Source: Anoxybacillus tengchongensis (GTDB lineage Bacteria > Bacillota > Bacilli > Bacillales > Anoxybacillaceae). Taken from it: a DNA stretch of 64,000 bases. Positions 1 to 64,000 of the stretch are shown here, piece by piece. Location: assembly GCF_014201585.1 (NCBI RefSeq), contig NZ_JACHES010000005.1:70248-134247 (forward strand), written 5' to 3'. Under the pieces are notes generated by a model. It made no database searches, was not told where the DNA came from, and saw only the letters and a list, made by a program, of their open reading frames with translations. Each line of letters starts with the position of its first letter. Positions within the stretch are counted from its first letter, which is position 1. Made by a program: the position numbers and the translations under genes.

Positions 1-608
1 AAGAGGCGGATAGCGTCATTATTGCTGTTCCGCATCAATCATTGACATCGCTTTTTCCAAATGAAACGATGTTTTCTTCTTTTGAAACGATGCCATCTAC
101 GTCTGTTGCAACGGTCGCATTAGCGTTTCCGAAAGAAGCGGTAGCGAAAGATATGAACGGGACAGGGTTTGTCGTCTCACGCGATAGCGACTATACGATT
201 ACCGCATGTACGTGGACGCATAAAAAATGGCCACATACGACACCAGAAGGGTACGTTTTGTTGCGTTGTTACGTCGGTCGACCTGGTGATGAAGCGATTG
301 TTGATCAAACAGACGACGATATCGTCCAAGTCGTGATGGACGATTTGAATAAAGTGATGAATATGACGATGAATCCGATGTTTTCGATTGTGACGCGCTG
401 GAAACAATCGATGCCGCAATACACGGTCGGTCATCGTGAACGAATTGAGCGCGTGAAACAAGATATGCAACAACATCTTCCAGGCGTCTTTTTAGCAGGA
501 AGTTCGTATGAAGGTCTTGGGCTTCCAGATTGTATCGATCAAGGAGAAGAAGCGGTAAAAAAAGTGTTACATTATTTAGCTTATACGAAAGAAAAGGTGT
601 CATTATAA
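1..608 (+). CDS. hemY: Protoporphyrinogen/coproporphyrinogen oxidase, C-terminal part (cut by window start)
   Basis: The reading frame is open from the window edge (first full codon at position 3), so only about the last 200 residues are present. They match the C-terminal half of the FAD-dependent HemY oxidase of haem synthesis. The end contains the typical flavin-binding stretch with the residues LAGSSYEGLGLPDCI followed by a helix. HemY removes six electrons from the porphyrinogen ring at the membrane surface. Assignment is supported by the next two genes, which follow hemY in B. subtilis as well (yhgD, yhgE). The gene ends inside a terminator hairpin. The start and the N-terminal Rossmann motif are outside the window. 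Confidence 0.9.
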   Translation, partial: EADSVIIAVPHQSLTSLFPNETMFSSFETMPSTSVATVALAFPKEAVAKDMNGTGFVVSRDSDYTITACTWTHKKWPHTTPEGYVLLRCYVGRPGDEAIVDQTDDDIVQVVMDDLNKVMNMTMNPMFSIVTRWKQSMPQYTVGHRERIERVKQDMQQHLPGVFLAGSSYEGLGLPDCIDQGEEAVKKVLHYLAYTKEKVSL

Positions 609-627
609 TATTAGGCACCTTTTTTTC
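592..627 (+). terminator. Rho-independent terminator of hemY
   Basis: An A-rich arm with AAAAGGTG pairs with CACCTTTT, and a run of T residues follows. The hemY stop codon lies in the loop, so the hairpin overlaps the end of the coding region. Confidence 0.7.
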
Positions 628-656
628 TTGAAAACATATGTCCATTATGATAAGAT
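628..656 (+). promoter_or_regulatory. Sigma-A promoter of the TetR regulator gene yhgD
   Basis: TTGAAA at 628-633 and TAAGAT at 651-656 are separated by 17 bases. Transcription would begin near 663, immediately before the palindromic operator at 668-690, which suggests autorepression. Confidence 0.7.
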
Positions 657-667
657 GTAAAACGAAA

Positions 668-690
668 TGACCAAAATGTTCATTTAGTCA
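668..690 (+). promoter_or_regulatory. Predicted TetR operator, copy 1
   Basis: This is a 23-base imperfect palindrome with outer half-sites TGACCAAA and TTTAGTCA. A second copy in reverse orientation lies at 1305-1327, in front of yhgE, and matches at 21 of 23 positions. The location just downstream of the promoter start and the duplication around a TetR gene make it the likely YhgD binding site. The function is inferred. Confidence 0.65.
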
Positions 691-709
691 TAAAAAAGGA
701 TGAACGCCT

Positions 710-1282
710 ATGTCAGAAAAAAGAAAACAAATTATTGAAGCGGCAACGAAGTCGTTTTCGCTTTTTGGTTATAAAGCAACGACGATGGATCAAGTGGCGA
801 AAATGGCGAATGTCGGAAAAGGAACGATTTATACGTTTTTCAAAAGCAAAGAAGAGCTGCTAGAAGACATCGTTTCTTCTATCATTTCTGAAATTAAGCG
901 TGAGGCAGATGCCGCGATTGATCACCGCTTATCGTTTAATGAAAATGTGCAACGTGCTTTGCAACGCATTTTTACGTTTCGCAAAGAACATGAATTGACG
1001 ATTAAGCTGTTACAAGAAGTGCGCGATATCGGCACGCCAGCTGTACGTGATGTGATGAAGCGGCTTGATCGTGAAATGATTGCTTACGTTCGTGAAAAAA
1101 TAGAAGAGGCGATGGCAAAAGGGGAAATCCGTTCGTGTGATCCCGAATTAACAGCATTTTTAATGTTTAAAATGTATATTGCTTTAAACGTTGATTGGGA
1201 AAAAGAACATGAACCATTACCGCAACAAAAAATAGCTGAACTGTTTGATTTGTATTTATTAAAAGGATTATCTCGACGATGA
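710..1282 (+). CDS. yhgD: TetR/AcrR-family transcriptional regulator (YhgD-like)
   Basis: This 190-residue protein has a TetR-type helix-turn-helix at roughly residues 10-55, including the conserved stretch ATTMDQVAKMANVGKGTIYT that defines the family. The rest is an all-helical ligand-binding and dimerisation domain. It lies between hemY and yhgE as in B. subtilis. Two near-identical palindromes flank the gene at 668-690 and 1305-1327, so it probably represses itself and yhgE. The inducer is unknown. The ATG at 710 is preceded by AAAGGATG, and a sigma-A promoter lies 50 bases upstream. Confidence 0.88.
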   Translation: MSEKRKQIIEAATKSFSLFGYKATTMDQVAKMANVGKGTIYTFFKSKEELLEDIVSSIISEIKREADAAIDHRLSFNENVQRALQRIFTFRKEHELTIKLLQEVRDIGTPAVRDVMKRLDREMIAYVREKIEEAMAKGEIRSCDPELTAFLMFKMYIALNVDWEKEHEPLPQQKIAELFDLYLLKGLSRR

Positions 1283-1304
1283 TCCTTCTCTTTTTTGCAA
1301 GAAA

Positions 1305-1327
1305 TGACTAAATGAACAAATTGGTCA
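1305..1327 (+). promoter_or_regulatory. Predicted TetR operator, copy 2
   Basis: The reverse complement of this 23-base palindrome matches the operator at 668-690 at 21 of 23 positions. It lies in the 71-base gap between yhgD and yhgE and so could control yhgE separately. I could not place a convincing promoter around it. Confidence 0.6.
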
Positions 1328-1353
1328 ATATTTTTTAAAAGGGGGTTGAGCAT

Positions 1354-3663
1354 ATGCATACATTCCGATTATTGATGCAAGAAATTAAAGCGGTCACGTC
1401 CAATCGGAAAGTGCTTATTCCGGTTATCGCTGTCTTATTTATCCCGCTTTTATATAGTGGTATGTTTTTATGGGCGTTTTGGGATCCGTACGATCATTTA
1501 GACGATTTACCTGTCGCTATTGTCAATCATGACAAAGGCGCGACATTTGAAGGGGAAGAACTTCATATTGGTGACGATCTCGTTGACAAGTTAAAAGAAA
1601 AAAAACAGTTTGATTGGCATTTTGTAAGCCAACGTGAAGGGGAAAAAGGATTAAAAGAACAACGGTATTATATGCTTATTGAAATTCCAGAAGATTTTTC
1701 AAAAAACGCAACGACGTTACAAGATAATCATCCGAAAAAGCTTCAACTTATTTACAAGCCAAATGAAGGATTTAACTTTTTATCTGCCCAAATCGGTGGA
1801 ACAGCGGTTGAAAGAATTAAAACAGAAGTAGCAAAAACATTAACGGAAACGTACGCAGAAAACATGTTTGAGAGCGTAAAAACGTTGGCAGATGGATTAA
1901 CGAAGGCGAGCGACGGAGCAAAACAATTGCATGACGGACTGATGGATGCAAAAGAAGGAACGAATAAGCTATATGATGGAATGAAAAAAGCACAAGATGG
2001 CTCCGATGAATTGTATCGCCATTTAGAAACGCTTGCAGAAAAATCCATTACATTTACGAACGGCTTGCATAAAGTAGCTGACGGTTCAATGCAAGTTCAA
2101 ACTGGTGTTCAAACGCTTCATGACGGGATGAAGCGCATGGTAGATGGGCAAGGACAATTGCTTGCGGGAGCACAGCAAACAAAAGAAGGGACAACGAAAC
2201 TGGCTTCAGGTGCAAATCGTGTGCTTGAAGGAATGAAAGCACTCGATGCTCGTATGCCACAGCTTTTACAAGGTTCAGAACAATTAAGTGGCGGAGCGGA
2301 AAAATTAGCTACGTCGCTTGCCAAGTGGCGACAAGGAGCGTCACAAGTTCAAACAGGTGCAACACAAGTGACAGGTGGGTTAGAGCAGTTAGCTGCACAA
2401 CTTGATGAGCTTATTGCGCAAACGTCAGACCCGATGCAAAAAGCCGTATATGAGCAGTTCAAACAAAATGTTGAGCGATTATCACTAGGAAGCAAACAAG
2501 TAGAAACAGGTGTTGCACAGTTAAATGATGGTGCTCAAGCGTTACAAGCAGGGGCGACGTCTTTAAGCGAAGGGGCAAAGAAGCTACATGAAGGGCATAC
2601 GGCTCTTGATAGCGGCGTAAACCAACTGCTTGCTGGGCAACAACAACTCACTGATGGGGCAAATGCGTTAGTGAACGGGCAAGAACAGCTTGTTTCGGGC
2701 ATGAATACGTTACATGAAAAAATGAAAGAAGCGGAGCAAGGAACAGCGAAACTAGCAAATGGTAGTCAAACACTTACTTCTGGTTTGCAAGCTCTTGCGA
2801 ATGGAGGCGACCAACTGCAAGACGGTGCGCATCGGTTAGCGGATGGTGCACAACAATTAGCGAACGGAATGAATGAACTAACGAATGGTACAGAAAAATT
2901 ACAAGATGGAATGAATCAGCTTTCGGATGGTTCAGGAGAACTAGCAGATAAATTAAATGAAGGTGCCAAAAAAGCAAGCGACGTCAAAGCAAACGAAGAC
3001 GTATATAACATGTTTGCTGAACCGGTGAAAGTAAAAAATGAAAGAATCAATGAAGTGCCAAACTACGGAACAGGATTTACACCATATTTCTTGTCATTAG
3101 GATTGTTTGTTGGGGCGCTTTTACTTTCGATCGTCTTTCCGCTCCGTGAACCAGCTGGGGTGCCACGCTCACCGTTTCAATGGTTTTTTGCGAAATTTGG
3201 TGTACTCATTGGTGTAGGTGTGTTACAAGCACTCCTTGCCGATAGCGTATTGCTTTTTGGGCTCGATTTACAAGTGAAAAGCGTTCCGTTATTCATTTTA
3301 TTTAGCGTGGTGACAAGCATTGCCTTTTTATCAGTCATTCAATTTCTCGTGACTGTTTTTGGTGACCCAGGGCGATTTATCGGGATTGTCGTCTTAATTT
3401 TACAATTGACAACAAGTGCCGGAACGTTCCCGCTTGAATTAATTCCACGTGCGTTGCAACATTTTAACGCATGGCTTCCAATGACATATTCTGTTTTCGG
3501 ATTAAAAGCGGTCATTTCAAGCGGCGACTTCTCGTTTATGTGGGAAAACGTCGGAAAGTTGCTCATGTTTATTGTTGTGATGATGGCGGGAACGCTAACG
3601 TATTTTACAATCCAACATCGTCGCCAATTTACAACAATTGTAGAACAAGCTTCTGAAGCGTAA
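1354..3663 (+). CDS. yhgE: YhgE/Pip-family membrane protein
   Basis: This 769-residue protein has the YhgE/Pip layout: one N-terminal membrane helix (about residues 20-42), a long extracytoplasmic region, and about five membrane helices after residue 575, with an ABC-2-like C-terminal part. The central region (about 170-545) is built from many short degenerate repeats of the type L-x-D/N/S/A-G-x-x-x-L, predicting a long helical stalk. Relatives include a lactococcal phage-infection protein and proteins linked to type VII secretion. The actual function is unknown. The regulator YhgD and a shared operator precede it. The ATG at 1354 has an AAAGGGGG ribosome site. Confidence 0.85.
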   Translation: MHTFRLLMQEIKAVTSNRKVLIPVIAVLFIPLLYSGMFLWAFWDPYDHLDDLPVAIVNHDKGATFEGEELHIGDDLVDKLKEKKQFDWHFVSQREGEKGLKEQRYYMLIEIPEDFSKNATTLQDNHPKKLQLIYKPNEGFNFLSAQIGGTAVERIKTEVAKTLTETYAENMFESVKTLADGLTKASDGAKQLHDGLMDAKEGTNKLYDGMKKAQDGSDELYRHLETLAEKSITFTNGLHKVADGSMQVQTGVQTLHDGMKRMVDGQGQLLAGAQQTKEGTTKLASGANRVLEGMKALDARMPQLLQGSEQLSGGAEKLATSLAKWRQGASQVQTGATQVTGGLEQLAAQLDELIAQTSDPMQKAVYEQFKQNVERLSLGSKQVETGVAQLNDGAQALQAGATSLSEGAKKLHEGHTALDSGVNQLLAGQQQLTDGANALVNGQEQLVSGMNTLHEKMKEAEQGTAKLANGSQTLTSGLQALANGGDQLQDGAHRLADGAQQLANGMNELTNGTEKLQDGMNQLSDGSGELADKLNEGAKKASDVKANEDVYNMFAEPVKVKNERINEVPNYGTGFTPYFLSLGLFVGALLLSIVFPLREPAGVPRSPFQWFFAKFGVLIGVGVLQALLADSVLLFGLDLQVKSVPLFILFSVVTSIAFLSVIQFLVTVFGDPGRFIGIVVLILQLTTSAGTFPLELIPRALQHFNAWLPMTYSVFGLKAVISSGDFSFMWENVGKLLMFIVVMMAGTLTYFTIQHRRQFTTIVEQASEA

Positions 3664-3687
3664 TATGCTTCGGGAGCTTTTTGTTTA
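3648..3687 (+). terminator. Terminator of yhgE
   Basis: AAGCTTCTGAAGC at the end of the gene pairs with GCTTCGGGAGCTT (with G-T pairs), and a T-rich stretch follows. The stop codon is in the loop. Confidence 0.75.
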
Positions 3688-3711
3688 TAAAAAATTTTTT
3701 AAAAAATTAAC

Positions 3712-3740
3712 TTGCATATACAAGGTAATGTAAGTATAAT
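3712..3740 (+). promoter_or_regulatory. Sigma-A promoter of the alpha-glucoside operon
   Basis: TTGCAT at 3712-3717 and a perfect TATAAT at 3735-3740 are 17 bases apart. The start point near 3747 falls on the palindromic cre/LacI-type site. Confidence 0.75.
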
Positions 3741-3747
3741 ATGAATA

Positions 3748-3761
3748 TGAAAACGATTTCA
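3748..3761 (+). promoter_or_regulatory. cre-like or LacI-family operator over the transcription start
   Basis: TGAAAACGATTTCA fits the CcpA catabolite-response consensus (TGWNANCGNTNWCA) and is a near palindrome with a central CG. It covers the predicted start point. Since the first gene is itself a LacI-family regulator, the site may bind CcpA, the operon's own regulator, or both. Sequence alone cannot separate them. Confidence 0.65.
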
Positions 3762-3798
3762 TTCGTTTCTTTTCAATTGAAATAAGGGGGATGGAAGG

Positions 3799-4818
3799 AT
3801 GGCGACGATTGAAGATGTCGCCAAGCTAACAGGGCTTTCACGGACGACGATTTCGCGCGTCATAAACAATCACCCGTACGTGTCAGAAGAGAAACGAAAG
3901 CTCGTGCTTGAAGCGATGGAGAAGTTAGGATATGTACCTAATTCATCGGCGAGAAGTTTGCGAAATCAAAAAACAAGTATTTTAGCGCTATTTATTCCGC
4001 GAATTACAAATCCGTTTTTTAGTGAGCTTGTAGAAGCGACGGAAATCGCAGCAGCGGAACATGGCTACCAGCTTATTATTTGCCAGACTCGCTATTCGCC
4101 GGAAAAAGAATTAAACTATATGAATTTATTGAAAACGAAACAAGTTGACGGGGTTATTTTGGCTTCCATTCAAAATGAATGGAAAAAGTTAAAACCTTTT
4201 TTACAATATGGGCCGATTGTTCTTTGTAATGAGTTTGATGACTGTGCAAACGTTCCAACCGTTCGGCTCGACCAAGTGTATGGGGGATACATAGCAACGA
4301 AACATTTACTTGAACGCGGGCATACGAAAATTGCTTATTGTTCTGGTGGCTATCGGAGCAATGTCGCACAATCGCGAGAAATCGGTTTTAAAAAAGCGCT
4401 AGCAGAATATAAACTGACATTCGATGAACGGTACGCGTTTCGTGATGTGTTTCACATCGCGGATGGAAAGCGCGTATTTCATCAAATGATGGCGCTTTCG
4501 GAGAGACCGACTGCTGTATTTACCGGAAGCGATGAAGTGGCGGCTGGCATTATATCTGAAGCGTTAAGATGTGGCTATCGCATCCCTGAAGATTTAGCTG
4601 TTGTTGGCTTTGACAATCAAGCGATTACCGAGCTAACGAATCCGACAATTACAACTGTACATCAACCAGTCAAACAAATGGCACAAAAAGCAGTGGATAT
4701 TATTGTGGAGAAAATTCAGACAAAAAAATATGAAGTGAAAGAAATTTACGAATTTCCACTTCAGCTTATTGTGCGCGCATCGACAGTGGGTAGCGAGCTT
4801 CATGAAAGTGAAGCTTGA
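3799..4818 (+). CDS. LacI-family transcriptional regulator of the alpha-glucoside operon
   Basis: This 339-residue protein has the LacI helix-turn-helix at residues 2-25 (TIEDVAKLTGLSRTTISRVI), the hinge helix with the SSARSLR segment, and a periplasmic-binding-like sugar domain (about 60-330). It is the first gene of an operon encoding an oligosaccharide ABC importer and a GH13 glucosidase. It therefore probably senses maltose, isomaltose or a related glucoside and represses the promoter at 3712-3740. The ATG at 3799 lies 8 bases after an AAGGGGG ribosome site. It resembles MalR-type regulators, but the ligand is inferred from its neighbours. Confidence 0.88.
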   Translation: MATIEDVAKLTGLSRTTISRVINNHPYVSEEKRKLVLEAMEKLGYVPNSSARSLRNQKTSILALFIPRITNPFFSELVEATEIAAAEHGYQLIICQTRYSPEKELNYMNLLKTKQVDGVILASIQNEWKKLKPFLQYGPIVLCNEFDDCANVPTVRLDQVYGGYIATKHLLERGHTKIAYCSGGYRSNVAQSREIGFKKALAEYKLTFDERYAFRDVFHIADGKRVFHQMMALSERPTAVFTGSDEVAAGIISEALRCGYRIPEDLAVVGFDNQAITELTNPTITTVHQPVKQMAQKAVDIIVEKIQTKKYEVKEIYEFPLQLIVRASTVGSELHESEA

Positions 4819-4856
4819 CATACATTTCAAGTTATTAAATAAAGGGGGATTTTTTC

Positions 4857-6164
4857 ATGAAGAAGGCAACAAAATTTTCTTCTGCGTTGTTAGCGCTTAC
4901 ACTTGGCTTAACAGCTTGTTCTGGCGGTCAAGACACGGACAAAAAAGAAACGACGGACAAAAAAGACGATGCAAAAAAATCGGAAGAAGTTGTAAAAATC
5001 GTTTATGCTCGTGGTAAAGATGCAACAAAAGCGACAGACGAAATCGTGAAAGCGTTTGAAGCAAAATATCCAAACATTGATGTCGAATTTCGTGAAATGC
5101 CTTCAGACACAGGGGCGCAGCATGATGCATACGTGACAATGTTAAACGCAAAATCATCTGAAATTGACGTTATGGATTTAGACGTGATTTGGCCAGCAGA
5201 ATTTGCGCAAGCCGGATATGTTCTCCCGCTTGATCGTTTCATTGAAAAAGACGGCATTGATTTAAGCGCATATAACCAAGGTGCGCTTGCAGCTGGAAAC
5301 TTCGACGGAAAACAATGGGCGATGCCAAAATTTATTGACACAGGACTATTATTCTATCGTAAAGATATCGTGCCAGAAGATCAAGTGCCGAAAACATGGG
5401 ATGAATTGTTAGCGGCTGCACGTGAGTTTAAAGGAAAAGGCGGTACACAATTCGGATACTTAATGCAAGCAAAACAATATGAAGGATTAGTATGTAACGC
5501 AATTGAATTTATTGCGGCATACGGTGGAAAAATCGTTGATGAAAACAACAACGTTGTCGTCAACAGCCCTGAAACAATTAAAGGATTAAAGAAAATGGTT
5601 GAAATTGCAACATCTGACGTTGTACCAAGCAACATTACAACATTTACAGAGCCAGAGTCTCATACAGCGTTTATTGAAGGGCAATCACCGTTTATTCGCA
5701 ACTGGCCATATCAATACGCGTTAGCAAACGATCCAGAGCAATCAAAAATTGTTGATAAAGTAGGCGTTGCGCCACTACCTGCTGGTGATAAAGGTTCAGC
5801 AGCTGCATTAGGTGGATGGATGACAGCAATTAACGCATATTCGAAAAATAAAGAAGCGGCTTGGGAATTTGTGAAGTTTATGACCGGTCCAGAAGGTCAA
5901 AAAATTTCTGCGATCTATGGTGGTTTAGCACCAACGCTTCCAGCGTTATTTAAAGATGAAGAAGTATTGAAGGCGAATCCATTCTTTGCAGAACAAGGTT
6001 TCGTTGATGGATTAAATGCAGCGGTACCACGTCCAGTTGTGCCAAACTATCCGGAAGTATCTGAAATTATTCAAATTAACGTATCAAAAGCCATTGCTGG
6101 ACAAATTACAGTTGAAGAAGCAGTTGCGAACATGGAAAAAGAAATTAAAGCAGTTATGCAGTAG
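4857..6164 (+). CDS. Sugar ABC transporter substrate-binding lipoprotein
   Basis: This 435-residue extracellular solute-binding protein family 1 member has a lipoprotein signal peptide ending in the lipobox L-T-A-C, with Cys21 as the lipidated residue. A short charged, Lys/Asp-rich linker precedes the two-lobed binding domain. It captures oligosaccharide outside the membrane and delivers it to the two permeases encoded downstream. Family resemblance and the adjacent GH13 enzyme suggest maltose, trehalose or isomalto-oligosaccharides. The ligand is not visible in the sequence. A strong hairpin follows the gene, as is common after highly expressed binding-protein genes. Confidence 0.88.
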   Translation: MKKATKFSSALLALTLGLTACSGGQDTDKKETTDKKDDAKKSEEVVKIVYARGKDATKATDEIVKAFEAKYPNIDVEFREMPSDTGAQHDAYVTMLNAKSSEIDVMDLDVIWPAEFAQAGYVLPLDRFIEKDGIDLSAYNQGALAAGNFDGKQWAMPKFIDTGLLFYRKDIVPEDQVPKTWDELLAAAREFKGKGGTQFGYLMQAKQYEGLVCNAIEFIAAYGGKIVDENNNVVVNSPETIKGLKKMVEIATSDVVPSNITTFTEPESHTAFIEGQSPFIRNWPYQYALANDPEQSKIVDKVGVAPLPAGDKGSAAALGGWMTAINAYSKNKEAAWEFVKFMTGPEGQKISAIYGGLAPTLPALFKDEEVLKANPFFAEQGFVDGLNAAVPRPVVPNYPEVSEIIQINVSKAIAGQITVEEAVANMEKEIKAVMQ

Positions 6165-6171
6165 TTGCACG

Positions 6172-6206
6172 TTAGCCTTCAGCCTCATGTGAGAGCTGAA
6201 GGCTAA
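6172..6206 (+). promoter_or_regulatory. Intra-operon hairpin between binding-protein and permease genes
   Basis: TTAGCCTTCAGC (6172-6183) pairs perfectly with GCTGAAGGCTAA (6195-6206), and CTCA/TGAG extend the stem. No T-run follows, so it is more likely an mRNA-stabilising 3' hairpin or partial attenuator that favours binding-protein expression than a full terminator. Confidence 0.65.
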
Positions 6207-6233
6207 ATCCTTTGCATAAAGGGGGAACAACGA

Positions 6234-7529
6234 GTGAAAAACGAAAAAAAATCGGAGCGCCGTTTAGCCTATATTCTTGTTGCTCCATCGCTCTTGCTCA
6301 TTTTGGCGGTTGCGATTTGGCCGGTTATTCAGTCGTTTTATTTCAGTTTATTTGACTATCGTCTCAACAACCCAGCAAAATCTTCTCTCCATCTCGATTA
6401 CAGCTTAAACTTAGAACGATATTTAGAAAGTTATCCGTTTTTAATGAGCACATTAAAACAAGAAATGACACAGGCGACAGGCGAGGAAAAAGAGCAACTG
6501 ACATCGTTACAAGAACAGTTGCAGCAAGTGGATGAAGAAATTCGCGCCGATAAAGAAGTAGCGAAACGATATGAGCAAGTAGACGAAATTTTAAACAATT
6601 TCGAAGTGCCAAGTGAAGAAATAAAAATTGTTCCAATCGATGAACAGGCGGCAGAAGATTTAATAAAAACGATCAATGACACGAAACAAACGTTAAAATC
6701 GTTAAACGAAAACGGTCAATTAAAGCAAGGAGATAAATTAACAGGACTTGCAAACGGATTAAGCGGAGCAGTCATTGAACCGAACTTTGTCGGTCTTGCA
6801 CATTATAAAAACTACTTTACTGATGCTCGTTTATGGAAAGCACTTTGGAATACGACGGTGTTTACAGTCATTTCGGTATCGATTGAATTAGTGCTTGGCT
6901 TGGCGATTGCCTTATTAATTAATAAAGCATTTTTTGGCCGAGGACTTGTACGGGCAACCATTTTAATTCCATGGGCAATTCCAACAGCAGTATCGGCATT
7001 AATGTGGAAGTTTTTGTATGACGGACAAAACGGCATTGTCGCAAAATATTTTGCGGATATTGGTATTATCAATAATATGAGTGAGCTATTAACAACGGGT
7101 ACAGGAGCAATGTTTGCTGTTATTTTCTCTGACGTATGGAAAACAACTCCATACATGGCGCTATTGTTGCTTGCAGGATTGCAAACGATCCCAAGCTCAC
7201 TATACGAAGCGGCATCAATTGACGGTGCGACAAAGTGGCAACAGTTCGTCAAAATTACGTTACCACTTTTAAAATCAAGCATTCTCGTTGCGCTCTTGTT
7301 CCGTACGCTTGATGCGTTCCGGGTATTTGACTTAATTTTCGTTTTAACAGGCGGCGGACCAGCGAACTCGACAGAAACGATCTCGATTTTAGCGTATAAA
7401 GTCATGTTCTCGCAAACAAACTTCGGTGGCGGTTCAGCGTTAGCGGTGATCGTCTTTATTTGCGTAGCGATCATCTCAACGATTTACATTAAGTTTTTAG
7501 GTGCTGACCTCATTTCTGACCGAAAATAG
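6234..7529 (+). CDS. Sugar ABC transporter permease, MalF type, with a long extracytoplasmic insertion
   Basis: This 431-residue membrane protein has a first membrane helix at about residues 10-33. A charged, helical extracytoplasmic segment follows (about 55-175), and then a binding-protein-dependent permease domain with five more helices. The ABC-coupling EAA loop is visible as YEAASIDGATKWQQFVKITLP. It forms the translocation pore with the product of the next gene. The start is a GTG at 6234 after an AAAGGGGG site. The insertion is in the place of the MalF periplasmic loop but is Glu/Gln-rich and probably coiled-coil. No ATPase gene is in the operon, so a shared MsmX-like ATPase is inferred. 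Confidence 0.88.
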   Translation: MKNEKKSERRLAYILVAPSLLLILAVAIWPVIQSFYFSLFDYRLNNPAKSSLHLDYSLNLERYLESYPFLMSTLKQEMTQATGEEKEQLTSLQEQLQQVDEEIRADKEVAKRYEQVDEILNNFEVPSEEIKIVPIDEQAAEDLIKTINDTKQTLKSLNENGQLKQGDKLTGLANGLSGAVIEPNFVGLAHYKNYFTDARLWKALWNTTVFTVISVSIELVLGLAIALLINKAFFGRGLVRATILIPWAIPTAVSALMWKFLYDGQNGIVAKYFADIGIINNMSELLTTGTGAMFAVIFSDVWKTTPYMALLLLAGLQTIPSSLYEAASIDGATKWQQFVKITLPLLKSSILVALLFRTLDAFRVFDLIFVLTGGGPANSTETISILAYKVMFSQTNFGGGSALAVIVFICVAIISTIYIKFLGADLISDRK

Positions 7530-7540
7530 GAGGTGCAACG

Positions 7541-8368
7541 ATGCAAAAGAAAGCCGGTCCATTGTTTTATGTGTTTTTATTTGTTTTCGTTTTTTTAGTC
7601 ATGTTTCCGTTTTTATGGATTTTATTAAGCTCGATTAAACCATTGAGCGAGCTGTTTGGTGAAGAAGCGTTTAATTGGTTTACGAGCCATCCGACGTTAA
7701 AAAGTTACGTTTCCGTTTTTGTCAATTATCCATTTTTAAAATATTTATGGAACAGTACAGTCATCGCGACAATTACAACCGTATATACCGTATTTGTGGC
7801 AGCGTTTGCGGCATATGCGATTGCCCGTTTAGATTTTAAAGGAAAGTCAGTTATTCTCGGTATTGTGTTATCGGTATCCATGTTTCCGCAAATCGCAACA
7901 ATTTCACCAATTTATATGTTTGTGAAAAAGTTTGGGTTAACAAATAGTTATTTAGGATTAATTATTCCGTATACAACGTTTGCATTGCCACTATCGATTT
8001 GGTTATTAGTGACGTTTTTCCGTAAAATTCCGTTTGATTTAGAAGAAGCGGCAAAAATGGACGGAGCAACACCGCTTCAAACGTATTTTAAAGTCATTTT
8101 GCCATTAGCCGTACCGGGTATTTTTACGACATCTATTCTTGTTTTTATCGCGGCTTGGAACGAATTTTTATTCGCTTTAACCATTAACACCGCAGAAAAT
8201 TATAAAACGGTGCCAGTCGGTATTGCGATGTTCCAAGGACAATATACGATTCCGTGGGGTGAGATTTCAGCTGCGACCGTTATCGTCACCATTCCGCTCG
8301 TCATTATGGTATTATTATTCCAACGTCGCATTGTGTCTGGTTTAACGTCTGGTTCAGTGAAAGAATAA
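7541..8368 (+). CDS. Sugar ABC transporter permease, MalG type
   Basis: This 275-residue protein has six predicted membrane helices and the EAA coupling loop EEAAKMDGATPLQTYFKVILP at about residues 168-188. It is the usual length for MalG-type permeases. It pairs with the preceding permease to form the sugar channel. The gene begins 11 bases after its partner behind a strong AGGAGGTG ribosome site and is followed after 18 bases by the glucosidase gene, so all are one transcript. Confidence 0.9.
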   Translation: MQKKAGPLFYVFLFVFVFLVMFPFLWILLSSIKPLSELFGEEAFNWFTSHPTLKSYVSVFVNYPFLKYLWNSTVIATITTVYTVFVAAFAAYAIARLDFKGKSVILGIVLSVSMFPQIATISPIYMFVKKFGLTNSYLGLIIPYTTFALPLSIWLLVTFFRKIPFDLEEAAKMDGATPLQTYFKVILPLAVPGIFTTSILVFIAAWNEFLFALTINTAENYKTVPVGIAMFQGQYTIPWGEISAATVIVTIPLVIMVLLFQRRIVSGLTSGSVKE

Positions 8369-8386
8369 TGGAGAGGGGAAAAGAGA

Positions 8387-10096
8387 ATGGAATCGATTCC
8401 AAAAACGAAACAATGGTGGAAAGAAGCGGTTGTATATCAAATTTATCCGCGCAGTTTTAAAGATTCGAACGGGGATGGGATTGGCGATTTAAGAGGTATT
8501 ATCGAAAAATTAGATTATTTACAAGAACTTGGCGTTGATGTCATTTGGTTATCGCCTGTATATAAGTCACCAAACGATGATAACGGTTATGACATTAGTG
8601 ACTATCAAGACATTATGGACGAGTTCGGCACGCTCGCTGATTGGGATGAGCTTCTTTCCCAAATGCATGCACGCGGCATGAAATTAGTGATGGATTTAGT
8701 CGTCAACCATACGTCTGATGAGCATCATTGGTTTATCGAATCGCGCAAGTCAAAAGATAACCCGTATCGCGACTATTACATTTGGCGTGCAGGAAAAGAC
8801 GGAAAAGAGCCAAACAATTGGCAATCGTTTTTCAGCGGTTCAGCATGGCAGTACGACGAAGCGACTGGAGAATATTATTTACATTTATTTTCGAAAAAAC
8901 AACCAGATTTAAACTGGGAAAATGAAAAGGTACGCGAACAAATTTTCAACATGATGACATGGTGGTTAGACCGTGGCATTGATGGATTCCGCATGGACGT
9001 GATTAATTTATTGTCGAAAGTGGAAGGATTGCCAGATGCTCCGGTGACGAATCCGAATGACCGTTATCAATGGGGTGGGCAATATTTTGTCAACGGTCCA
9101 AAATTAATGGACTATTTGCGTGAAATGAAAGAAAAAGTGTTAAGCAAATACGACATTATGACGGTCGGTGAAACACCGATGGTCACGACAGACGATGCGA
9201 TTCGATTTACGAACGAGCAAGACGGCGTCATGAACATGTTATTTCAATTTGAGCATATGGACGTTGACTCAAAACCGGGAAGTCATCTTGGAAAATGGGA
9301 CATTCAGCCGTGGAAGTTGACTGATTTGAAAAAAATTATGAGCAAATGGCAAGTTGAATTGCATGGAAAAGGGTGGAACTCACTTTATTTAGAAAATCAC
9401 GATCAACCACGGTCTGTTTCTCGTTTTGGTGACGACAAAACGTATCGTGTGGAAAGCGCAAAAATGTTAGCCACATGGCTACATATGATGCAAGGAACGC
9501 CATACATTTATCAAGGTCAAGAAATCGGCATGACGAATGTTGCCTTTCCATCGATCGAATATTATCGCGATGTGGAAACGATTAACTTATGGAACGATGT
9601 TGTCGTCAATAAAGGGGAAGACCCAGACAAAATTTTAAAAGCGATTCATTATCGTGGTCGCGACAATGCGCGCACACCGATGCAATGGGATGCGACACAA
9701 CATGCAGGATTTACAACAGGCACCCCATGGATTAACGTGAATCCGAATTACCGAGACATTAACGTCGAACAAGCGTTACAAGATGAAAACTCGGTATTTC
9801 ATTATTATAAAAAGCTCATTCGTCTTCGAAAGGAGCATCCAATTATCGTGTACGGTTCATACGAGCTATTGCTTGAAGATGATGAACAAATTTATGCATA
9901 CGTGCGCAAGTTCAACGATGAACAGTTGCTTGTCATCACAAACTTTAGTAGCGAGCAACCGACATTTATATTGCCAGCACACATCACGTTTACGGAAAAA
10001 CAATTGCTCATTAGCAACTATGCGGTCGATGAAAATGAATCCATTGACACGATCGTGCTAAAACCGTATGAAGCACGTGTATATAAGTTAAAGTAA
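8387..10096 (+). CDS. Alpha-glucosidase, GH13 subfamily 31 (oligo-1,6-glucosidase type)
   Basis: This 569-residue enzyme has no signal peptide and is therefore cytoplasmic. It carries the GH13 conserved regions: a nucleophile Asp in DGFRMDV (about residue 204), the acid/base Glu in TVGET (about 262) and the transition-state Asp in ENHDQPR (about 338). The sequence VMDLVVNHTSDEH gives region I. It should release glucose from short imported isomalto- or malto-oligosaccharides. Oligo-1,6-glucosidase, exo-alpha-1,4-glucosidase and trehalose-6-phosphate hydrolase are all close relatives. The ABC (not PTS) context argues against the last. The gene ends the operon with a strong terminator. Confidence 0.9.
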   Translation: MESIPKTKQWWKEAVVYQIYPRSFKDSNGDGIGDLRGIIEKLDYLQELGVDVIWLSPVYKSPNDDNGYDISDYQDIMDEFGTLADWDELLSQMHARGMKLVMDLVVNHTSDEHHWFIESRKSKDNPYRDYYIWRAGKDGKEPNNWQSFFSGSAWQYDEATGEYYLHLFSKKQPDLNWENEKVREQIFNMMTWWLDRGIDGFRMDVINLLSKVEGLPDAPVTNPNDRYQWGGQYFVNGPKLMDYLREMKEKVLSKYDIMTVGETPMVTTDDAIRFTNEQDGVMNMLFQFEHMDVDSKPGSHLGKWDIQPWKLTDLKKIMSKWQVELHGKGWNSLYLENHDQPRSVSRFGDDKTYRVESAKMLATWLHMMQGTPYIYQGQEIGMTNVAFPSIEYYRDVETINLWNDVVVNKGEDPDKILKAIHYRGRDNARTPMQWDATQHAGFTTGTPWINVNPNYRDINVEQALQDENSVFHYYKKLIRLRKEHPIIVYGSYELLLEDDEQIYAYVRKFNDEQLLVITNFSSEQPTFILPAHITFTEKQLLISNYAVDENESIDTIVLKPYEARVYKLK

Positions 10097-10122
10097 AAAG
10101 CAGCCACGCAGGCTGCTTTTTT
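10095..10122 (+). terminator. Terminator of the alpha-glucoside operon
   Basis: AAAAAGCAGCC pairs with GGCTGCTTTTTT around a five-base loop. It is a near-ideal intrinsic terminator directly after the stop codon. Confidence 0.9.
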
Positions 10123-10130
10123 AAAGAATT

Positions 10131-10247
10131 GATGTCTAGCTCCAAGCGCCATCGGCTCGAGTCGCTTCGCCCCACACTGTGGCGGCAACAGCCTCCTCGG
10201 TGGGGCTTGTGCGCTCTTCACCGATAGGCGGGCGCTTTGCGCTTTTC
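10131..10247. repeat. Bacillaceae-type intergenic hairpin repeat
   Basis: The segment begins with the motif TGTCTAGCTCCAAGCGCC and ends with GGCGGGCGCTTTGCGCTTTT, the recognisable ends of an interspersed repeat family common in Bacillus and Geobacillus genomes. It can fold over its whole length: AAGCGCC (10144-10150) with GGCGCTT (10231-10237), ATCGG (10151-10155) with CCGAT (10221-10225), and an inner GCCCCAC (10169-10175) with GTGGGGC (10200-10206). It touches the stop codon of yhfH and is GC-rich compared with its surroundings. I see only one copy in the window. Confidence 0.7.
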
Positions 10248-10379
10248 TTAGCAAGAGACGTTTAAACATTGAACACAAATGTTTCCATAGCATTCATGTT
10301 GCTCTTCCATTTCTTTACCACATTCACAACATGTTTTTGGTGGTAACTTTTTATAAAATTCAGACATTTTTTCTAGCAT
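10248..10379 (-). CDS. yhfH: YhfH-like small zinc-ribbon protein
   Basis: This 43-residue reading frame lies on the minus strand. It contains CxxC-type pairs (CCECG near residues 17-21 and CVQC near 35-38) plus Cys30, as in the small YhfH family. It probably binds zinc, and its role is unknown. The start ATG at 10379 is preceded by GGGGAG, and a sigma-A promoter lies at 10411-10440. B. subtilis also has yhfH next to yhfI. The stop codon abuts the hairpin repeat, so the last few residues may have been altered by that element. Confidence 0.8.
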   Translation of the reverse strand: MLEKMSEFYKKLPPKTCCECGKEMEEQHECYGNICVQCLNVSC

Positions 10380-10410
10380 ACTCCCCAACCCCTTCGTTTT
10401 TGTTGATTTT

Positions 10411-10440
10411 ATTGTATTATAACAGATTGCCTTTTGTCAA
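10411..10440 (-). promoter_or_regulatory. Sigma-A promoter of yhfH
   Basis: Read on the minus strand, TTGACA (10440-10435) and TACAAT (10416-10411) are 18 bases apart. This points toward yhfH, whose start is 31 bases downstream. Confidence 0.65.
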
Positions 10441-10531
10441 TAGTTGTTTTATAACATTTATATGTGTGAAATTCGTTCGGAAATTTGGTATTGTGTAGTT
10501 GTACACATTTTTGTCAGGAAGGTGAATACAT

Positions 10532-11266
10532 ATGAAGGTGACAGTCATCGGTTATTGGGGTGCATTTCCGAAAAAAAATGAAGCAACGTCATGTTATTTA
10601 TTTGAACACGATGGGTTTCGCTTGTTAGTCGATTGCGGAAGCGGAGCGTTAGCCCAACTGCAAAACGTCATTGATATTGAACAAATTGATGCGGTGATCG
10701 TATCGCATTATCATCACGATCACGTGGCAGACATTGGTCCGCTTCAATACGCGCGGCTTATTAAGAAAAATTTAGGTATAGATTTGACGGAACTTTCCAT
10801 TTACGGCCATTCGCTCGATCGTGATGGATTTGCGCGTCTTGGGCATAAAGGAGTGACAAAAGCGGTGGCATATGATCCGAATAAGAAGATTCACATCGGT
10901 CCATTTACGATTTCGTTTATGCAAACTGAACATCCGGCGATTTGTTATGCGATGCGCATAGAAGCAGGAGGAAAAACGGTTGTGTATACAGCGGATTCGA
11001 GCTATTTACCGCAGTTTGTTCCTTTTGCGAAACATGCACATTTGCTCATTTGTGAATGCAACTTTTACGCAGGACAAAACGCCAAACAGGCAGGACATAT
11101 GACGAGCGAGGAAGCGGCAACGATCGCGCGCGACGCTCACGTTGAAACATTGTTGCTGACGCACTTGCCTCATTTCGGAAACATCGAACAGCTTGTCAGC
11201 GAAGCAAAAACGATTTTCCACGGCGATGTGCAATTAGCAAAAACAAGATGGACATGGGAAGGATAA
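10532..11266 (+). CDS. yhfI: Metallo-beta-lactamase-fold hydrolase (YhfI-like)
   Basis: This 244-residue single-domain protein has the zinc-binding HxHxDH motif (SHYHHDHVAD, about residues 65-74), a later His in LTLLTHLPH-type context, and an Asp in YTADSS. These are the signatures of RNase Z/AtsA-like metallo-hydrolases. The substrate is unknown. Some relatives act on phosphodiesters such as cyclic nucleotides or RNA ends, but nothing here decides that. It is divergent from yhfH, as in B. subtilis. The ATG at 10532 follows a GGAAGGTG ribosome site. Confidence 0.85.
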   Translation: MKVTVIGYWGAFPKKNEATSCYLFEHDGFRLLVDCGSGALAQLQNVIDIEQIDAVIVSHYHHDHVADIGPLQYARLIKKNLGIDLTELSIYGHSLDRDGFARLGHKGVTKAVAYDPNKKIHIGPFTISFMQTEHPAICYAMRIEAGGKTVVYTADSSYLPQFVPFAKHAHLLICECNFYAGQNAKQAGHMTSEEAATIARDAHVETLLLTHLPHFGNIEQLVSEAKTIFHGDVQLAKTRWTWEG

Positions 11267-11299
11267 GTGATTGGCTATCTCTCTTTTTAGGTGATTCAA

Positions 11300-11512
11300 A
11301 TGACGTGGTGGCAATACGGAATAGTTAGCTATATAGTTATTTTTTGTTGGTTTTTGTTTTCTTCCTATGTTACTCATCGCTGGACATCAAAACAAGAGTG
11401 TAAACCTTCGCATCGCGTTTTACTTAAACGTGACAGCATTCAAACGCTTGTTTTGACCACTATACTTGTTATTTTATACTTTTTTGATATTAAATTTCCT
11501 TTTATAGAGTAA
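11300..11512 (+). CDS. Small two-helix membrane protein, unknown function
   Basis: The frame could begin with GTG at 11291, but AGGTGAT lies at the right distance from the ATG at 11300, giving 70 residues. Two hydrophobic segments (about residues 6-26 and 47-63) flank a basic middle, so a two-pass membrane protein is predicted. I do not recognise a family. A clear terminator follows, and yhfI lies 33 bases upstream, so the two may be cotranscribed. Confidence 0.6.
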   Translation: MTWWQYGIVSYIVIFCWFLFSSYVTHRWTSKQECKPSHRVLLKRDSIQTLVLTTILVILYFFDIKFPFIE

Positions 11513-11525
11513 ATGGAGATGATGG

Positions 11526-11568
11526 GGCTAATCTCAAAACATGTTTACAGTTTGGGATTAGCCTTTTT
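11526..11568 (+). terminator. Intrinsic terminator after the small membrane protein gene
   Basis: GGCTAATCTCAAA (11526-11538) pairs with TTTGGGATTAGCC (11551-11563), followed by five T residues. Confidence 0.85.
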
Positions 11569-11636
11569 CAGTTAGATTCTTTGTTGTATTTGTTATAATA
11601 CAGAATAAAAATTTTGAAAATTTTTTGAACAGGTGC

Positions 11637-11665
11637 TTGACGATAGATTGAAAAGTAGAGATAAT
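11637..11665 (+). promoter_or_regulatory. Sigma-A promoter of the acetate symporter operon
   Basis: TTGACG at 11637-11642 and GATAAT at 11660-11665 have a 17-base spacer. The transcript would start near 11672, leaving a leader of about 90 bases that contains a palindrome and a cre site. Confidence 0.7.
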
Positions 11666-11696
11666 ATGGGTGTGTTAGAATTTTCTTAAAATTTAG

Positions 11697-11708
11697 TAAC
11701 ACGTGTTA
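11697..11708. promoter_or_regulatory. Perfect 12-base palindrome in the leader
   Basis: TAACACGTGTTA is a perfect inverted repeat about 25-35 bases after the predicted transcription start and upstream of the cre site. It could be an operator for an unidentified regulator. Confidence 0.4.
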
Positions 11709-11730
11709 GGAGGTGGGTGTTAAAATAAAA

Positions 11731-11744
11731 TGATAACGCTTACA
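11731..11744 (+). promoter_or_regulatory. Catabolite-response element (cre)
   Basis: TGATAACGCTTACA matches the CcpA consensus TGWNANCGNTNWCA at every specified position. It lies about 60 bases downstream of the predicted start point, where CcpA acts as a roadblock. Repression by glucose would fit an acetate-uptake operon. Confidence 0.7.
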
Positions 11745-11763
11745 AATTAAAGGGGGTATTTGT

Positions 11764-11967
11764 TTGATTGTGTTTTACCTCATCTTAGGGATTACGATCG
11801 TGAGCTTGTATGTTGCTTTTCGCAAGCAAAAACCTTTCTTTTTACTCATTCCATTCTTGTCAGTCTTCGCTTACTTTTTATTTGAAGTCATAACGTTCCC
11901 AGCTCCATTTTTTGAAACGGTCAAATTTATTTTTAACTTGGGGGTGTGTTTGTTTGAAACAAATTGA
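11764..11967 (+). CDS. Small membrane protein at the head of the acetate symporter operon
   Basis: This 67-residue, very hydrophobic protein has two or three membrane segments. The best start is TTG at 11764, seven bases after AAGGGGG. The end overlaps the next gene by 14 bases, implying coupled translation. I do not recognise a family. Its place before a DUF485/symporter pair suggests a small accessory protein of the transporter. Confidence 0.55.
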   Translation: MIVFYLILGITIVSLYVAFRKQKPFFLLIPFLSVFAYFLFEVITFPAPFFETVKFIFNLGVCLFETN

Positions 11968-12256
11968 TAAAAAAGTAGCTGATTCGTACTTTCGTGAACG
12001 TGTGCGATTAATTGTTATTTTCTTGATTATTTGGTTTATTGTTTCATTCGGTGTTGTCATGTTTGCAGAGTCGTTTAAAGCCATGACATTCAACGGTTTT
12101 CCGTTCCATTATTTTATGGGGGCACAAGGTGCAGTAGTCACGTTCATTATTTTGTTGTTTATTAACGCAAAAGTAAGCGACAGCATCGATAAAAAATACG
12201 GCATTAGCGAAGAGAAAAATGAACAATTAAGCGCTGGAAAAGCGCTCGATCATTAA
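11954..12256 (+). CDS. DUF485 family small membrane protein
   Basis: Starting at TTG 11954, nine bases after GGGGG, the product has 100 residues with two membrane helices (about 20-42 and 58-78) and a charged tail. This is the DUF485 layout. DUF485 genes precede acetate/solute symporters in many bacteria and are thought to be subunits or assembly partners. An upstream in-frame ATG at 11912 would give 114 residues but has no ribosome site and a poor N-terminus. The symporter gene follows after 26 bases. Confidence 0.8.
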   Translation: MKQIDKKVADSYFRERVRLIVIFLIIWFIVSFGVVMFAESFKAMTFNGFPFHYFMGAQGAVVTFIILLFINAKVSDSIDKKYGISEEKNEQLSAGKALDH

Positions 12257-12282
12257 GAGAACAAAGGGGAAGGGGGAGCATC

Positions 12283-13932
12283 ATGGATACACAATTTCTC
12301 GTGTCTTTATCCATTATTATTGCGTCATTTGCATTATATATTGGGATTGCCATTTATAACAAAGCGAAAGAAACTTCTGATTTCTATGTCGCAGGTCGCG
12401 GTATTTCGCCGTTTTCAAACGGAATGGCGATCGCAGCAGATTGGATGAGCGCAGCGTCATTTATCGGTATGGCCGGTACGATTATGTTGTTAGGGTATGA
12501 CGGTCTTGCATATATTATGGGGTGGACGGGCGGTTATTTGTTGCTGACATTTTTACTTGCTCCACAACTTCGGAAATACGGTCGTTATACAGTACCAGAG
12601 TTTATTGGCGACCGTTTTGAAAGTCATACGGCTCGTGTAATTGCAGCTCTCTGTACGATCATCATCTCATTCGTTTACTCGATCGGTCAGCTTTCTGGTT
12701 CAGGAGTTGTTATTGGACGTTTGCTTGAAGTAGACGCAAAAGTCGGTACGATGATTGGTGTTGTGTTAATTGCGTTTTATGCAGCGTTTGGTGGTATGAA
12801 AGGAATCACATGGACGCAAGTTGCGCAATACGTTATTTTAATCATCGCATACTTAATTCCGGTCGTTTTCATGTCGCTCCAGTTGACAGGAAACCCGATT
12901 CCGTGGCTTTCTTACGGAAAAATTGTTGGTCAGTTTCAAGAGTTAGATCAGCAATTAGGTATTTCACAGTATGCAGAACCATTTTTGAAAGGTAGTAAGT
13001 GGCAGTTCCTTGCACTTATGTTTACATTAATGGCTGGCACAGCTGGTCTTCCGCACGTCATCGTTCGCTTTTATACGGTATCAACGATGAAAGCGGCACG
13101 TTGGTCAGGTGCATGGGCACTTTTATTTATCGGTTTACTTTATTTATCAGCACCTGCGTATGCAGCGTTTTCACGTTTCATTTTAATTAAAAATGTTGTC
13201 GGTCAAAAAATTAGCGAATTGCCAGCTTGGACAGAGAAATGGATTAACACAGGAAAATTGCAAATTGCTGATGCGAATGGCGACGGTATTTTACAATGGC
13301 AAGAGATGGTCATTAGCAACGACATTGTCGTTATGGCAACACCAGAAATTGCAAACCTTGGCATGTTCGTTATCGGCTTAGTAGCAGCAGGAGCGATGGC
13401 AGCAGCGTTATCGACAGCAGGTGGCTTAATGATTGCTATTTCGTCATCGTTTGCTCATGACATTTACTATCGCATTTTACGTCCAAATGCATCAGAGCAA
13501 AATCGTTTGCTCGTTGCGCGCATTTCAATCGTTGCTGCTACGGTATTAGCTGGTTTAGTCGCTTTAAACCCACCGGGCGTAATTACGCAAATTGTTGCAT
13601 GGGCGTTTGCTATTGCAGCAAGCACATTCTTCCCAGCACTTGTACTTGGTGTGTGGTGGAAACGTTCGAACGCTGCAGGGGCCATTGCAGGTATGATTGT
13701 CGGTTTAGCCGTTTCGTTGGGCTACATTTTAGCAGCGAAGTATGGTGGTTTTTCCATTGCGGGTATTGTTGATACAGGTGCAGGGGTATTTGGTGCGGTT
13801 GCAGCCATGTTAGCAAATATCGTCGTTTCGTTAATGACAAAAGAGCCTTCGCAATCTGTACAAGAAGAAGTATATGACCTTCGTTATCCAGAGCAAATGA
13901 CATATAAAGACGGTCAAGTGTGGATGAGATAA
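12283..13932 (+). CDS. Sodium:solute symporter, cation/acetate permease type
   Basis: This 549-residue SSS-family transporter has about 13 membrane helices. It contains the family segment AADWMSAASFIGMAGT (about residues 57-72) and the AGAMAAALSTAGGLM region that forms part of the sodium site. The DUF485 partner and the cre site point to uptake of acetate or a similar short carboxylate (ActP/MctC group). Other monocarboxylates are possible. The ATG at 12283 follows a GGGGAAGGGGGAG ribosome site. A terminator lies just after the stop. Confidence 0.88.
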   Translation: MDTQFLVSLSIIIASFALYIGIAIYNKAKETSDFYVAGRGISPFSNGMAIAADWMSAASFIGMAGTIMLLGYDGLAYIMGWTGGYLLLTFLLAPQLRKYGRYTVPEFIGDRFESHTARVIAALCTIIISFVYSIGQLSGSGVVIGRLLEVDAKVGTMIGVVLIAFYAAFGGMKGITWTQVAQYVILIIAYLIPVVFMSLQLTGNPIPWLSYGKIVGQFQELDQQLGISQYAEPFLKGSKWQFLALMFTLMAGTAGLPHVIVRFYTVSTMKAARWSGAWALLFIGLLYLSAPAYAAFSRFILIKNVVGQKISELPAWTEKWINTGKLQIADANGDGILQWQEMVISNDIVVMATPEIANLGMFVIGLVAAGAMAAALSTAGGLMIAISSSFAHDIYYRILRPNASEQNRLLVARISIVAATVLAGLVALNPPGVITQIVAWAFAIAASTFFPALVLGVWWKRSNAAGAIAGMIVGLAVSLGYILAAKYGGFSIAGIVDTGAGVFGAVAAMLANIVVSLMTKEPSQSVQEEVYDLRYPEQMTYKDGQVWMR

Positions 13933-13938
13933 TACGTT

Positions 13939-13967
13939 CGGCATCTGTGTACACAGATGCCGTTTTT
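13939..13967 (+). terminator. Terminator after the symporter gene
   Basis: CGGCATCTGTGT (13939-13950) and ACACAGATGCCG (13951-13962) form a perfect 24-base palindrome followed by TTTTT. Since the next gene starts 24 bases later with no obvious promoter, partial read-through is likely. Confidence 0.85.
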
Positions 13968-13985
13968 ATAAGGGAGGGGATAGAG

Positions 13986-15818
13986 ATGCATCCACTATTT
14001 AGCAGTTTATCACATGAAGAAATTGATCGACTCGTTGCTCAATGTGAACAAAAAACGTTTGAAAAAGACGATACGATTTTAGGGAAAAATGAGCAACGTA
14101 AAGGACTCGTCTTGTTGTTAAATGGGGTGGCGGAAGTATATGTCGAGCATGAAGGATATGATGAAGTGCTCGAAGTTGTGCAAAAAGGGGGACTAATCGG
14201 TTTTTCAAGCTTAGCCGATTTTTTAGGTGCATCCAAAGGAGGCAAAGAAGAGCTTGTCGCGGTCAGGGCAGCGGAACGATGCGAAGTGTTAATTATTCCG
14301 TTTTCTGTTTTATCGCGGTTGTGGGATGATCCGAACGTGCATGATTATTTGCTTACACAGGCATGTGTCCGTTTAAAAGATGTGTATGTGTCGCTTGCAG
14401 AACAAATTAAGCAGGCGCGGAAATTTGGTGATTCTACATCGTTTGTTGTTCCTGTCCAGGATGTAATGATTCGCGATGTTGTGACCCTTCCGCCGAGCGC
14501 AACTGTGCAAGAAGCGGCGAAAAAAATGGCGGCCACTCATATTAGTTCGATCGTCGTGACAGATGAACAAAAGTTATGTGGGATTTTAACAGAAACGGAT
14601 CTTGTCGAGCGTGTGCTAGGACAATCGCTTCCGTATGATACAGTCGTTGAACGCGTGATGACGAAGGACGTCGCAACGATTTCACGATTTGCGTATTATT
14701 ATGATGCACTTGCGATGATGATTGAACGCGGGGTAAAACATTTGCCTGTTGTAGATGATGGAAAAGTACAAGGAATTGTCACGTTTTCCGACTTAATGAG
14801 GAAGAAAAACGAAAGCATCATGCGAATGATTCAACAAATTGATCATGCCGATGAACAGACGTTGCCAAAAGTAAAAACGGCGATTTATGAGTTGTTAGCG
14901 ACAATGTTGCGCGATCAAGTGCCGATTTCCCAATGTTTAAATATGATTACGAAACTATACGATCGGCTCGTCTTACGTTGTATGGCATTAGCTCTAAACG
15001 AAGTAGGCGAACCTCCGTGTCGCTTCGCCTTTTACCAAATGGGATCAAGTGGACGGAGAGAGCAGTTTTTACTTACCGATCAAGATCATTTTCTCGTGTA
15101 TGAAAGTGACGAACATGCATCGTATTTTGCGAAGCTTGGCGAGGCGATTGTACGTGTAATGGAGAGAGCGGGATATGAGCGATGCAAAGGGAAAATGATG
15201 GCGAGTGAAGAAGCGTGGCGCGGTTCGCTAGAGACGTGGAGAGACCGATTGCGTGAATGGATGATTCACGCGACAAATGACAATTTGTTGTTAGCGCAAA
15301 ACTTTTTTTCGTATCGATTTATATATGGAGACATCGATTTGCACCGTACGTTTGAACAACAAATTCGCGGGCAGTTAAACCGGGCAAAAATTTTCTTTTT
15401 TCGGCTTGTTGAGATGGAAAGGCAAAATGAAATTCCAACGCTCGATCGCCCGATTCGTTCGATTTTTGGACTTGAACGGAAAACGATTGATATGAAAAAA
15501 GAAGTACTATTTCCTTACCACCATAGCGTGCAAATTTTAGGGTTAATTCATGGGATTGTATGCGGTACGCCGTTTGAGCGAATCGAGAAACTAAAAGAAA
15601 AACAAGTGTTGTCTCCATCGTTTGCGAAAGATGTACAGAAAGCGGCGGAAAACGTGTTATCCATTTACATTCGCCATAAATGGAATCACTATAAAGCAAA
15701 TAAACAATCATCGTCTGTCTTGTCGTTTACAACGATGACAACGCGTGAAAAAGATGAACTGATTTTAAGTTTAAAAACGTTAAAGCAACTACAGGCACAA
15801 TTATTTTCTCATTTTTGA
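13986..15818 (+). CDS. cNMP-binding/CBS/DUF294 nucleotidyltransferase-like protein
   Basis: This 610-residue protein has four parts. An N-terminal cyclic-nucleotide-binding-like barrel (about 5-115) is followed by two CBS domains (about 160-290). A DUF294 nucleotidyltransferase-like domain follows, with the motif MGSSGRREQFLLTDQDH, i.e. the GS...DxD signature of the GlnD/polymerase-beta fold. A C-terminal DUF294 helical domain ends the protein. Such proteins may adenylylate or uridylylate a partner in response to a nucleotide bound by the CBS or cNMP modules. The target is unknown. Its place between an acetate symporter and an exonuclease gene is a recurring arrangement in bacteria. The ATG at 13986 follows AGGGAGGGG. 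Longer in-frame extension is rejected because it crosses the terminator. Confidence 0.85.
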   Translation: MHPLFSSLSHEEIDRLVAQCEQKTFEKDDTILGKNEQRKGLVLLLNGVAEVYVEHEGYDEVLEVVQKGGLIGFSSLADFLGASKGGKEELVAVRAAERCEVLIIPFSVLSRLWDDPNVHDYLLTQACVRLKDVYVSLAEQIKQARKFGDSTSFVVPVQDVMIRDVVTLPPSATVQEAAKKMAATHISSIVVTDEQKLCGILTETDLVERVLGQSLPYDTVVERVMTKDVATISRFAYYYDALAMMIERGVKHLPVVDDGKVQGIVTFSDLMRKKNESIMRMIQQIDHADEQTLPKVKTAIYELLATMLRDQVPISQCLNMITKLYDRLVLRCMALALNEVGEPPCRFAFYQMGSSGRREQFLLTDQDHFLVYESDEHASYFAKLGEAIVRVMERAGYERCKGKMMASEEAWRGSLETWRDRLREWMIHATNDNLLLAQNFFSYRFIYGDIDLHRTFEQQIRGQLNRAKIFFFRLVEMERQNEIPTLDRPIRSIFGLERKTIDMKKEVLFPYHHSVQILGLIHGIVCGTPFERIEKLKEKQVLSPSFAKDVQKAAENVLSIYIRHKWNHYKANKQSSSVLSFTTMTTREKDELILSLKTLKQLQAQLFSHF

Positions 15819-15829
15819 GGGGGATGATG

Positions 15830-16492
15830 ATGTTTTTTTTACGAAAGGCGATGGACTATAAGCTAAATGATAACATCCCATTATCGACACCGATCGATGA
15901 CGTTGTTTTTACGGTTTTTGATACAGAAACGACGGGATTTAATGTGGCAACAGTAGATCGATTAATTGAAATTGGTGCGGTGCAAGTAAAAGGGACGAAC
16001 GTGCTTGAAGACGAAACGTTTCATACGTACGTCAACCCAAATCGCGATATTCCACCAGTTATTGTTGAACTAACGAATATTACCGAGGAAAAAGTGCAGC
16101 ATGCGCCGATGGCAATTGAAGCATTGCAACAATTTTTTCAGTTTGTTGAACAAAAACAAAGTGTATGTTTTGTTGGTCACTACATTTCGTTTGATTTGTT
16201 TGTGATGAAGCACGAATTGCGCCGTGAAAAAATAAAATTTCGCAAGCCGACGTTTATTGATACGCTCGATTTAATTGGCTTTATTGCACCGTCATATGAT
16301 ATGCGTGATTTAGAGCGCTATGCCCAAGCGTTCGGCACGCGCATGTACGACCGACATTCCGCCATCGGCGATGCGCTCACGACCGCGTATTTATTCGTTG
16401 AGCTATTAGAACAATTCCGCATGCGCGGTTATCGAACATGGGGAGAACTGTTGCGAGCAACAGATAGTCAAATGCGCTCATTGTCGTTTTAA
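15830..16492 (+). CDS. DEDDh 3'-5' exonuclease (DnaQ/PolC-epsilon family)
   Basis: This 220-residue protein has all three exonuclease motifs: ExoI in FDTETTGF, ExoII in HYISFDLFVMKHELR, and ExoIII in DRHSAIGDALTTA with the catalytic His. It is a stand-alone proofreading-type exonuclease without a polymerase domain. It starts 11 bases after the nucleotidyltransferase gene, so the two are cotranscribed. Three ATG codons lie in tandem (15824, 15827, 15830). The last is six bases from GAGGGGG and is preferred. The substrate (DNA, RNA or nanoRNA) is not evident. Confidence 0.85.
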   Translation: MFFLRKAMDYKLNDNIPLSTPIDDVVFTVFDTETTGFNVATVDRLIEIGAVQVKGTNVLEDETFHTYVNPNRDIPPVIVELTNITEEKVQHAPMAIEALQQFFQFVEQKQSVCFVGHYISFDLFVMKHELRREKIKFRKPTFIDTLDLIGFIAPSYDMRDLERYAQAFGTRMYDRHSAIGDALTTAYLFVELLEQFRMRGYRTWGELLRATDSQMRSLSF

Positions 16493-16493
16493 C

Positions 16494-16518
16494 AAGGGGG
16501 AACAAAGCCCCTTTTTTT
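16494..16518 (+). terminator. Terminator after the exonuclease gene
   Basis: AAGGGG pairs with CCCCTT around an eight-base loop, followed by seven T residues. Confidence 0.65.
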
Positions 16519-16558
16519 ATTTTATGGTAAAATATAAATGATAAGGAGGGACATGTTT

Positions 16559-16735
16559 ATGACGAATCAAACGTCGTTTTTGTATTTTCTATGTCTTGGA
16601 GTACCATTTTTTATATATGGTTTTATTGTGATAATAAAATCTTTTTTTTACTATGATACCTTGGAAATGATTAGAGGATGGTTGTTTCTTTTGATCGGTT
16701 TGATGGCGCTATTTTTCGCGAAACAACAACGATAA
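16559..16735 (+). CDS. Small two-helix membrane protein, unknown
   Basis: The 58-residue product has two hydrophobic segments (about 6-27 and 39-55) and a basic end. An ATG at 16538 would place the AAGGAGGG ribosome site inside the gene. The ATG at 16559 has correct spacing and is chosen (16553 is too close). I do not recognise a family. The next gene begins 14 bases later. Confidence 0.55.
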   Translation: MTNQTSFLYFLCLGVPFFIYGFIVIIKSFFYYDTLEMIRGWLFLLIGLMALFFAKQQR

Positions 16736-16749
16736 AGGGAGAGATGGAA

Positions 16750-16992
16750 ATGTTTCATCATTTTTTTAATGCAAAACGTAAAATCGTTATTGAATTAAAT
16801 GAAAGATATTTTGATAAAAACAGCCTCATGCGTGCAGTTGTACAACATTTAGAAAGCGAAGGAAAGCAATGTGAGATGATCGATGTGAACACATTAATAT
16901 TGGACGGAAAAAAATATTATGTACATGAAACAAATGTTGCGGCAACATACTGCCCACCTGTACAACGAGCGGTTTTAACGGAGATAAATTAA
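16750..16992 (+). CDS. Small hypothetical protein
   Basis: This 80-residue protein starts at ATG 16750, seven bases after AAAGGGAG. It is soluble, with an alternating beta-alpha-beta pattern (KIVIELN, a helix with LMRAVVQHL, then MIDVNTLILDGKKYYV). It could be a small ferredoxin-like fold. I know no function. It probably shares a transcript with the preceding membrane protein and ends before a long terminator-like structure. Confidence 0.6.
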   Translation: MFHHFFNAKRKIVIELNERYFDKNSLMRAVVQHLESEGKQCEMIDVNTLILDGKKYYVHETNVAATYCPPVQRAVLTEIN

Positions 16993-16999
16993 GCAAGAT

Positions 17000-17068
17000 G
17001 GCAAGCGGGTGCTTTTGTCATAGTGATTTTTGAAAATTCAATCGGTATTCCTGCTTGCCTGTTTTTTT
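17000..17068 (+). terminator. Large-loop terminator
   Basis: GGCAAGCGGG (17000-17009) pairs with CCTGCTTGCC (17050-17059) and a T-run follows. The 40-base loop is unusually long. The right arm also carries the -35 box of the following gene's promoter. Confidence 0.55.
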
Positions 17069-17083
17069 ATTTTAAAATATAAT
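17055..17083 (+). promoter_or_regulatory. Sigma-A promoter of lcfB
   Basis: TTGCCT at 17055-17060 and TATAAT at 17078-17083 are 17 bases apart. The -35 box is embedded in the terminator stem of the preceding gene. Confidence 0.6.
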
Positions 17084-17110
17084 ACATTTAGAATTTTTTT
17101 AATTTTAAAA

Positions 17111-17128
17111 TGAATGATCATTCATTCA
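17111..17128. promoter_or_regulatory. FadR-type operator
   Basis: TGAATGA (17111-17117), a four-base spacer and TCATTCA (17122-17128) form the inverted repeat recognised by Bacillus FadR. It lies between promoter and start codon of an acyl-CoA ligase. Release by long-chain acyl-CoA is the known mode for this family. Confidence 0.75.
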
Positions 17129-17144
17129 CTAAGGGGTGGGGAAG

Positions 17145-18695
17145 ATGAATTTAGTTTCACGGTTACAACAAATTGCATCGCAAAAGCCGAAAAAGGAGGC
17201 GTATGTGTTTGAGCAGACGTCTGCAACGTACGGTGAGTTGAACGGTGCGATCATGAAGTTTGCGAGCGGGCTAGCAAAGCTCGGAGTAAACAAAGGGGAT
17301 CATGTGGCGCTATTGTTAGGTAATTCACCGTATTTTATCGTCAGTTTGTACGGTGCGATGCGCACAGGGGCGACAGTGATTCCAATTAACCCAATCTACA
17401 CACCTGATGAAATTCATTACATTTTAACGAACGGCGACGTAAAAGTTGTCATTGCGCTTGATCTAGTCATCCCGACGCTGATGAAGCTTGATGGGCGCCT
17501 GCCAAATGTCGAGCACATCATCATTTGCGAAACACCACAAGGAAAAGAACAAGGCGTTGTTGTGCCGGAAAAAATGAAATCGTTTACAAATGTGCTTGCG
17601 ATAGGTGATGTTCCGTTCGATGGTCCAGTACTCGACGATGATGATGTGGCAGTTATTTTATATACATCAGGGACGACTGGAAAACCGAAAGGAGCGATGT
17701 TGACACATAAAAATTTATACAGCAACGCCCAAGATGTCGCGGATTATTTAAAAATTAATGAAGATGACCGAGTGATTGCGACGTTGCCGATGTTTCATGT
17801 GTTTTGTTTAACGGTTGCGCTCAATGCGCCACTCATGAACGGTGGAACGGTGCTTATTCTTCCTAAATTTAGTCCGGCAGAAGTGTTTAAAGTAGCACGT
17901 GAACAAAAAGCGACAGTGTTTGCGGGTGTGCCGACGATGTATAACTTTTTATATCAATATCCAGACGGCAAGGCAGAAGATTTCGCACACATTCGTCTAT
18001 GCATTTCAGGCGGTGCATCAATGCCGGTTGCGTTATTGAAAAACTTTGAGAAAAAATTTCAAGTGATCGTTTCCGAAGGGTACGGTTTATCGGAAGCCTC
18101 ACCGGTGACATGCTTTAATCCGCTCGATCGTCCACGCAAGCCGGGATCCATTGGGACGAGCATTATACATGTCGAAAATAAAATTGTCAATGAATTAGGA
18201 GAAGAAATGCCTGTTGGGGAAGTAGGGGAACTTATCGTGCGCGGTCCGAACGTAATGAAAGGATATTATAAAATGCCAGAAGAAACAGCGCATACGATTC
18301 GGGACGGATGGCTATATACAGGCGATTTAGCGAAGATGGACGAAGAAGGGTATTTTTATATTGTTGATCGGAAAAAAGATATGATTATTGTCGGAGGATA
18401 TAACGTATATCCTCGCGAAGTGGAAGAAGTGCTTTACAGCCACCCAGATGTCGTTGAGGCCGCAGTGATTGGTGTACCGGATCCGAATTTTGGCGAAGCG
18501 GTCAAATGTTTTGTCGTAAGCAAAAATAAACAGCTAACTGAACAACAGCTTATCGCTTATTGTAGCGAGCATTTAGCGAAATATAAAGTACCAAGTTCGA
18601 TTGAATTTTTGGAAGAGTTGCCAAAAAATACAACTGGGAAAATTTTAAGACGCGCGTTAAAAGAACAAGTCATCTCTCAAAGCGGTGCGATGTAA
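17145..18695 (+). CDS. lcfB: Long-chain fatty-acid-CoA ligase
   Basis: This 516-residue enzyme is of the ANL superfamily. Core motifs are the P-loop-like [13 protein letters not shown] (about residue 172), the YGLSEASP segment, the hinge region with the DRKKDMI stretch, and the C-terminal lysine in [10 protein letters not shown]. It activates fatty acids to acyl-CoA with ATP for beta-oxidation. A FadR operator just upstream agrees with lcfB (yhfL) of B. subtilis, which is in the FadR regulon and in the same chromosomal neighbourhood. The ATG at 17145 is eight bases from AAGGGG. An in-frame GTG at 17136 is too close to it. Confidence 0.87.
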
Positions 18696-18707
18696 GCACC
18701 GTTTTTT
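18683..18707 (+). terminator. Terminator of lcfB
   Basis: CGGTGC pairs with GCACCG around a seven-base loop containing the stop codon. Six T residues follow. Confidence 0.75.
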
Positions 18708-18727
18708 ATTTATTTTTTAGAATTTGC

Positions 18728-18756
18728 TTGATATTTAGAAAATATATTTGTATAAT
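18728..18756 (+). promoter_or_regulatory. Sigma-A promoter of the TrpXYZ-like transporter operon
   Basis: TTGATA at 18728-18733 and TATAAT at 18751-18756 have a 17-base spacer. The leader is only about 40 bases, too short for a T-box or riboswitch. Confidence 0.75.
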
Positions 18757-18800
18757 TTAACGCATAAAAGCGAAACAGCAAAAAAGTAAGGGGGATAAGG

Positions 18801-19787
18801 ATGAAGTGGTTAAAAACGTGTGGGGCGTTGTTGCTTGCAGGTAGTGTGCTTGCTGGATGTTCCGAAGAGAAAACAACGAAAGAAGCGAGTGGGGAAAAAG
18901 AAAAAGCGTATAAAGTCGGCGTGACGCAAATTGTTGAACATCCATCGCTTGATGCGGCGTTTAACGGATTTAAAAAGGCGCTTGAAGATAAAGGATTAAA
19001 AGTGGAATACGATGTGCAAATTGCGCAAGGAGATATGAACAATAACCAAACAATTGCCAACAACTTTGTTGCAGATGGTGTTGATTTAATCTTCGCCAAT
19101 TCGACACCGAGCGCGCTTGGCGCATTAAATGCAACGAAAGACATTCCAATCGTCTTTACGTCTGTGACGGATCCGGTTGGAGCGAAACTTGTGCAGTCGA
19201 TGGAACAGCCGGGGGGGAATGTGACAGGGACGACAGATACACATCCAGATGCGATCCCGAAAACGGTGCAATTTATTGATCAATATGTTGATGGCAATCG
19301 CGTCGGTATGATTTACAATGCGGGAGAGCAAAACTCAGTTGCTCAAATTGATGCGGTGAAAAAAGCGATGGAAGGAACCGACTTAACGATCGTACCTGTG
19401 TCGGTGTCGACATCGGCGGAAGTGAAACAAGCAGCTGAATCGTTAGTTGGCAAAGTCGATTGTTTTTACGTCATTACAGACAACACCGTCGTGTCTGCGC
19501 TTGAGTCGGTCATTCAAGTGGCAAACGACCAAGATTTACCGCTTTTTGTTGGGGAGTTAGATTCCGTGAAGCGCGGTGGCTTTGCGGCATACGGTTTTGA
19601 CTACTATGATATCGGCTATGAAGCAGGTGTGATGGCGGCGGACATTTTAGAAGGAAAGAAAAAGCCGGCTGAACTTCCGGTACAATATCCGCAAAAGTTG
19701 AAGCTTGTCATCAACAAAAAAGCAGCGGAAGAGATGGATGTTACATGGCGTAGCGAATGGGATAGCATGGCGGAATTTATCGAATAA
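18801..19787 (+). CDS. ABC transporter substrate-binding lipoprotein (PF04392, TrpX-like)
   Basis: This 328-residue protein has a lipoprotein signal peptide ending in L-A-G-C (Cys20), followed by the PF04392 ABC_sub_bind domain, a two-lobed relative of sugar-binding proteins. Sequence landmarks include FANSTPSALGALN and VFTSVTDPVGAKLV. In streptococci a related system imports tryptophan. In other bacteria the ligand is unproven. No T-box or tryptophan signal lies upstream here, so the ligand is left open. The permease gene starts 17 bases after the stop. Confidence 0.85.
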   Translation: MKWLKTCGALLLAGSVLAGCSEEKTTKEASGEKEKAYKVGVTQIVEHPSLDAAFNGFKKALEDKGLKVEYDVQIAQGDMNNNQTIANNFVADGVDLIFANSTPSALGALNATKDIPIVFTSVTDPVGAKLVQSMEQPGGNVTGTTDTHPDAIPKTVQFIDQYVDGNRVGMIYNAGEQNSVAQIDAVKKAMEGTDLTIVPVSVSTSAEVKQAAESLVGKVDCFYVITDNTVVSALESVIQVANDQDLPLFVGELDSVKRGGFAAYGFDYYDIGYEAGVMAADILEGKKKPAELPVQYPQKLKLVINKKAAEEMDVTWRSEWDSMAEFIE

Positions 19788-19804
19788 CGCAAAGGATGGA
19801 TCGT

Positions 19805-20779
19805 ATGATTACAGCATTGTTTAGTTCCGTAGAAGCAGGACTGTTATACGCGCTCATGGCGCTCGGTGTGTATATATCGTTTCGTATTTTAGACTTTCCG
19901 GATTTGACAGTGGACGGAAGTTTTGTGACGGGAGCGGCTGTCGCTTCCGTCCTCATTGTCGGTGGCGTCAATCCGTTTATCGCCTCGCTTGCGGCGCTTG
20001 GCGCTGGCTTTTTAGCAGGATGTGCGACAGGGCTTTTGCACACGAAGGGGAAAATTAATCCGTTATTGTCAGGTATTTTAATGATGATCGCTTTATATTC
20101 TATTAATTTGCGTATTATGGATAAACCGAACGTTCCACTTTTACAACAAGAAACAGTTATGACGATCATTACGACAGCATTTCAACGTTTCGATCAAGCT
20201 TTGGCAACGTTTATTCCTTTTATTCCGAAAACATGGGCGATTATCGTCTTCGGTGTGCTGTTAGTTACGATCGTGAAAGTAGTGATCGACTTATTTTTAA
20301 AAACAGAAGTCGGCTTGGCGCTTCGAGCAGTTGGTGACAATAAAAAAATGATTGCTAGTTTTTCAGGCAATACCGATCGTTTAACTATCATCGGGCTTGG
20401 CTTGTCAAACGCACTTGTCGCATTTTCAGGGGCGTTAATTGCACAATATAGCGGTTTTAGCGATATTGGCATGGGCATCGGAATGATCGTGATCGGTTTA
20501 GCGTCAGTCATTATCGGGGAAGCACTGTTTGGGGCAAAAACGATTGTGCGCGCGACGCTTGCGGTCATTTTAGGGGCGATCGTATATCGCATTGTCATTA
20601 CACTTGCGTTGCGTGTCCAATTTTTAGAAACGGGTGATGTGAAGCTCATTACTGCTTTGATCGTCATTTTAGCGCTTGTCGTTCCGCAAATGGTCGCAAC
20701 GCGTGCGGAAAAACAGCGGAAAGCGAGAAAGCGAGGTGCAGCCGTTGCTTCAACTCAAGCAGATTACGAAAGTGTTTAA
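19805..20779 (+). CDS. ABC transporter permease, branched-chain amino-acid type (TrpY-like)
   Basis: This 324-residue protein has eight to nine membrane helices and belongs to the BPD_transp_2 permease family, which goes with PF04392 binding proteins. The hydrophilic loop with FLKTEVGLALRAVGDNKKM is the conserved coupling region. I chose the ATG at 19805 because AAAGGATGG is five bases upstream. The ATG at 19796 lies inside that ribosome site. The end overlaps the ATPase gene by 35 bases. Confidence 0.85.
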   Translation: MITALFSSVEAGLLYALMALGVYISFRILDFPDLTVDGSFVTGAAVASVLIVGGVNPFIASLAALGAGFLAGCATGLLHTKGKINPLLSGILMMIALYSINLRIMDKPNVPLLQQETVMTIITTAFQRFDQALATFIPFIPKTWAIIVFGVLLVTIVKVVIDLFLKTEVGLALRAVGDNKKMIASFSGNTDRLTIIGLGLSNALVAFSGALIAQYSGFSDIGMGIGMIVIGLASVIIGEALFGAKTIVRATLAVILGAIVYRIVITLALRVQFLETGDVKLITALIVILALVVPQMVATRAEKQRKARKRGAAVASTQADYESV

Positions 20780-21539
20780 TGAAGGAACGCTCGATGAAAA
20801 AGTGGCGCTAAAACATATTGAGCTGTCGCTTCAGCCGGGTGATTTTGTTACAATTATTGGGAGTAATGGGGCAGGAAAATCAACGCTCATGAACATCATT
20901 TCGGGGCGACTTGCGCCAGATACAGGGGAAGTAGTCATTGACGGAAAAAATGTGACAACGATGAGTGAACATGACCGTGCGCGTTATATCGGGCGTGTTT
21001 TTCAAGATCCGATGGCGGGAACGGCACCAAATATGACGATTGAAGAAAATTTAGCGATCGCTTATAACCGAACGGTTAGACGGACGTTACAGTTCGGGGT
21101 AACGAAAAAACGGCGTGAATTTTTTAAAGAAACGCTTGCTACACTTCAACTTGGATTAGAAAATCGTCTGCATGCCAAAGTCGGCTTATTATCTGGTGGA
21201 GAACGACAAGCGTTGTCGCTGTTAATGGCAACGTTCACGAAACCGCATGTGTTACTTCTTGATGAACATACCGCAGCGTTAGACCCTGCGCGCGCCCAGC
21301 TCATTACAAATTTAACGAAACAAATTGTTGAACAATATCGCTTAACGACATTAATGGTGACGCACAATATGGAGCAAGCCGTTCAATTAGGCAATCGGCT
21401 TATTATGATGGACGGTGGGCAAATTATTTTTGAAGCGAGTGGAGAGGAAAAGAAAAAGCTCACTGTCGAAGCGTTACTTCAAGAGTTTCAGCGCATTCGC
21501 GGCAGCCAGTTTGCAAGCGATCGCGCGGTGCTCGTATAA
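20745..21539 (+). CDS. ABC transporter ATPase (TrpZ-like)
   Basis: This 264-residue ATPase has Walker A (GSNGAGKST), the Q-loop, the signature LSGGERQA and Walker B (VLLLDEHTAAL), with a later switch His in MVTHNM. It powers the preceding permease. The start is taken as TTG 20745, six bases from GAGGTG. A GTG at 20736 is the alternative. Translation overlaps the permease end, so the two are coupled. In Walker B the residues after the catalytic Glu read HTAAL, as in other members of this transporter group. Confidence 0.87.
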   Translation: MLQLKQITKVFNEGTLDEKVALKHIELSLQPGDFVTIIGSNGAGKSTLMNIISGRLAPDTGEVVIDGKNVTTMSEHDRARYIGRVFQDPMAGTAPNMTIEENLAIAYNRTVRRTLQFGVTKKRREFFKETLATLQLGLENRLHAKVGLLSGGERQALSLLMATFTKPHVLLLDEHTAALDPARAQLITNLTKQIVEQYRLTTLMVTHNMEQAVQLGNRLIMMDGGQIIFEASGEEKKKLTVEALLQEFQRIRGSQFASDRAVLV

Positions 21540-21567
21540 AAAATCCCCGAGTTACATCGGGGATTTT
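21539..21567. terminator. Bidirectional terminator between convergent genes
   Basis: AAAATCCCCGA pairs with TCGGGGATTTT around a six-base loop, with A/T runs on both sides. It can stop transcription of the transporter operon and of the minus-strand signalling gene. Confidence 0.85.
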
Positions 21568-23929
21568 ATAATGTGTTAACCATTTGTTGTAATGATACGA
21601 TCGTGTTTGGCAGTTGTTCGAGCGATACCGGGCGGCTAAAGTAAAAACCTTGCAGTTGCTCGCACTGTTTTTCAATTAAAAATTGTGCTTGTTGTTTTGT
21701 CTCGACTCCTTCAGCGGTAACAGTTAAATGTAAATTATGCGCTAGAGAGATAATGGCACTGACAATTTCTTTGCTTTTTTCATTGTTTATGATGTTTTGA
21801 ATAAACGAGCGGTCAATTTTCACTTCGTCGATTGGGAAACGATTTAAATATTCAAGTGACGAGTAGCTGACGCCAAAGTCGTCTACCGCAATCGAAAAGC
21901 CAAGCTGTTTTAACTGTTCTAACGTTTTTACGACGTGCTCAGGATTTTTAATAATCGTTGTTTCAGTAATTTCGAAAATAAAGCATGAGGCGTCACAATG
22001 CTCTTCTTGTAAAATATGCTGAATATCTTCGACGAGATGTTCGTCTAAAAATTGTTTTGCGGATAAGTTGATAGCGATTTTCATACATCCAGCTACACTT
22101 TGACGTAAAAAGGTGAGATCGCGACATGCTTGGCGTAACACCCATTTTCCGATGTCGTAAATGGCATTCGTTTCTTCTGCCATGGGAATAAACTCTGCAG
22201 GGCTTACAAAACCAAACTGTGGATGTTTCCAACGAACGAGCGCCTCTACACTAAACGAGCGAGCATGGAAATTTACTTTCGGTTGATAAAGTAAGAAAAG
22301 CTCTTTGTTTTCTACAGCTGATGAAAGGGCGTTTTCAAGTTGAATTTTTCGCGTAAAAACGTTTGACATATGCGGCTCGTATGGCTTAATAATATTTGTT
22401 CCTTCCATTTTTGCGAAATATAATGCTTTTTCAGCATTGTTGATTAGTGTTTCTGCGCACAATTGAGCGTCGAATGCATAGCTAATGCCAATATGAACCC
22501 CGATTCGAATCGATTGATTACCGATGGTGTAAGGTTCTTGAAGCGTTTCTTTTATCGTATGCGCAAGCTGGTTCACTTCGTCTTGTTTTTCATACGAAAG
22601 GGCAATGATGAATTGATCCCCGTTTATTCTTGTCCACATCACTTTTGCATCAATCGTTTCATGAAGACGGGTACCGATTTGTTTTAATAGCTCGTTGCCG
22701 TTTTCATATCCGAGAAAGCTGTTAATAAATTTAAATTGGTATACGTCAATTAAAAGAATAGCGACTCCTTCATGTGCAAAAAGAAGATCGGTTAACTTTT
22801 CGATAAACTCGTTTCTTTCTATATATGTTTCATCTTTTTGACTTGCGGCAATCGGTTCGATTGGTTTCATGAGCATCAATTCAGTCCTTTTCGGTTCGTA
22901 TGGAAATGGGAGTACGTCGATGTGTACGGGGATCATTTCGCCATTTATTGCTGTGATGGTCGGTTGTTGGACTGTATTGATCCATTGTTGGATCGGCTTG
23001 TTTTTTAAATCGTCAAGCGTTGATGTTTTAAACATATGAAGGGCAACAGAATTGGCGTATGTGATTTTATCGTCTGTACAAATGATAATTGCATCAGGAA
23101 ATGCTTCAACAATGTGACGATGTAACTTTTCGCTTTGTTTTAATTGCTTTTGTGTTTGGATGAGATCTGTAATATTCAACAGACTAGCAAAACCTGCAAT
23201 GATGTTTCCGTTTTTGTCTAACAGCGGAGAAGCATTGACGGAAACGTATATGTTGTCGTTGTTTTTCGTCTTCATTGTTAAACGAATGGCATGTAACGGT
23301 TTTCCTTCGCTTAGTCGTGCTAATGTTTGCTCGATATTTTCTTTATACGCTGGGATGACTTCGGAAAGTGTTTTTCCAACAAGTTCTTTTTTCTGCAATC
23401 CGAATAAATGTTCTACCTCTTCATTGATACGAATGATTCGTCCGAATAAATCAAATAAAATAAATGCTTCTTGTGAATGAGTAAATAAAGAATCAATTAA
23501 TTGAAGCGCTTCTTCTAGCTGCTCTTCTTTTTGCAATATGTCGGTAATTTCGCGCGTACATGCGACAATATGTGTGACTTCGCCGTTTTCATTTAAAACA
23601 GGAATTAACGTAGATTCCGCAAAACGCATTCCTTCTACGTTCATACGATCGCGAAAGGTAACGAGCGATTTTGTTTTCCATGCTTTTGTATATTGTTCAT
23701 TTAAATGACTTGCAACCTGATGATCATATATATCTTCGATGTATTTTCCGATATCTTTTTCTGTTAAACTCGCTAAATGGAGAGATGATGGACTGACACG
23801 TTCATACCGAAAGCGTGGCCCTTCTTCCACTTTCATTAAAAAGACGATATCAAACAATTGGTCCATGACGTTAAACAAAAGCTGTTCATTTGTAAACAGG
23901 GCATGTGGTATATGTATATGTTTTTCCAC
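21566..23929 (-). CDS. PAS-PAS-GGDEF-EAL cyclic-di-GMP signalling protein
   Basis: This 787-residue protein is without membrane segments. PAS-like sensor domains fill about residues 10-370 (three possible units). A GGDEF-fold domain with a degenerate active site (NGDQF in place of GGDEF) follows at about 380-530. A C-terminal EAL domain follows at about 545-785, with EALVRW, FEITET, VDDFG and KIDRSF motifs intact. It should hydrolyse cyclic-di-GMP, with the GGDEF fold likely regulatory. The start is GTG 23929, preceded by GAGGAGG. A second protein of this type lies at 50187. Confidence 0.87.
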   Translation of the reverse strand: MEKHIHIPHALFTNEQLLFNVMDQLFDIVFLMKVEEGPRFRYERVSPSSLHLASLTEKDIGKYIEDIYDHQVASHLNEQYTKAWKTKSLVTFRDRMNVEGMRFAESTLIPVLNENGEVTHIVACTREITDILQKEEQLEEALQLIDSLFTHSQEAFILFDLFGRIIRINEEVEHLFGLQKKELVGKTLSEVIPAYKENIEQTLARLSEGKPLHAIRLTMKTKNNDNIYVSVNASPLLDKNGNIIAGFASLLNITDLIQTQKQLKQSEKLHRHIVEAFPDAIIICTDDKITYANSVALHMFKTSTLDDLKNKPIQQWINTVQQPTITAINGEMIPVHIDVLPFPYEPKRTELMLMKPIEPIAASQKDETYIERNEFIEKLTDLLFAHEGVAILLIDVYQFKFINSFLGYENGNELLKQIGTRLHETIDAKVMWTRINGDQFIIALSYEKQDEVNQLAHTIKETLQEPYTIGNQSIRIGVHIGISYAFDAQLCAETLINNAEKALYFAKMEGTNIIKPYEPHMSNVFTRKIQLENALSSAVENKELFLLYQPKVNFHARSFSVEALVRWKHPQFGFVSPAEFIPMAEETNAIYDIGKWVLRQACRDLTFLRQSVAGCMKIAINLSAKQFLDEHLVEDIQHILQEEHCDASCFIFEITETTIIKNPEHVVKTLEQLKQLGFSIAVDDFGVSYSSLEYLNRFPIDEVKIDRSFIQNIINNEKSKEIVSAIISLAHNLHLTVTAEGVETKQQAQFLIEKQCEQLQGFYFSRPVSLEQLPNTIVSLQQMVNTL

Positions 23930-23999
23930 TCCAAGCCCCTCCTCAAAGAAAAATAGAATATATGTCTATTATTGTCGAAAGATGTTGATTTTTCAATGT

Positions 24000-24023
24000 A
24001 AAAGAGGCTATTTCGCCTCTTTT
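24000..24023 (-). terminator. Terminator of the SCO1-like gene
   Basis: AAAAGAGGC and GCCTCTTTT form a nine-base stem around a six-base loop. It overlaps the stop codon of the minus-strand gene. Confidence 0.7.
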
Positions 24024-24598
24024 ACAATTTCTTTATAAACTTTCTCTTTATCAAACCCTTTTTCGCCCATGCCGAATGTGTCGATGACGCGGTTGTTTTC
24101 GTCTAAAAAGTATGTGAGTGTTGTATGAATAAGCATGCCGTTTCCAGGATCGCGATATAGGAAGTTAAACGCGTCTGCTACTTTTTTTGTATCTTCTTCA
24201 CTACCTCGTAAAAAAATCCATCCTTCGTTATCACTTTCTACTCCGAACATGTTCGCATACGTTTGCATCACTTGTTGTGTGTCGCGTTTCGGATCGATCG
24301 TAATTGTAATAAATTCCACTTTCGTTTTAAATAAACCGTCTTTTTCTAATCTCTCTTTTAACTGCTTCATTTGAAATGACGTACTTGGACAAATGTCCGG
24401 ACAGTTTGTGTACACAAACTCTAATAGGCGCACTTTCGGTTCCATGTTGTTGAATGCGTACGGTTTTCCCCATGCAGTTTGCATTGTCACGTCTTTTGGA
24501 AACTCCATTTTTTCTTGCCGATAAAAAGAAAAATAAAATATACCAATGCCAATACAAATCGCAAGTAAACTAAAAAATCCGATATATAGTTTTTTCAA
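24008..24598 (-). CDS. SCO1/SenC-family copper chaperone
   Basis: This 196-residue protein has an N-terminal membrane anchor (residues 4-26) and a thioredoxin-fold domain. The copper ligands are visible: Cys66 and Cys70 in CPDIC and His158 in LIHTTLTYF. SCO proteins deliver copper to the CuA centre of cytochrome c oxidase on the outer face of the membrane. YpmQ is the B. subtilis counterpart. The gene stands alone, divergent from the M48 protease gene. Its ATG at 24598 follows a GGAGGGATA-type ribosome site. Confidence 0.88.
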   Translation of the reverse strand: MKKLYIGFFSLLAICIGIGIFYFSFYRQEKMEFPKDVTMQTAWGKPYAFNNMEPKVRLLEFVYTNCPDICPSTSFQMKQLKERLEKDGLFKTKVEFITITIDPKRDTQQVMQTYANMFGVESDNEGWIFLRGSEEDTKKVADAFNFLYRDPGNGMLIHTTLTYFLDENNRVIDTFGMGEKGFDKEKVYKEIVKEAK

Positions 24599-24742
24599 CG
24601 TATATCCCTCCCACTTTCATCATACATAATCAACGTGTTAATGAGGAGAACGGGACGTGACAATTATTTGAATTTTTTCGTTGTTCTAAATGGTGAATGA
24701 AAAACTAAACTAATAGTAACGATGGACAAGGGGGAAAGGGCA

Positions 24743-25990
24743 ATGAGAAAAATAGCTTTTTGGACGTTATTCCTTTATGCGATGTACGCGCTATTTTTTG
24801 CATTTTACTTATTTCAATGGACAGACTCATCTATTCCAGCACAATATAAAGGAACAAGCGCAGATCCTGCAACGTTTTTAACGAAAAAAGAACTGATGCT
24901 TGCTGAACAGTTTTCGGAAGTAAAAAACTTTTTATTTTTCTTATCTGTTCCATACGAGTGGGTCATTTATATTTTTATGTTGTTGTTTGGTTTGTCAGCG
25001 CGCTTTCAACAGTGGGCGGAGGCAACGACAAAACGTCGGTTTATGCAAACGGCGATTTACGTATTTTGGCTGTCGCTTCTCGTACAAGTTGTTACGTTTC
25101 CGCTTAGTTACACAAGTTATTACGTCACGAAAATGTATAACATTTCAACCCAAACGTTTTCGAGTTGGATGCGCGATGAGCTCATTGATTTTTGGGTAAA
25201 TTATGTGATCATGGTTGTCATTGTGTATGTATTATATACGCTCATGAAAAAATTCGAAAAACGATGGTGGGTGTACGCGTGGCTTTGTTCGATTCCATTT
25301 ACGCTTTTTTTAACGTTTATTCAACCTGTTTTCATCGATCCGCTTTATAACGATTTTTATCCGCTAAAAAATAAACAGCTAGAAGCAAAAATTTTAGCGC
25401 TAGCAGAAAAGGCGAACATTCCGGCTGAACACGTATTTGAAGTAAACATGTCGGAAAAGACAAATGCGTTAAATGCGTATGTCACGGGCATTGGCGGCAA
25501 CTCGCGTATCGTATTATGGGATACGACGCTTGAGCGGTTAAGCGAAGATGAAATTTTATTTATTATGGCGCATGAAATGGCTCATTACGTCATGAAACAT
25601 ATTTATTGGGGAATTGGGTTATACATTGTTGTCACATTTATCGGATTGCTGTTAACGAATCGATGGATGAAACGAATGATGAAACGATTTGGGTCGTTTT
25701 GTCGCATTAAAAAATGGAATGACCTCGCATCTTTGCCGATGTTTTTACTGTTGATTTCGCTATTAAGTTTTGCGGCAAGTCCTGCGATGAATGCCATTTC
25801 TCGTTACGAAGAACATGCGGCGGACAAGTATGCGATTGAGCTAACGAAAAATAAAGAAGCGGCGATCTCAACATTTCAACAATTGACGCGTTCAAGTTTA
25901 AGTCAAGTACACCCACCATATATCGTCAAACTATTTCGTTACAGCCATCCAACGATTTTAGAACGAATAATCTTTTTAGAGAAACAATAG
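24743..25990 (+). CDS. yhfN: M48 family zinc metalloprotease, Ste24/CAAX-protease-like
   Basis: This 415-residue membrane protease has an N-terminal M48_N domain with four helices, then the catalytic HExxH motif (MAHEMAHYV, about residue 276). A C-terminal Glu in the EEHAADKYA segment supplies the third zinc ligand. The active site faces the cytoplasm or membrane interior. YhfN of B. subtilis, in the same neighbourhood, is of this type. Substrates in bacteria are not known. The ATG at 24743 sits just after AAAGGG. The upstream ATG 24722 lacks a site. Confidence 0.85.
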   Translation: MRKIAFWTLFLYAMYALFFAFYLFQWTDSSIPAQYKGTSADPATFLTKKELMLAEQFSEVKNFLFFLSVPYEWVIYIFMLLFGLSARFQQWAEATTKRRFMQTAIYVFWLSLLVQVVTFPLSYTSYYVTKMYNISTQTFSSWMRDELIDFWVNYVIMVVIVYVLYTLMKKFEKRWWVYAWLCSIPFTLFLTFIQPVFIDPLYNDFYPLKNKQLEAKILALAEKANIPAEHVFEVNMSEKTNALNAYVTGIGGNSRIVLWDTTLERLSEDEILFIMAHEMAHYVMKHIYWGIGLYIVVTFIGLLLTNRWMKRMMKRFGSFCRIKKWNDLASLPMFLLLISLLSFAASPAMNAISRYEEHAADKYAIELTKNKEAAISTFQQLTRSSLSQVHPPYIVKLFRYSHPTILERIIFLEKQ

Positions 25991-26052
25991 AAGCGGGATA
26001 ATTTTTTTGAAAAAAATTCATAAAAATACTTTCTTTTCTGAAAATTGTGTTA

Positions 26053-26058
26053 TATAAT
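26053..26058 (+). promoter_or_regulatory. Probable -10 box upstream of aceA
   Basis: TATAAT follows an AT-rich stretch. No good -35 box is seen at 16-18 bases. The 216-base gap before aceA (25991-26206) contains nothing else I can name, and no cre match. Confidence 0.4.
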
Positions 26059-26206
26059 AAAAACGTCAAAAGAAAAACGTGTATTATAACAAGAAGGGTG
26101 GGAGATGTATTAAAGCTCGTACATAGAGAAAAGAGCGTCACAACTTTTTGGGGGTCATATGCACGAAAACAGAGGGGTTTACGATAAAAAACAAGGGGGA
26201 GAGAGC

Positions 26207-27487
26207 ATGTTTGAAGAACGTGTGAAACAATTAGAAGAAAGTTGGCAGTTGGATGAACGGTGGAAAGGGATTACGCGCCCGTATAGCGCGGAAGATGTTA
26301 TTAAGTTGCGCGGTTCGCTCGATATTGAATATACGCTAGCGCGTCGCGGAGCGGAAAAACTTTGGCATTTATTAAATACGGAAGATTACGTTCATGCGCT
26401 TGGAGCGTTAACAGGAAACCAAGCGGTACAACAAGCTAAAGCAGGTTTAAAAGCGATTTATTTAAGCGGTTGGCAAGTGGCAGCGGATGCGAACTTGGCG
26501 GGCCATATGTATCCAGACCAAAGTTTATATCCAGCAAACAGCGTTCCGCACGTTGTAAAGCGCATTAACCAAGCGCTACAACGCGCCGATCAAATTCAAT
26601 ACGTCGAAGGAAAAGAAGATATCGACTATTTCTTGCCAATCGTTGCCGATGCGGAAGCAGGATTTGGCGGTCAATTAAACGTATTTGAACTAATGAAAGC
26701 GATGATTGAAGCAGGAGCAGCAGGCGTCCACTTTGAAGATCAATTGTCTTCTGAGAAAAAGTGCGGCCATTTAGGTGGGAAAGTGCTGCTTCCAACGCAA
26801 ACAGCGATTCGTAACTTAATTGCGGCGCGACTTGCGGCAGACGTTATGGGTGTGCCGACCGTATTAATTGCGCGCACAGATGCAAATGCAGCAGATTTAA
26901 TTACAAGCGACATCGACCCGCGCGATCAAGAGTTTATTACAGGTGAGCGTACGCCAGAGGGCTTCTTCCGCACGCGTGCGGGCTTAGACCAAGCGATTGC
27001 GCGCGGATTAGCATATGCACCGTATGCAGATTTAATTTGGTGCGAAACGAGCGAGCCAAACTTAGAAGAAGCGCGTCGTTTTGCGGAAGCGATTCATGAA
27101 AAATTCCCGGGCAAATTGCTTGCGTACAACTGCTCGCCTTCATTTAACTGGAAGAAAAAATTGGATGACGAAACGATCGCAAACTTCCAAGTGGAGCTCG
27201 GAAAAATGGGTTACAAGTTCCAATTCGTTACATTGGCAGGATTCCATGCACTTAACTACAGTATGTTTATGTTAGCGCATGGCTATCGCGATCGCGGCAT
27301 GGCGGCTTACTCTGAATTGCAACAAGCGGAGTTTGAGGCAGAAAAATATGGCTACACAGCTACACGCCATCAACGTGAAGTCGGAACAGGTTACTTTGAC
27401 GAAGTATCGCTTGTCATCACAGGCGGTCAAGCCTCAACTGTGGCGTTAAAAGGTTCAACAGAAGAAGAACAATTTACGGGTGCATAA
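26207..27487 (+). CDS. aceA: Isocitrate lyase
   Basis: This 426-residue enzyme has the isocitrate lyase signature KKCGHLGGK (active-site Cys near residue 186) and the upstream segment DAEAGFGG that binds magnesium. It cleaves isocitrate to glyoxylate and succinate, the first step of the glyoxylate shunt for growth on acetate or fatty acids. That fits the acetate permease and acyl-CoA ligases in this window. The usual partner, malate synthase, is not adjacent. The start is ATG 26207, after GGGGGAGAG. The in-frame ATG at 26159 has no better signal. Confidence 0.93.
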
Positions 27488-27492
27488 AAACG

Positions 27493-27523
27493 AATCCCCT
27501 CGTGACGGACGAGGGGATTTTTT
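27493..27523 (+). terminator. Terminator of aceA
   Basis: AATCCCCTCGT pairs with ACGAGGGGATT around a five-base loop and is followed by a T-run. The probable -10 box of comK lies only three bases beyond. Confidence 0.88.
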
Positions 27524-27525
27524 GG

Positions 27526-27531
27526 TATAAT
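27526..27531 (+). promoter_or_regulatory. Probable -10 box of comK
   Basis: TATAAT lies 35 bases before the comK start. A possible -35 (GTGACG at 27502-27507, spacer 18) would be in the loop and stem of the aceA terminator. No AAAA-N5-TTTT ComK box pair is visible in the 78-base gap. Confidence 0.45.
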
Positions 27532-27565
27532 ATTCTCGAAATGTGTATATGAGGGAGGGAGCTGT

Positions 27566-28084
27566 ATGCTCATTGTCGAGCATCTCCATTTGACACGCTA
27601 TACGATGGGACTTTTTCCGCTTTCTCGTGATAAACAAATATGGACGAAAGCGTTGGAGGAAGATGGAGAAATCATCGTGAAAAAAAGTCCGATGGAAATT
27701 ATTGAACAAAGTTGTTTGTATTATGGCGCAAGTTTAAGAGGAAGGAAAGATGGAGCGAGACATATTATTGGTACTTCCCATAAAGCACCGATTGCAGTCG
27801 AACCAACGAACGAAATTTTCTTTTTTCCAACAATCTCCCCAATGAATCCTCAATGTGTATGGCTATCTCATTTGCATATTCGTCATCATGAACATGTTCA
27901 AGGTGGGAAAACGCGCATTACGTTTTCAAATGGCGTGAGCGTAGAGCTATGTATTTCGCATCATTCATTCGTGAATCAGCTACATCGTACGGCTCAGTTG
28001 CGAACAAAAATGAACGAACGAATTGAAGCACGCGAAAGGAAAATGATGTATTTATTATACTTACGGGAAAAGGAATGGTCGTAG
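27566..28084 (+). CDS. comK: Competence transcription factor ComK
   Basis: This 172-residue protein has the ComK family sequence throughout, including the segments CLYYGASLRGRKDGA, FFPTISPMNPQCVWLSHLHI and the basic C-terminal helix. ComK binds AT-boxes in the minor groove and activates DNA-uptake genes. Length is slightly below the 192 residues of B. subtilis ComK, with the difference at the C-terminus. The ATG at 27566 follows GGAGGGAG. The upstream region is very short compared with the large, multiply regulated comK promoter of B. subtilis. Confidence 0.88.
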   Translation: MLIVEHLHLTRYTMGLFPLSRDKQIWTKALEEDGEIIVKKSPMEIIEQSCLYYGASLRGRKDGARHIIGTSHKAPIAVEPTNEIFFFPTISPMNPQCVWLSHLHIRHHEHVQGGKTRITFSNGVSVELCISHHSFVNQLHRTAQLRTKMNERIEARERKMMYLLYLREKEWS

Positions 28085-28149
28085 TAGTTTTCTCTTTTCC
28101 TCTAAACTTGTACAATATAAGCATGAGCACGTGGCAAAGGGGTTACAGT

Positions 28150-28752
28150 ATGAGTTTAGAGGAATTAAAACAATGGTTTACGATAAAACATATGCTTGAT
28201 ATGTTAGCGGAATATCGTTCGTTTGGCGTTATTCCTGGCGTATTGCTGCCGATGGCGGAGGCGTTTTTACCATTTTTGCCGCTTTTCGTTTTTGTTATGG
28301 CAAATGCCGCGGCATTTGGTCTTTGGAAAGGATTTCTCATTTCATGGATTGGGACGAGTGTGGGTTCTCTTCTCGTCTTTTTCCTCGTTCGAAAAATCGG
28401 GAGGCAACGATTTTTCTCCTTTTTACATCGCCACCCGACGATTCGCCGCATGATGCATTGGGTGGAACGACGCGGATTCGGTCCGCTCTTTTTACTCCTT
28501 TGTTTTCCGTTTACACCATCAGCGGCGGTCAATGTGGTTGCAGGGCTATCGGGCATTGCGATGCAACAATATATGCTTGCTGTTTTGCTTGGAAAAATGG
28601 TGATGGTGTTTATGATTAGTTTTATTGGTTATGATGTGGTGGCGCTTATTCGCCAACCGATGCGTACGGTGTTTGTGGCAGTCGCCATTTTTCTCCTTTG
28701 GTATATTGGAAAAAAAGTCGAGCAACGTTTCGCATTGCATGACGGAAAATAA
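28150..28752 (+). CDS. yhjE: TVP38/TMEM64 family (SNARE-associated/DedA-like) membrane protein
   Basis: This 200-residue protein has five hydrophobic segments and the VTT-domain pattern: a G-rich helix pair, LVRKIGRQRF, and the re-entrant segment FLLLCFPFTPSAAVNVVAGLSG compressed in the middle (about residues 118-140). Members probably move lipids or undecaprenyl-phosphate-like molecules across the membrane. YhjE precedes addB by a few genes in B. subtilis. The ATG at 28150 is seven bases after AAAGGGG. The next gene starts 16 bases after its stop. Confidence 0.8.
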   Translation: MSLEELKQWFTIKHMLDMLAEYRSFGVIPGVLLPMAEAFLPFLPLFVFVMANAAAFGLWKGFLISWIGTSVGSLLVFFLVRKIGRQRFFSFLHRHPTIRRMMHWVERRGFGPLFLLLCFPFTPSAAVNVVAGLSGIAMQQYMLAVLLGKMVMVFMISFIGYDVVALIRQPMRTVFVAVAIFLLWYIGKKVEQRFALHDGK

Positions 28753-28768
28753 GAAAGGATGAACGAAT

Positions 28769-31700
28769 ATGTCTGTACGCTTCATCATCGGGCGCTCAGG
28801 AAGCGGAAAAACGACGATGTGTTTAAAAGAAATGATCGAACAACTTGCGCATGAACCCGATGGCGCTCCGATCATTTATCTTGTTCCTGAACAAATGACG
28901 TTTCAATCAGAATACGCCTTAATGAAAGAAAACATAAAAGGAATGATTCGCGCTCAAGTGTTTAGTTTCACACGTCTTGCTTGGCGCGTCTTGCAAGAGA
29001 CAGGCGGCATGAGCCGCCATCATTTAACACAAACAGGCGTACATATGTTGCTAAGGAAAATTGTTGAACAGCAAAAAGAACAGTTAAAGCTCTTTCGGAA
29101 AGCGGCGGATAAACGCGGCTTTATTGAACAACTGGAACAAATGTTGACGGAATATAAACGATATTGTGTCACGCCAGCAACATTAAAACAAACGGAAGAA
29201 GAGCTGCGTCGTCATGCGACAGCAAACGAAATGGTGCTTGCCGATAAATTAAAAGATACAGCAATGATTTTTGAGCAATTTGAACAGCATATGGCGCATC
29301 ATTATGTCGATTCAGAGGATTATTTGCGCTTGCTTGCTGAAAAAATTCGCCATTCTTCTTACATGAAGCGTGCCCGTATTTACATGGACGGCTTTTATGA
29401 ATTTACGCCCCAAGAATATATGGTCATTGAACGACTATTTATTCATTGCCCGCATGTGACGATTGCGCTCACGTTAGACGCTCCGTATGAACAGCTGCCA
29501 AACGAGTTACACGTATTCCGCAACACGTGGCAGACGTATGCGCAACTGCGTGAAATTGCACTACAAAATGGGGTAGCGATTGAAAACGTCGTGCAACTTC
29601 ATGACAACGTCCGTCACAAACATGAAGAACTTCGTCATCTTGAAGCCTATTACGATGCACGACCTGTTTGTAAGTTGGAAAAACAAACGGAAGCGATCGC
29701 TATCGGAGAAGCGACAACGCGACGAGCAGAAATGGAAGGGATTGCGCGCGAAATTGTTCAGCTTGTGCGCGATGAAGGATATCGCTATCGTGACATCGCT
29801 TTGCTCATTCGTAACGTTTCAGACTATCGCGACGTGTTAAAAACGGTATTTGCAGATTATCGTATTCCGTATTTTATTGATGAAAAAGAACCGATGCTTG
29901 ATCATCCGTTTATTGAATTTTTGCGCGCAAGTATGGAAGCGGTGCGGACGAACTTTCGTTATGAAGCGGTGTTTCGTGCTGCAAAAACAGACTTGTTTTT
30001 CTCGCTTGATCAACCTGTTCATGAGATGCGCATGGCCATGGATCAGCTTGAAAACTATGTGCTTGCTTCCGGCATACAAGGGGATAAGTGGACGGAGCAT
30101 TGGACGTATCGTAAATATAAAGGGCTAGAAGGCATACACGCCCCACAAACAGATGAAGAAAAGCGATATGAACAGCAATTAAACGAATGGCGCAAGCTTG
30201 TCATTTCGCCGTTATCGCTTTTACAAAAGCGGCTGAAGCAAGCAAAAACAGGACGTGAGCGATGCGAGGCGCTATATGCATATGCAGAACAGCTTCATAT
30301 TCCGCAAAAATTAGAACGTTTGCGCGATGAAGCAGAAGAAAGAGGCGATTTGTCCGCTGCCCGCCATCATGAGCAAGTATGGCAAGCGTTTATTCATTTG
30401 CTTGATGAATATGTTGAAATATTAGGCGATGAATCACTTTCGCTTGAAACATTTTTTACGATTATTGAAACGGGACTTGAAAGTTTGCAGTTTTCTCTCG
30501 TCCCACCAGCGACGGACCAAGTGTTAATTGCGCATTTCGATCGTTCGCGTCTTTCGAATATTCGTTGTACATTTCTTGTAGGGGTAAACGAAGGCGTTAT
30601 TCCGATGCGCAAAAATGATGATGGCATGTTGTCGGAAACAGATCGTGAATTGTTGCACCATTATTCTTTACATGTTGCTCCAGCTAGTCGCGAACGGTTA
30701 CTTGACGAACCTTTTTTGCTTTATTTAGCGCTTGTTAGCCCGTCTGAACGTTTATATGTCACGTATGCGCTAGCTGATGAACAAGAAAAAACGTTATTGC
30801 CATCGATGTTTATTAAGCGGTTGATGGACATGTTCCCGTACGTGAAAAAGATGCAATGGGGAGCGGATCCGTTTGTACTTCCACTGCAACAACAGTTGTC
30901 GTATGTCACAAACGACGTTGCAACGCTCGGTCCGCTCGTGCAGCAGCTCGAAGCATGGAAGCGACAATATGCTATCGAACCGATATGGTGGGATGTATAC
31001 AACGCATACGTGCAACATGAGCAATGGAAAGAACGAATCGCGGTCGTTGGGCGGGCGTTATTTTATGAAAATCGCGCAAAACGATTAAATAAGAAGTTGG
31101 CGAAAGAGTTATATGGAAAAAAAGTGAAGGCGAGCATTTCACGTATGGAGACGTTTAACCGTTGTCCGTTCGCTCATTTTGCCGCGCATGGATTAAAGTT
31201 AAAAGAACGAACCGTCTTTCAGTTAAAGGCGCCTGATATGGGTCAGTTGTTTCATCAGGCGTTAAAAGTGATCGCTGATCGTCTGCGTCAAGAGCAGCGT
31301 CCGTGGAGTCAACTATCTAAACAGCAATGCGAGCAACTGTCATATGAGGCGGTTGAACAAATTGCACCATATATTCAACAAGAAGTGCTATTAAGTACAC
31401 ACCGTTATCGATATATGAAGAAAAAACTGCAAACGATTATGACGAAAGCGACGACCGTATTAAGTGAACACGCAAAAAGAAGTGGATTTGTACCGATTGG
31501 CGTCGAATTAGGATTTGGTGAAGGCGAGCCGCTTCCACCGCTTTCGTTTACGTTATCCGACGGAACCGTGTTGCAGTTTGTCGGCCGTATTGACCGCGTT
31601 GACCAAGCAACGAGCGAACAAGGTGTACTTCTTCGCATCATCGACTATAAATCAAAGCAAAAGACGCTCGATTTAACGGAAGTATATTACGGCTTAGCGT

Positions 31701-32236
31701 TGCAAATGTTAGCGTATTTAGATATCGTGCTTGAATACGCGCATCGGCTCGTCGGTACATCAGCGTTCCCAGCGGGCGTGCTATATTTTCCGATTCATAA
31801 CCCGATGATTAAAGTGAATGAATGGCTTGACGAACATGAGTTGGAGAAAAAGTTTTTAGAACAGTTTAAAATGGGTGGATATGTATTAGCAGACGAAAAA
31901 ACCGTTCGCCTAATGGATGAAAACGTGGAGCCGGGGACAAGCTCTCTCGTGATTCCTGTCCGTTTAAATAAAAATGGGACGTTTGCTCAACATTCCAAAG
32001 TGCTAACAGAGCAACAATTTACGATGCTAAGGCAACATGTGCGACGCTTTATCGTCGATGTAGGCGAACAAATGATGGAAGGCGTTACGCATATTGCACC
32101 GTATAAACAAAAAGATAAAACAGCATGCCAATATTGCGAGTTTCGCGATGTGTGCCAATTTGATGAAGGGGTCGATGCGGAACAATATCGCATATTAACA
32201 CCGAAACATATCGATGAATGGTTAAAGGGGTTTTAA
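28769..32236 (+). CDS. addB: ATP-dependent helicase/nuclease AddB
   Basis: This 1155-residue subunit of the AddAB double-strand-break resection complex has a Walker A motif at the N-terminus (GRSGSGKTT), an inactivated helicase middle that recognises Chi, and a C-terminal RecB-type nuclease with IDYKSK. The four iron-sulphur cysteines are present: one in NRCPFAHF and three in CQYCEFRDVC. Length equals the family norm. The stop codon TAA at 32234-32236 lies inside the sequence TTTTAA that borders the inserted TnpB element. In B. subtilis addA follows directly. Confidence 0.93.
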   Translation: MSVRFIIGRSGSGKTTMCLKEMIEQLAHEPDGAPIIYLVPEQMTFQSEYALMKENIKGMIRAQVFSFTRLAWRVLQETGGMSRHHLTQTGVHMLLRKIVEQQKEQLKLFRKAADKRGFIEQLEQMLTEYKRYCVTPATLKQTEEELRRHATANEMVLADKLKDTAMIFEQFEQHMAHHYVDSEDYLRLLAEKIRHSSYMKRARIYMDGFYEFTPQEYMVIERLFIHCPHVTIALTLDAPYEQLPNELHVFRNTWQTYAQLREIALQNGVAIENVVQLHDNVRHKHEELRHLEAYYDARPVCKLEKQTEAIAIGEATTRRAEMEGIAREIVQLVRDEGYRYRDIALLIRNVSDYRDVLKTVFADYRIPYFIDEKEPMLDHPFIEFLRASMEAVRTNFRYEAVFRAAKTDLFFSLDQPVHEMRMAMDQLENYVLASGIQGDKWTEHWTYRKYKGLEGIHAPQTDEEKRYEQQLNEWRKLVISPLSLLQKRLKQAKTGRERCEALYAYAEQLHIPQKLERLRDEAEERGDLSAARHHEQVWQAFIHLLDEYVEILGDESLSLETFFTIIETGLESLQFSLVPPATDQVLIAHFDRSRLSNIRCTFLVGVNEGVIPMRKNDDGMLSETDRELLHHYSLHVAPASRERLLDEPFLLYLALVSPSERLYVTYALADEQEKTLLPSMFIKRLMDMFPYVKKMQWGADPFVLPLQQQLSYVTNDVATLGPLVQQLEAWKRQYAIEPIWWDVYNAYVQHEQWKERIAVVGRALFYENRAKRLNKKLAKELYGKKVKASISRMETFNRCPFAHFAAHGLKLKERTVFQLKAPDMGQLFHQALKVIADRLRQEQRPWSQLSKQQCEQLSYEAVEQIAPYIQQEVLLSTHRYRYMKKKLQTIMTKATTVLSEHAKRSGFVPIGVELGFGEGEPLPPLSFTLSDGTVLQFVGRIDRVDQATSEQGVLLRIIDYKSKQKTLDLTEVYYGLALQMLAYLDIVLEYAHRLVGTSAFPAGVLYFPIHNPMIKVNEWLDEHELEKKFLEQFKMGGYVLADEKTVRLMDENVEPGTSSLVIPVRLNKNGTFAQHSKVLTEQQFTMLRQHVRRFIVDVGEQMMEGVTHIAPYKQKDKTACQYCEFRDVCQFDEGVDAEQYRILTPKHIDEWLKGF

Positions 32237-32331
32237 CTGTTCGTGATAAATCTATAAATATGTATAAAAATATGATGGTTATTTTATAACGAAAGCAAAG
32301 TGCAAAAGAGTTAAAAAGGGGCTGGGAGAAG

Positions 32332-33507
32332 ATGGTTCGAACGTACAAAGTCATGCTTCTGCCCAACAATAAGCAAAAGACGAAACTTTTGCAATGTGCG
32401 GGTGTTGCCAGGTGGGCGTACAATTTTGCCTTAGCACAACAGCAAGAAAATCATAAGCAAGGCGGCAAATTTTTAAGTGATGGAGAAATGAGAAAAAGGC
32501 TCACAAAGCTGAAACAGACAAAAGAGTACAGTTGGCTCAATGGATATTCCAACAACATCACAAAACAAGCGATCAAAGATGCGTGTCAAGCATACAAAAA
32601 CTTTTTTGAAGGAAGGGCGAAGCTTCCAAAGTTTAAAACGAAAAAACGAACGCGACCGAGCTTTTATCAAGATACATCGAAAATCAAAATCACCGACACG
32701 CATGTGAAACTAGAAAAACTCACCCCTTCCAAAAAGAAAAAGAAACAGACATTCAATTGGATACGCCTTGCGGAACGAGGTCGCATTCCGCATGGGACAC
32801 ATGTGAGGTATGTCAATCCACGAGTCGTGTTTGATGGACTTTATTGGTTTTTAACGGTCGGTGTAGAGGAAGCGGAAATCAAATACGAAACGTACAGCGA
32901 AGGCATCGGCATTGATTTAGGGGTAAAGTCGTTAGCTACCGTCAGCAATGGGATGACGTTTCCAAACATCAACAAAACACCGAAAGTGAAAAAACTTGAA
33001 AAGTCAATCAAGCGTATGCAAAGACGAATATCCCGAAAGTACGAAATGAATAAAACGAAAACAGAAGGAGGTGAATTCCGTTACAGAAAAACGGAAAACA
33101 TCAAGAAACTTGAGTTCCTTGTTTTAAAAAAACGCCGAAGGCTAAAAAATATACAACTTAACTATACCCATCACATCACAACAACGTTGGTGAAAGCCAA
33201 ACCAGCGTATGTCGTGATGGAAGACTTGAACACAAGTGGCATGTTAAAAAATCGCAAGCTATCAAAAGCAATCCAACAACAAACATTCCACGCGTTTAAG
33301 CGACAAATGACGTATAAATGTGCATGGCATGGGATCGAGTTGATCGTGGCAGATCGGTTTTATCCGTCAAGCAAAAAGTGTAGCCGTTGCGGTCATGTGA
33401 AAGACCACCTTTCTTTATCGGAACGGACGTACCGTTGCGAAGCGTGCGGGCTAGAAATCGACCGTGATCTCAACGCTAGTATCAACTTGAAACAATATGC
33501 CAAGTGA
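32332..33507 (+). CDS. tnpB: RNA-guided endonuclease TnpB (IS200/IS605 OrfB)
   Basis: This 391-residue protein has an N-terminal helix-turn-helix region, a WED-like part and a split RuvC nuclease. The catalytic residues are present: Asp195 in GIDLGVKS, Glu297 in VVMEDLNTSG and Asp379 in IDRDLNASINL. A four-cysteine zinc finger (CSRCG ... CEACG) sits before the last motif. It therefore looks active. TnpB uses an RNA derived from the right end of the element to cut DNA at the empty donor site. The gene is on the same strand as addB and addA, so it does not oppose operon transcription. Start ATG 32332. Confidence 0.92.
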   Translation: MVRTYKVMLLPNNKQKTKLLQCAGVARWAYNFALAQQQENHKQGGKFLSDGEMRKRLTKLKQTKEYSWLNGYSNNITKQAIKDACQAYKNFFEGRAKLPKFKTKKRTRPSFYQDTSKIKITDTHVKLEKLTPSKKKKKQTFNWIRLAERGRIPHGTHVRYVNPRVVFDGLYWFLTVGVEEAEIKYETYSEGIGIDLGVKSLATVSNGMTFPNINKTPKVKKLEKSIKRMQRRISRKYEMNKTKTEGGEFRYRKTENIKKLEFLVLKKRRRLKNIQLNYTHHITTTLVKAKPAYVVMEDLNTSGMLKNRKLSKAIQQQTFHAFKRQMTYKCAWHGIELIVADRFYPSSKKCSRCGHVKDHLSLSERTYRCEACGLEIDRDLNASINLKQYAK

Positions 33508-33635
33508 ATCACCGCATGTACCCATACGTTAGTGGGGAAGTAAAGCCTTCGGAGCGCCAAGCAAACGAGAGTAGCTTTTCGCGAAATCGGGCGTGATGAA
33601 CAAGGAAGGAAACAGTCTTGTAAGTTTTCTGTAAC
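33490..33635 (+). ncRNA. Predicted omega RNA (reRNA) scaffold at the right end of the TnpB element
   Basis: In this family the guide RNA comprises the end of tnpB and the non-coding right end. The 128 bases after the tnpB stop have no reading frame and contain short GC-rich stems (such as CCTTCGG-centred and GCGAAATCGGGCGTG segments) plus the ACAAG/CTTGT hairpin at 33600-33621. The guide would be the next 16-20 bases, which read into the addA start. Ends are approximate. Confidence 0.55.
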
Positions 33636-33644
33636 GGTGATGAT

Positions 33645-36600
33645 GTGATTCCGCCAAAACCACTAGAAAGTCAATGGACAGATGAACAATGGCAAGCAAT
33701 TTATGCGACTGGAAAGCATACGCTCGTTGCCGCAGCAGCGGGATCAGGGAAAACGGCGGTGCTTGTCGAGCGCATCATTCAAAAAATATTGCATAAAGAG
33801 CAGCCGATCGATGTCGATAGGTTGCTTGTCGTGACGTTTACAAATGCCGCAGCGGCCGAAATGCGCCAACGCATCGGAGAAGCGTTAGAAAAAGCGCTTG
33901 AAAAAGAGCCGCATTCGCTTCATTTACGAAGGCAGCTAGGTCTTTTACAAAAAGCATCGATTTCAACGATTCACTCATTTTGTTTAGATGTCATTCGCAA
34001 ATATTATTACGTCATCGGCATCGATCCGGTGTTTCGCATTGCTGATGAAGGGGAAATGGCGCTGTTAAAAGAAGAAGTGTTAGAAACATTATTTGAGCAA
34101 TATTACGCAGAAAACGATGAAGCGTTTTTAGCTGTTGTTGACAGATATACGAGCGATCGGACGGATGCGGATTTACAAACGCTCATTTTGCGTTTATATG
34201 AATTTTCACGTTCGCACCCAAATCCAGACGAATGGCTACAACAAATCGTGGATATGTACGATGTCGCAGAACATGCACGCATCGACGATTTGCCGTATGC
34301 TCACTACCTTTTTCAAGCGGTCGATTTGGCGTTTGAAGCAGCGGAACAACGATTGTTGCAAGCGCTGCAAAAAACGAAAGAGCCGGGCGGACCCGATTAT
34401 TTGCATGATACGCTCGTGAGCGATCAACAAGTCATTGCAAAGCTAAAAGAAGCGCGCCATGAGTCGTGGCAAAAGTTGCATGAAGCAATGAAAAACGTAT
34501 CGTTTGCGACTGCAAAAAGAAAGCCGAAAGACGGAGCGTATGATGAACAGCTTGTGGACGATGTAAAAAAATTGCGCGACCAAGTGAAAAAAGAAATAAG
34601 CAGTTTAACAGAAGAGTTGTTTTCGTTTCAACCGGCGACATACATTCGCCATTTGCGCGAAATGAAGCCGATTGCTGCAACGATCGTCCAAATCGTGCAA
34701 CGGTTTGCTAATTTATTGCAAGCGAAAAAAGATGAAAAAGGCATCGTTGATTTTTCTGACTTAGAACATTACTGTTTACGCATTTTACGCGCCCATTCTC
34801 CCGAGCATGAGCTGAAGCCGTCAGAAGCCGCCCTTTATTATCGAGCACAATTTGCTGAAGTGCTCGTTGACGAATATCAAGATACGAATATGGTGCAAGA
34901 ATCGATTTTACGGCTCGTATCGAACGACGATGAAGCAACGGGCAACATGTTTATGGTTGGCGATGTGAAACAATCGATTTACGGCTTTCGTCTAGCGGAA
35001 CCGTCGCTTTTTTTACAAAAATATGGTCGCTTCACGAAAGAAGGAGATGGTGGACTTCGCATCGATTTAGCGAAAAACTTTCGCAGCCGAAAAGAAATAT
35101 TAGACGGAACGAATTTTATTTTTCGACAACTCATGACAGAAACGATCGGCGACATGCGTTATGACGACGATGCTGCGCTTCGCTTTGGCGCACACGATTA
35201 TCCTGAAAAACAAGTGCCTGTTGAATGCGTGTGGCTAAATGAAGCAAAAGAAGAGAGCGAAGAAGAACAACAAGAGGATGTGACGACTGCTCAACTTGAA
35301 GCGCGCTGGATCGCTAAAAAAATTAAACAACTACTTGCCGAGCCGTTTTTCGTTTATGACCGACGTTTAAAAGGAGAACGGCGCTTAATGTATCGCGACA
35401 TCGTCATTTTATGCCGCTCGATGTCATCTGCTTCAGCGATGTTAGAAGAATTTCGTAAACAAAACGTTCCTGTGTATGCGGAGCTATCTAGCGGCTACTT
35501 TTCAGCGACAGAAGTGTCGATCATGTTGTCGCTTTTAAAAGTGATTGACAATCCGTATCAAGACATTCCGCTTGCGGCGGTGCTTCGTTCTCCGATTGTT
35601 GGGTTGAGTGAAAATGATTTGGCGCGCATTCGTTTGACGAAAAAAGACGGGGCTTTTTACGAGGCGTTGCTTGCTTTTGTCGAGCATCCTCAAGATGATG
35701 AAGCGCTCGGTGAAAAAATGAAACGGTGGCTGACAAAGTTATCCGAATGGCGTACATCAGCAAGACAAAAACCGCTTGCCGATTTGATTTGGCAATTGTA
35801 TCGTGATACAAACTTTTACGACTACGTCGGTGGAATGCCTGGTGGAAAACAGCGGCAAGCGAATTTGCGTGCGTTATATGATCGGGCAAAACAATATGAA
35901 CAAACGTCATTTCGTGGCATTTTCCGCTTCTTACGCTTTATTGAGCGATTAAAAGAGCGGGAAGACGATTTTGGAGCGGCACGTTCGCTTACAGAACAAG
36001 AAGATGTTGTGCGCATGATGACGATTCATAAAAGTAAAGGGCTTGAATTTCCTGTCGTCTTTTTAGCTGGTGCAGCGAAATCGTTTAATATGCAAGATTT
36101 ACGTGGCGACTATATATTAGATAAAGATTTCGGACTAGGGATGCGTTTCGTTCATCCGACGTGGCGAGCAAGTTATCCGACGGTCGCGCAATTGGCGATA
36201 AAGAAAAAAATGAAACTTCAACTGCTTGCGGAAGAAATGCGTATTTTGTATGTTGCGCTTACGCGTGCAAAAGAAAAATTATATATCGTCTGTACGGCAA
36301 AAGATATCGAAACAAAAAAGAAAAAATGGCAAGAAGTCGCTTATACATCCACGTGGGAACTTCCTGCGTATGTGATTGAAAAGGCGAAAAGCTATGCGGA
36401 TTGGATCGGTTATGCATTAGCCCGTCACCCACAAGGAATATGTTCGTCTTCAACGGTGCTTTATGATCCATCATTATGGGATATTTACATCGTGTCAGCG
36501 CATTCGCTTGAACAAGAAGATGAGCAAGTGAATGAACATCGAGACATTGTCGAAGCGATTCAACAACTGCAACCTGTGTTAATGAAAAGCGAATATGAAC

Positions 36601-37277
36601 AAGAAATAAAGCGCCGTCTTTTTTGGACATACACGTATGCGGACGCCACGGTGTTACGAGCAAAACAAAGCGTATCGGAGTTAAAACGACAGCGTGACAT
36701 ATACGGAGGGCATGCGGAACAACCGTTTCGAAAAGAGCTTATTGAACGTCCACGCTTTTTACAAGCGAAAACGATGACGCCAGCTGAGCGAGGAACGATG
36801 ATGCATCTGGTCATGCAACATATTGATGTTACAAAAGAAATCACCGTTGATGCGGTGCAGGAGCAAATCGCACGCATGGTCCACGGTGAATGGCTAACGG
36901 AAGAACAAGCAAAAGCTGTTGATGTAGAAGGCATTGTCGCCTTTTTTAACACGCCGCTTGGCAAACGAATGCAACGTGCGGCGCGGCTTGAACGTGAAGT
37001 GCCGTTTTATTTAGCGCACGAAATGGACGGTGAGACAGTTGTCGTTCAAGGGGTGATTGATTGCGTGTTTGAAGATGAGCACGGGCTCGTTTTAATTGAC
37101 TATAAAACAGATCGTGTGTCGTGGATGAACGAGCCGAAAGAGGAATTAAGGCGACGATATAAAGGGCAATTGGCGCTATATCGGGAAGCGATTGAAGCCA
37201 TTTGGAAAAAGGAAGTAACAGAAACGTACGTGTACGCTTTTGATGGTGCTCTACTTGTGCCGATGGGAGGGGATTAA
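33645..37277 (+). CDS. addA: ATP-dependent helicase/nuclease AddA
   Basis: This 1210-residue protein contains a UvrD/RecB superfamily 1 helicase with Walker A (AAAAGSGKTAVL, about residues 31-42), Walker B (LVDEYQDTN) and later motifs such as MTIHKSKGLEFPVV. A C-terminal nuclease has GVIDCVFED and LIDYKTDR. With AddB it unwinds and trims broken DNA ends until Chi. The start GTG at 33645 has GGTGAT as its ribosome site. The upstream bases were probably changed from AAGGTGAT to ACGGTGAT by the TnpB insertion, which may lower translation. Confidence 0.93.
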   Translation: MIPPKPLESQWTDEQWQAIYATGKHTLVAAAAGSGKTAVLVERIIQKILHKEQPIDVDRLLVVTFTNAAAAEMRQRIGEALEKALEKEPHSLHLRRQLGLLQKASISTIHSFCLDVIRKYYYVIGIDPVFRIADEGEMALLKEEVLETLFEQYYAENDEAFLAVVDRYTSDRTDADLQTLILRLYEFSRSHPNPDEWLQQIVDMYDVAEHARIDDLPYAHYLFQAVDLAFEAAEQRLLQALQKTKEPGGPDYLHDTLVSDQQVIAKLKEARHESWQKLHEAMKNVSFATAKRKPKDGAYDEQLVDDVKKLRDQVKKEISSLTEELFSFQPATYIRHLREMKPIAATIVQIVQRFANLLQAKKDEKGIVDFSDLEHYCLRILRAHSPEHELKPSEAALYYRAQFAEVLVDEYQDTNMVQESILRLVSNDDEATGNMFMVGDVKQSIYGFRLAEPSLFLQKYGRFTKEGDGGLRIDLAKNFRSRKEILDGTNFIFRQLMTETIGDMRYDDDAALRFGAHDYPEKQVPVECVWLNEAKEESEEEQQEDVTTAQLEARWIAKKIKQLLAEPFFVYDRRLKGERRLMYRDIVILCRSMSSASAMLEEFRKQNVPVYAELSSGYFSATEVSIMLSLLKVIDNPYQDIPLAAVLRSPIVGLSENDLARIRLTKKDGAFYEALLAFVEHPQDDEALGEKMKRWLTKLSEWRTSARQKPLADLIWQLYRDTNFYDYVGGMPGGKQRQANLRALYDRAKQYEQTSFRGIFRFLRFIERLKEREDDFGAARSLTEQEDVVRMMTIHKSKGLEFPVVFLAGAAKSFNMQDLRGDYILDKDFGLGMRFVHPTWRASYPTVAQLAIKKKMKLQLLAEEMRILYVALTRAKEKLYIVCTAKDIETKKKKWQEVAYTSTWELPAYVIEKAKSYADWIGYALARHPQGICSSSTVLYDPSLWDIYIVSAHSLEQEDEQVNEHRDIVEAIQQLQPVLMKSEYEQEIKRRLFWTYTYADATVLRAKQSVSELKRQRDIYGGHAEQPFRKELIERPRFLQAKTMTPAERGTMMHLVMQHIDVTKEITVDAVQEQIARMVHGEWLTEEQAKAVDVEGIVAFFNTPLGKRMQRAARLEREVPFYLAHEMDGETVVVQGVIDCVFEDEHGLVLIDYKTDRVSWMNEPKEELRRRYKGQLALYREAIEAIWKKEVTETYVYAFDGALLVPMGGD

Positions 37278-37278
37278 T

Positions 37279-38439
37279 TTGCGCATTTTACATACAGCGG
37301 ATTGGCATTTAGGAAAAATGCTTGAAGGGCGAAGCCGCCTTCCAGAGCAAGAAGCGGTGATCGATGAAATTGTAGACATCGTACAAAAAGAAAACATTGA
37401 TGTCGTATTGCTTGCAGGGGATGCGTTTGATACAGTCAATCCGCCTGCCGATGCGGAAAAGCTTTTTTACGAAGCGCTTTCGCGTTTAAGTGATTATGGC
37501 AAGCGTCACGTCGTCGTGATTGCGGGAAACCATGATCATCCGGGACGTTTGAGCGCTGCTGCTCCGATTGCCGAACAGCACGCCATTACGTTGCTAGGCT
37601 TTCCGACGGATCGTGTGCAACAAATTCATGTTCCATCGAGCGATGAAACATTAATGATCGGAGCGCTTCCATATCCGTCAGAGTCGCGACTGAACGAATT
37701 GTTGTCAGAGGAGTGCGACGAAGCATTGTTGCGCGCACGATATGATGAACGCATTCGCGCCATTTTTGCGAAAATGAACGAATCGTTTCGCGAGGATGCG
37801 GTGAACATTGCAATGAGCCATTTATATGTTGCAGGCGGAGCCACATGCGACTCCGAGCGTCCGATTGAGCTTGGGGGAGCGTATACTGTTTCGCCTGCGA
37901 GTTTCCCTACACGCGCGCAATATGTCGCGCTCGGTCATTTGCATCGTCCGCAAGATGTGAAACATGCCGCCATGCCTGCACGCTATGCGGGGTCGCCGCT
38001 TGCTTACAGTTTTTCCGAAGCGGGATATAGCAAGTCCGTTACGATTATTGACGTGAAGCCGCGCTGTGCGCCGATCATTTCTGAATATTTATTGTCAAAA
38101 GGGCGTCCACTCGTCAAATGGCGGGCAACCGAAGGGCTTACGCAAGTGTATCGTTGGATCGAAGAAGAGCGCGACCGCGGTGCATGGATTGATTTAGAAA
38201 TTGATGTCGAGCAATCATTAACATTAGAAGAAACACACCGTTTGCGCAAAATGTATGACGGGTTTGTCCATATTCGCCCGAATTATATAAAAAAGGAAGA
38301 AATCGTTCATGAAGTGCATACCGATGTGCCAATTGAAACGTTGTTTACACGCTTTTATGAACGGCAAACAGGCGGAGGAAAGCCGTCCGAACAACTCGTT
38401 CAACTATTTTTACAGCTCGTTGCCGAGGAGGACGAATAA
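37279..38439 (+). CDS. sbcD: DNA exonuclease subunit SbcD
   Basis: This 386-residue Mre11-type phosphoesterase has the metal motifs HTADWHLGK, GDAFD, GNHDHPG and the C-terminal GHLHRPQ. The start is a TTG at 37279, two bases after the addA stop and six after GGGAGGGG. SbcD provides the nuclease of the SbcCD complex that opens hairpins and protein-blocked ends. It overlaps sbcC by one base (TAATG), so the two are translated together. Confidence 0.92.
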   Translation: MRILHTADWHLGKMLEGRSRLPEQEAVIDEIVDIVQKENIDVVLLAGDAFDTVNPPADAEKLFYEALSRLSDYGKRHVVVIAGNHDHPGRLSAAAPIAEQHAITLLGFPTDRVQQIHVPSSDETLMIGALPYPSESRLNELLSEECDEALLRARYDERIRAIFAKMNESFREDAVNIAMSHLYVAGGATCDSERPIELGGAYTVSPASFPTRAQYVALGHLHRPQDVKHAAMPARYAGSPLAYSFSEAGYSKSVTIIDVKPRCAPIISEYLLSKGRPLVKWRATEGLTQVYRWIEEERDRGAWIDLEIDVEQSLTLEETHRLRKMYDGFVHIRPNYIKKEEIVHEVHTDVPIETLFTRFYERQTGGGKPSEQLVQLFLQLVAEEDE

Positions 38440-41400
38440 TGAAGCCGATTCGTTTAACGATTGCAGGGTTGCATAGTTTTCGCCAAAAGGAAACGATTGA
38501 TTTTGAGAAGCTATGTGAAGGGGGTCTATTTGGCATTTTCGGTCCGACCGGAAGCGGCAAGTCGTCAATTTTAGATGCGATGACGCTCGCGTTATACGGA
38601 AATGTCGAACGTGCCGCAAATCAAACAAACGGCATTATGAATCATGCAGAAAACGAGCTGTTCGTTTCGTTTACGTTTGAATTGCAAAATGCGAAAGGAG
38701 TAAAGCGATATACGGTTGAGCGCTCATTTAAGCGTGCGGATGCAGTGAGAATTCGTTCTGTTGTTAGCCGTTTCATTGAAGAAGGAGCGGAGCGCGTCGT
38801 TATCGCTGATAAAACACGGCTTGTTGATGAACAAGTGAAACAGCTGCTCGGTTTAGAAATGAAAGATTTTACAAGGGCAGTCGTTTTGCCACAAGGAAAA
38901 TTTGCAGAATTTTTATCGTTAAAGGGAGCGGAACGCCGTCAAATGCTACAACGGTTGTTTCATCTCGAACGATATGGCGATGAATTAAATAAAAAGTTAA
39001 AAAATAAATTAGCAGAAGCGTCAGCGAAGCTAGAAGCCATTAAAGGGGAACAAGCCGGGCTTGGCGATGCGTCCAAAGAACAAGTCGAAAAGCAAAAACA
39101 GGCGCTAGCAGAAAAAAAAGAGGCACTCGAACAAGCGAAACGCGCATTGCGCGACGTTCATGAACGATACGAAAAAGAAAAGCAATTATGGCAATGGCAA
39201 TGTGACAAAGAACAAGTGGAACAACAACTTGACAAGTGGCGCGAACAAGAAGAACACATAAAGCAGCTTGAACAAATGTATGAGCGAAGCAAAGAAGCGG
39301 AGCGGCTCATGCCATATATTGAACAAGTCGAACGAAGCATACGTGAGGTTGCACATTGGCGACAAAAAGCAAGCGAACTAGCCGATCAATTACAGCAAGC
39401 AAGCACGATGTATGAACAAGCAAGCAAGCAATACGAACAGTTGCGTGCGAAAAAAAACGAAGAAGAGCCAAAATGTCTCCAAAAACAAGAGCAGCTCAAA
39501 CAAGCGCTACAAACATTGGCGTTTATGCGCGCGCTTGAACAGGAACAGGCGAAAACACGTGCGAGTTTGCTAGAAATGGAGCAAAAAGAGCAACAAGCGC
39601 GCCAAATGGTTGAAACGTGTTTGAAAGAATATACGACATGGAGCGCGAAACAAGCAGAGTTAAAAAAACAATGGGAAGGAAAAAAAGTAGACGTCCATAT
39701 TAAAGAGCGATTGGAGCAAGCATACGAAAAAAAGAAGCATATTCAATTGCAACAACAAGCGCTTGAAGAAATAGAAAAGGAAAAAGAAGAAAAACAGAGA
39801 ACGTACGAAATGATGAAGCGTACGTATGATGAAGAAATCAAAAAAATAGAACAATATGAAGCGCGTTTATTAGCAGAGTTTCATCATATCGAATCGTTAT
39901 ATCATCGCGTATGTGAACGAGAAAAACAAGCGATAGTGCTCGTCTACAAATGGAAGGAAGAAAAAAAGCAAATCGAAGCGGCACGACTGCACGATTTAGC
40001 TGCGACGTTAGCAGAACGTTTGCACGACGGTGATCCTTGTCCTGTGTGTGGTTCAACACATCATCCAAATCGGGCAAAAAGACAACAAGTTATACTTGAT
40101 GAACAAGTAATCGAACAAATCGACCGCTCCATTCAAATGGGGGAACAACTCATTGCGGCTATGCAACAAGTAAAAATGCAAGTTGAGCAACTAGCTGAAC
40201 TGATGGCGCGTCAGTCGCTGCCACAACGTGTCGATGTCGAAAAAGTGAAACGTGAAGTTGAAGACACGCCTCTTTCCACTTTCAAAGAGGCCGAAGTCGA
40301 ATTAAAGGCGTTGCAACAAGATTATATCGCATGTCGCGATCGGATATATCGCCATATGGAGCGATGGAACGAACAAAAGCAAAAAAAACAGCAATATGCG
40401 TATCAAATCGAAACGTTGCGCCAACAAATCGCTCAATTGGAGGAAAAATGTACCGAGCGACATGCGCGCATCGAACAAGAAAAAAAAGTGTGGCATGAGA
40501 CGTATCCAGATGTATCGTTTGAACAAGTCGATGCGCTAGTTAGCGATCTTCGTCAACGGGAAGGAGAAGCGCAACAGTTGCAACAGCGCATTGAAAAAAG
40601 CGTGCCGATACTAGATGATAAACGAGCTGAATTGGAGCGATGGAAAGAAACGTATCAAACAGTCATGAAACAAAAAGCAGAACGTATGACGGAATGGAAT
40701 ATGCAACAACAACAATACGAACAATATAAACGAACGCTACCTGAAGGAATGGATGAGGAGTCCGGAAAACAACAGCTCATTCACCTCGAACAAGCGCTTC
40801 AGCGTGTAAAACGAGAAGAAGAAGAGGCGTATGCACGATGGACATCATTGCAACAACAATTACAAATGTTGCAATCGGAAAAACAAGCCGCAGACGTCGC
40901 TTTACAAGAAGGAGAAAAACGAAAAAAAGAAGCAGAACAAGTTTTAGCTGAGCAGTTGCAAAAAAGTCCGTGGAAGACAGTCGATGACGTGCGGGCTTCT
41001 CGTTTAGAAGAACAAATCAAACAACAAATGGCTCACGACATACAGCAATATAAGCAAGTGTTGTTGAAGCTAGAAAACGAATGGCAGCGTTTAAACGAAG
41101 CGATGAACGGCATGACGATAACGAAACAGCAATGGGAAGAAACGATGCGTGAGTATGAAGAAGTGAAGCAACGAGTCGATGAGCATATGAGACAACTTGG
41201 CTCACTTGAAGCGATCGTCGCTGACTTGGAAGAGAAACATGTGCGCTTTGAACAATTGCAACGCGAACGAGTGCAATTAGAGAAAATGGTCAATCAATAT
41301 GAAGAGCTACAAAAAGTATTACGCGGCAACAGTTTTGTTGAATTTATTGCCGAGGAACAGCTCGTTCACGTGACGCGCTACGCATCGGAACGGCTTGGAG

Positions 41401-41798
41401 AATTAACGAGACAACGATATGCAATTGAATTAGATTCGGAAGGCGGTTTTGTCATTCGTGATGATGCAAACGGTGGTGTGCGTCGTCCGGTAACGACGTT
41501 ATCTGGTGGAGAAACGTTTTTAACGTCTTTGTCGTTAGCGTTGGCACTATCAGCGCAAATTCAGTTGCGCGGAGAATATCCGCTTCAATTTTTCTTTTTA
41601 GATGAAGGATTCGGCACGCTCGATCAAGAGTTGTTAGATGTCGTGATGACCGCATTAGAACGATTGCGTGCAGACAATATGGCGATTGGGGTCATTAGTC
41701 ACGTGCAAGAATTGCATGCGCGCATGCCGAAACGGTTGATTGTCAAGCCAGCAGAACCGTCTGGAAAAGGAACAACGGTCCAACTTGAAGTGATGTAA
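38439..41798 (+). CDS. sbcC: DNA exonuclease ATPase subunit SbcC
   Basis: This 1119-residue Rad50-like protein has Walker A (GPTGSGKSS) near residue 35, long Gln/Glu/Lys-rich coiled coils (about 180-500 and 580-940) and a zinc hook CPVC at about residues 534-537. The ABC signature LSGGE and Walker B (FFLDEGFGTLD) are at the end. It dimerises through the hook and controls the SbcD nuclease. It is the last large gene of the addB-addA-sbcD-sbcC repair operon and is followed after 12 bases by yisB. Confidence 0.92.
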   Translation: MKPIRLTIAGLHSFRQKETIDFEKLCEGGLFGIFGPTGSGKSSILDAMTLALYGNVERAANQTNGIMNHAENELFVSFTFELQNAKGVKRYTVERSFKRADAVRIRSVVSRFIEEGAERVVIADKTRLVDEQVKQLLGLEMKDFTRAVVLPQGKFAEFLSLKGAERRQMLQRLFHLERYGDELNKKLKNKLAEASAKLEAIKGEQAGLGDASKEQVEKQKQALAEKKEALEQAKRALRDVHERYEKEKQLWQWQCDKEQVEQQLDKWREQEEHIKQLEQMYERSKEAERLMPYIEQVERSIREVAHWRQKASELADQLQQASTMYEQASKQYEQLRAKKNEEEPKCLQKQEQLKQALQTLAFMRALEQEQAKTRASLLEMEQKEQQARQMVETCLKEYTTWSAKQAELKKQWEGKKVDVHIKERLEQAYEKKKHIQLQQQALEEIEKEKEEKQRTYEMMKRTYDEEIKKIEQYEARLLAEFHHIESLYHRVCEREKQAIVLVYKWKEEKKQIEAARLHDLAATLAERLHDGDPCPVCGSTHHPNRAKRQQVILDEQVIEQIDRSIQMGEQLIAAMQQVKMQVEQLAELMARQSLPQRVDVEKVKREVEDTPLSTFKEAEVELKALQQDYIACRDRIYRHMERWNEQKQKKQQYAYQIETLRQQIAQLEEKCTERHARIEQEKKVWHETYPDVSFEQVDALVSDLRQREGEAQQLQQRIEKSVPILDDKRAELERWKETYQTVMKQKAERMTEWNMQQQQYEQYKRTLPEGMDEESGKQQLIHLEQALQRVKREEEEAYARWTSLQQQLQMLQSEKQAADVALQEGEKRKKEAEQVLAEQLQKSPWKTVDDVRASRLEEQIKQQMAHDIQQYKQVLLKLENEWQRLNEAMNGMTITKQQWEETMREYEEVKQRVDEHMRQLGSLEAIVADLEEKHVRFEQLQRERVQLEKMVNQYEELQKVLRGNSFVEFIAEEQLVHVTRYASERLGELTRQRYAIELDSEGGFVIRDDANGGVRRPVTTLSGGETFLTSLSLALALSAQIQLRGEYPLQFFFLDEGFGTLDQELLDVVMTALERLRADNMAIGVISHVQELHARMPKRLIVKPAEPSGKGTTVQLEVM

Positions 41799-41810
41799 AG
41801 GAGAATTACA

Positions 41811-42089
41811 ATGAAAGGGATGTGTGAGCTTTGCGGAAGAGAAGATGTCGTATTAACTGATCATCATCTAACACCAAAAGAGTACGGTGGCACAGAAACA
41901 GCAAAGTTATGCATCCCGTGCCATAAACAAATTCACGCTATATATACGAATGAAGAGTTAGCCAGTCGGCTCTATACGATTGAACGGCTACAACATGATG
42001 AACAAATTGCATCATTTGTTCGCTGGATTCGCAAACAGCCAGCTGAACGCATACCAAAAATAAAAAAAGCGAAACGGCAAAAGCGTTAA
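41811..42089 (+). CDS. yisB: HNH nuclease-like small protein (YisB/HlpB)
   Basis: This 92-residue protein has two CxxC pairs (CELCG at residues 5-9 and CIPCH) enclosing the DHHLTP segment, i.e. a compact HNH/zinc fold, and a Lys/Arg-rich tail. In B. subtilis the homologue follows sbcC and has been linked to survival of DNA damage. Here it is cotranscribed with the repair operon. Its last four bases overlap the end of the convergent gerPF gene. Confidence 0.82.
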   Translation: MKGMCELCGREDVVLTDHHLTPKEYGGTETAKLCIPCHKQIHAIYTNEELASRLYTIERLQHDEQIASFVRWIRKQPAERIPKIKKAKRQKR

Positions 42090-42307
42090 GCATTGCCGAC
42101 AACGTTTTGATCGAACGCATCAGAATCGAGTGTGTTCGTTAAGCTAATGCCGTTGTTAGCGATAATAAAATTTCCGGTATTAAACGCACCAGCACCAGCA
42201 AATGTTTTTGACGATATTTTCGGTGATACATATAACGTATCACCGACTTGCATAACGGCACCGCTAGTGACAAGGTTAATTTTAATCGGACCGACGAGAG
42301 CTGGCAT
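42086..42307 (-). CDS. gerPF: Spore germination protein GerPF
   Basis: This 73-residue GerPA/GerPF-family protein begins MPALVGPIKIN, has the FAGAGAFNTGN motif and ends with a Val-Gly-Asn-Ala tail. It is the last gene of the gerP operon, and its start lies inside gerPE (26-base overlap). GerP proteins sit in the spore coat and help small germinants reach the inner receptors. The assignment to PF rather than PA rests on gene order. Confidence 0.82.
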   Translation of the reverse strand: MPALVGPIKINLVTSGAVMQVGDTLYVSPKISSKTFAGAGAFNTGNFIIANNGISLTNTLDSDAFDQNVVGNA

Positions 42308-42677
42308 GTTGTTCTCTCCTTTCTAGTTGCCGAATATGTTTCACGCGCGAATTCGCCTCCACGGTTTTTGTTGAACCGATATGCACGACGGATGTAGAAG
42401 AAATTCCGATTACGCGAACGGAATGAACGGCGATGAGCGGACAGTCGTGCAGCGTATAATGATAAACACTCTCATCGTCGGCAGGTGGAAGCGGAATCGG
42501 TTTTGTAAAGATCGGAAAGGTAAGCGGAAATTCCCGACTATCCACATATTCGAGTTGTCGCTGAACAGCTAGCGCTCGCGCAGAAAGACGAATTTCTTGG
42601 CTATCTCCAATTTGCACGACAGAACTAAAGACAACAGCGTTTGCCCGTAGAAAGTGGACGACGGAAAGGCGGCTCAT
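42282..42677 (-). CDS. gerPE: Spore germination protein GerPE
   Basis: This 131-residue protein contains two repeats of a beta-rich unit with the pattern VVQIGDS / VVHIGST, which is typical of GerPE. It starts on the last bases of gerPD (four-base overlap) and so is translationally coupled. It is a coat component, with no enzymatic motif. Confidence 0.82.
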   Translation of the reverse strand: MSRLSVVHFLRANAVVFSSVVQIGDSQEIRLSARALAVQRQLEYVDSREFPLTFPIFTKPIPLPPADDESVYHYTLHDCPLIAVHSVRVIGISSTSVVHIGSTKTVEANSRVKHIRQLERREQHASSRRSD

Positions 42678-42871
42678 CGCTTTTCCTCATTTTTTTTATT
42701 GTTTTGTTTTTCTGGAAACGGACCGATAATTAACGATTCGGGCGGCGTATCAAATGCGGAAGCTAGCTGAATCGTTTCGCTGTCACCAATTAATACGAGC
42801 GAGGCGCTTGCTACTCCTCCGATGGCGATATGACCGACAGATAGATGATGATTCACAATTGTCATATTCAT
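42674..42871 (-). CDS. gerPD: Spore germination protein GerPD
   Basis: This 65-residue protein has the SVGHIAIGGVASASLVLIGD pattern of GerPD, followed by a Lys/Glu/Asn-rich tail. It overlaps gerPC and gerPE by four bases each, in the canonical gerP order. Confidence 0.82.
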   Translation of the reverse strand: MNMTIVNHHLSVGHIAIGGVASASLVLIGDSETIQLASAFDTPPESLIIGPFPEKQNNKKNEEKR

Positions 42872-43452
42872 TCGTTCGTCTCCTCTCGTGGTAAATGTTT
42901 TAAAAATGTGTCAATCGAATGTTCGATATCTCTTTTTAAATAAGAAATGATCGTTTGTTGTAATGCATCGTTTTCTTGTTCATGCTCTCCGTATTGGCGC
43001 AAATAAAAATGAATGCGATCATCAATTTGGCGTGCAATATCTTGTAATATAAATTGACGATATGCTGAATCGAGTGAACGTCCGTATATTTGTTCGGTGC
43101 GGGTGATGATGTTGTCTCCTTCTTGTTGTAAATATTCGTGAACAGCAGTTTGAATGTTACGAAAAAGTGGGATCGGTTGTGGAACGATCGTTTGACTTTG
43201 GGGGACAGCGAAATTTTCAATCGTGTCTTCTCCGAACGTTGCGGGATTTAAACCGATGTTTAACGTTCCTTCTAACGTTTCCACTTTTAATTGATCGAAA
43301 TGATATTCAATTTTTTCAATTGTTGTGCGCGGCTTTTTTTTTAGCTGTTCATATTGTTGCTGTAAATCGTTTACTGCTTGTTCAAGCAGTTGCATTTTTT
43401 GTTGTTGCCATTTTAAATACGTTTCGAGTTGTTTAAAGTAATCGTGCCACAT
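42868..43452 (-). CDS. gerPC: Spore germination protein GerPC
   Basis: This 194-residue protein has an N-terminal coiled coil (about residues 10-45) and then the segment EKIEYHFDQLKVETLEGTLNIG, marked by the EYHFDQL core conserved in GerPC. It is the only large GerP protein and may organise the smaller ones. Its ATG at 43452 follows GGAGG. A 72-base gap separates it from gerPB and contains no feature I can name. Confidence 0.84.
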   Translation of the reverse strand: MWHDYFKQLETYLKWQQQKMQLLEQAVNDLQQQYEQLKKKPRTTIEKIEYHFDQLKVETLEGTLNIGLNPATFGEDTIENFAVPQSQTIVPQPIPLFRNIQTAVHEYLQQEGDNIITRTEQIYGRSLDSAYRQFILQDIARQIDDRIHFYLRQYGEHEQENDALQQTIISYLKRDIEHSIDTFLKHLPREETNE

Positions 43453-43524
43453 GTATGACGCCTCCTTCTTTGCCGACCCTTTTACTTTCTAATGTATGGC
43501 CGAGCAGGAAGAAGTAGCACAGTT

Positions 43525-43737
43525 TTATACAGGAGACTGAAGTGGAACGAACGGTCCTTCTTCTCCTTGAATATTAATTTTTGATTCCGGAGCAGGTTGT
43601 GTAAATTGACCGGTATTGCTTAATGTGGCGAGCGGTTGTACTTTTCCAGTTGTTCCGATTTGCAGTACAGATGAGTTAGTAAGCGAGCCGATTTTTAATT
43701 GGTGAATAGAAATCGTTTGTTGAATGTAAAAGTTCAT
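43525..43737 (-). CDS. gerPB: Spore germination protein GerPB
   Basis: This 70-residue protein begins MNFYIQQTISIHQLKIGSLTNSS-like (core IHQLKIGSLTNSSVLQIG), the GerPB pattern. It lies 12 bases after the GerPA gene with its own GTGGG ribosome site. Confidence 0.83.
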   Translation of the reverse strand: MNFYIQQTISIHQLKIGSLTNSSVLQIGTTGKVQPLATLSNTGQFTQPAPESKINIQGEEGPFVPLQSPV

Positions 43738-43749
43738 GTTCCCACCTCA

Positions 43750-43971
43750 CTAGGCGTTTCCAACGATATTGCTATCGGCAATATCGCGGTCGTTTGTATT
43801 TGTGTTGCTATATTGATTGTAAATACGCAGACCGTCTCCCGTATTAAACGAACCAGCGCCGGCAAACGTTTTGGCAACGCTATACGGAGAAATAGCAAAT
43901 ACATCGCCGATATGAAACACACCGCCACTTCCGATGCTGTTAATTTGTACCGCTCCAACAATGGCTGGCAT
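43750..43971 (-). CDS. gerPA: Spore germination protein GerPA
   Basis: This 73-residue GerPA/PF-family protein has the MPAIVGAVQINSIGSGGV start, the FAGAGSFNTGD motif and a VGNA end. It directly precedes gerPB, where gerPA is found in other Bacillus species. An additional family member is encoded just upstream. Confidence 0.8.
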   Translation of the reverse strand: MPAIVGAVQINSIGSGGVFHIGDVFAISPYSVAKTFAGAGSFNTGDGLRIYNQYSNTNTNDRDIADSNIVGNA

Positions 43972-43974
43972 CGG

Positions 43975-44199
43975 CTATCCCTTACTTTTTACGTTGCCAT
44001 CGGCGATGTCTGGATCGATTGTATTTGTGAAGCTAATGAACGTATTCGTTTGTAAAAAGTCCCCTGTATTTCCTCCGCCAGCACCTGCAAGCGACTTCGA
44101 TGAACTTTTTGGAGCGATTTGCAACGTATCACCGAAATTGACGGTCGCATCGCTACTGACGTTCGTAATTTTAATTGGACCTGCAATATAGGAAGGCAT
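43975..44199 (-). CDS. Additional GerPA/GerPF-family spore germination protein
   Basis: This 74-residue protein begins MPSYIAGPIKITNVSS and contains the LAGAGGGNTGDFLQ motif of the GerPA/GerPF family. It is the first gene of the operon, making three family members where B. subtilis has two. The ATG at 44199 is eight bases from AAAGGA. Longer in-frame starts up to 44250 run into the promoter. It may specialise the coat pore or be a redundant copy. Confidence 0.75.
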   Translation of the reverse strand: MPSYIAGPIKITNVSSDATVNFGDTLQIAPKSSSKSLAGAGGGNTGDFLQTNTFISFTNTIDPDIADGNVKSKG

Positions 44200-44234
44200 G
44201 GCCATCGTCCTTTCTCTCATTCTTTCCCTTACCC

Positions 44235-44264
44235 AATTATATGAAAACAATGAAAGAAATGTGC
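44235..44264 (-). promoter_or_regulatory. Sigma-K promoter of the gerP operon
   Basis: On the minus strand GCAC (44264-44261) and CATATAATT (44243-44235) are 17 bases apart. They resemble the sigma-K consensus (-35 AC, -10 CATAnnnTA, one mismatch). Late mother-cell expression is known for gerP. Confidence 0.65.
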
Positions 44265-44285
44265 TCCGTAAAAAGAAAGATGTGT

Positions 44286-44291
44286 TATAAT
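44286..44291 (+). promoter_or_regulatory. Probable -10 box of the acyl-CoA ligase gene
   Basis: TATAAT lies 50 bases before the start at 44341. The -35 region is weak and falls next to the divergent sigma-K promoter of gerP. No FadR-type operator is seen here, unlike at lcfB. Confidence 0.4.
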
Positions 44292-44340
44292 ATTTCTGAA
44301 AAATGATAATTTTTAGACATAAAAATAAGGGGGATTGGGG

Positions 44341-45933
44341 ATGAACGTTCCATTAGTATTAACTCATTTTTTAGATCGCGCCGTATCGCTTTATGGTGAG
44401 AAAGTTGGCGTCATTAGCGAAGGAAGATCGTTTACATATCGTGAGCTCAATGAGCGCGTCAATCAATTGTCTCACGGGTTAAGTGCTTTAGGGGTGAGAA
44501 AAGGGGATCGTGTCGCTTATTTAGCGCCAAATACGTTAGAAATGCTCGAAGGGTTTTACGGTGTATTTCAAACAGGAGCGATCATGGTGCCGCTCAATAT
44601 TCGTCTAAAACCAGATGATTACGTATTTATTTTAAACCATAGCGAAAGTAAAGTGTTGTTCGTTGATTATGAGTTGTATCATTTGATTGCACCAATTAAA
44701 GATGAACTACAAACGATTGAGCATATTATTGTGCATGGGAAAACGGACGACATTCATGAAACCGCTTACGATACATGGCTTGCTCAATATACAAAAGAGC
44801 CGTTTGAGCGCCCGGATATCAATGAAAACGACGTATGTAGTTTGCTATATACGAGCGGAACGACGGGAAATCCAAAAGGGGTGATGCTCACACATCGCAA
44901 CAACTATTTGCACGCATTAAGCACGATGCACCATTTGCGTGTTTCAGACCGCGATGTGTATTTGCACATTTTGCCGATGTTCCACGTAAACGGATGGGGG
45001 GCGCCGTTCTACTATACAGCAAACGGAGCGACGCACGTTTGCTTGCGTAAGGCCATTCCTGACGTCATTTTCGAATACGTCAATAAATATAAAGTGACCG
45101 TTATGCATATGGCGCCAACGGTATTAAATACGTTGCTGCAATATTATGAGCAACATGTGCCAACGATCGAGCATAATGTGCGTGTCGTCATTGCAGGTTC
45201 TGCTCCGCCGCCAGCGTTTGTGACGCGCGTGGAAAAAGAATTAGGTTGGGAGTTTATTCAAGTGTACGGGATGACGGAATCATCACCGTTAAGTACTGTA
45301 TCAACAATTCGCTCGCATCTCAGTCATTTACCGTTAAGTGAACAATATCGAATGAAAGCGAAAGCAGGTTATGCGATGATTGGCTGTGAAGTGAAAGTCG
45401 TCAATGAACATGGCGAACAAGTACCGCGCGATGGAAAAACGATCGGAGAAGTCATTGTGCGCAGTAACGGTGTGATGGCAGGCTATTGGAAAAACCAAGA
45501 AGCAACGATGGAGACGATTCGCAACGGTTGGCTGCATACAGGAGATATGGCGACGATTGATGCATACGGAAACATCGACATCGTCGATCGGAAAAAAGAT
45601 ATTATTATTAGCGGTGGGGAAAACATTTCATCGATTGAAGTGGAAGGGGTGTTGTACGAGCATCCAGCTGTACTTGAAGCGGCCGTCATCGCTGTTCCGC
45701 ATGAAAAATGGGGCGAAACGCCACATGCGTTCGTTGTCGTCCGTCCGGGAAAAGAAGTGACAGAACAAGAGCTCATTGCCTTTTCACGTGAAAAACTTGC
45801 CCATTTTAAAGCGATTACCGGTGTGACATTCGTTCAAGAATTACCAAAAACCGCATCAGGAAAAATTCAAAAAGTACATTTGCGCAACGAATATTGGCAA
45901 TCACTTGGGAAGACGGGAAGGTATGTGAATTAA
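44341..45933 (+). CDS. Acyl-CoA synthetase (AMP-dependent, long-chain type)
   Basis: This 530-residue ANL enzyme contains YTSGTTGNPKGVM (about residue 178), the YGMTESSP segment, a DRKKDIIISGGENIS hinge and a C-terminal PKTASGKIQK lysine. It should make acyl-CoA from a carboxylic acid and ATP. The substrate chain length is not evident. Compared with lcfB its N-terminal part is closer to medium/long-chain fatty-acyl-CoA synthases. It stands alone between the gerP operon and a DUF418 gene. Start ATG 44341, after GGGGGATTGGGG. Confidence 0.85.
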   Translation: MNVPLVLTHFLDRAVSLYGEKVGVISEGRSFTYRELNERVNQLSHGLSALGVRKGDRVAYLAPNTLEMLEGFYGVFQTGAIMVPLNIRLKPDDYVFILNHSESKVLFVDYELYHLIAPIKDELQTIEHIIVHGKTDDIHETAYDTWLAQYTKEPFERPDINENDVCSLLYTSGTTGNPKGVMLTHRNNYLHALSTMHHLRVSDRDVYLHILPMFHVNGWGAPFYYTANGATHVCLRKAIPDVIFEYVNKYKVTVMHMAPTVLNTLLQYYEQHVPTIEHNVRVVIAGSAPPPAFVTRVEKELGWEFIQVYGMTESSPLSTVSTIRSHLSHLPLSEQYRMKAKAGYAMIGCEVKVVNEHGEQVPRDGKTIGEVIVRSNGVMAGYWKNQEATMETIRNGWLHTGDMATIDAYGNIDIVDRKKDIIISGGENISSIEVEGVLYEHPAVLEAAVIAVPHEKWGETPHAFVVVRPGKEVTEQELIAFSREKLAHFKAITGVTFVQELPKTASGKIQKVHLRNEYWQSLGKTGRYVN

Positions 45934-45938
45934 CGGGG

Positions 45939-45975
45939 AAGAGCCGTTGTCGATTGACAGACGGCTCTTTTTTCT
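45939..45975 (+). terminator. Terminator of the acyl-CoA synthetase gene
   Basis: AAGAGCCGT plus TGTC pair with GACA plus ACGGCTCTT across a GATT loop, with one unpaired base, and a T-run follows. Confidence 0.82.
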
Positions 45976-46004
45976 TTACGCTGAAATGGAAAAGGAGGGA
46001 AAAG

Positions 46005-47114
46005 ATGCGTATTTCAATCATTGATGCGGTGCGTGGTTTAGCGTTATTTGGCATTTTGCTTGTGAACGTTCTTGATTTTTCGCTTCCTACGATGTATGTC
46101 GATGCTACGGTGTTTGCGAAAGATGGGATGGATCGTTTCCTGCTTGCATTTGTAGATATATTTGCGCAAGCGAGCTTTTATCCGCTTTTTTCGTTGTTGT
46201 TCGGTTGGGGAGCATGGATCATGCTTGATAAGGGGGGCGAGCGGTTTCGGGTGACTTTTTTGCGCCGATTGCTAGCGTTGTTGTTATTTGGTATGATTCA
46301 TGCGTTTTTCATTTGGCATGGCGATATTTTAATCGGGTATGCGATCGTTGGTTTGCTTCTTTTTCCGTTTTTTCAAGCGAGCGCAAAAACGTTGCGCAAC
46401 TGGGCGCTTTCGCTTTGGAGCGGTTGGGCTTTCGGTTCCACCGTACTCATGTGGCTCATGTGGAAAATAAGTGGTGATGTCGATTTTTCCCAACCGACGT
46501 TGGCGCAACAAGCGATAGCAAACTACCAACAAGGCACGTGGGAACAAATTTTTATGCAACGGCTGGATGACTGGTTGTACGTCAATTCATTGACACAAGC
46601 ATTTATTTTTATATTAACGATTTTACCGTTTTTTTTATTTGGTGCATATATCGCAAAAGAAAAGTGGTTTCATGATGTCAATCGACATCGCGCCACGATA
46701 CAAAAATGGTGTATCGGCTCACTCATTGTTGGCATGGTTTTCAAGTGGCTTCCGTATGTCGAAAAAAATATCGTAACCGAGTATGCCCAAGATATGATCG
46801 GAGGTCCTGCGCTCGCTTTGTTTTATTTGACCGCGTTTTCGTTTGTACCAGCGAACGTTATTCGTTTTTTTGCGTCCGTCGGCAAAATGGCGTTCACAAA
46901 CTATTTGATGCAATCCGTCGTTTGCACGACCATTTTTTATTCATATGGCTTCGGATTGTATGGAAAAGTAACACCAAAACAAGCGCTCGCTGTCGCACTC
47001 GTTGTATATGTCATACAAATATGTTGGAGCCATTGGTGGCTCAAAAAACATGACATCGGACCGTTGGAACGTGTGTGGCGATGGATGACGTATGGAAAAA
47101 AGAAAACGACATGA
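46005..47114 (+). CDS. DUF418 domain membrane protein (YeiB-like)
   Basis: This 369-residue protein has about ten membrane helices. It begins with the family signature IDAVRGLALFGILLVN, and the DUF418 domain fills the C-terminal 150 residues (including FASVGKMAFTNYLMQS). Relation to acyltransferase-3 proteins has been proposed, but substrates are unknown. The ATG at 46005 follows AAAGGAGGG. An upstream in-frame start at 45894 lies in the previous gene and crosses a terminator. Confidence 0.82.
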   Translation: MRISIIDAVRGLALFGILLVNVLDFSLPTMYVDATVFAKDGMDRFLLAFVDIFAQASFYPLFSLLFGWGAWIMLDKGGERFRVTFLRRLLALLLFGMIHAFFIWHGDILIGYAIVGLLLFPFFQASAKTLRNWALSLWSGWAFGSTVLMWLMWKISGDVDFSQPTLAQQAIANYQQGTWEQIFMQRLDDWLYVNSLTQAFIFILTILPFFLFGAYIAKEKWFHDVNRHRATIQKWCIGSLIVGMVFKWLPYVEKNIVTEYAQDMIGGPALALFYLTAFSFVPANVIRFFASVGKMAFTNYLMQSVVCTTIFYSYGFGLYGKVTPKQALAVALVVYVIQICWSHWWLKKHDIGPLERVWRWMTYGKKKTT

Positions 47115-47127
47115 GTCGATCATGTCG
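47107..47127. terminator. Hairpin shared by convergent gene ends
   Basis: CGACATGA and TCATGTCG form an eight-base stem with a five-base loop, covering the DUF418 stop and the end of the Spo0E-like gene. T/A runs are modest, so the terminator role is tentative. Confidence 0.5.
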
Positions 47128-47299
47128 TACACGGCTTGTCTTCTTTTTCTTTATGAAAAAGCACGGCTTCTTTCAAATGCTTATTTAACAATTCGTCAAG
47201 CTCTTGGCTACATTGGATCGTTTCTTTTGCAGAAAAACCGTACATTTGCGCCAATTCAATTAATTGTCGTCTTTTCTTTTCGATGAGGGAAAGAGACAT
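47120..47299 (-). CDS. yisI: Spo0E-like aspartyl-phosphate phosphatase
   Basis: This 59-residue, two-helix protein has the diagnostic SQELD motif (CSQELDELLN). Such phosphatases dephosphorylate Spo0A-P and delay sporulation. YisI of B. subtilis is at the same place near gerP and yisK. The ATG at 47299 has GGTGAA upstream. A start at 47314 would add five residues but has no ribosome site. Confidence 0.82.
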   Translation of the reverse strand: MSLSLIEKKRRQLIELAQMYGFSAKETIQCSQELDELLNKHLKEAVLFHKEKEDKPCTT

Positions 47300-47390
47300 A
47301 ACGTTCACCAACATTTTTCATTTTCGTCAACAGTCTGTAAACGACTGTATGTATAAACTATTATACATATTCTGAAGAAAAAGGAAATAG

Positions 47391-47396
47391 TATAAT
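47391..47396 (+). promoter_or_regulatory. Probable -10 box upstream of yisK
   Basis: TATAAT is found 90 bases before the yisK start, without a clear -35. Between it and yisI there is a short inverted repeat (ACAGTC at 47330-47335, GACTGT at 47343-47348). Confidence 0.4.
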
Positions 47397-47485
47397 GTGC
47401 TGAAAAATAATTTTTTTACAAAGGAGTTTAGTTATAAAAAAGAGAAAATAATGATGTTCGATCATACGAAAAAGGGGTTGAGGAA

Positions 47486-48349
47486 ATGAAATTTGTTACA
47501 GCGCACGCCGGATCGGATGTGTTTGTGGGGGTTGTTCATGGGAAGAAAGTCGTTCATTTATCGAAAGCAGATGAAACGATACCGCATACGATGATCGAAT
47601 GCATAGAACTTGGTGAATCGTTTATTGAAAAAGTGCAACGTGTACTTGAACGTGTGCGGCCGGAGTGGATGTATGAACTTCATGATGTCCAATTGCTTGC
47701 GCCGATTCCGCGTCCGACAAAAAATATTTTTTGTATCGGAAAAAATTATGCCGACCATGCGCAAGAAATGGGAGGTGTAGCGGATCGCGAAAACATCATT
47801 GTATTTTCGAAAGCGCCAACGACAGTGATCGGGCATGAGGGAACGATTTTACGCCATGCGGATGTAACCGATCAATTAGACTATGAAGGGGAACTTGCGA
47901 TTGTTATTGGGAAAAAGGGAAAAGCGATCCCGAAAGAACAGGCGCTCGATTACGTATTTGGTTATACGATTGTCAACGATGTGACGGCGCGCGATTTACA
48001 AGAAAGACATAAACAATATTTACTTGGCAAAAGTTTAGATACGTCATGTCCGATGGGACCGTGGATCGTTCATCGTTCGGCAATTATTGAGCCACATGCG
48101 TTACATATTGAAACGAAAGTAAATGGTGAAGTGAGACAATCGGCAACGACGGCGCAATGGATTTTCGATATACCAACGATGATCGCAACATTGTCGAAAG
48201 GGATGACGTTAGAGCCGGGGGATGTGATTGCGACAGGAACGCCAGCGGGAGTTGGGAAAGGGATGAACCCACCGTGCTTTTTACAGTCGGGAGATGTAAT
48301 TGAAATTACGATTGAACAAATCGGGACGTTGCGTAATGTCGTGAAATAA
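47486..48349 (+). CDS. yisK: Fumarylacetoacetate hydrolase-family protein (YisK-like)
   Basis: This 287-residue protein has the FAH-fold C-terminal domain (about 70-285), with NIFCIGKNYADHAQEM and the metal ligands in DYEGELAIVIGK, plus a small N-terminal domain. B. subtilis YisK decarboxylates oxaloacetate and can associate with the cell-shape protein Mbl. Fumarylpyruvate or acylpyruvate hydrolases are close relatives. The ATG at 47486 follows AAAGGGGTTGAGG. The bidirectional terminator at its end is shared with rocD. Confidence 0.85.
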   Translation: MKFVTAHAGSDVFVGVVHGKKVVHLSKADETIPHTMIECIELGESFIEKVQRVLERVRPEWMYELHDVQLLAPIPRPTKNIFCIGKNYADHAQEMGGVADRENIIVFSKAPTTVIGHEGTILRHADVTDQLDYEGELAIVIGKKGKAIPKEQALDYVFGYTIVNDVTARDLQERHKQYLLGKSLDTSCPMGPWIVHRSAIIEPHALHIETKVNGEVRQSATTAQWIFDIPTMIATLSKGMTLEPGDVIATGTPAGVGKGMNPPCFLQSGDVIEITIEQIGTLRNVVK

Positions 48350-48374
48350 AAAGCTGGGGAGTCCCAGCTTTTTA
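48348..48374. terminator. Bidirectional terminator between yisK and rocD
   Basis: AAAAAGCTGGG pairs with CCCAGCTTTTT around a four-base loop. A/T runs on both sides serve both convergent genes. Confidence 0.88.
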
Positions 48375-49562
48375 CTGTTCAAATACTTTTTTCACTTTTT
48401 CAATTGCCCAATCGAGCTCTTCTTTTGTAATGACGAGCGGAGGGGCAAAGCGGATGACTGTATCATGCGTCTCTTTACATAATAGCCCTTCTTGTTGCAG
48501 TTTTTCGCAATACGGACGCGCAGGGACGTGTAATTCGACGCCGATAAACAATCCTCTGCCGCGCACTTCTTTAATGTCTGGATGATTGATTTCGCGCAAT
48601 TTTTCTTGGAAATATTGTCCGAGCTCCAATGAGCGTTCTGGTAATTTTTCTTCGATAATGACATCAAGCGCAGCGATCGAAACGGCGCAAGCGAGCGGAT
48701 TGCCACCGAATGTCGATCCGTGCGAGCCTGGATTGAATACGCCAAGGATGTCGCGATTTGCGGCTACGCATGAAATTGGGAATACGCCACCACCGAGCGC
48801 CTTACCGAGAATGTACATATCTGGTTCAATTTCTTCCCAATCGCACGCAAACATTTTGCCGGAGCGGCCAAGCCCTGATTGAATTTCGTCGGCAATGTAT
48901 AACACGTTATGTTGTTTACATACGTCATATGCGGCTTTTAAAAATCCTTCTGGTGGAATGTTAATGCCTGCTTCCCCTTGAATTGGCTCAAAAATAAACG
49001 CGGCTGTATTTGGAGTGATCGCTTGTTTGAGCGCTTCGACATCACCGAACGGAATGACTTTAATGCCCGGAAGCATCGGACCGAATCCGCGTTTATATTC
49101 TGGGTTCGATGACATCGATACTGCTGTCATCGTCCGACCGTGGAAGTTATCTTCACAAACGATAATTTCCGCTTGATCAGCAGGAACGCCTTTGAAGTCA
49201 TATGCCCAGCGCCGCGCTGCTTTCACAGCTGTTTCGACCGCTTCTGCCCCTGTGTTCATCGGTAAAACCATCTCTTTTTTTGTTAATTTTGCCACTTTTT
49301 CATACCATGGACCGAGCTGGTCGTTATGGAATGCGCGCGATGTTAATGTAATTTTATTAGCTTGTTCAATAAGCGCTTGTACGATGCGCGGATGGCGATG
49401 TCCTTGGTTGACCGCTGAGTAAGCGCTTAACATATCCATATAACGATTCCCTTCTGGGTCTTCTACCCATACACCTTCGCCTTTCGATAAGACAACTGGA
49501 AGTGGATGATAGTTATTTGCTCCGTATTTTTCTGTTAGTTCGATAATTTGTGCTGTTTTCAC
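48372..49562 (-). CDS. rocD: Ornithine aminotransferase
   Basis: This 396-residue class III PLP-dependent transaminase has the [12 protein letters not shown] segment and the PLP lysine in ILGKALGGG. Both length and sequence agree with RocD, which converts ornithine and 2-oxoglutarate to glutamate semialdehyde and glutamate in arginine catabolism. The start is GTG 49562, preceded by GGAGGGATT. Longer in-frame extension lacks signals. No other roc gene is adjacent. Confidence 0.92.
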
Positions 49563-49713
49563 GTCAATCCCTCCTATTGCAATAGTCACATATATAACAT
49601 ACTTGAAGTGCATATAGAAAGTAAATAGAAAAGGAGAGCGTTTTCTTTTTCAATTCATATACAGACGTGCTATGATAAGCATATATGAATTGGAGAAAGA
49701 AAGGAGTTTAATT

Positions 49714-50070
49714 ATGACACATGCACATATTACAACGTGGGTCGTTGCGCTTATTTTATTTGTCGTTGCGATCTTTTTTCAAGCGAAAGGACATGAAAAG
49801 ACAAAGATGGTACACATGTTGTTGCGCTTATTTTACGTGTTAATCATTGCGACAGGCGCATGGATTTTACATAGCATGTCCTCATTTCCGTTTCTGTATA
49901 TCGTCAAAGTGATTGTCGGCTTATGGGTCATCGGCACGATGGAAATGATTCTCGTTCGGACAGCAAAAGGGAAAAATACGAATGTTCTTTGGCTTCAGTT
50001 CATCGTAGCGTTCGTCGTTGTGCTATACCTTGGCTTTAAATTGCCGTTTGGTTTTTCATTCTTTTCGTAA
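49714..50070 (+). CDS. yisL: YisL/DUF1516 family membrane protein
   Basis: This 118-residue protein has four membrane helices and the family start MTHAHITTWVVALILF. Function is unknown. The ATG at 49714 follows AAAGGAG. It occupies the yisL position between yisK and yisN of the B. subtilis order and ends at a terminator. Confidence 0.83.
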   Translation: MTHAHITTWVVALILFVVAIFFQAKGHEKTKMVHMLLRLFYVLIIATGAWILHSMSSFPFLYIVKVIVGLWVIGTMEMILVRTAKGKNTNVLWLQFIVAFVVVLYLGFKLPFGFSFFS

Positions 50071-50093
50071 AGTTGGCATATTCGCCAACTTTT
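50069..50093 (+). terminator. Terminator of yisL
   Basis: AAAGTTGGC pairs with GCCAACTTT around a six-base loop and is followed by a T-rich stretch. Confidence 0.78.
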
Positions 50094-50120
50094 ATCTTTT
50101 TCTATCATATGGAAATGTGC

Positions 50121-50126
50121 TATAAT
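50121..50126 (+). promoter_or_regulatory. Probable -10 box of the second GGDEF/EAL gene
   Basis: TATAAT lies 60 bases before the start at 50187. The -35 region is T-rich but has no good match. Confidence 0.4.
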
Positions 50127-50186
50127 ACAAATTGATTAATAATTGAAAAAATATTATAAAGAGAAAGAAAGAGTGGGAAAAAGGGG

Positions 50187-52133
50187 ATGAAATTATTTCA
50201 AACAGTTTGCAACACGTTTGCGGATTGGGAACGGTGGGTAAGCGACTATCGTTTATATGAGTATGACCAACTAACGATTTTCGTTTCTTCGCTCTCTCCT
50301 TTGTTTCGCATGCAAGTCGAACAGTACGTGCAACATCATTTACCTCAAGCAAAGCTGTTTCCGATGATTGGGGATGCATCGGAACATGCAGTCATCTGTG
50401 CCCTCGTTTTTGACGAATGTCGAGCGGATGTAGACGAAATGCGTCAAAAAATGAAAATATCTGAACAATATTACCGCTCCTTATTTGAACACAATCCAGA
50501 CATTGTATATTCCACTGATTTAGAAGGTAATTTCACAAGTGTCAATCCTGCATTTGAACGAGTATTTGGGTATAAAGCAGACGAAATTTTGCATACAAAC
50601 TCGCTCGATTACATTAAAAAAGAAGACATTCCACGTGTGCGTCGCTATTTTTATCGCGCGTTAAAAGGAAAAGTACAACAATACAATTTAGAAATTCCGA
50701 CGAAATCAGGAGAGGTATATTTATTCCAAATTAAAAATGTCCCGATTATCGTTGACGGAAACAAGGTTGGTATTTACGGCATCGGGCGTGACATTACTGA
50801 GCAAAAGCGCGCGGAAGAACATATCAAATATATCGCATATCACGATATGGACACGGGGCTACCGAATAGGTTGAAATTTACAAACATGGTGAAAAGCGCA
50901 ATTGACAAAGCGAAAGAAAAAGGGGATTCCCTTGCAGTATTGTTTATTGATATGGATCGATTCAAAATCGTGAACGATACGATCGGTCATTACGGAGGAG
51001 ATGAAATATTAAAGCAAATGGCGGAGCGAATAAAAAACATATTGCCATCTGGCGCGCATTTCGGTCGTTTTGGGGGAGATAAGTTTAGCTTATTGTTGAC
51101 AAAACAAACGGACGTGCAAACGGTCGTCGAATGGACGAAAACATTGCTCCAACATATTGCTTTACCGATTGTATACGAAGAAAAAGAGTTTTTTTTAACT
51201 GCAAGCGTCGGTGTCAGTTTTTATCCAACAGATGGTGTAGATGCGCAGTCGCTATTAAAAAATGCAGATACAGCGGTCAATCGAGCGAAACAAAACGGCG
51301 GCAACAATGTGAAATTGTACGCGACAAAAATGAATGAACAAGTCATGCATCGCGTCGAGTTGGAACGATATTTACGAAAAGCGCTCGACAAAAATGAATG
51401 TTTTCTCGTTTATCAACCGCTTCTCGATTTAATGTCTGGGAAAATTATTGGGAGCGAAGCGTTGTTACGTTGGAAACATCCGAAAATCGGTCTTGTTTCT
51501 CCACTTGAGTTTATTCCGATTGCGGAAGAAATTGGTTTCATCCATGACCTCGGGCGCTGGGTGTTAACAGAAGCGTGCATGCAAACGAAAAAATGGCACG
51601 ATCTCGGCTTTGATTCGTTAATGATTTCTGTCAACGTCTCAGCAACGCAATTTCAGCATCCGACGTTTTTTGAAGACGTCCAACAAGCGCTCAAACAATC
51701 GCAACTGCCCGCGCATTGTTTGCATTTAGAATTAACCGAAAGTTCGATGTTGCGCAATATGTATTATAGCATCCACGTCATGAAAAAACTGCAACAGCTT
51801 GGCGTACACGTGTCGATTGATGATTTTGGCACAGGCTATTCATCGCTGAGTTACTTAAAAGATTTGCCGATTAACACGTTAAAAATTGACCGATCGTTCA
51901 TTTACCAACTTCATAAAGACCGCTCGGATATTGCGATCGTCAAATCGATTATTACGATGGGGCACGGTTTGCGCTTAAAAGTTGTCGCAGAAGGTGTTGA
52001 AACGGCGGAACAAATGAAATTGTTGAAACGATTAAAATGTCATTATGCGCAAGGATACGCCATTTTTAAACCACTTCTGGCCGAACAGTTTGAACAACAA
52101 GTGTTGCAAGGAAGCGAATCCACCATTCAATGA
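50187..52133 (+). CDS. PAS-GGDEF-EAL cyclic-di-GMP signalling protein
   Basis: This 648-residue cytoplasmic protein has an unrecognised N-terminal region (1-85), a PAS domain (about 95-205), a GGDEF-fold domain with GGDKF in the active loop (about 210-375) and a full EAL domain (about 385-635; SEALLRW, LELTESS, IDDFGTG, KIDRSF). As in the protein at 21566-23929, the cyclase site is altered while the phosphodiesterase site is intact. Net hydrolysis of cyclic-di-GMP is the likely role. The end overlaps the convergent DUF2777-like gene by seven bases. Confidence 0.86.
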   Translation: MKLFQTVCNTFADWERWVSDYRLYEYDQLTIFVSSLSPLFRMQVEQYVQHHLPQAKLFPMIGDASEHAVICALVFDECRADVDEMRQKMKISEQYYRSLFEHNPDIVYSTDLEGNFTSVNPAFERVFGYKADEILHTNSLDYIKKEDIPRVRRYFYRALKGKVQQYNLEIPTKSGEVYLFQIKNVPIIVDGNKVGIYGIGRDITEQKRAEEHIKYIAYHDMDTGLPNRLKFTNMVKSAIDKAKEKGDSLAVLFIDMDRFKIVNDTIGHYGGDEILKQMAERIKNILPSGAHFGRFGGDKFSLLLTKQTDVQTVVEWTKTLLQHIALPIVYEEKEFFLTASVGVSFYPTDGVDAQSLLKNADTAVNRAKQNGGNNVKLYATKMNEQVMHRVELERYLRKALDKNECFLVYQPLLDLMSGKIIGSEALLRWKHPKIGLVSPLEFIPIAEEIGFIHDLGRWVLTEACMQTKKWHDLGFDSLMISVNVSATQFQHPTFFEDVQQALKQSQLPAHCLHLELTESSMLRNMYYSIHVMKKLQQLGVHVSIDDFGTGYSSLSYLKDLPINTLKIDRSFIYQLHKDRSDIAIVKSIITMGHGLRLKVVAEGVETAEQMKLLKRLKCHYAQGYAIFKPLLAEQFEQQVLQGSESTIQ

Positions 52134-52648
52134 TCGAGTTGTACGCCAATCATTTTTTTTCCTGTTTGCAACGTTAGTTCGAAACGGTTTTGTTTCCCGT
52201 CAAAATAATGTTGGACGTTACACATGTCGAGTGAGTTGTCGAACATTAAAAAATTAACCCCTTTTTCAGCAAATAACATATAGTTATAACAATACAAACA
52301 GTCATATACGGAAAAATTCCATTCGTTAATTAAATGAATGAAATGGAAAAACGCGTGATCGGGTAGCTGAGCAAGCCATTGTTCGTATGCGTGCGACAAC
52401 GGTTTCATGTAGCGAAGACGATCACCGTTTTTTAATGTATAACGTTCCGACATATATATGTCCCCATGTTCTCCGAGCCATCCTTTCACCCATTGACCGA
52501 AGCGAAACAATTCCACTTCTTCAGGCAAACTGATGAACTCATGCGCTTCATCATCTTCATCAAAAAACACCCATTCGCCATTTACTTGTTCAACAACACC
52601 ATAGATGTAAGCACGTTTTTGTGTGCGCAATGTTGTAAGGCGATCCAT
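52127..52648 (-). CDS. DUF2777-like protein
   Basis: This 173-residue soluble protein is rich in aromatic residues. It starts with a beta-rich part (AYIYGVVEQVNGEWVFFD) and has a central CLYCYNY segment. It fits DUF2777-type proteins in my judgement, but that identification is moderate. It sits just upstream of asnO, at the position of yisN. Function unknown. The ATG at 52648 follows GGAGGGAAAC. Confidence 0.6.
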   Translation of the reverse strand: MDRLTTLRTQKRAYIYGVVEQVNGEWVFFDEDDEAHEFISLPEEVELFRFGQWVKGWLGEHGDIYMSERYTLKNGDRLRYMKPLSHAYEQWLAQLPDHAFFHFIHLINEWNFSVYDCLYCYNYMLFAEKGVNFLMFDNSLDMCNVQHYFDGKQNRFELTLQTGKKMIGVQLDH

Positions 52649-52697
52649 TCGTTTCCCTCCTTTTATGTCAATTCCCTCCGTACGCCATTATAGACAA

Positions 52698-52727
52698 CTC
52701 ATCATTTATATAAACGATGCATAAAAT
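52698..52727 (+). promoter_or_regulatory. Possible sigma-E promoter of asnO
   Basis: CATAAAAT at 52720-52727 matches the sigma-E -10 pattern, and a weak ACTCATCA sits about 15 bases upstream. In B. subtilis asnO is expressed during sporulation. The -35 is poor. Confidence 0.3.
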
Positions 52728-52772
52728 AAAAGCATGCTTCATACTTGTTCACAACAGAAGGGAATGATTGAC

Positions 52773-54623
52773 GTGTGCGGAATTACCGGATGGGTTCATT
52801 TTGGACGTCGTTTACATCAAGAGAAAGAAACGGTGCTCAAGATGGCCAATACGCTCTCTTTCCGAGGGCCGGATGATACGAACGTTTGGCTTGATGATCA
52901 TGTTGCATTTGGACATAAGCGGCTTGTCGTTGTCGATCCAGCAGGCGGCGTTCAACCGATGACGCGAACGAAAAACGGCTATGATTATACGATTTGTTAT
53001 AATGGCGAACTGTATAATACGGAAGATATTCGTAAGCAGTTATTGAAAAAAGGATATACGTTTCAAGGACATTCGGATACAGAGGTGTTGCTTACCGCAT
53101 ATATGGAATGGCGCGAACAATGCGTCGATCATTTCAATGGCATTTTTGCATTTGCGGTGTGGGATGGTGAACGAAAGCAGCTATTTTTAGCGCGCGATCG
53201 TCTAGGTGTCAAACCGCTCTTTTATCGCTATGAACAAGGAGAGTTTTTATTCGCTTCAGAAATTAAAGCGATTTTAGCGCATCCAAACGTTCGAGCAGAA
53301 ATTGATCGCGAAAGTTTATGCGAAATTTTAGCGCTTGGCCCGTCGCGCACTCCGGGACATGGCGTATTTCGAACGATTTATGAACTGCGACCGGCCCATG
53401 CGATGATCGTTGCTGAGCGTGGCGTGCATCAATGGCGCTATTGGAACGTACAAAGCGTACCGCATGTCCATTCATTTGATGAAACGGTCGAGCATATTCG
53501 AACATTGCTCATTGATGCGATTACACGTCAACTTGTGTCAGATGTTCCGGTGTGTACGTTTTTGTCAGGTGGCGTTGACTCAAGCGCCATTACAGCGATT
53601 GCGGCGCAGGCGTTTGAACGAGAAGGAAAAGGACCGCTTCATACGTATTCGATTGATTACGAAGAAAACGAACAATATTTTACAGCCAACGCATTTCAAC
53701 CGAATAGCGACGGGCCGTGGATTAAGCAAATGACCGATGCGTTTCAAACCGTCCATCATACGTGTGTCATTTCGCAACAACAGTTAGCTGATGAATTGCA
53801 AGTGGCGGTGATGGCACGCGACTTACCGGGGATGGCGGATATTGATTCATCACTTCTCTGGTTTTGTCGTCAAATAAAGCAACAGTTTGTTGTTAGTTTG
53901 TCGGGTGAATGTGCCGACGAAATTTTCGGAGGCTACCCGTGGTTTCATAGAAAAGAAGACTTCGAGCGTGACGGATTTCCGTGGATGCGGTCGTTAAATG
54001 AACGGTTCGATCTTTTACATGAAACGTGGCGCGAAAAACTGCCACTTCATGAGTATGCGCATATGCGTTATAAACAAACGCTTCGTGAAGTTCCTCACGC
54101 AGACGGAGAAAGCGCGGAAGAAGCGCGCCGCCGCGAATTATTTTATTTAAATATGGTTTGGTTTATGACGACGCTTTTAGATCGAAAAGACCGAATGAGC
54201 ATGGCGGCAAGTTTAGAAGTGCGCGTGCCGTTTGCCGATCATCGCCTCGTCGAGTATGTATGGAACATTCCGTGGGAGATGAAAATGCATAACAATCGTG
54301 AAAAAGGCATTTTACGTAAAGCGTTGGAAGGGATTTTGCCAAATGACGTTTTGTATCGGAAAAAAAGTCCGTATCCAAAAACGCATCATCCGCGTTATAC
54401 CGACATCGTTGCTGAACGGTTAGGGACGATTTTAACAAATCGTTCATCCGTTTTGTACGAATTGTTTGATGAAAAGAAGTTAAAACAATTAGTTGAGACA
54501 AAAGGAAACTCGTTTCGCATCCCATGGTTTGGTCAACTCATGTCTGGTCCGCAACTTTTAGCGTATTTCATTCAATTTCATGAATGGTTTGAGCATTACA
54601 ACATTCATTTAAAAGACAGCTAA
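52773..54623 (+). CDS. asnO: Asparagine synthase (glutamine-hydrolysing), AsnO type
   Basis: This 616-residue enzyme has a class II glutaminase domain whose nucleophile is Cys2 (start GTG TGC GGA, giving MCGITG), with RGPDD and the YNGEL segment. The synthetase domain has the ATP pyrophosphatase loop FLSGGVDSS at about residue 265. It makes asparagine from aspartate. The start must be the GTG at 52773, because the Cys must follow the initiator Met. Upstream frame extension would disable it. The position before a CrtM/YisP-type gene matches B. subtilis asnO-yisP. Confidence 0.92.
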   Translation: MCGITGWVHFGRRLHQEKETVLKMANTLSFRGPDDTNVWLDDHVAFGHKRLVVVDPAGGVQPMTRTKNGYDYTICYNGELYNTEDIRKQLLKKGYTFQGHSDTEVLLTAYMEWREQCVDHFNGIFAFAVWDGERKQLFLARDRLGVKPLFYRYEQGEFLFASEIKAILAHPNVRAEIDRESLCEILALGPSRTPGHGVFRTIYELRPAHAMIVAERGVHQWRYWNVQSVPHVHSFDETVEHIRTLLIDAITRQLVSDVPVCTFLSGGVDSSAITAIAAQAFEREGKGPLHTYSIDYEENEQYFTANAFQPNSDGPWIKQMTDAFQTVHHTCVISQQQLADELQVAVMARDLPGMADIDSSLLWFCRQIKQQFVVSLSGECADEIFGGYPWFHRKEDFERDGFPWMRSLNERFDLLHETWREKLPLHEYAHMRYKQTLREVPHADGESAEEARRRELFYLNMVWFMTTLLDRKDRMSMAASLEVRVPFADHRLVEYVWNIPWEMKMHNNREKGILRKALEGILPNDVLYRKKSPYPKTHHPRYTDIVAERLGTILTNRSSVLYELFDEKKLKQLVETKGNSFRIPWFGQLMSGPQLLAYFIQFHEWFEHYNIHLKDS

Positions 54624-54640
54624 AAATGGCTGTCTTTTTT
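54612..54640 (+). terminator. Terminator of asnO
   Basis: AAAGACAGC pairs with GCTGTCTTT around an eight-base loop containing part of the stop codon, followed by T residues. Confidence 0.82.
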
Positions 54641-54664
54641 CTTTCTTGTTTCTTTATTATCTTG

Positions 54665-54670
54665 TATAAT
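54665..54670 (+). promoter_or_regulatory. Probable -10 box of the carotenoid operon
   Basis: TATAAT (54665-54670) lies 35 bases upstream of the first carotenoid gene. A second TATAAC is at 54676-54681. No good -35 was found at the usual spacing for either. Confidence 0.4.
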
Positions 54671-54704
54671 ATTTGTATAACTTTTGTTTAATGGAGTGGA
54701 TAAC

Positions 54705-56225
54705 GTGAAAAAAATTGTTGTCGTTGGGGCGGGACCTGGTGGGCTTGCGGCGGCGATGTTGCTTGCCGCGAAAGGATATGACGTTTCCGTATTCGAAAAA
54801 CAATCGTACGTAGGCGGGCGAAATGGACGATTCGAGCTGGGACCGTATCGCTTTGACATCGGTCCGACGTTTTTAAGCATGCCTCATATTATTGAAGAAC
54901 TATTTACAGCCGCAGGAAGAAACATACATGACTACGTGAAACTAGTTGAATTAAATCCGATGTATGAACTTATTTTTCCTGATGTGAAGTTAGCGATGAC
55001 GATGGATCGGCAGCGAATGAAAGAACAAATTGCTGCGCTATTTCCAGGGGACGAAGATGGTTATGAGCGGTTTATGAATGAAAACGAGCGGAAGTTGCAG
55101 GCGCTTGCACCCATTTTGCAAAGGAAAATGGACAGATTATACCATTATTTGCGACCGACGGTATTAAAAGCGTTGCCGCAATTGACGTTATCGCAGTCGC
55201 TATACGACATATTAAGTCGATATTTTCATGATGAGCGCCTTCGTTTAGCATTTACGTTTCAAGCGAAATATTTAGGGATGTCCCCGTGGGAATGTCCGGG
55301 TGCGTTTTCCATTTTATCGTATATGGAACATGCGTACGGCATTTATCACGTCATCGGTGGATTAAACGAAATTCCGAAAGCGATGGCGCGCATCGTTGCA
55401 GAATATGGGGGGCGCGTACATGTCAACACAGGGGTAAAAAAGCTTTGGCTTGATGGCCGTACGGTGAAAGGCGTCATATTAGAAAACGGTGAAAAAGTGG
55501 CGGCTGATGAAGTCATTATGAATGCGGATTTTGCTTATGCGATGACAAATCTCGTTGACGATGGGGTATTAAACAAATATCGGAAAGAAAAATTGCAACA
55601 AAAGAAATATTCATGTTCAACGTTTATGATGTATGTCGGGATAAACAAGCCGGTCGATCTTGCCCATCATACGATTATATTTGCGGATGATTATAAGCGA
55701 AATGTCGATGAAATTACGAAAGAAAAAACGATTCCGCACGATCCATCTATTTACGTACAAAATGCGATCGTCACAGATGCGACAGTAGCACCAAAAGGAA
55801 AAAGTGCGCTTTACATTTTAGCCCCTGTACCGAACAATACGAGCGGAATTGATTGGGAAACAGAGAAAGAACCGTTTCGCCAAAAACTATGGGATACGCT
55901 CGCGAAAAAGTTAGGATGGGGGCGTATGGAACAACATATTGAATATGAAAAAATCATTACCCCACATGATTGGCAACATGACATGTTCGTTTACGAAGGG
56001 GCGACGTTTAACTTAGGGCATCAGTTGTCGCAAATGATGGTGTTTCGTCCACATAACGAATTTGAAGAGTTAGAGCATTGCTGGCTTGTCGGTGGTGGGA
56101 CGCATCCGGGAAGCGGTTTGCCGACGATTTTTGAATCGGCTCGCATTACCGCAAACGGCATATTGCACGCTCATCGTCAACCGCTTATTCCTGTTGGCGC
56201 TTTGCCGAAACGGAGGGAAGCGTGA
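54705..56225 (+). CDS. CrtN/CrtI-type carotenoid desaturase, paralogue 1
   Basis: This 506-residue FAD-dependent amine-oxidase-fold enzyme has the dinucleotide motif VVGAGPGGLAAAMLLA at the start and the C-terminal family end GGGTHPGSGLPTIFES. The substrate-facing region contains the FDIGPTFLSMP signature found in phytoene/diapophytoene desaturases. It starts with GTG 54705. It is the first gene of a seven-gene operon and shares one base with the next gene (TGATG). It could be a second desaturase or an oxidase for the same C30 chain as its neighbours. Confidence 0.82.
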   Translation: MKKIVVVGAGPGGLAAAMLLAAKGYDVSVFEKQSYVGGRNGRFELGPYRFDIGPTFLSMPHIIEELFTAAGRNIHDYVKLVELNPMYELIFPDVKLAMTMDRQRMKEQIAALFPGDEDGYERFMNENERKLQALAPILQRKMDRLYHYLRPTVLKALPQLTLSQSLYDILSRYFHDERLRLAFTFQAKYLGMSPWECPGAFSILSYMEHAYGIYHVIGGLNEIPKAMARIVAEYGGRVHVNTGVKKLWLDGRTVKGVILENGEKVAADEVIMNADFAYAMTNLVDDGVLNKYRKEKLQQKKYSCSTFMMYVGINKPVDLAHHTIIFADDYKRNVDEITKEKTIPHDPSIYVQNAIVTDATVAPKGKSALYILAPVPNNTSGIDWETEKEPFRQKLWDTLAKKLGWGRMEQHIEYEKIITPHDWQHDMFVYEGATFNLGHQLSQMMVFRPHNEFEELEHCWLVGGGTHPGSGLPTIFESARITANGILHAHRQPLIPVGALPKRREA

Positions 56226-57649
56226 TGAACGTTGCTGTTGTCGGTGGCGGAATTGGTGGAATGATGACGGCGTTATGGCTAGCGAAACGCGGCGCGCATG
56301 TGACGATTTTTGAGCAAAACGATCGACTTGGCGGACGGCTTTCGTTTATTGAGCGAGACGGGTTTCGCATCGATGCTGGTCCAACGATTGTATTATTGCC
56401 AGAGAAGCTACGCACGTTTCTTTCCGATGTTGGTATAACGGAAGATGAATACGAGCTCGTTCATTGCGATCCGATGTATACGATTCATTTTTCAGACGGC
56501 GTATCGTATACAAAATATGCGGATGTAGAAAGACAAAAACAAGAAATTGCTCGCCTGTTTCCTGGAGAAGAAAAAGGATTTCAACGTTTTATGAATGAGA
56601 TGAGGGAATATTTTGCAAAAGGCGATGAGCTCATTTTAACGAAGTCATTTATAAAGAAACAAACGTTTTTCACGAAAGAAACGATGGCGCTTTTTTCGCG
56701 CATGCGCGCCTATCAATCTGTGAAAACGAGCATGGCGCGTTATTTTCACGATGAACGGTTGCAGCTTGCTTATTCGTTACAAACGTTATATATTGGCGGC
56801 AATCCGTATACAACGCCATCGCTTTACTCGCTCGTTTCGTTTAGCGAGCATGCGCACGGCGTGTATTACGTAAAAGGTGGCTACGCAAGTCTCGTTTCTT
56901 TGCTTGCAAGAAAGCTAGAAGAAGCGGGTGTCACCGTCCGACTGCAAACGAAAGTTGAGCAGTATGAAGTGAACGGCTCCACTGTTGAGGCGCTTTATGC
57001 GAAAGGAGAAAAGTATCGTTTTGATGCATTTGTTATGAATACCGATGAGCCGACGATGATGACGAAAAAAAGAAGATGGATCCCTTCATCGAGCTGTGTG
57101 CTGCTTTATATGGGGCTTCGGAAAACGTACGATGCACCAATTCATCAATTTTTTTTACCCCATGATTTTCAACAACATATGGGCGATGTATTTGATCGCA
57201 AAGTCGTTCCGCAAGATCCGTCATTTTATACGTTTTATCCGTCAGCGGTCGATCGTACGCTCGCACCTGAAGGAAAAAGTGTGTTATATGTGTTAATTCC
57301 TGTACCAGCTGGACGGCATATCGATTGGATGAAACAAGATCGTTGGATCGTCCGCATCGTCGATGAAGTAGAAAAACGGGCGTTTCCGAATGTCAAACAG
57401 GCGATCGAGTGGATGCACGTGCGTACGCCGCTTGATGCGCACAGAGAAGGGTTGTATGATGGCGGCATGTTTGGGATCGCACCGACGTTATTTCAATCCG
57501 GTCCATTTCGCCCACAAGTGAAGTCGACACGTTACGAAAACGTATATGGCGTTGGTGCGTCGATTCATCCCGGTGGCGGGGTGCCGGTTGTCATGCAAGG
57601 GGCAAAGTTATGTGCACAACAAATATCTCGTGATTGGAGTGAAGAGTGA
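56225..57649 (+). CDS. crtN: Dehydrosqualene (4,4'-diapophytoene) desaturase, CrtN-like
   Basis: This 474-residue enzyme has an N-terminal VVGGGIGGMMTALWLA dinucleotide site. It also has the CrtN-like stretches FRIDAGPTIVLLP and LQTLYIG, and the end GASIHPGGGVPVVMQG. Among the three paralogues its sequence most resembles staphylococcal CrtN, which introduces double bonds into diapophytoene. It overlaps crtM by one base, which supports sequential action: CrtM makes the substrate, CrtN desaturates it. Specificity should be confirmed biochemically. Confidence 0.8.
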   Translation: MNVAVVGGGIGGMMTALWLAKRGAHVTIFEQNDRLGGRLSFIERDGFRIDAGPTIVLLPEKLRTFLSDVGITEDEYELVHCDPMYTIHFSDGVSYTKYADVERQKQEIARLFPGEEKGFQRFMNEMREYFAKGDELILTKSFIKKQTFFTKETMALFSRMRAYQSVKTSMARYFHDERLQLAYSLQTLYIGGNPYTTPSLYSLVSFSEHAHGVYYVKGGYASLVSLLARKLEEAGVTVRLQTKVEQYEVNGSTVEALYAKGEKYRFDAFVMNTDEPTMMTKKRRWIPSSSCVLLYMGLRKTYDAPIHQFFLPHDFQQHMGDVFDRKVVPQDPSFYTFYPSAVDRTLAPEGKSVLYVLIPVPAGRHIDWMKQDRWIVRIVDEVEKRAFPNVKQAIEWMHVRTPLDAHREGLYDGGMFGIAPTLFQSGPFRPQVKSTRYENVYGVGASIHPGGGVPVVMQGAKLCAQQISRDWSEE

Positions 57650-58500
57650 TGAATATAAGGCAAGCGTATGCGCAATGTGAAGCGGTGACGGCACATCATT
57701 CGAAAACATTTTATCGCGCATTTTCAGTTTTACCGTTACATGATCGCAACGCCATTTGGGCGATTTATGCGTTTTGTCGTCGCGTTGATGATATTGTTGA
57801 TGAAGGAAAACAGCCACATCAACAACTACGACAGTTTGAAAAACAATGGGAATCGTTTTTAGGCGGATATACAGAAAATGACTTTATGTGGGTAGCGCTT
57901 CGCGACGTATTTTCCCGCTATGATATGGACGCTGAACCGTTTTCGCATATGATTGAAGGACAAAAAATGGATTTGACTGTTCATCGTTATGATACGTTTT
58001 CCCAGTTGTTGCGCTATTGTTATTGTGTCGCAAGCACCGTTGGCTTAATGTTATTGCCGATTTTAGCGCCGCATCGTCGCGAACAGTTAAAAGAAAGCGC
58101 CATCGCGCTTGGAGAAGCGATGCAACTGACGAACATTTTGCGCGACGTCGGAGAAGATATGGCGCGTGGTCGTATTTATTTACCGCGTGAATGGATGAGC
58201 GTGTATGGAGTAAGTGAACAAGATATCGCTTTTGGTCGGGTGACGAACGCATTTATTGATTTATGGGAGCATATTGCACAAAAGGCAGAAGAGAAATATA
58301 CGTATGCCGAAGCGGCATTTTCGCTTTATCCGCTTTCAGCACGTTTTGCCGTACGGGGAGCGACATTGATGTACAAAAGCATTTTACACGTTGTTCGTGA
58401 GCAACAATATGACGTATTTGCGAAGCGGGCGTTTGTGTCGGAAGAACGAAAAAAAGCGTTGCTCCAACAAATTGGGGGCGAAAACGTTGAAGTGGGGTGA
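57649..58500 (+). CDS. crtM: Dehydrosqualene (4,4'-diapophytoene) synthase, CrtM-like
   Basis: This 283-residue squalene/phytoene synthase-family enzyme has both aspartate-rich motifs: RRVDDIVDE (about residues 44-52) and NILRDVGED (about 163-171), which bind the diphosphates through magnesium. It condenses two farnesyl diphosphates to a C30 product. In B. subtilis the relative at this position, YisP, stands without carotenoid genes. Here it lies in a full operon. ATG 57649 overlaps the previous stop. The next gene begins inside its last 14 bases. Confidence 0.85.
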   Translation: MNIRQAYAQCEAVTAHHSKTFYRAFSVLPLHDRNAIWAIYAFCRRVDDIVDEGKQPHQQLRQFEKQWESFLGGYTENDFMWVALRDVFSRYDMDAEPFSHMIEGQKMDLTVHRYDTFSQLLRYCYCVASTVGLMLLPILAPHRREQLKESAIALGEAMQLTNILRDVGEDMARGRIYLPREWMSVYGVSEQDIAFGRVTNAFIDLWEHIAQKAEEKYTYAEAAFSLYPLSARFAVRGATLMYKSILHVVREQQYDVFAKRAFVSEERKKALLQQIGGENVEVG

Positions 58501-59215
58501 GCGCTTATACCGCCTTTTTCTCATTTGGTATGGATGCGGACTTGTGCTCGTCGGTTTTCATCTTCTACCGCCGTGGTTAGAATGGGCGAACGTTGTTTTT
58601 TTAATGCTTGCGGGAATGATTGGTGCATTATTTTTAATTGAAAGGTACGGTCAACGGGGGATCATCGCAACAATTGCGATCTTCATTGGTACGATGGCGG
58701 TCGAGTATGTTGGGGCGACGTATAGTCTCATTTTTGGCTCATATGATTATACGAATCAATTTGGTATGACCATATTTGGCGTTCCAATAGCGATCGGCTT
58801 TGCTTGGCTTGCTGTGATCGGTTGCACGCATGCGCTCGCGTTACGTTTCGTTTCCCAAACAAGTCCCATCGTTGCTTCCGTTGTTGGCGCATCTTTGGCG
58901 GTCGTATTAGATTTAGTGATTGACCCGGTCGCATATGTTGCGAAACAATATTGGCTTTGGGAAGGAACGAGCATATATTATAACGTTCCGCTCCAAAATT
59001 TTGCTGGGTGGTTTGTTGTTGCGTTTGTCATTCATCTTTTATTGTTCGTTCTTCCTGGGCGCAAGGCAAGCTCAGAAAGGAGAGCGATGATTCTTTTTTT
59101 TCTTCTTGAGGCGATGTTTTTATTTCTTGCTTTACTAGAACAATTGTACGTTGCTTTTTTGCTCGGAGTATCGTTTGCGACGTTTATTTTTTGGAAATGG
59201 AGACGGTCGACATGA
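58487..59215 (+). CDS. Carotenoid biosynthesis membrane protein (CruF/DUF422-like)
   Basis: This 242-residue protein has seven predicted membrane helices and the CruF-type segments FGSYDYTNQFG and VLDLVIDPVA. CruF hydrates carotenoid psi-ends in C40 pathways. The action here, on a C30 chain, is inferred only from context. The likely start is TTG 58487, six bases from GGGGGCG, overlapping crtM by 14 bases. The next gene begins four bases before its stop or shortly before. Confidence 0.7.
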   Translation: MKWGERLYRLFLIWYGCGLVLVGFHLLPPWLEWANVVFLMLAGMIGALFLIERYGQRGIIATIAIFIGTMAVEYVGATYSLIFGSYDYTNQFGMTIFGVPIAIGFAWLAVIGCTHALALRFVSQTSPIVASVVGASLAVVLDLVIDPVAYVAKQYWLWEGTSIYYNVPLQNFAGWFVVAFVIHLLLFVLPGRKASSERRAMILFFLLEAMFLFLALLEQLYVAFLLGVSFATFIFWKWRRST

Positions 59216-59877
59216 TTGAAGCGAAAAAAAGTCGTTCGTTTGAATGGATGTTTTCCCTTTACAACACATGGTTGTTGCGCACGTCGTTTCATCGGCTATA
59301 TGTGCGTGGACGCATCGTGCACACGCCTGCGTTATATGTGGCGAATCATAGTTCATGGTGGGATGGGCTAATCGCCTTTCAATTGAGCCGTTTTCTGTTT
59401 CAACAAAATAGTTATGCGATGATGAGTGAAGAAGGGTTAAAACAATATCCGTTTTTTCGTAAGCTTGGCGGTTTTTCGATTGATCGGACGAAACGAAAAG
59501 AAATAATGAAGTCGCTTGATTACGCCGTTTCGTTATTGTGCGATGGAAAAAGCGTTTGGATGTTTCCACAAGGGGAAGAACAACATATTGAAAAACGTCC
59601 ACTTCATTTTTTTACAGGAGCTATATATGTCGCGGAACGAGCGAACGTGCCGATCATGCCACTTGTGTTTTATCATAGTTTTCGTCACCATCGTAAGCCG
59701 GAATGGTTTATTCATATTGGCGAGCCGTTATGGGTGGCTCATATGACAGGAAGCGATCGGAAGGAAAAAACGGCTGAACTCGAACGCATTTGCACCGCAC
59801 AACTAGATGAAGTGAAGAGGTTGGTTGTGAGTGAACAGCTTCAATCGTTTACACGTTGGAACGGAGGGGCGTTATGA
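59212..59877 (+). CDS. PlsC-type acyltransferase of the carotenoid operon
   Basis: This 221-residue protein has the acyltransferase motif NHSSWWDG (His and Asp of HX4D) at about residues 42-49, the SIDRT stretch and a third motif MFPQGEEQ. It resembles lysophosphatidate acyltransferases. In the carotenoid context it probably esterifies a glycosylated carotenoid with a fatty acid, as CrtO does in staphyloxanthin formation. The ATG at 59212 is used. The ATG at 59197 is an alternative. Confidence 0.78.
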   Translation: MIEAKKSRSFEWMFSLYNTWLLRTSFHRLYVRGRIVHTPALYVANHSSWWDGLIAFQLSRFLFQQNSYAMMSEEGLKQYPFFRKLGGFSIDRTKRKEIMKSLDYAVSLLCDGKSVWMFPQGEEQHIEKRPLHFFTGAIYVAERANVPIMPLVFYHSFRHHRKPEWFIHIGEPLWVAHMTGSDRKEKTAELERICTAQLDEVKRLVVSEQLQSFTRWNGGAL

Positions 59878-60956
59878 TCGGGGTGTGGGTAAGTTTTTTC
59901 ATTTGGACCGTTTTTAACGCTTTGTTTCTTATTTCGCTTCCGAAACGTCCACAAATCGTCGCTCGCCCGCTTGTCAGTGTCCTCGTTCCTCTTCGCAATG
60001 AAGAGCGGAATGTTGTCCGTCTCGTTCGTTCGTTAAAGCAGTTGACGTATGAGTCAGTCGAATTTTTGCTTCTTGATGACCAATCGACTGATCGCACGTA
60101 TGAGTTATTTTTGAAAGAAACGAAAGAGGACGATCGTTTTCAAATATGGCAAGGGAAGCCTCTTCCTAACGGTTGGGTAGGGAAAGTGCATGCGTGTCAT
60201 CAACTGGCGAAACAGGCGAAAGGGGCGTATTTGTTTTTTATTGATGCGGATGTCGAGTTAAAGCCCGCAGTCATTGAAAAATTGTTGGCGGTCGCAGCCG
60301 CGTATGATGCGAAATTAGTGACGGGCTTTCCGTCGTTTCATCCGTCGTCGCTTCCGTTGATCGGCAAATGGCTCGTGCCGTTGCAACATTTTTTTATTTT
60401 GTTTCATTTGCCTTTATTTTTAGCAAATTATACGCATATGCGTTCCGCGACGGCGGCGCACGGAGCATGTTTGTTTTTCGAACGCGCGGCGTATGAAGCG
60501 ATCGGTGGGCATGCGTCTGTAAAAAGTGAGCTTGTTGAAGATGTGATGATTGCCCGCAAAATGAAAGAGCATCGTTATCGTGTCATCCTCGCGAACGTAA
60601 GCACTGATGTCGTTTGCTATATGTATGAAACGAATAAAGAAGTATGGGAAGGCTTTTTGAAAAATGTGTACGTCGGATTGAATCGATCACCTTTTCTTGT
60701 TTTTTTACTTGCGATGTTTTACGGGATATTTTACGTCGCACCGCTCATTGTTGCTCCGTTGTCATTTATGTATGGAGCGGCGTATGCGACGCCACTCATC
60801 ATCGTTATTGCTCAAAAAGCGTATGTCGAATGGAAGACGGAGCGCTCGATTTCGACGTGTTATTGGATGCCGATAAGTGCAGGAGCGTTTATCGCATTAA
60901 TGTATGCATCGATGCGCGCGAAACGTTATGAATGGAAAGGGAGGACGTACACGTGA
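59874..60956 (+). CDS. Glycosyltransferase family 2, CrtQ-like
   Basis: This 360-residue protein has an N-terminal membrane helix, a GT-A domain with VPLRNEERNV and the DxD-type FIDADVELK motif (about residue 124), and three C-terminal helices. It resembles staphylococcal CrtQ, which attaches glucose to a carotenoid carboxyl group. It starts at ATG 59874 behind GAGGGG, overlapping the acyltransferase stop by four bases. The sugar donor is not evident. Confidence 0.8.
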   Translation: MIGVWVSFFIWTVFNALFLISLPKRPQIVARPLVSVLVPLRNEERNVVRLVRSLKQLTYESVEFLLLDDQSTDRTYELFLKETKEDDRFQIWQGKPLPNGWVGKVHACHQLAKQAKGAYLFFIDADVELKPAVIEKLLAVAAAYDAKLVTGFPSFHPSSLPLIGKWLVPLQHFFILFHLPLFLANYTHMRSATAAHGACLFFERAAYEAIGGHASVKSELVEDVMIARKMKEHRYRVILANVSTDVVCYMYETNKEVWEGFLKNVYVGLNRSPFLVFLLAMFYGIFYVAPLIVAPLSFMYGAAYATPLIIVIAQKAYVEWKTERSISTCYWMPISAGAFIALMYASMRAKRYEWKGRTYT

Positions 60957-62398
60957 AAAAAGTCGTCATTATTGGCGGTGGGCTCGGTGGGTTGTCTGCT
61001 GCTGTGACGCTCGCCCATCGCGGTGTGGATGTGCAGTTATTTGAAAAAAATCGCCATTTTGGCGGGAAGTTAATGCCCGTTCAACTTGGCGACTATTATT
61101 TTGATTTTGGGCCGAATACGATTACGATGCCGTTTGTGTTTCGCCACGTCATTGAGCAAACAGGTGAGCGCCTTGAAGATTACATGACGTTTCGGAAATT
61201 GGCTGTCCATACGAAAAACGTGTACGAAGACGGCACAACGTTTTTTCTGTCAAGCGATCGCGACTATATGAAAGAGCAGCTTGCGCGTATTGATCGCATC
61301 GGGGCGTTGCGATACGACGATTTTATTCGCGAAGTGGAGCGGCTGTATAAACTCGCGAAAACGTACTTTTTTCCGCGCATGTTTCGCTCGTTTGTTGATT
61401 ATATGTCGCCATCGCTTGCGCTTGCTCTTTTGTCTGCTCGTCCGTTTGAGACGCTTCATTCTTTTTTTAGCCGCTATTTTACAAATGAACATGTCATTCA
61501 AGCGTACGACCGTTATGCGACGTATATTGGTTCATCACCGTATATGGCGCCAGCGACGTTTGCGATGATCGCCTATTTAGAAATGGTTGACGGGGTATAT
61601 TATGTGGAAGGAGGAAACGCCCGAATTGCCCATACGTTTGCGATGCTTGTGAAACGAGCAGGGGCAACGTTACATACGAATCGGGCGGTCAAACGCGTCA
61701 TTGTAAAAAACGGTACGGTAAAAGGAGTCGAGCTTGAAGATGGGGAAAAGGTGGAAGCGGACGTCGTCATTATGAATGCCGATTTGTTGCGGGCATATCG
61801 AGAGCTTGTTGATCCTCACGATCGTTCGTATGAACGAGTGGAGCCGTCCATTTCTGCATTTGTCATGTTAGTTGGTACAAAACAAACATGGGATGATTTA
61901 GCTCATCACAACGTTTTCTTTTCGGCGAATTATAAACAAGAGTTTGAACATCTATTTGCCGGACGGTATAGCGAACATCCGACAATATACGTTTGCGCTC
62001 CGCCGTTTACAACCGATGGTACATCGTTGTTCGTGCTAGTGAATGCTCCGCCGCTTACGAAAGATGGGCGTATGCAAGTCGATGAACAAGCATATAAGCA
62101 GCTCGTGTATGAAAGGCTTCGGGCATATGGGTTGGACATTGTACCAGATGTCGAACAAGTGATCACTCCGCTTCATATTGCGGAACAGTTTGGCGCATAT
62201 CGCGGGGCGTTATATGGGATGGCGTCCAATCGACGTCGGGATACGTTTTTACGTCCGTCGAACGCATGTCGGCAGGTGAAAGGGTTATATTTTGTTGGCG
62301 GGACGACCCACCCAGGAGGCGGGTCGCCGATGGTTGTCATTAGCGGACAAAATGTCGCGAACCATTTGCTCGGTGCTAAGCTGTCGCTCCCTTTTTGA
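60953..62398 (+). CDS. crtP: Diaponeurosporene/diapolycopene oxidase, CrtP (CrtNb)-like
   Basis: This 481-residue CrtN-family flavoenzyme has IIGGGLGGLSAAVTLA near the start and the features YIGSSPYMAP, YVEGGNARIAH and VGGTTHPGGGSPMV. These are closest to S. aureus CrtP, which oxidises the terminal methyl group to an aldehyde. It is the last gene of the operon and starts at GTG 60953 with a GGGAGG site. Its 3' end overlaps the convergent MATE gene by 23 bases, so no separate terminator is visible. Confidence 0.76.
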   Translation: MKKVVIIGGGLGGLSAAVTLAHRGVDVQLFEKNRHFGGKLMPVQLGDYYFDFGPNTITMPFVFRHVIEQTGERLEDYMTFRKLAVHTKNVYEDGTTFFLSSDRDYMKEQLARIDRIGALRYDDFIREVERLYKLAKTYFFPRMFRSFVDYMSPSLALALLSARPFETLHSFFSRYFTNEHVIQAYDRYATYIGSSPYMAPATFAMIAYLEMVDGVYYVEGGNARIAHTFAMLVKRAGATLHTNRAVKRVIVKNGTVKGVELEDGEKVEADVVIMNADLLRAYRELVDPHDRSYERVEPSISAFVMLVGTKQTWDDLAHHNVFFSANYKQEFEHLFAGRYSEHPTIYVCAPPFTTDGTSLFVLVNAPPLTKDGRMQVDEQAYKQLVYERLRAYGLDIVPDVEQVITPLHIAEQFGAYRGALYGMASNRRRDTFLRPSNACRQVKGLYFVGGTTHPGGGSPMVVISGQNVANHLLGAKLSLPF

Positions 62399-63719
62399 CG
62401 AACGATTTTGTGCGCCATACGTTTGATTTCCAACGCCAATAGACGAGCAAGCCACGTAACCATTCGTCCGCAGTAAACGCGAGCCAGATACCGACTAAGC
62501 CGAGATCGAGCGAAATGCCAAGCACATAAGCAAGCGGAACGCTCACCCCCCACATTGAAGCGATGCCGATATAGACGGGAAATTTCACATCGCCGGCCGC
62601 GCGTAAAGAGTTAATGATGACGAGATTAAACGAACGCCCTGGTTCAAGAAGCATCGTAAGTAAAATGAGCGTTCCGCCTGTTTCAATCATCTGTTTGTTA
62701 CTTGTGAAAATGGAAAACAGTTGATCAGAAAAAACGGAAAACAACGCTGCTATCGTAAACGAAATGATGACTGCAAGACGCAAACTTCGTAAGCAACGGG
62801 TATACGCTTCATGAAAGCGTTCTGCCCCAACGAGATGACCGATCATGATTTGCGTCCCTTGCCCAATGGCGACGCTAAATAAAAAAATAAACATCATGAT
62901 GTTTTGTGTGTATACTCTCGTCGTTAACGCCTCAGTGCCGAGCATTGTAATGAAATAGGTGATGGCAAGTTGTGACGTATTGTAAGCGACATGCTCGCCA
63001 GCCGATGGGATGCCAATTTTTAATAATTGTTTGATGTAACTAAATGCAAACGCCTCTTTCGATAAAAGCGGGAGAGGGTGCGGGAGACGTTTCATGATGA
63101 GCAAAAATCCAATGACAAGCCCGATGATACGGCTAATCGTTGTTGACCAAGCGACCCCTTCAACACCTAAAACCGGTAAGCCAAACGGTCCGAACAACAC
63201 GAAATAGTTGCCGATGATGTTTAATATGTTCACCCCAATTGTAATATTCATCATATCGCGTGTAAAACCGTAGCTACGTAAAATGGCGCCAAGCGTCATA
63301 ATAAGCGCTTGCACAAACGAAAAGCCACCAACAATCCATAAATAAGCACGCGCATCAGCCATCAACTCGTGTGGAACGTTCATTAGTTGAAGTAAACGAT
63401 CGCTTCCTGCCCAAAGCGCAATGCTTAATATGACGCCAAATAACAAATTCGCCCAAATGGAAGCCGCTCCAATATAGGAAGCTGTTTTTTCATCATTTGC
63501 TCCAGCATATTGCGCAATTAAAATCGATGTGCCGGTCGCGATAAAACCAAACATGACAACGACCATAAACAATAGTTGATTCGCAACACCGACAGCCGCC
63601 ACCGCTTCATCAGCATATTGACTGAGCATAAACGTATCGGCATTGCCCGTCAACATATGAAGCGTCAATTCAATAAAAATGGGCCATGTGAGCGCAAATA
63701 AAGAAAGCTTTTTTGCCAA
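62376..63719 (-). CDS. yisQ: MATE-family multidrug/cation efflux transporter (YisQ-like)
   Basis: This 447-residue protein has 12 membrane helices. Typical MATE elements are visible: ALTWPIFIEL at the start, NADTFMLSQYADEAVAAVG in helix 2 and GQGTQIMIGHLVGA in the second half. It exports cationic compounds using Na+ or H+ gradients. The start is TTG 63719, nine bases after AAAGGGG. The longer frame to 63923 crosses the promoter region. In B. subtilis yisQ lies at this same place, after yisP. Confidence 0.85.
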   Translation of the reverse strand: MAKKLSLFALTWPIFIELTLHMLTGNADTFMLSQYADEAVAAVGVANQLLFMVVVMFGFIATGTSILIAQYAGANDEKTASYIGAASIWANLLFGVILSIALWAGSDRLLQLMNVPHELMADARAYLWIVGGFSFVQALIMTLGAILRSYGFTRDMMNITIGVNILNIIGNYFVLFGPFGLPVLGVEGVAWSTTISRIIGLVIGFLLIMKRLPHPLPLLSKEAFAFSYIKQLLKIGIPSAGEHVAYNTSQLAITYFITMLGTEALTTRVYTQNIMMFIFLFSVAIGQGTQIMIGHLVGAERFHEAYTRCLRSLRLAVIISFTIAALFSVFSDQLFSIFTSNKQMIETGGTLILLTMLLEPGRSFNLVIINSLRAAGDVKFPVYIGIASMWGVSVPLAYVLGISLDLGLVGIWLAFTADEWLRGLLVYWRWKSNVWRTKSFVKKGATA

Positions 63720-63739
63720 ACAAGACAACCCCTTTACGA

Positions 63740-63829
63740 TTTCCGACTTACAAACTGTTTTTAGTTTAATGGATTGTATATAATAGTGAAAAGAGAAAAA
63801 GGCGATGACTTTTGTACATTTCCGACTTA
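63740..63829. promoter_or_regulatory. Divergent control region with a direct repeat
   Basis: TTTCCGACTTA occurs at 63740-63750 and again at 63819-63829, both on the plus strand. They lie between the minus-strand yisQ start and the plus-strand yisR start. TATAAT at 63779-63784 may serve yisR. Direct repeats fit AraC-family regulators, so YisR may bind here. Confidence 0.5.
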
Positions 63830-63842
63830 AAGGGGAGATTGT

Positions 63843-64000
63843 ATGTATATATCGTTTTCCGTACCACCGTTTCCTGTTTTTATTAAAGGGGGAGAGGCGG
63901 TTTTTCAAAAAGGAATGAAACATTTTCGGCGTACATTTTCCGTATTTGATTTACTGTATGTACAAAAAGGGACGTTATATATGACAGAACAACAAGAAAC
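63843..64000 (+). CDS. yisR: AraC-family transcriptional regulator, N-terminal fragment (cut by window end)
   Basis: Fifty-two codons are present from the ATG at 63843, preceded by AAAGGGGAG. The beta-rich start (with VFDLLYVQKGTLYMTEQQ) is like the cupin sensor domain of AraC regulators. The helix-turn-helix part lies outside the window. Position next to yisQ corresponds to yisR of B. subtilis. The AraC label rests on context and on the cupin-like beginning. Confidence 0.7.
   Translation, partial: MYISFSVPPFPVFIKGGEAVFQKGMKHFRRTFSVFDLLYVQKGTLYMTEQQE

Follow-up and report, generated by a model that had tools for sequence, protein, structure and literature searches.

In the genome of Anoxybacillus tengchongensis, a TetR-family regulator gene, yhgD, and the membrane-protein gene that follows it, yhgE, are each preceded by a copy of the same 23-bp dyad, O1 and O2 respectively, and both copies are very likely operators of YhgD. 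The second copy is tied in position to a predicted intrinsic terminator lying between the two genes. This terminator-operator composite is kept across Bacilli, with lineage-specific hairpin sequences and, in some loci, as head-to-tail duplicates. The reading preferred here, with a probability of about one half, is that YhgD represses its own promoter at O1, that a roadblock at O2 tightens the terminator, and that yhgE is expressed by regulated read-through. Of these findings, the tie between the second operator and the terminator holds the greater interest. The locus lies at the start of the window, i.e., the whole 64,000-nucleotide stretch of DNA that was analysed, and comprises the following features:

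3 to 608, plus strand: 3' portion of hemY (protoporphyrinogen oxidase), truncated where the window begins; TIGR00562, 182 bits (cut-off 97.85).
593 to 626, plus strand: hairpin and T-run (AAAGGTG...CACC, then the T-run), about 40 bp before O1; found by eye.
628 to 656, plus strand: yhgD promoter TTGAAA-17-TAAGAT, with a TG ahead of the -10; promoter score 11.0.
668 to 690, plus strand: O1, candidate YhgD operator 1, TGACCAAAATGTTCATTTAGTCA, in the yhgD leader; from motif and conservation.
710 to 1282, plus strand: yhgD, TetR-family regulator of 190 aa; PF00440, 58.9 bits (cut-off 24), and PF17932, 29.5 bits (cut-off 26.4).
1263 to 1287, plus strand: terminator-like hairpin with a 10-bp stem and a 5-nt loop, overlapping the yhgD stop codon; from the hairpin scan, conserved in relatives.
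1288 to 1296, plus strand: terminator T-tract CTCTTTTTT, ending 8 nt ahead of O2; from sequence and hairpin scan.
1305 to 1327, minus strand: O2, candidate YhgD operator 2, TGACTAAATGAACAAATTGGTCA (plus-strand letters), reversed relative to O1; from motif and conservation.
1341 to 1345, plus strand: Shine-Dalgarno-like GGGGG of yhgE; seen in the sequence.
1354 to 3663, plus strand: yhgE, YhgE/Pip-family membrane protein of 769 aa; TIGR03062, 231.1 bits, and TIGR03061, 222.2 bits, both above cut-off.

The genes hemY, yhgD, and yhgE lie in this order on the same strand, which continues from position 3799 with frames whose translations read like those of a LacI-type regulator and of sugar-transport proteins. 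The hairpin at 593-626, unlisted in the hairpin scan because its loop exceeds the limit of that scan, probably marks the end of the hemY transcript. YhgD carries an N-terminal TetR helix-turn-helix domain above the curated cut-off (PF00440), and the solved structures that it matches by sequence are distant TetR relatives (best 6azh, E 2.4e-15). In YhgE, both terminal domains and heptad repeats were found. O1 starts 12 bp past the last base of the -10 hexamer of the yhgD promoter, and would span approximately +6 to +28 if transcription starts 7 nt past the -10. Ahead of O2, the hairpin is immediately followed by the T-tract, which is the signature of an intrinsic terminator.

The initial annotation had described the two 23-bp sites as agreeing at 21 of 23 positions once one of them is reverse complemented, one after the yhgD promoter and the other ahead of yhgE, and each of these observations was reproduced. 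The motif search that it had proposed, with TGACYAAA-N7-TTTRGTCA, retrieves O1 exactly and O2 with one mismatch, and these are the sole places with zero or one mismatch in the 2.73-Mb genome. Within the window alone, two matches at up to three mismatches are not significant (shuffled sequences gave a mean of 1.25, and at least two matches in 41 of 100); significance is, therefore, drawn from the whole genome and from relatives, and a chance origin of the pair is ruled out by its conservation despite the figure for the window. With the looser pattern TGACY-N13-RGTCA, five places are found in the genome, against one for the control. Those other than O1 and O2 (L004, in a carB-like frame, L213, and L214) all fall within long open frames. 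A wider YhgD regulon is thereby ruled out for this genome at this stringency. The three-mismatch list, with 42 places, is no longer than the 46 of the reversed control pattern, and inspection covered its best places. The list includes L003, which has two mismatches and overlaps the initiation codon of a MATE-like transporter frame, and L005, likewise with two (here, as for carB, names come from reading translations).

Conservation was assessed at two depths. All 41 family genomes contain a match to YhgD (E below 5e-79), and the DNA around 47 family matches (L016-L062), the window's own locus included, was read. In all 45 orthologous family loci, O1 and O2 occupy the same positions, with at most two (O1) and three (O2) mismatches to TGACYAAA-N7-TTTRGTCA. 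O2 was not found in the remaining two of the 47 (L061 and L062), which represent a diverged yhgDE paralogue, about 40-43% identical; these show a different dyad-like sequence upstream and a short gap without a second site. A further 150 loci were then added, namely the best 80 of 531 relatives in named genomes and 70 from class genomes, 132 of 398 of which have a match at E 1e-30 or better and were the source of 30 loci and of 40 hand-picked ones. The resulting set of 197 loci across Bacilli is partly redundant, with some genomes present twice; it holds O1 (TGACY-N13-RGTCA within 160 nt ahead of yhgD) in 190 loci, O2 in 172, and both in 170. Removing loci whose surroundings are at least 75% identical left 127 O1 and 99 O2 sites. 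The motif is thus present ahead of both yhgD and yhgE in most relatives, where its absence would have spoken against the proposed regulator site, and this presence, together with the conserved opposite orientation, supports a precise candidate YhgD operator.

The opposite orientation of O2, already noted in the initial annotation, is a real and conserved property. A matrix built from the O1 sites of other clades and applied over 39 bp scores O2 higher in the reversed orientation at 94 of the 99 non-redundant loci (22/22, 52/56, and 20/21 by clade), and at 92 of 99 with the core alone. When the two sites of one locus are compared simply by identity, the reversed alignment is the better in 78 of 97 cases and the worse in 14, with 5 ties. 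The flanks alone give no signal in the closest clade (10 reversed versus 12 direct), and favour the reversed fit in the other two (43 versus 12 and 16 versus 5). The wider operator consensus is TGACYR-N11-YRGTCA, the inner TGTTCA being found mainly in the window's family and its near relatives. The half-site TGACYAAATGA is strongly kept, with the TG at O2 positions 8-9 (counted from 0) present in 95% and 92%. At 19 bp, the outer arms are far apart for a single TetR dimer. For this reason, we infer that two YhgD dimers may bind each operator, of which the 23-bp dyad with its additional inner TGA is suggestive.

The two operators differ sharply in what precedes them. With a hand-written sigma-A-like matrix, a promoter score of at least 8 is reached ahead of O1 in 64% of 97 loci, as against 6% of 96 ahead of O2, and, in 89 of the 93 loci scoring at least 6, the -10 ends 10 to 17 nt ahead of O1. 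The sequence ahead of O1 folds no more stably than its shuffles (median z 0.1, n=97), and a run of at least four T ends 6-13 nt ahead of it in only 29 of 127 loci. Ahead of O2, the nearest such run ends at this distance in 84 of the 99 non-redundant loci, while 200 shuffles gave a mean of 10.5 loci and a largest value of 20. The median distance of the T-run end from O2 in relatives is 9 nt, and the hairpin most often ends 16-17 nt ahead. In the other 15 loci, the T-run ends at 0 (one), 14 (two), or 43-48 nt (seven), or is absent (five). The hairpin itself is evident from a median z of -3.1 (n=99), compared with 0.2 in the coding control (n=99), and a closed hairpin at or below -5 kcal/mol ends 11-22 nt ahead of O2 in 91 loci, the other eight lacking one.

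Hairpin sequences vary between lineages: 17 of the 91 are not of the common sequence type, and these belong to several types. Stem variation in the 71 hairpins of the Bacillaceae type consists of one-sided A-U/G-U changes, two-sided changes being confined to single loci and to the outermost pair. Where yhgD and yhgE are 100-400 nt apart, a T-run still ends 7-13 nt ahead of a site in 18 of 19 non-redundant loci, against a background of 121 in 1995 positions (6.1%); terminator and operator stay together there, the operator being up to 111 nt away from yhgE. Compact spacing alone, therefore, does not explain the terminator-operator link. Because homology links most of the Bacillaceae hairpins, and because the long-gap set includes several close relatives, these hairpin and spacing counts do not represent independent events, and that set amounts to fewer than 19 independent cases. 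Two O2 copies occur in twelve loci, eleven of which (L087, L090, L097, L099, L124, L131, L133, and L140 among them) have the copies 41-44 bp apart, i.e., about four helical turns, L180 having a different arrangement. In these eleven, the T-run end is 9 nt ahead of the second copy in eight, 11 nt in one, and 3 and 51 nt in two. The first copy, with the T-run that follows it, may itself form the hairpin of a second terminator.

Loci in which the two genes lie apart offer a comparison. In five genomes (L110, L113, L115, L121, and L122; three of Peribacillus and two of Bacillus sp.), O1 is present ahead of yhgD, yhgE lies elsewhere, and the stretch 3' of yhgD holds neither yhgE nor O2. The best-matching distant yhgE of these five genomes has the operator 13 nt past a strong promoter, TTGATA-17-TATATT; their other yhgE paralogues whose upstream DNA was read have no operator within 300 nt. 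For this reading of unlinked yhgE genes, 20 loci were taken, two of which were not readable in frame. In G353, yhgE is also unlinked, with no O2 after yhgD, and is preceded by a weaker promoter (7.7) and two operators. Altogether, a promoter score of at least 8 is found at five of six unlinked yhgE genes. Genomes G432-G436 each hold five to seven YhgE/Pip N-terminal family matches and, among those with upstream DNA read, a YhgD-type operator precedes the best match alone.

The initial annotation had suggested independent control of regulator and target. This suggestion is supported only in part. Operators do stand ahead of both genes, but a promoter of the yhgD type is rare before O2, which is tied to a terminator at a fixed distance instead of to a comparable promoter. 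This arrangement suggests that the two genes are controlled together by read-through, or that O2 conceals a weak promoter. The conserved terminator-O2 spacing, the promoter contrast, and the unlinked yhgE with its own promoter favour read-through, as does L215, where yhgD has become a remnant but the elements from its promoter through O2 to yhgE persist. In such a scheme, YhgD bound at O1, just past the yhgD promoter, would block initiation or escape, resulting in autorepression. After transcribing the terminator hairpin that closes yhgD, polymerase would then collide with YhgD on O2; the roadblock would keep polymerase in the T-tract, increasing termination and leaving yhgE off. Inducer would free YhgD, so that the yhgD promoter fires and polymerase passes the weaker, bare terminator into yhgE. 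We infer, then, YhgD binding to both sites, a polymerase stop at O2, and arrival at yhgE by read-through; the regulator could leak, while the target would be locked twice. The position of O2 fits a roadblock downstream of a promoter if yhgE is transcribed from that of yhgD. The broader formulation, a ligand-responsive intrinsic terminator whose switch is a DNA-bound TetR repressor, not RNA, and in which an operator about 9 bp past the T-tract makes a leaky terminator tight, falls somewhat short of even odds. Several observations run against read-through. The T-run spacing of 6-13 nt fails in 15 of 99 loci, and the hairpin in eight. The geometry would also be tight: in yeast, polymerase halts 15 bp short of the bound protein, whereas in bacterial termination it has usually cleared the hairpin by roughly 8 nt (PMC12366685), and a polymerase stopped 15 bp before O2 would not be that far clear of it.

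The main rival holds that O2 overlaps a yhgE promoter, with the end of the T-tract as -35, a CAAAAT-like hexamer within O2 as -10, and a start just past O2. YhgD would then cover this promoter and repress yhgE directly, the terminator merely ending the yhgD transcript, which is the independent control of the initial annotation. We consider this plausible, but less likely than read-through. A promoter-like match of at least 8 anywhere before the yhgE ribosome site, found in 20% of 96 or 19 of 99 loci, counts for it and against read-through. A -10 at site position 12 has the best mean score of the ten offsets listed and the largest share of loci at 6 or more (17%), and the -10-like CAAAAT recurs at O2 positions 12-17, the part in which O2 and O1 diverge. 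The sequence there is CAAT-T in the five unlinked yhgE sites of the Peribacillus type, whose promoter is a different one. O2 is indeed A-rich at positions 13-16 (window 1318-1321) in most relatives, mostly AAAA compared with AATT in the reversed O1; this might alternatively serve to prevent an RNA hairpin from forming next to the ribosome site. In the -10, however, the critical last T is replaced by C in 20% of loci, about as often as G occurs at the mirror position (21%), which indicates no constraint beyond that on the operator, and the first T is present in only 18%. Regarding the -35, shuffling the nine bases ahead of O2 slightly lowers its score (P 0.04), but swapping them between loci does not (P 1.0), and there is no clear GACA preference after the TT of the T-tract. 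In the window's own yhgDE locus, the best match by the same hand-written matrix scores 5.9 and is located elsewhere, whereas the yhgD promoter reaches 11.0.

It is improbable that O2 is an ordinary elongation roadblock of the CcpA/CodY type, with the closeness of the terminator being incidental or only shielding the operator from traffic. Repressor roadblocks are known in B. subtilis, and O2 is kept in some loci without T-run or hairpin, but an incidental neighbourhood fits poorly with the T-run spacing kept in long gaps with differing hairpins (18/19 versus 6%) and in most duplicated modules (8/11). Binding of a regulator other than YhgD to the paired sites can be given very little weight: the putative YhgD sites accompany yhgD and yhgE, unlinked yhgE included, and no site lies outside open frames elsewhere in this genome at this stringency.

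Autoregulated TetR-family repressors with a neighbouring membrane-protein target are known from systems of the QacR, AcrR, and TetR type. The yhgDE locus resembles them in its TetR_N domain, a dyad at the regulator's own promoter, and a second operator ahead of the target. It differs in that both genes lie on the same strand with a terminator-like hairpin between them, to which the second operator is tied, and in its 23-bp dyad with an additional inner TGA. As regards the YhgE/Pip family (TIGR03061/TIGR03062), YhgE has both terminal domains and the heptad repeats, and the point of difference is the regulation, not the type of protein.

Repressor roadblocks have been described for CcpA and CodY in B. 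subtilis and for LacI in E. coli (PMC10310618, PMC4132739). There, as in yhgDE provided that the yhgD promoter also serves yhgE, the repressor site lies in the transcribed region past the promoter, whereas O2 comes after a complete intrinsic-terminator signature at a fixed spacing. Yeast Pol I is halted 15 bp upstream of a Reb1 or Nsi1 site, and an RNA hairpin then drives release (PMC12366685). The two systems would share an RNA hairpin, a T-rich stretch, and a DNA-bound protein about one polymerase half-length further on; that of yeast is the standing end of rRNA transcription, whereas in yhgDE a bacterial repressor would control the next gene, and the hairpin is closer. H-NS filaments, which are reported to pause polymerase and aid termination, are likewise a DNA-bound bacterial protein helping termination, but that work concerns pausing and Rho-dependent sites, not a sequence-specific repressor behind an intrinsic terminator (PMC4337669). 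In yhgDE, unlike in the systems compared, a sequence-specific repressor site is tied to what reads as an intrinsic terminator separating the regulator from its target. A search of the roadblock, collision, and Pol I literature, as far as its texts were accessible, found no bacterial repressor-tightened intrinsic terminator, which is not proof of absence.

For a regulator that is widespread and little studied, and for its conserved membrane-protein target, the operator supplies a precise DNA site open to experimental test. Should the link to the terminator prove functional, it would constitute a bacterial counterpart of roadblock-plus-hairpin Pol I termination, and a compact means of combining a leaky regulator with a tightly-off target. 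The terminator-operator spacing is, moreover, a searchable signature for other such switches. Within the portions of the literature that were available, no report of a YhgD operator was found. Earlier studies describe yhgD as 9-fold repressed by glutamate in B. subtilis (PMC2743287), YhgD as a negative control for phosphorylation (PMC3814354), and yhgE as one of the genes modelled better by SigA than by SigB (PMC7824861); B. subtilis yhgD or yhgE is also mentioned in PMC5730154 and PMC3701619.

Finally, one genome (G025) shows complementary decay of duplicated yhgDE loci. At L215, yhgD is a remnant, and its decay may be recent; promoter, O1, terminator, O2, and an open yhgE frame persist. At L050, the other yhgD copy of this genome, the best adjoining yhgE match covers only the last 120 residues. 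One YhgD paralogue would, therefore, have to serve the yhgE of the other locus. The same shortened yhgE is seen at L051 and L052, whose genomes hold another yhgD locus (L028, L022) with yhgE behind it.
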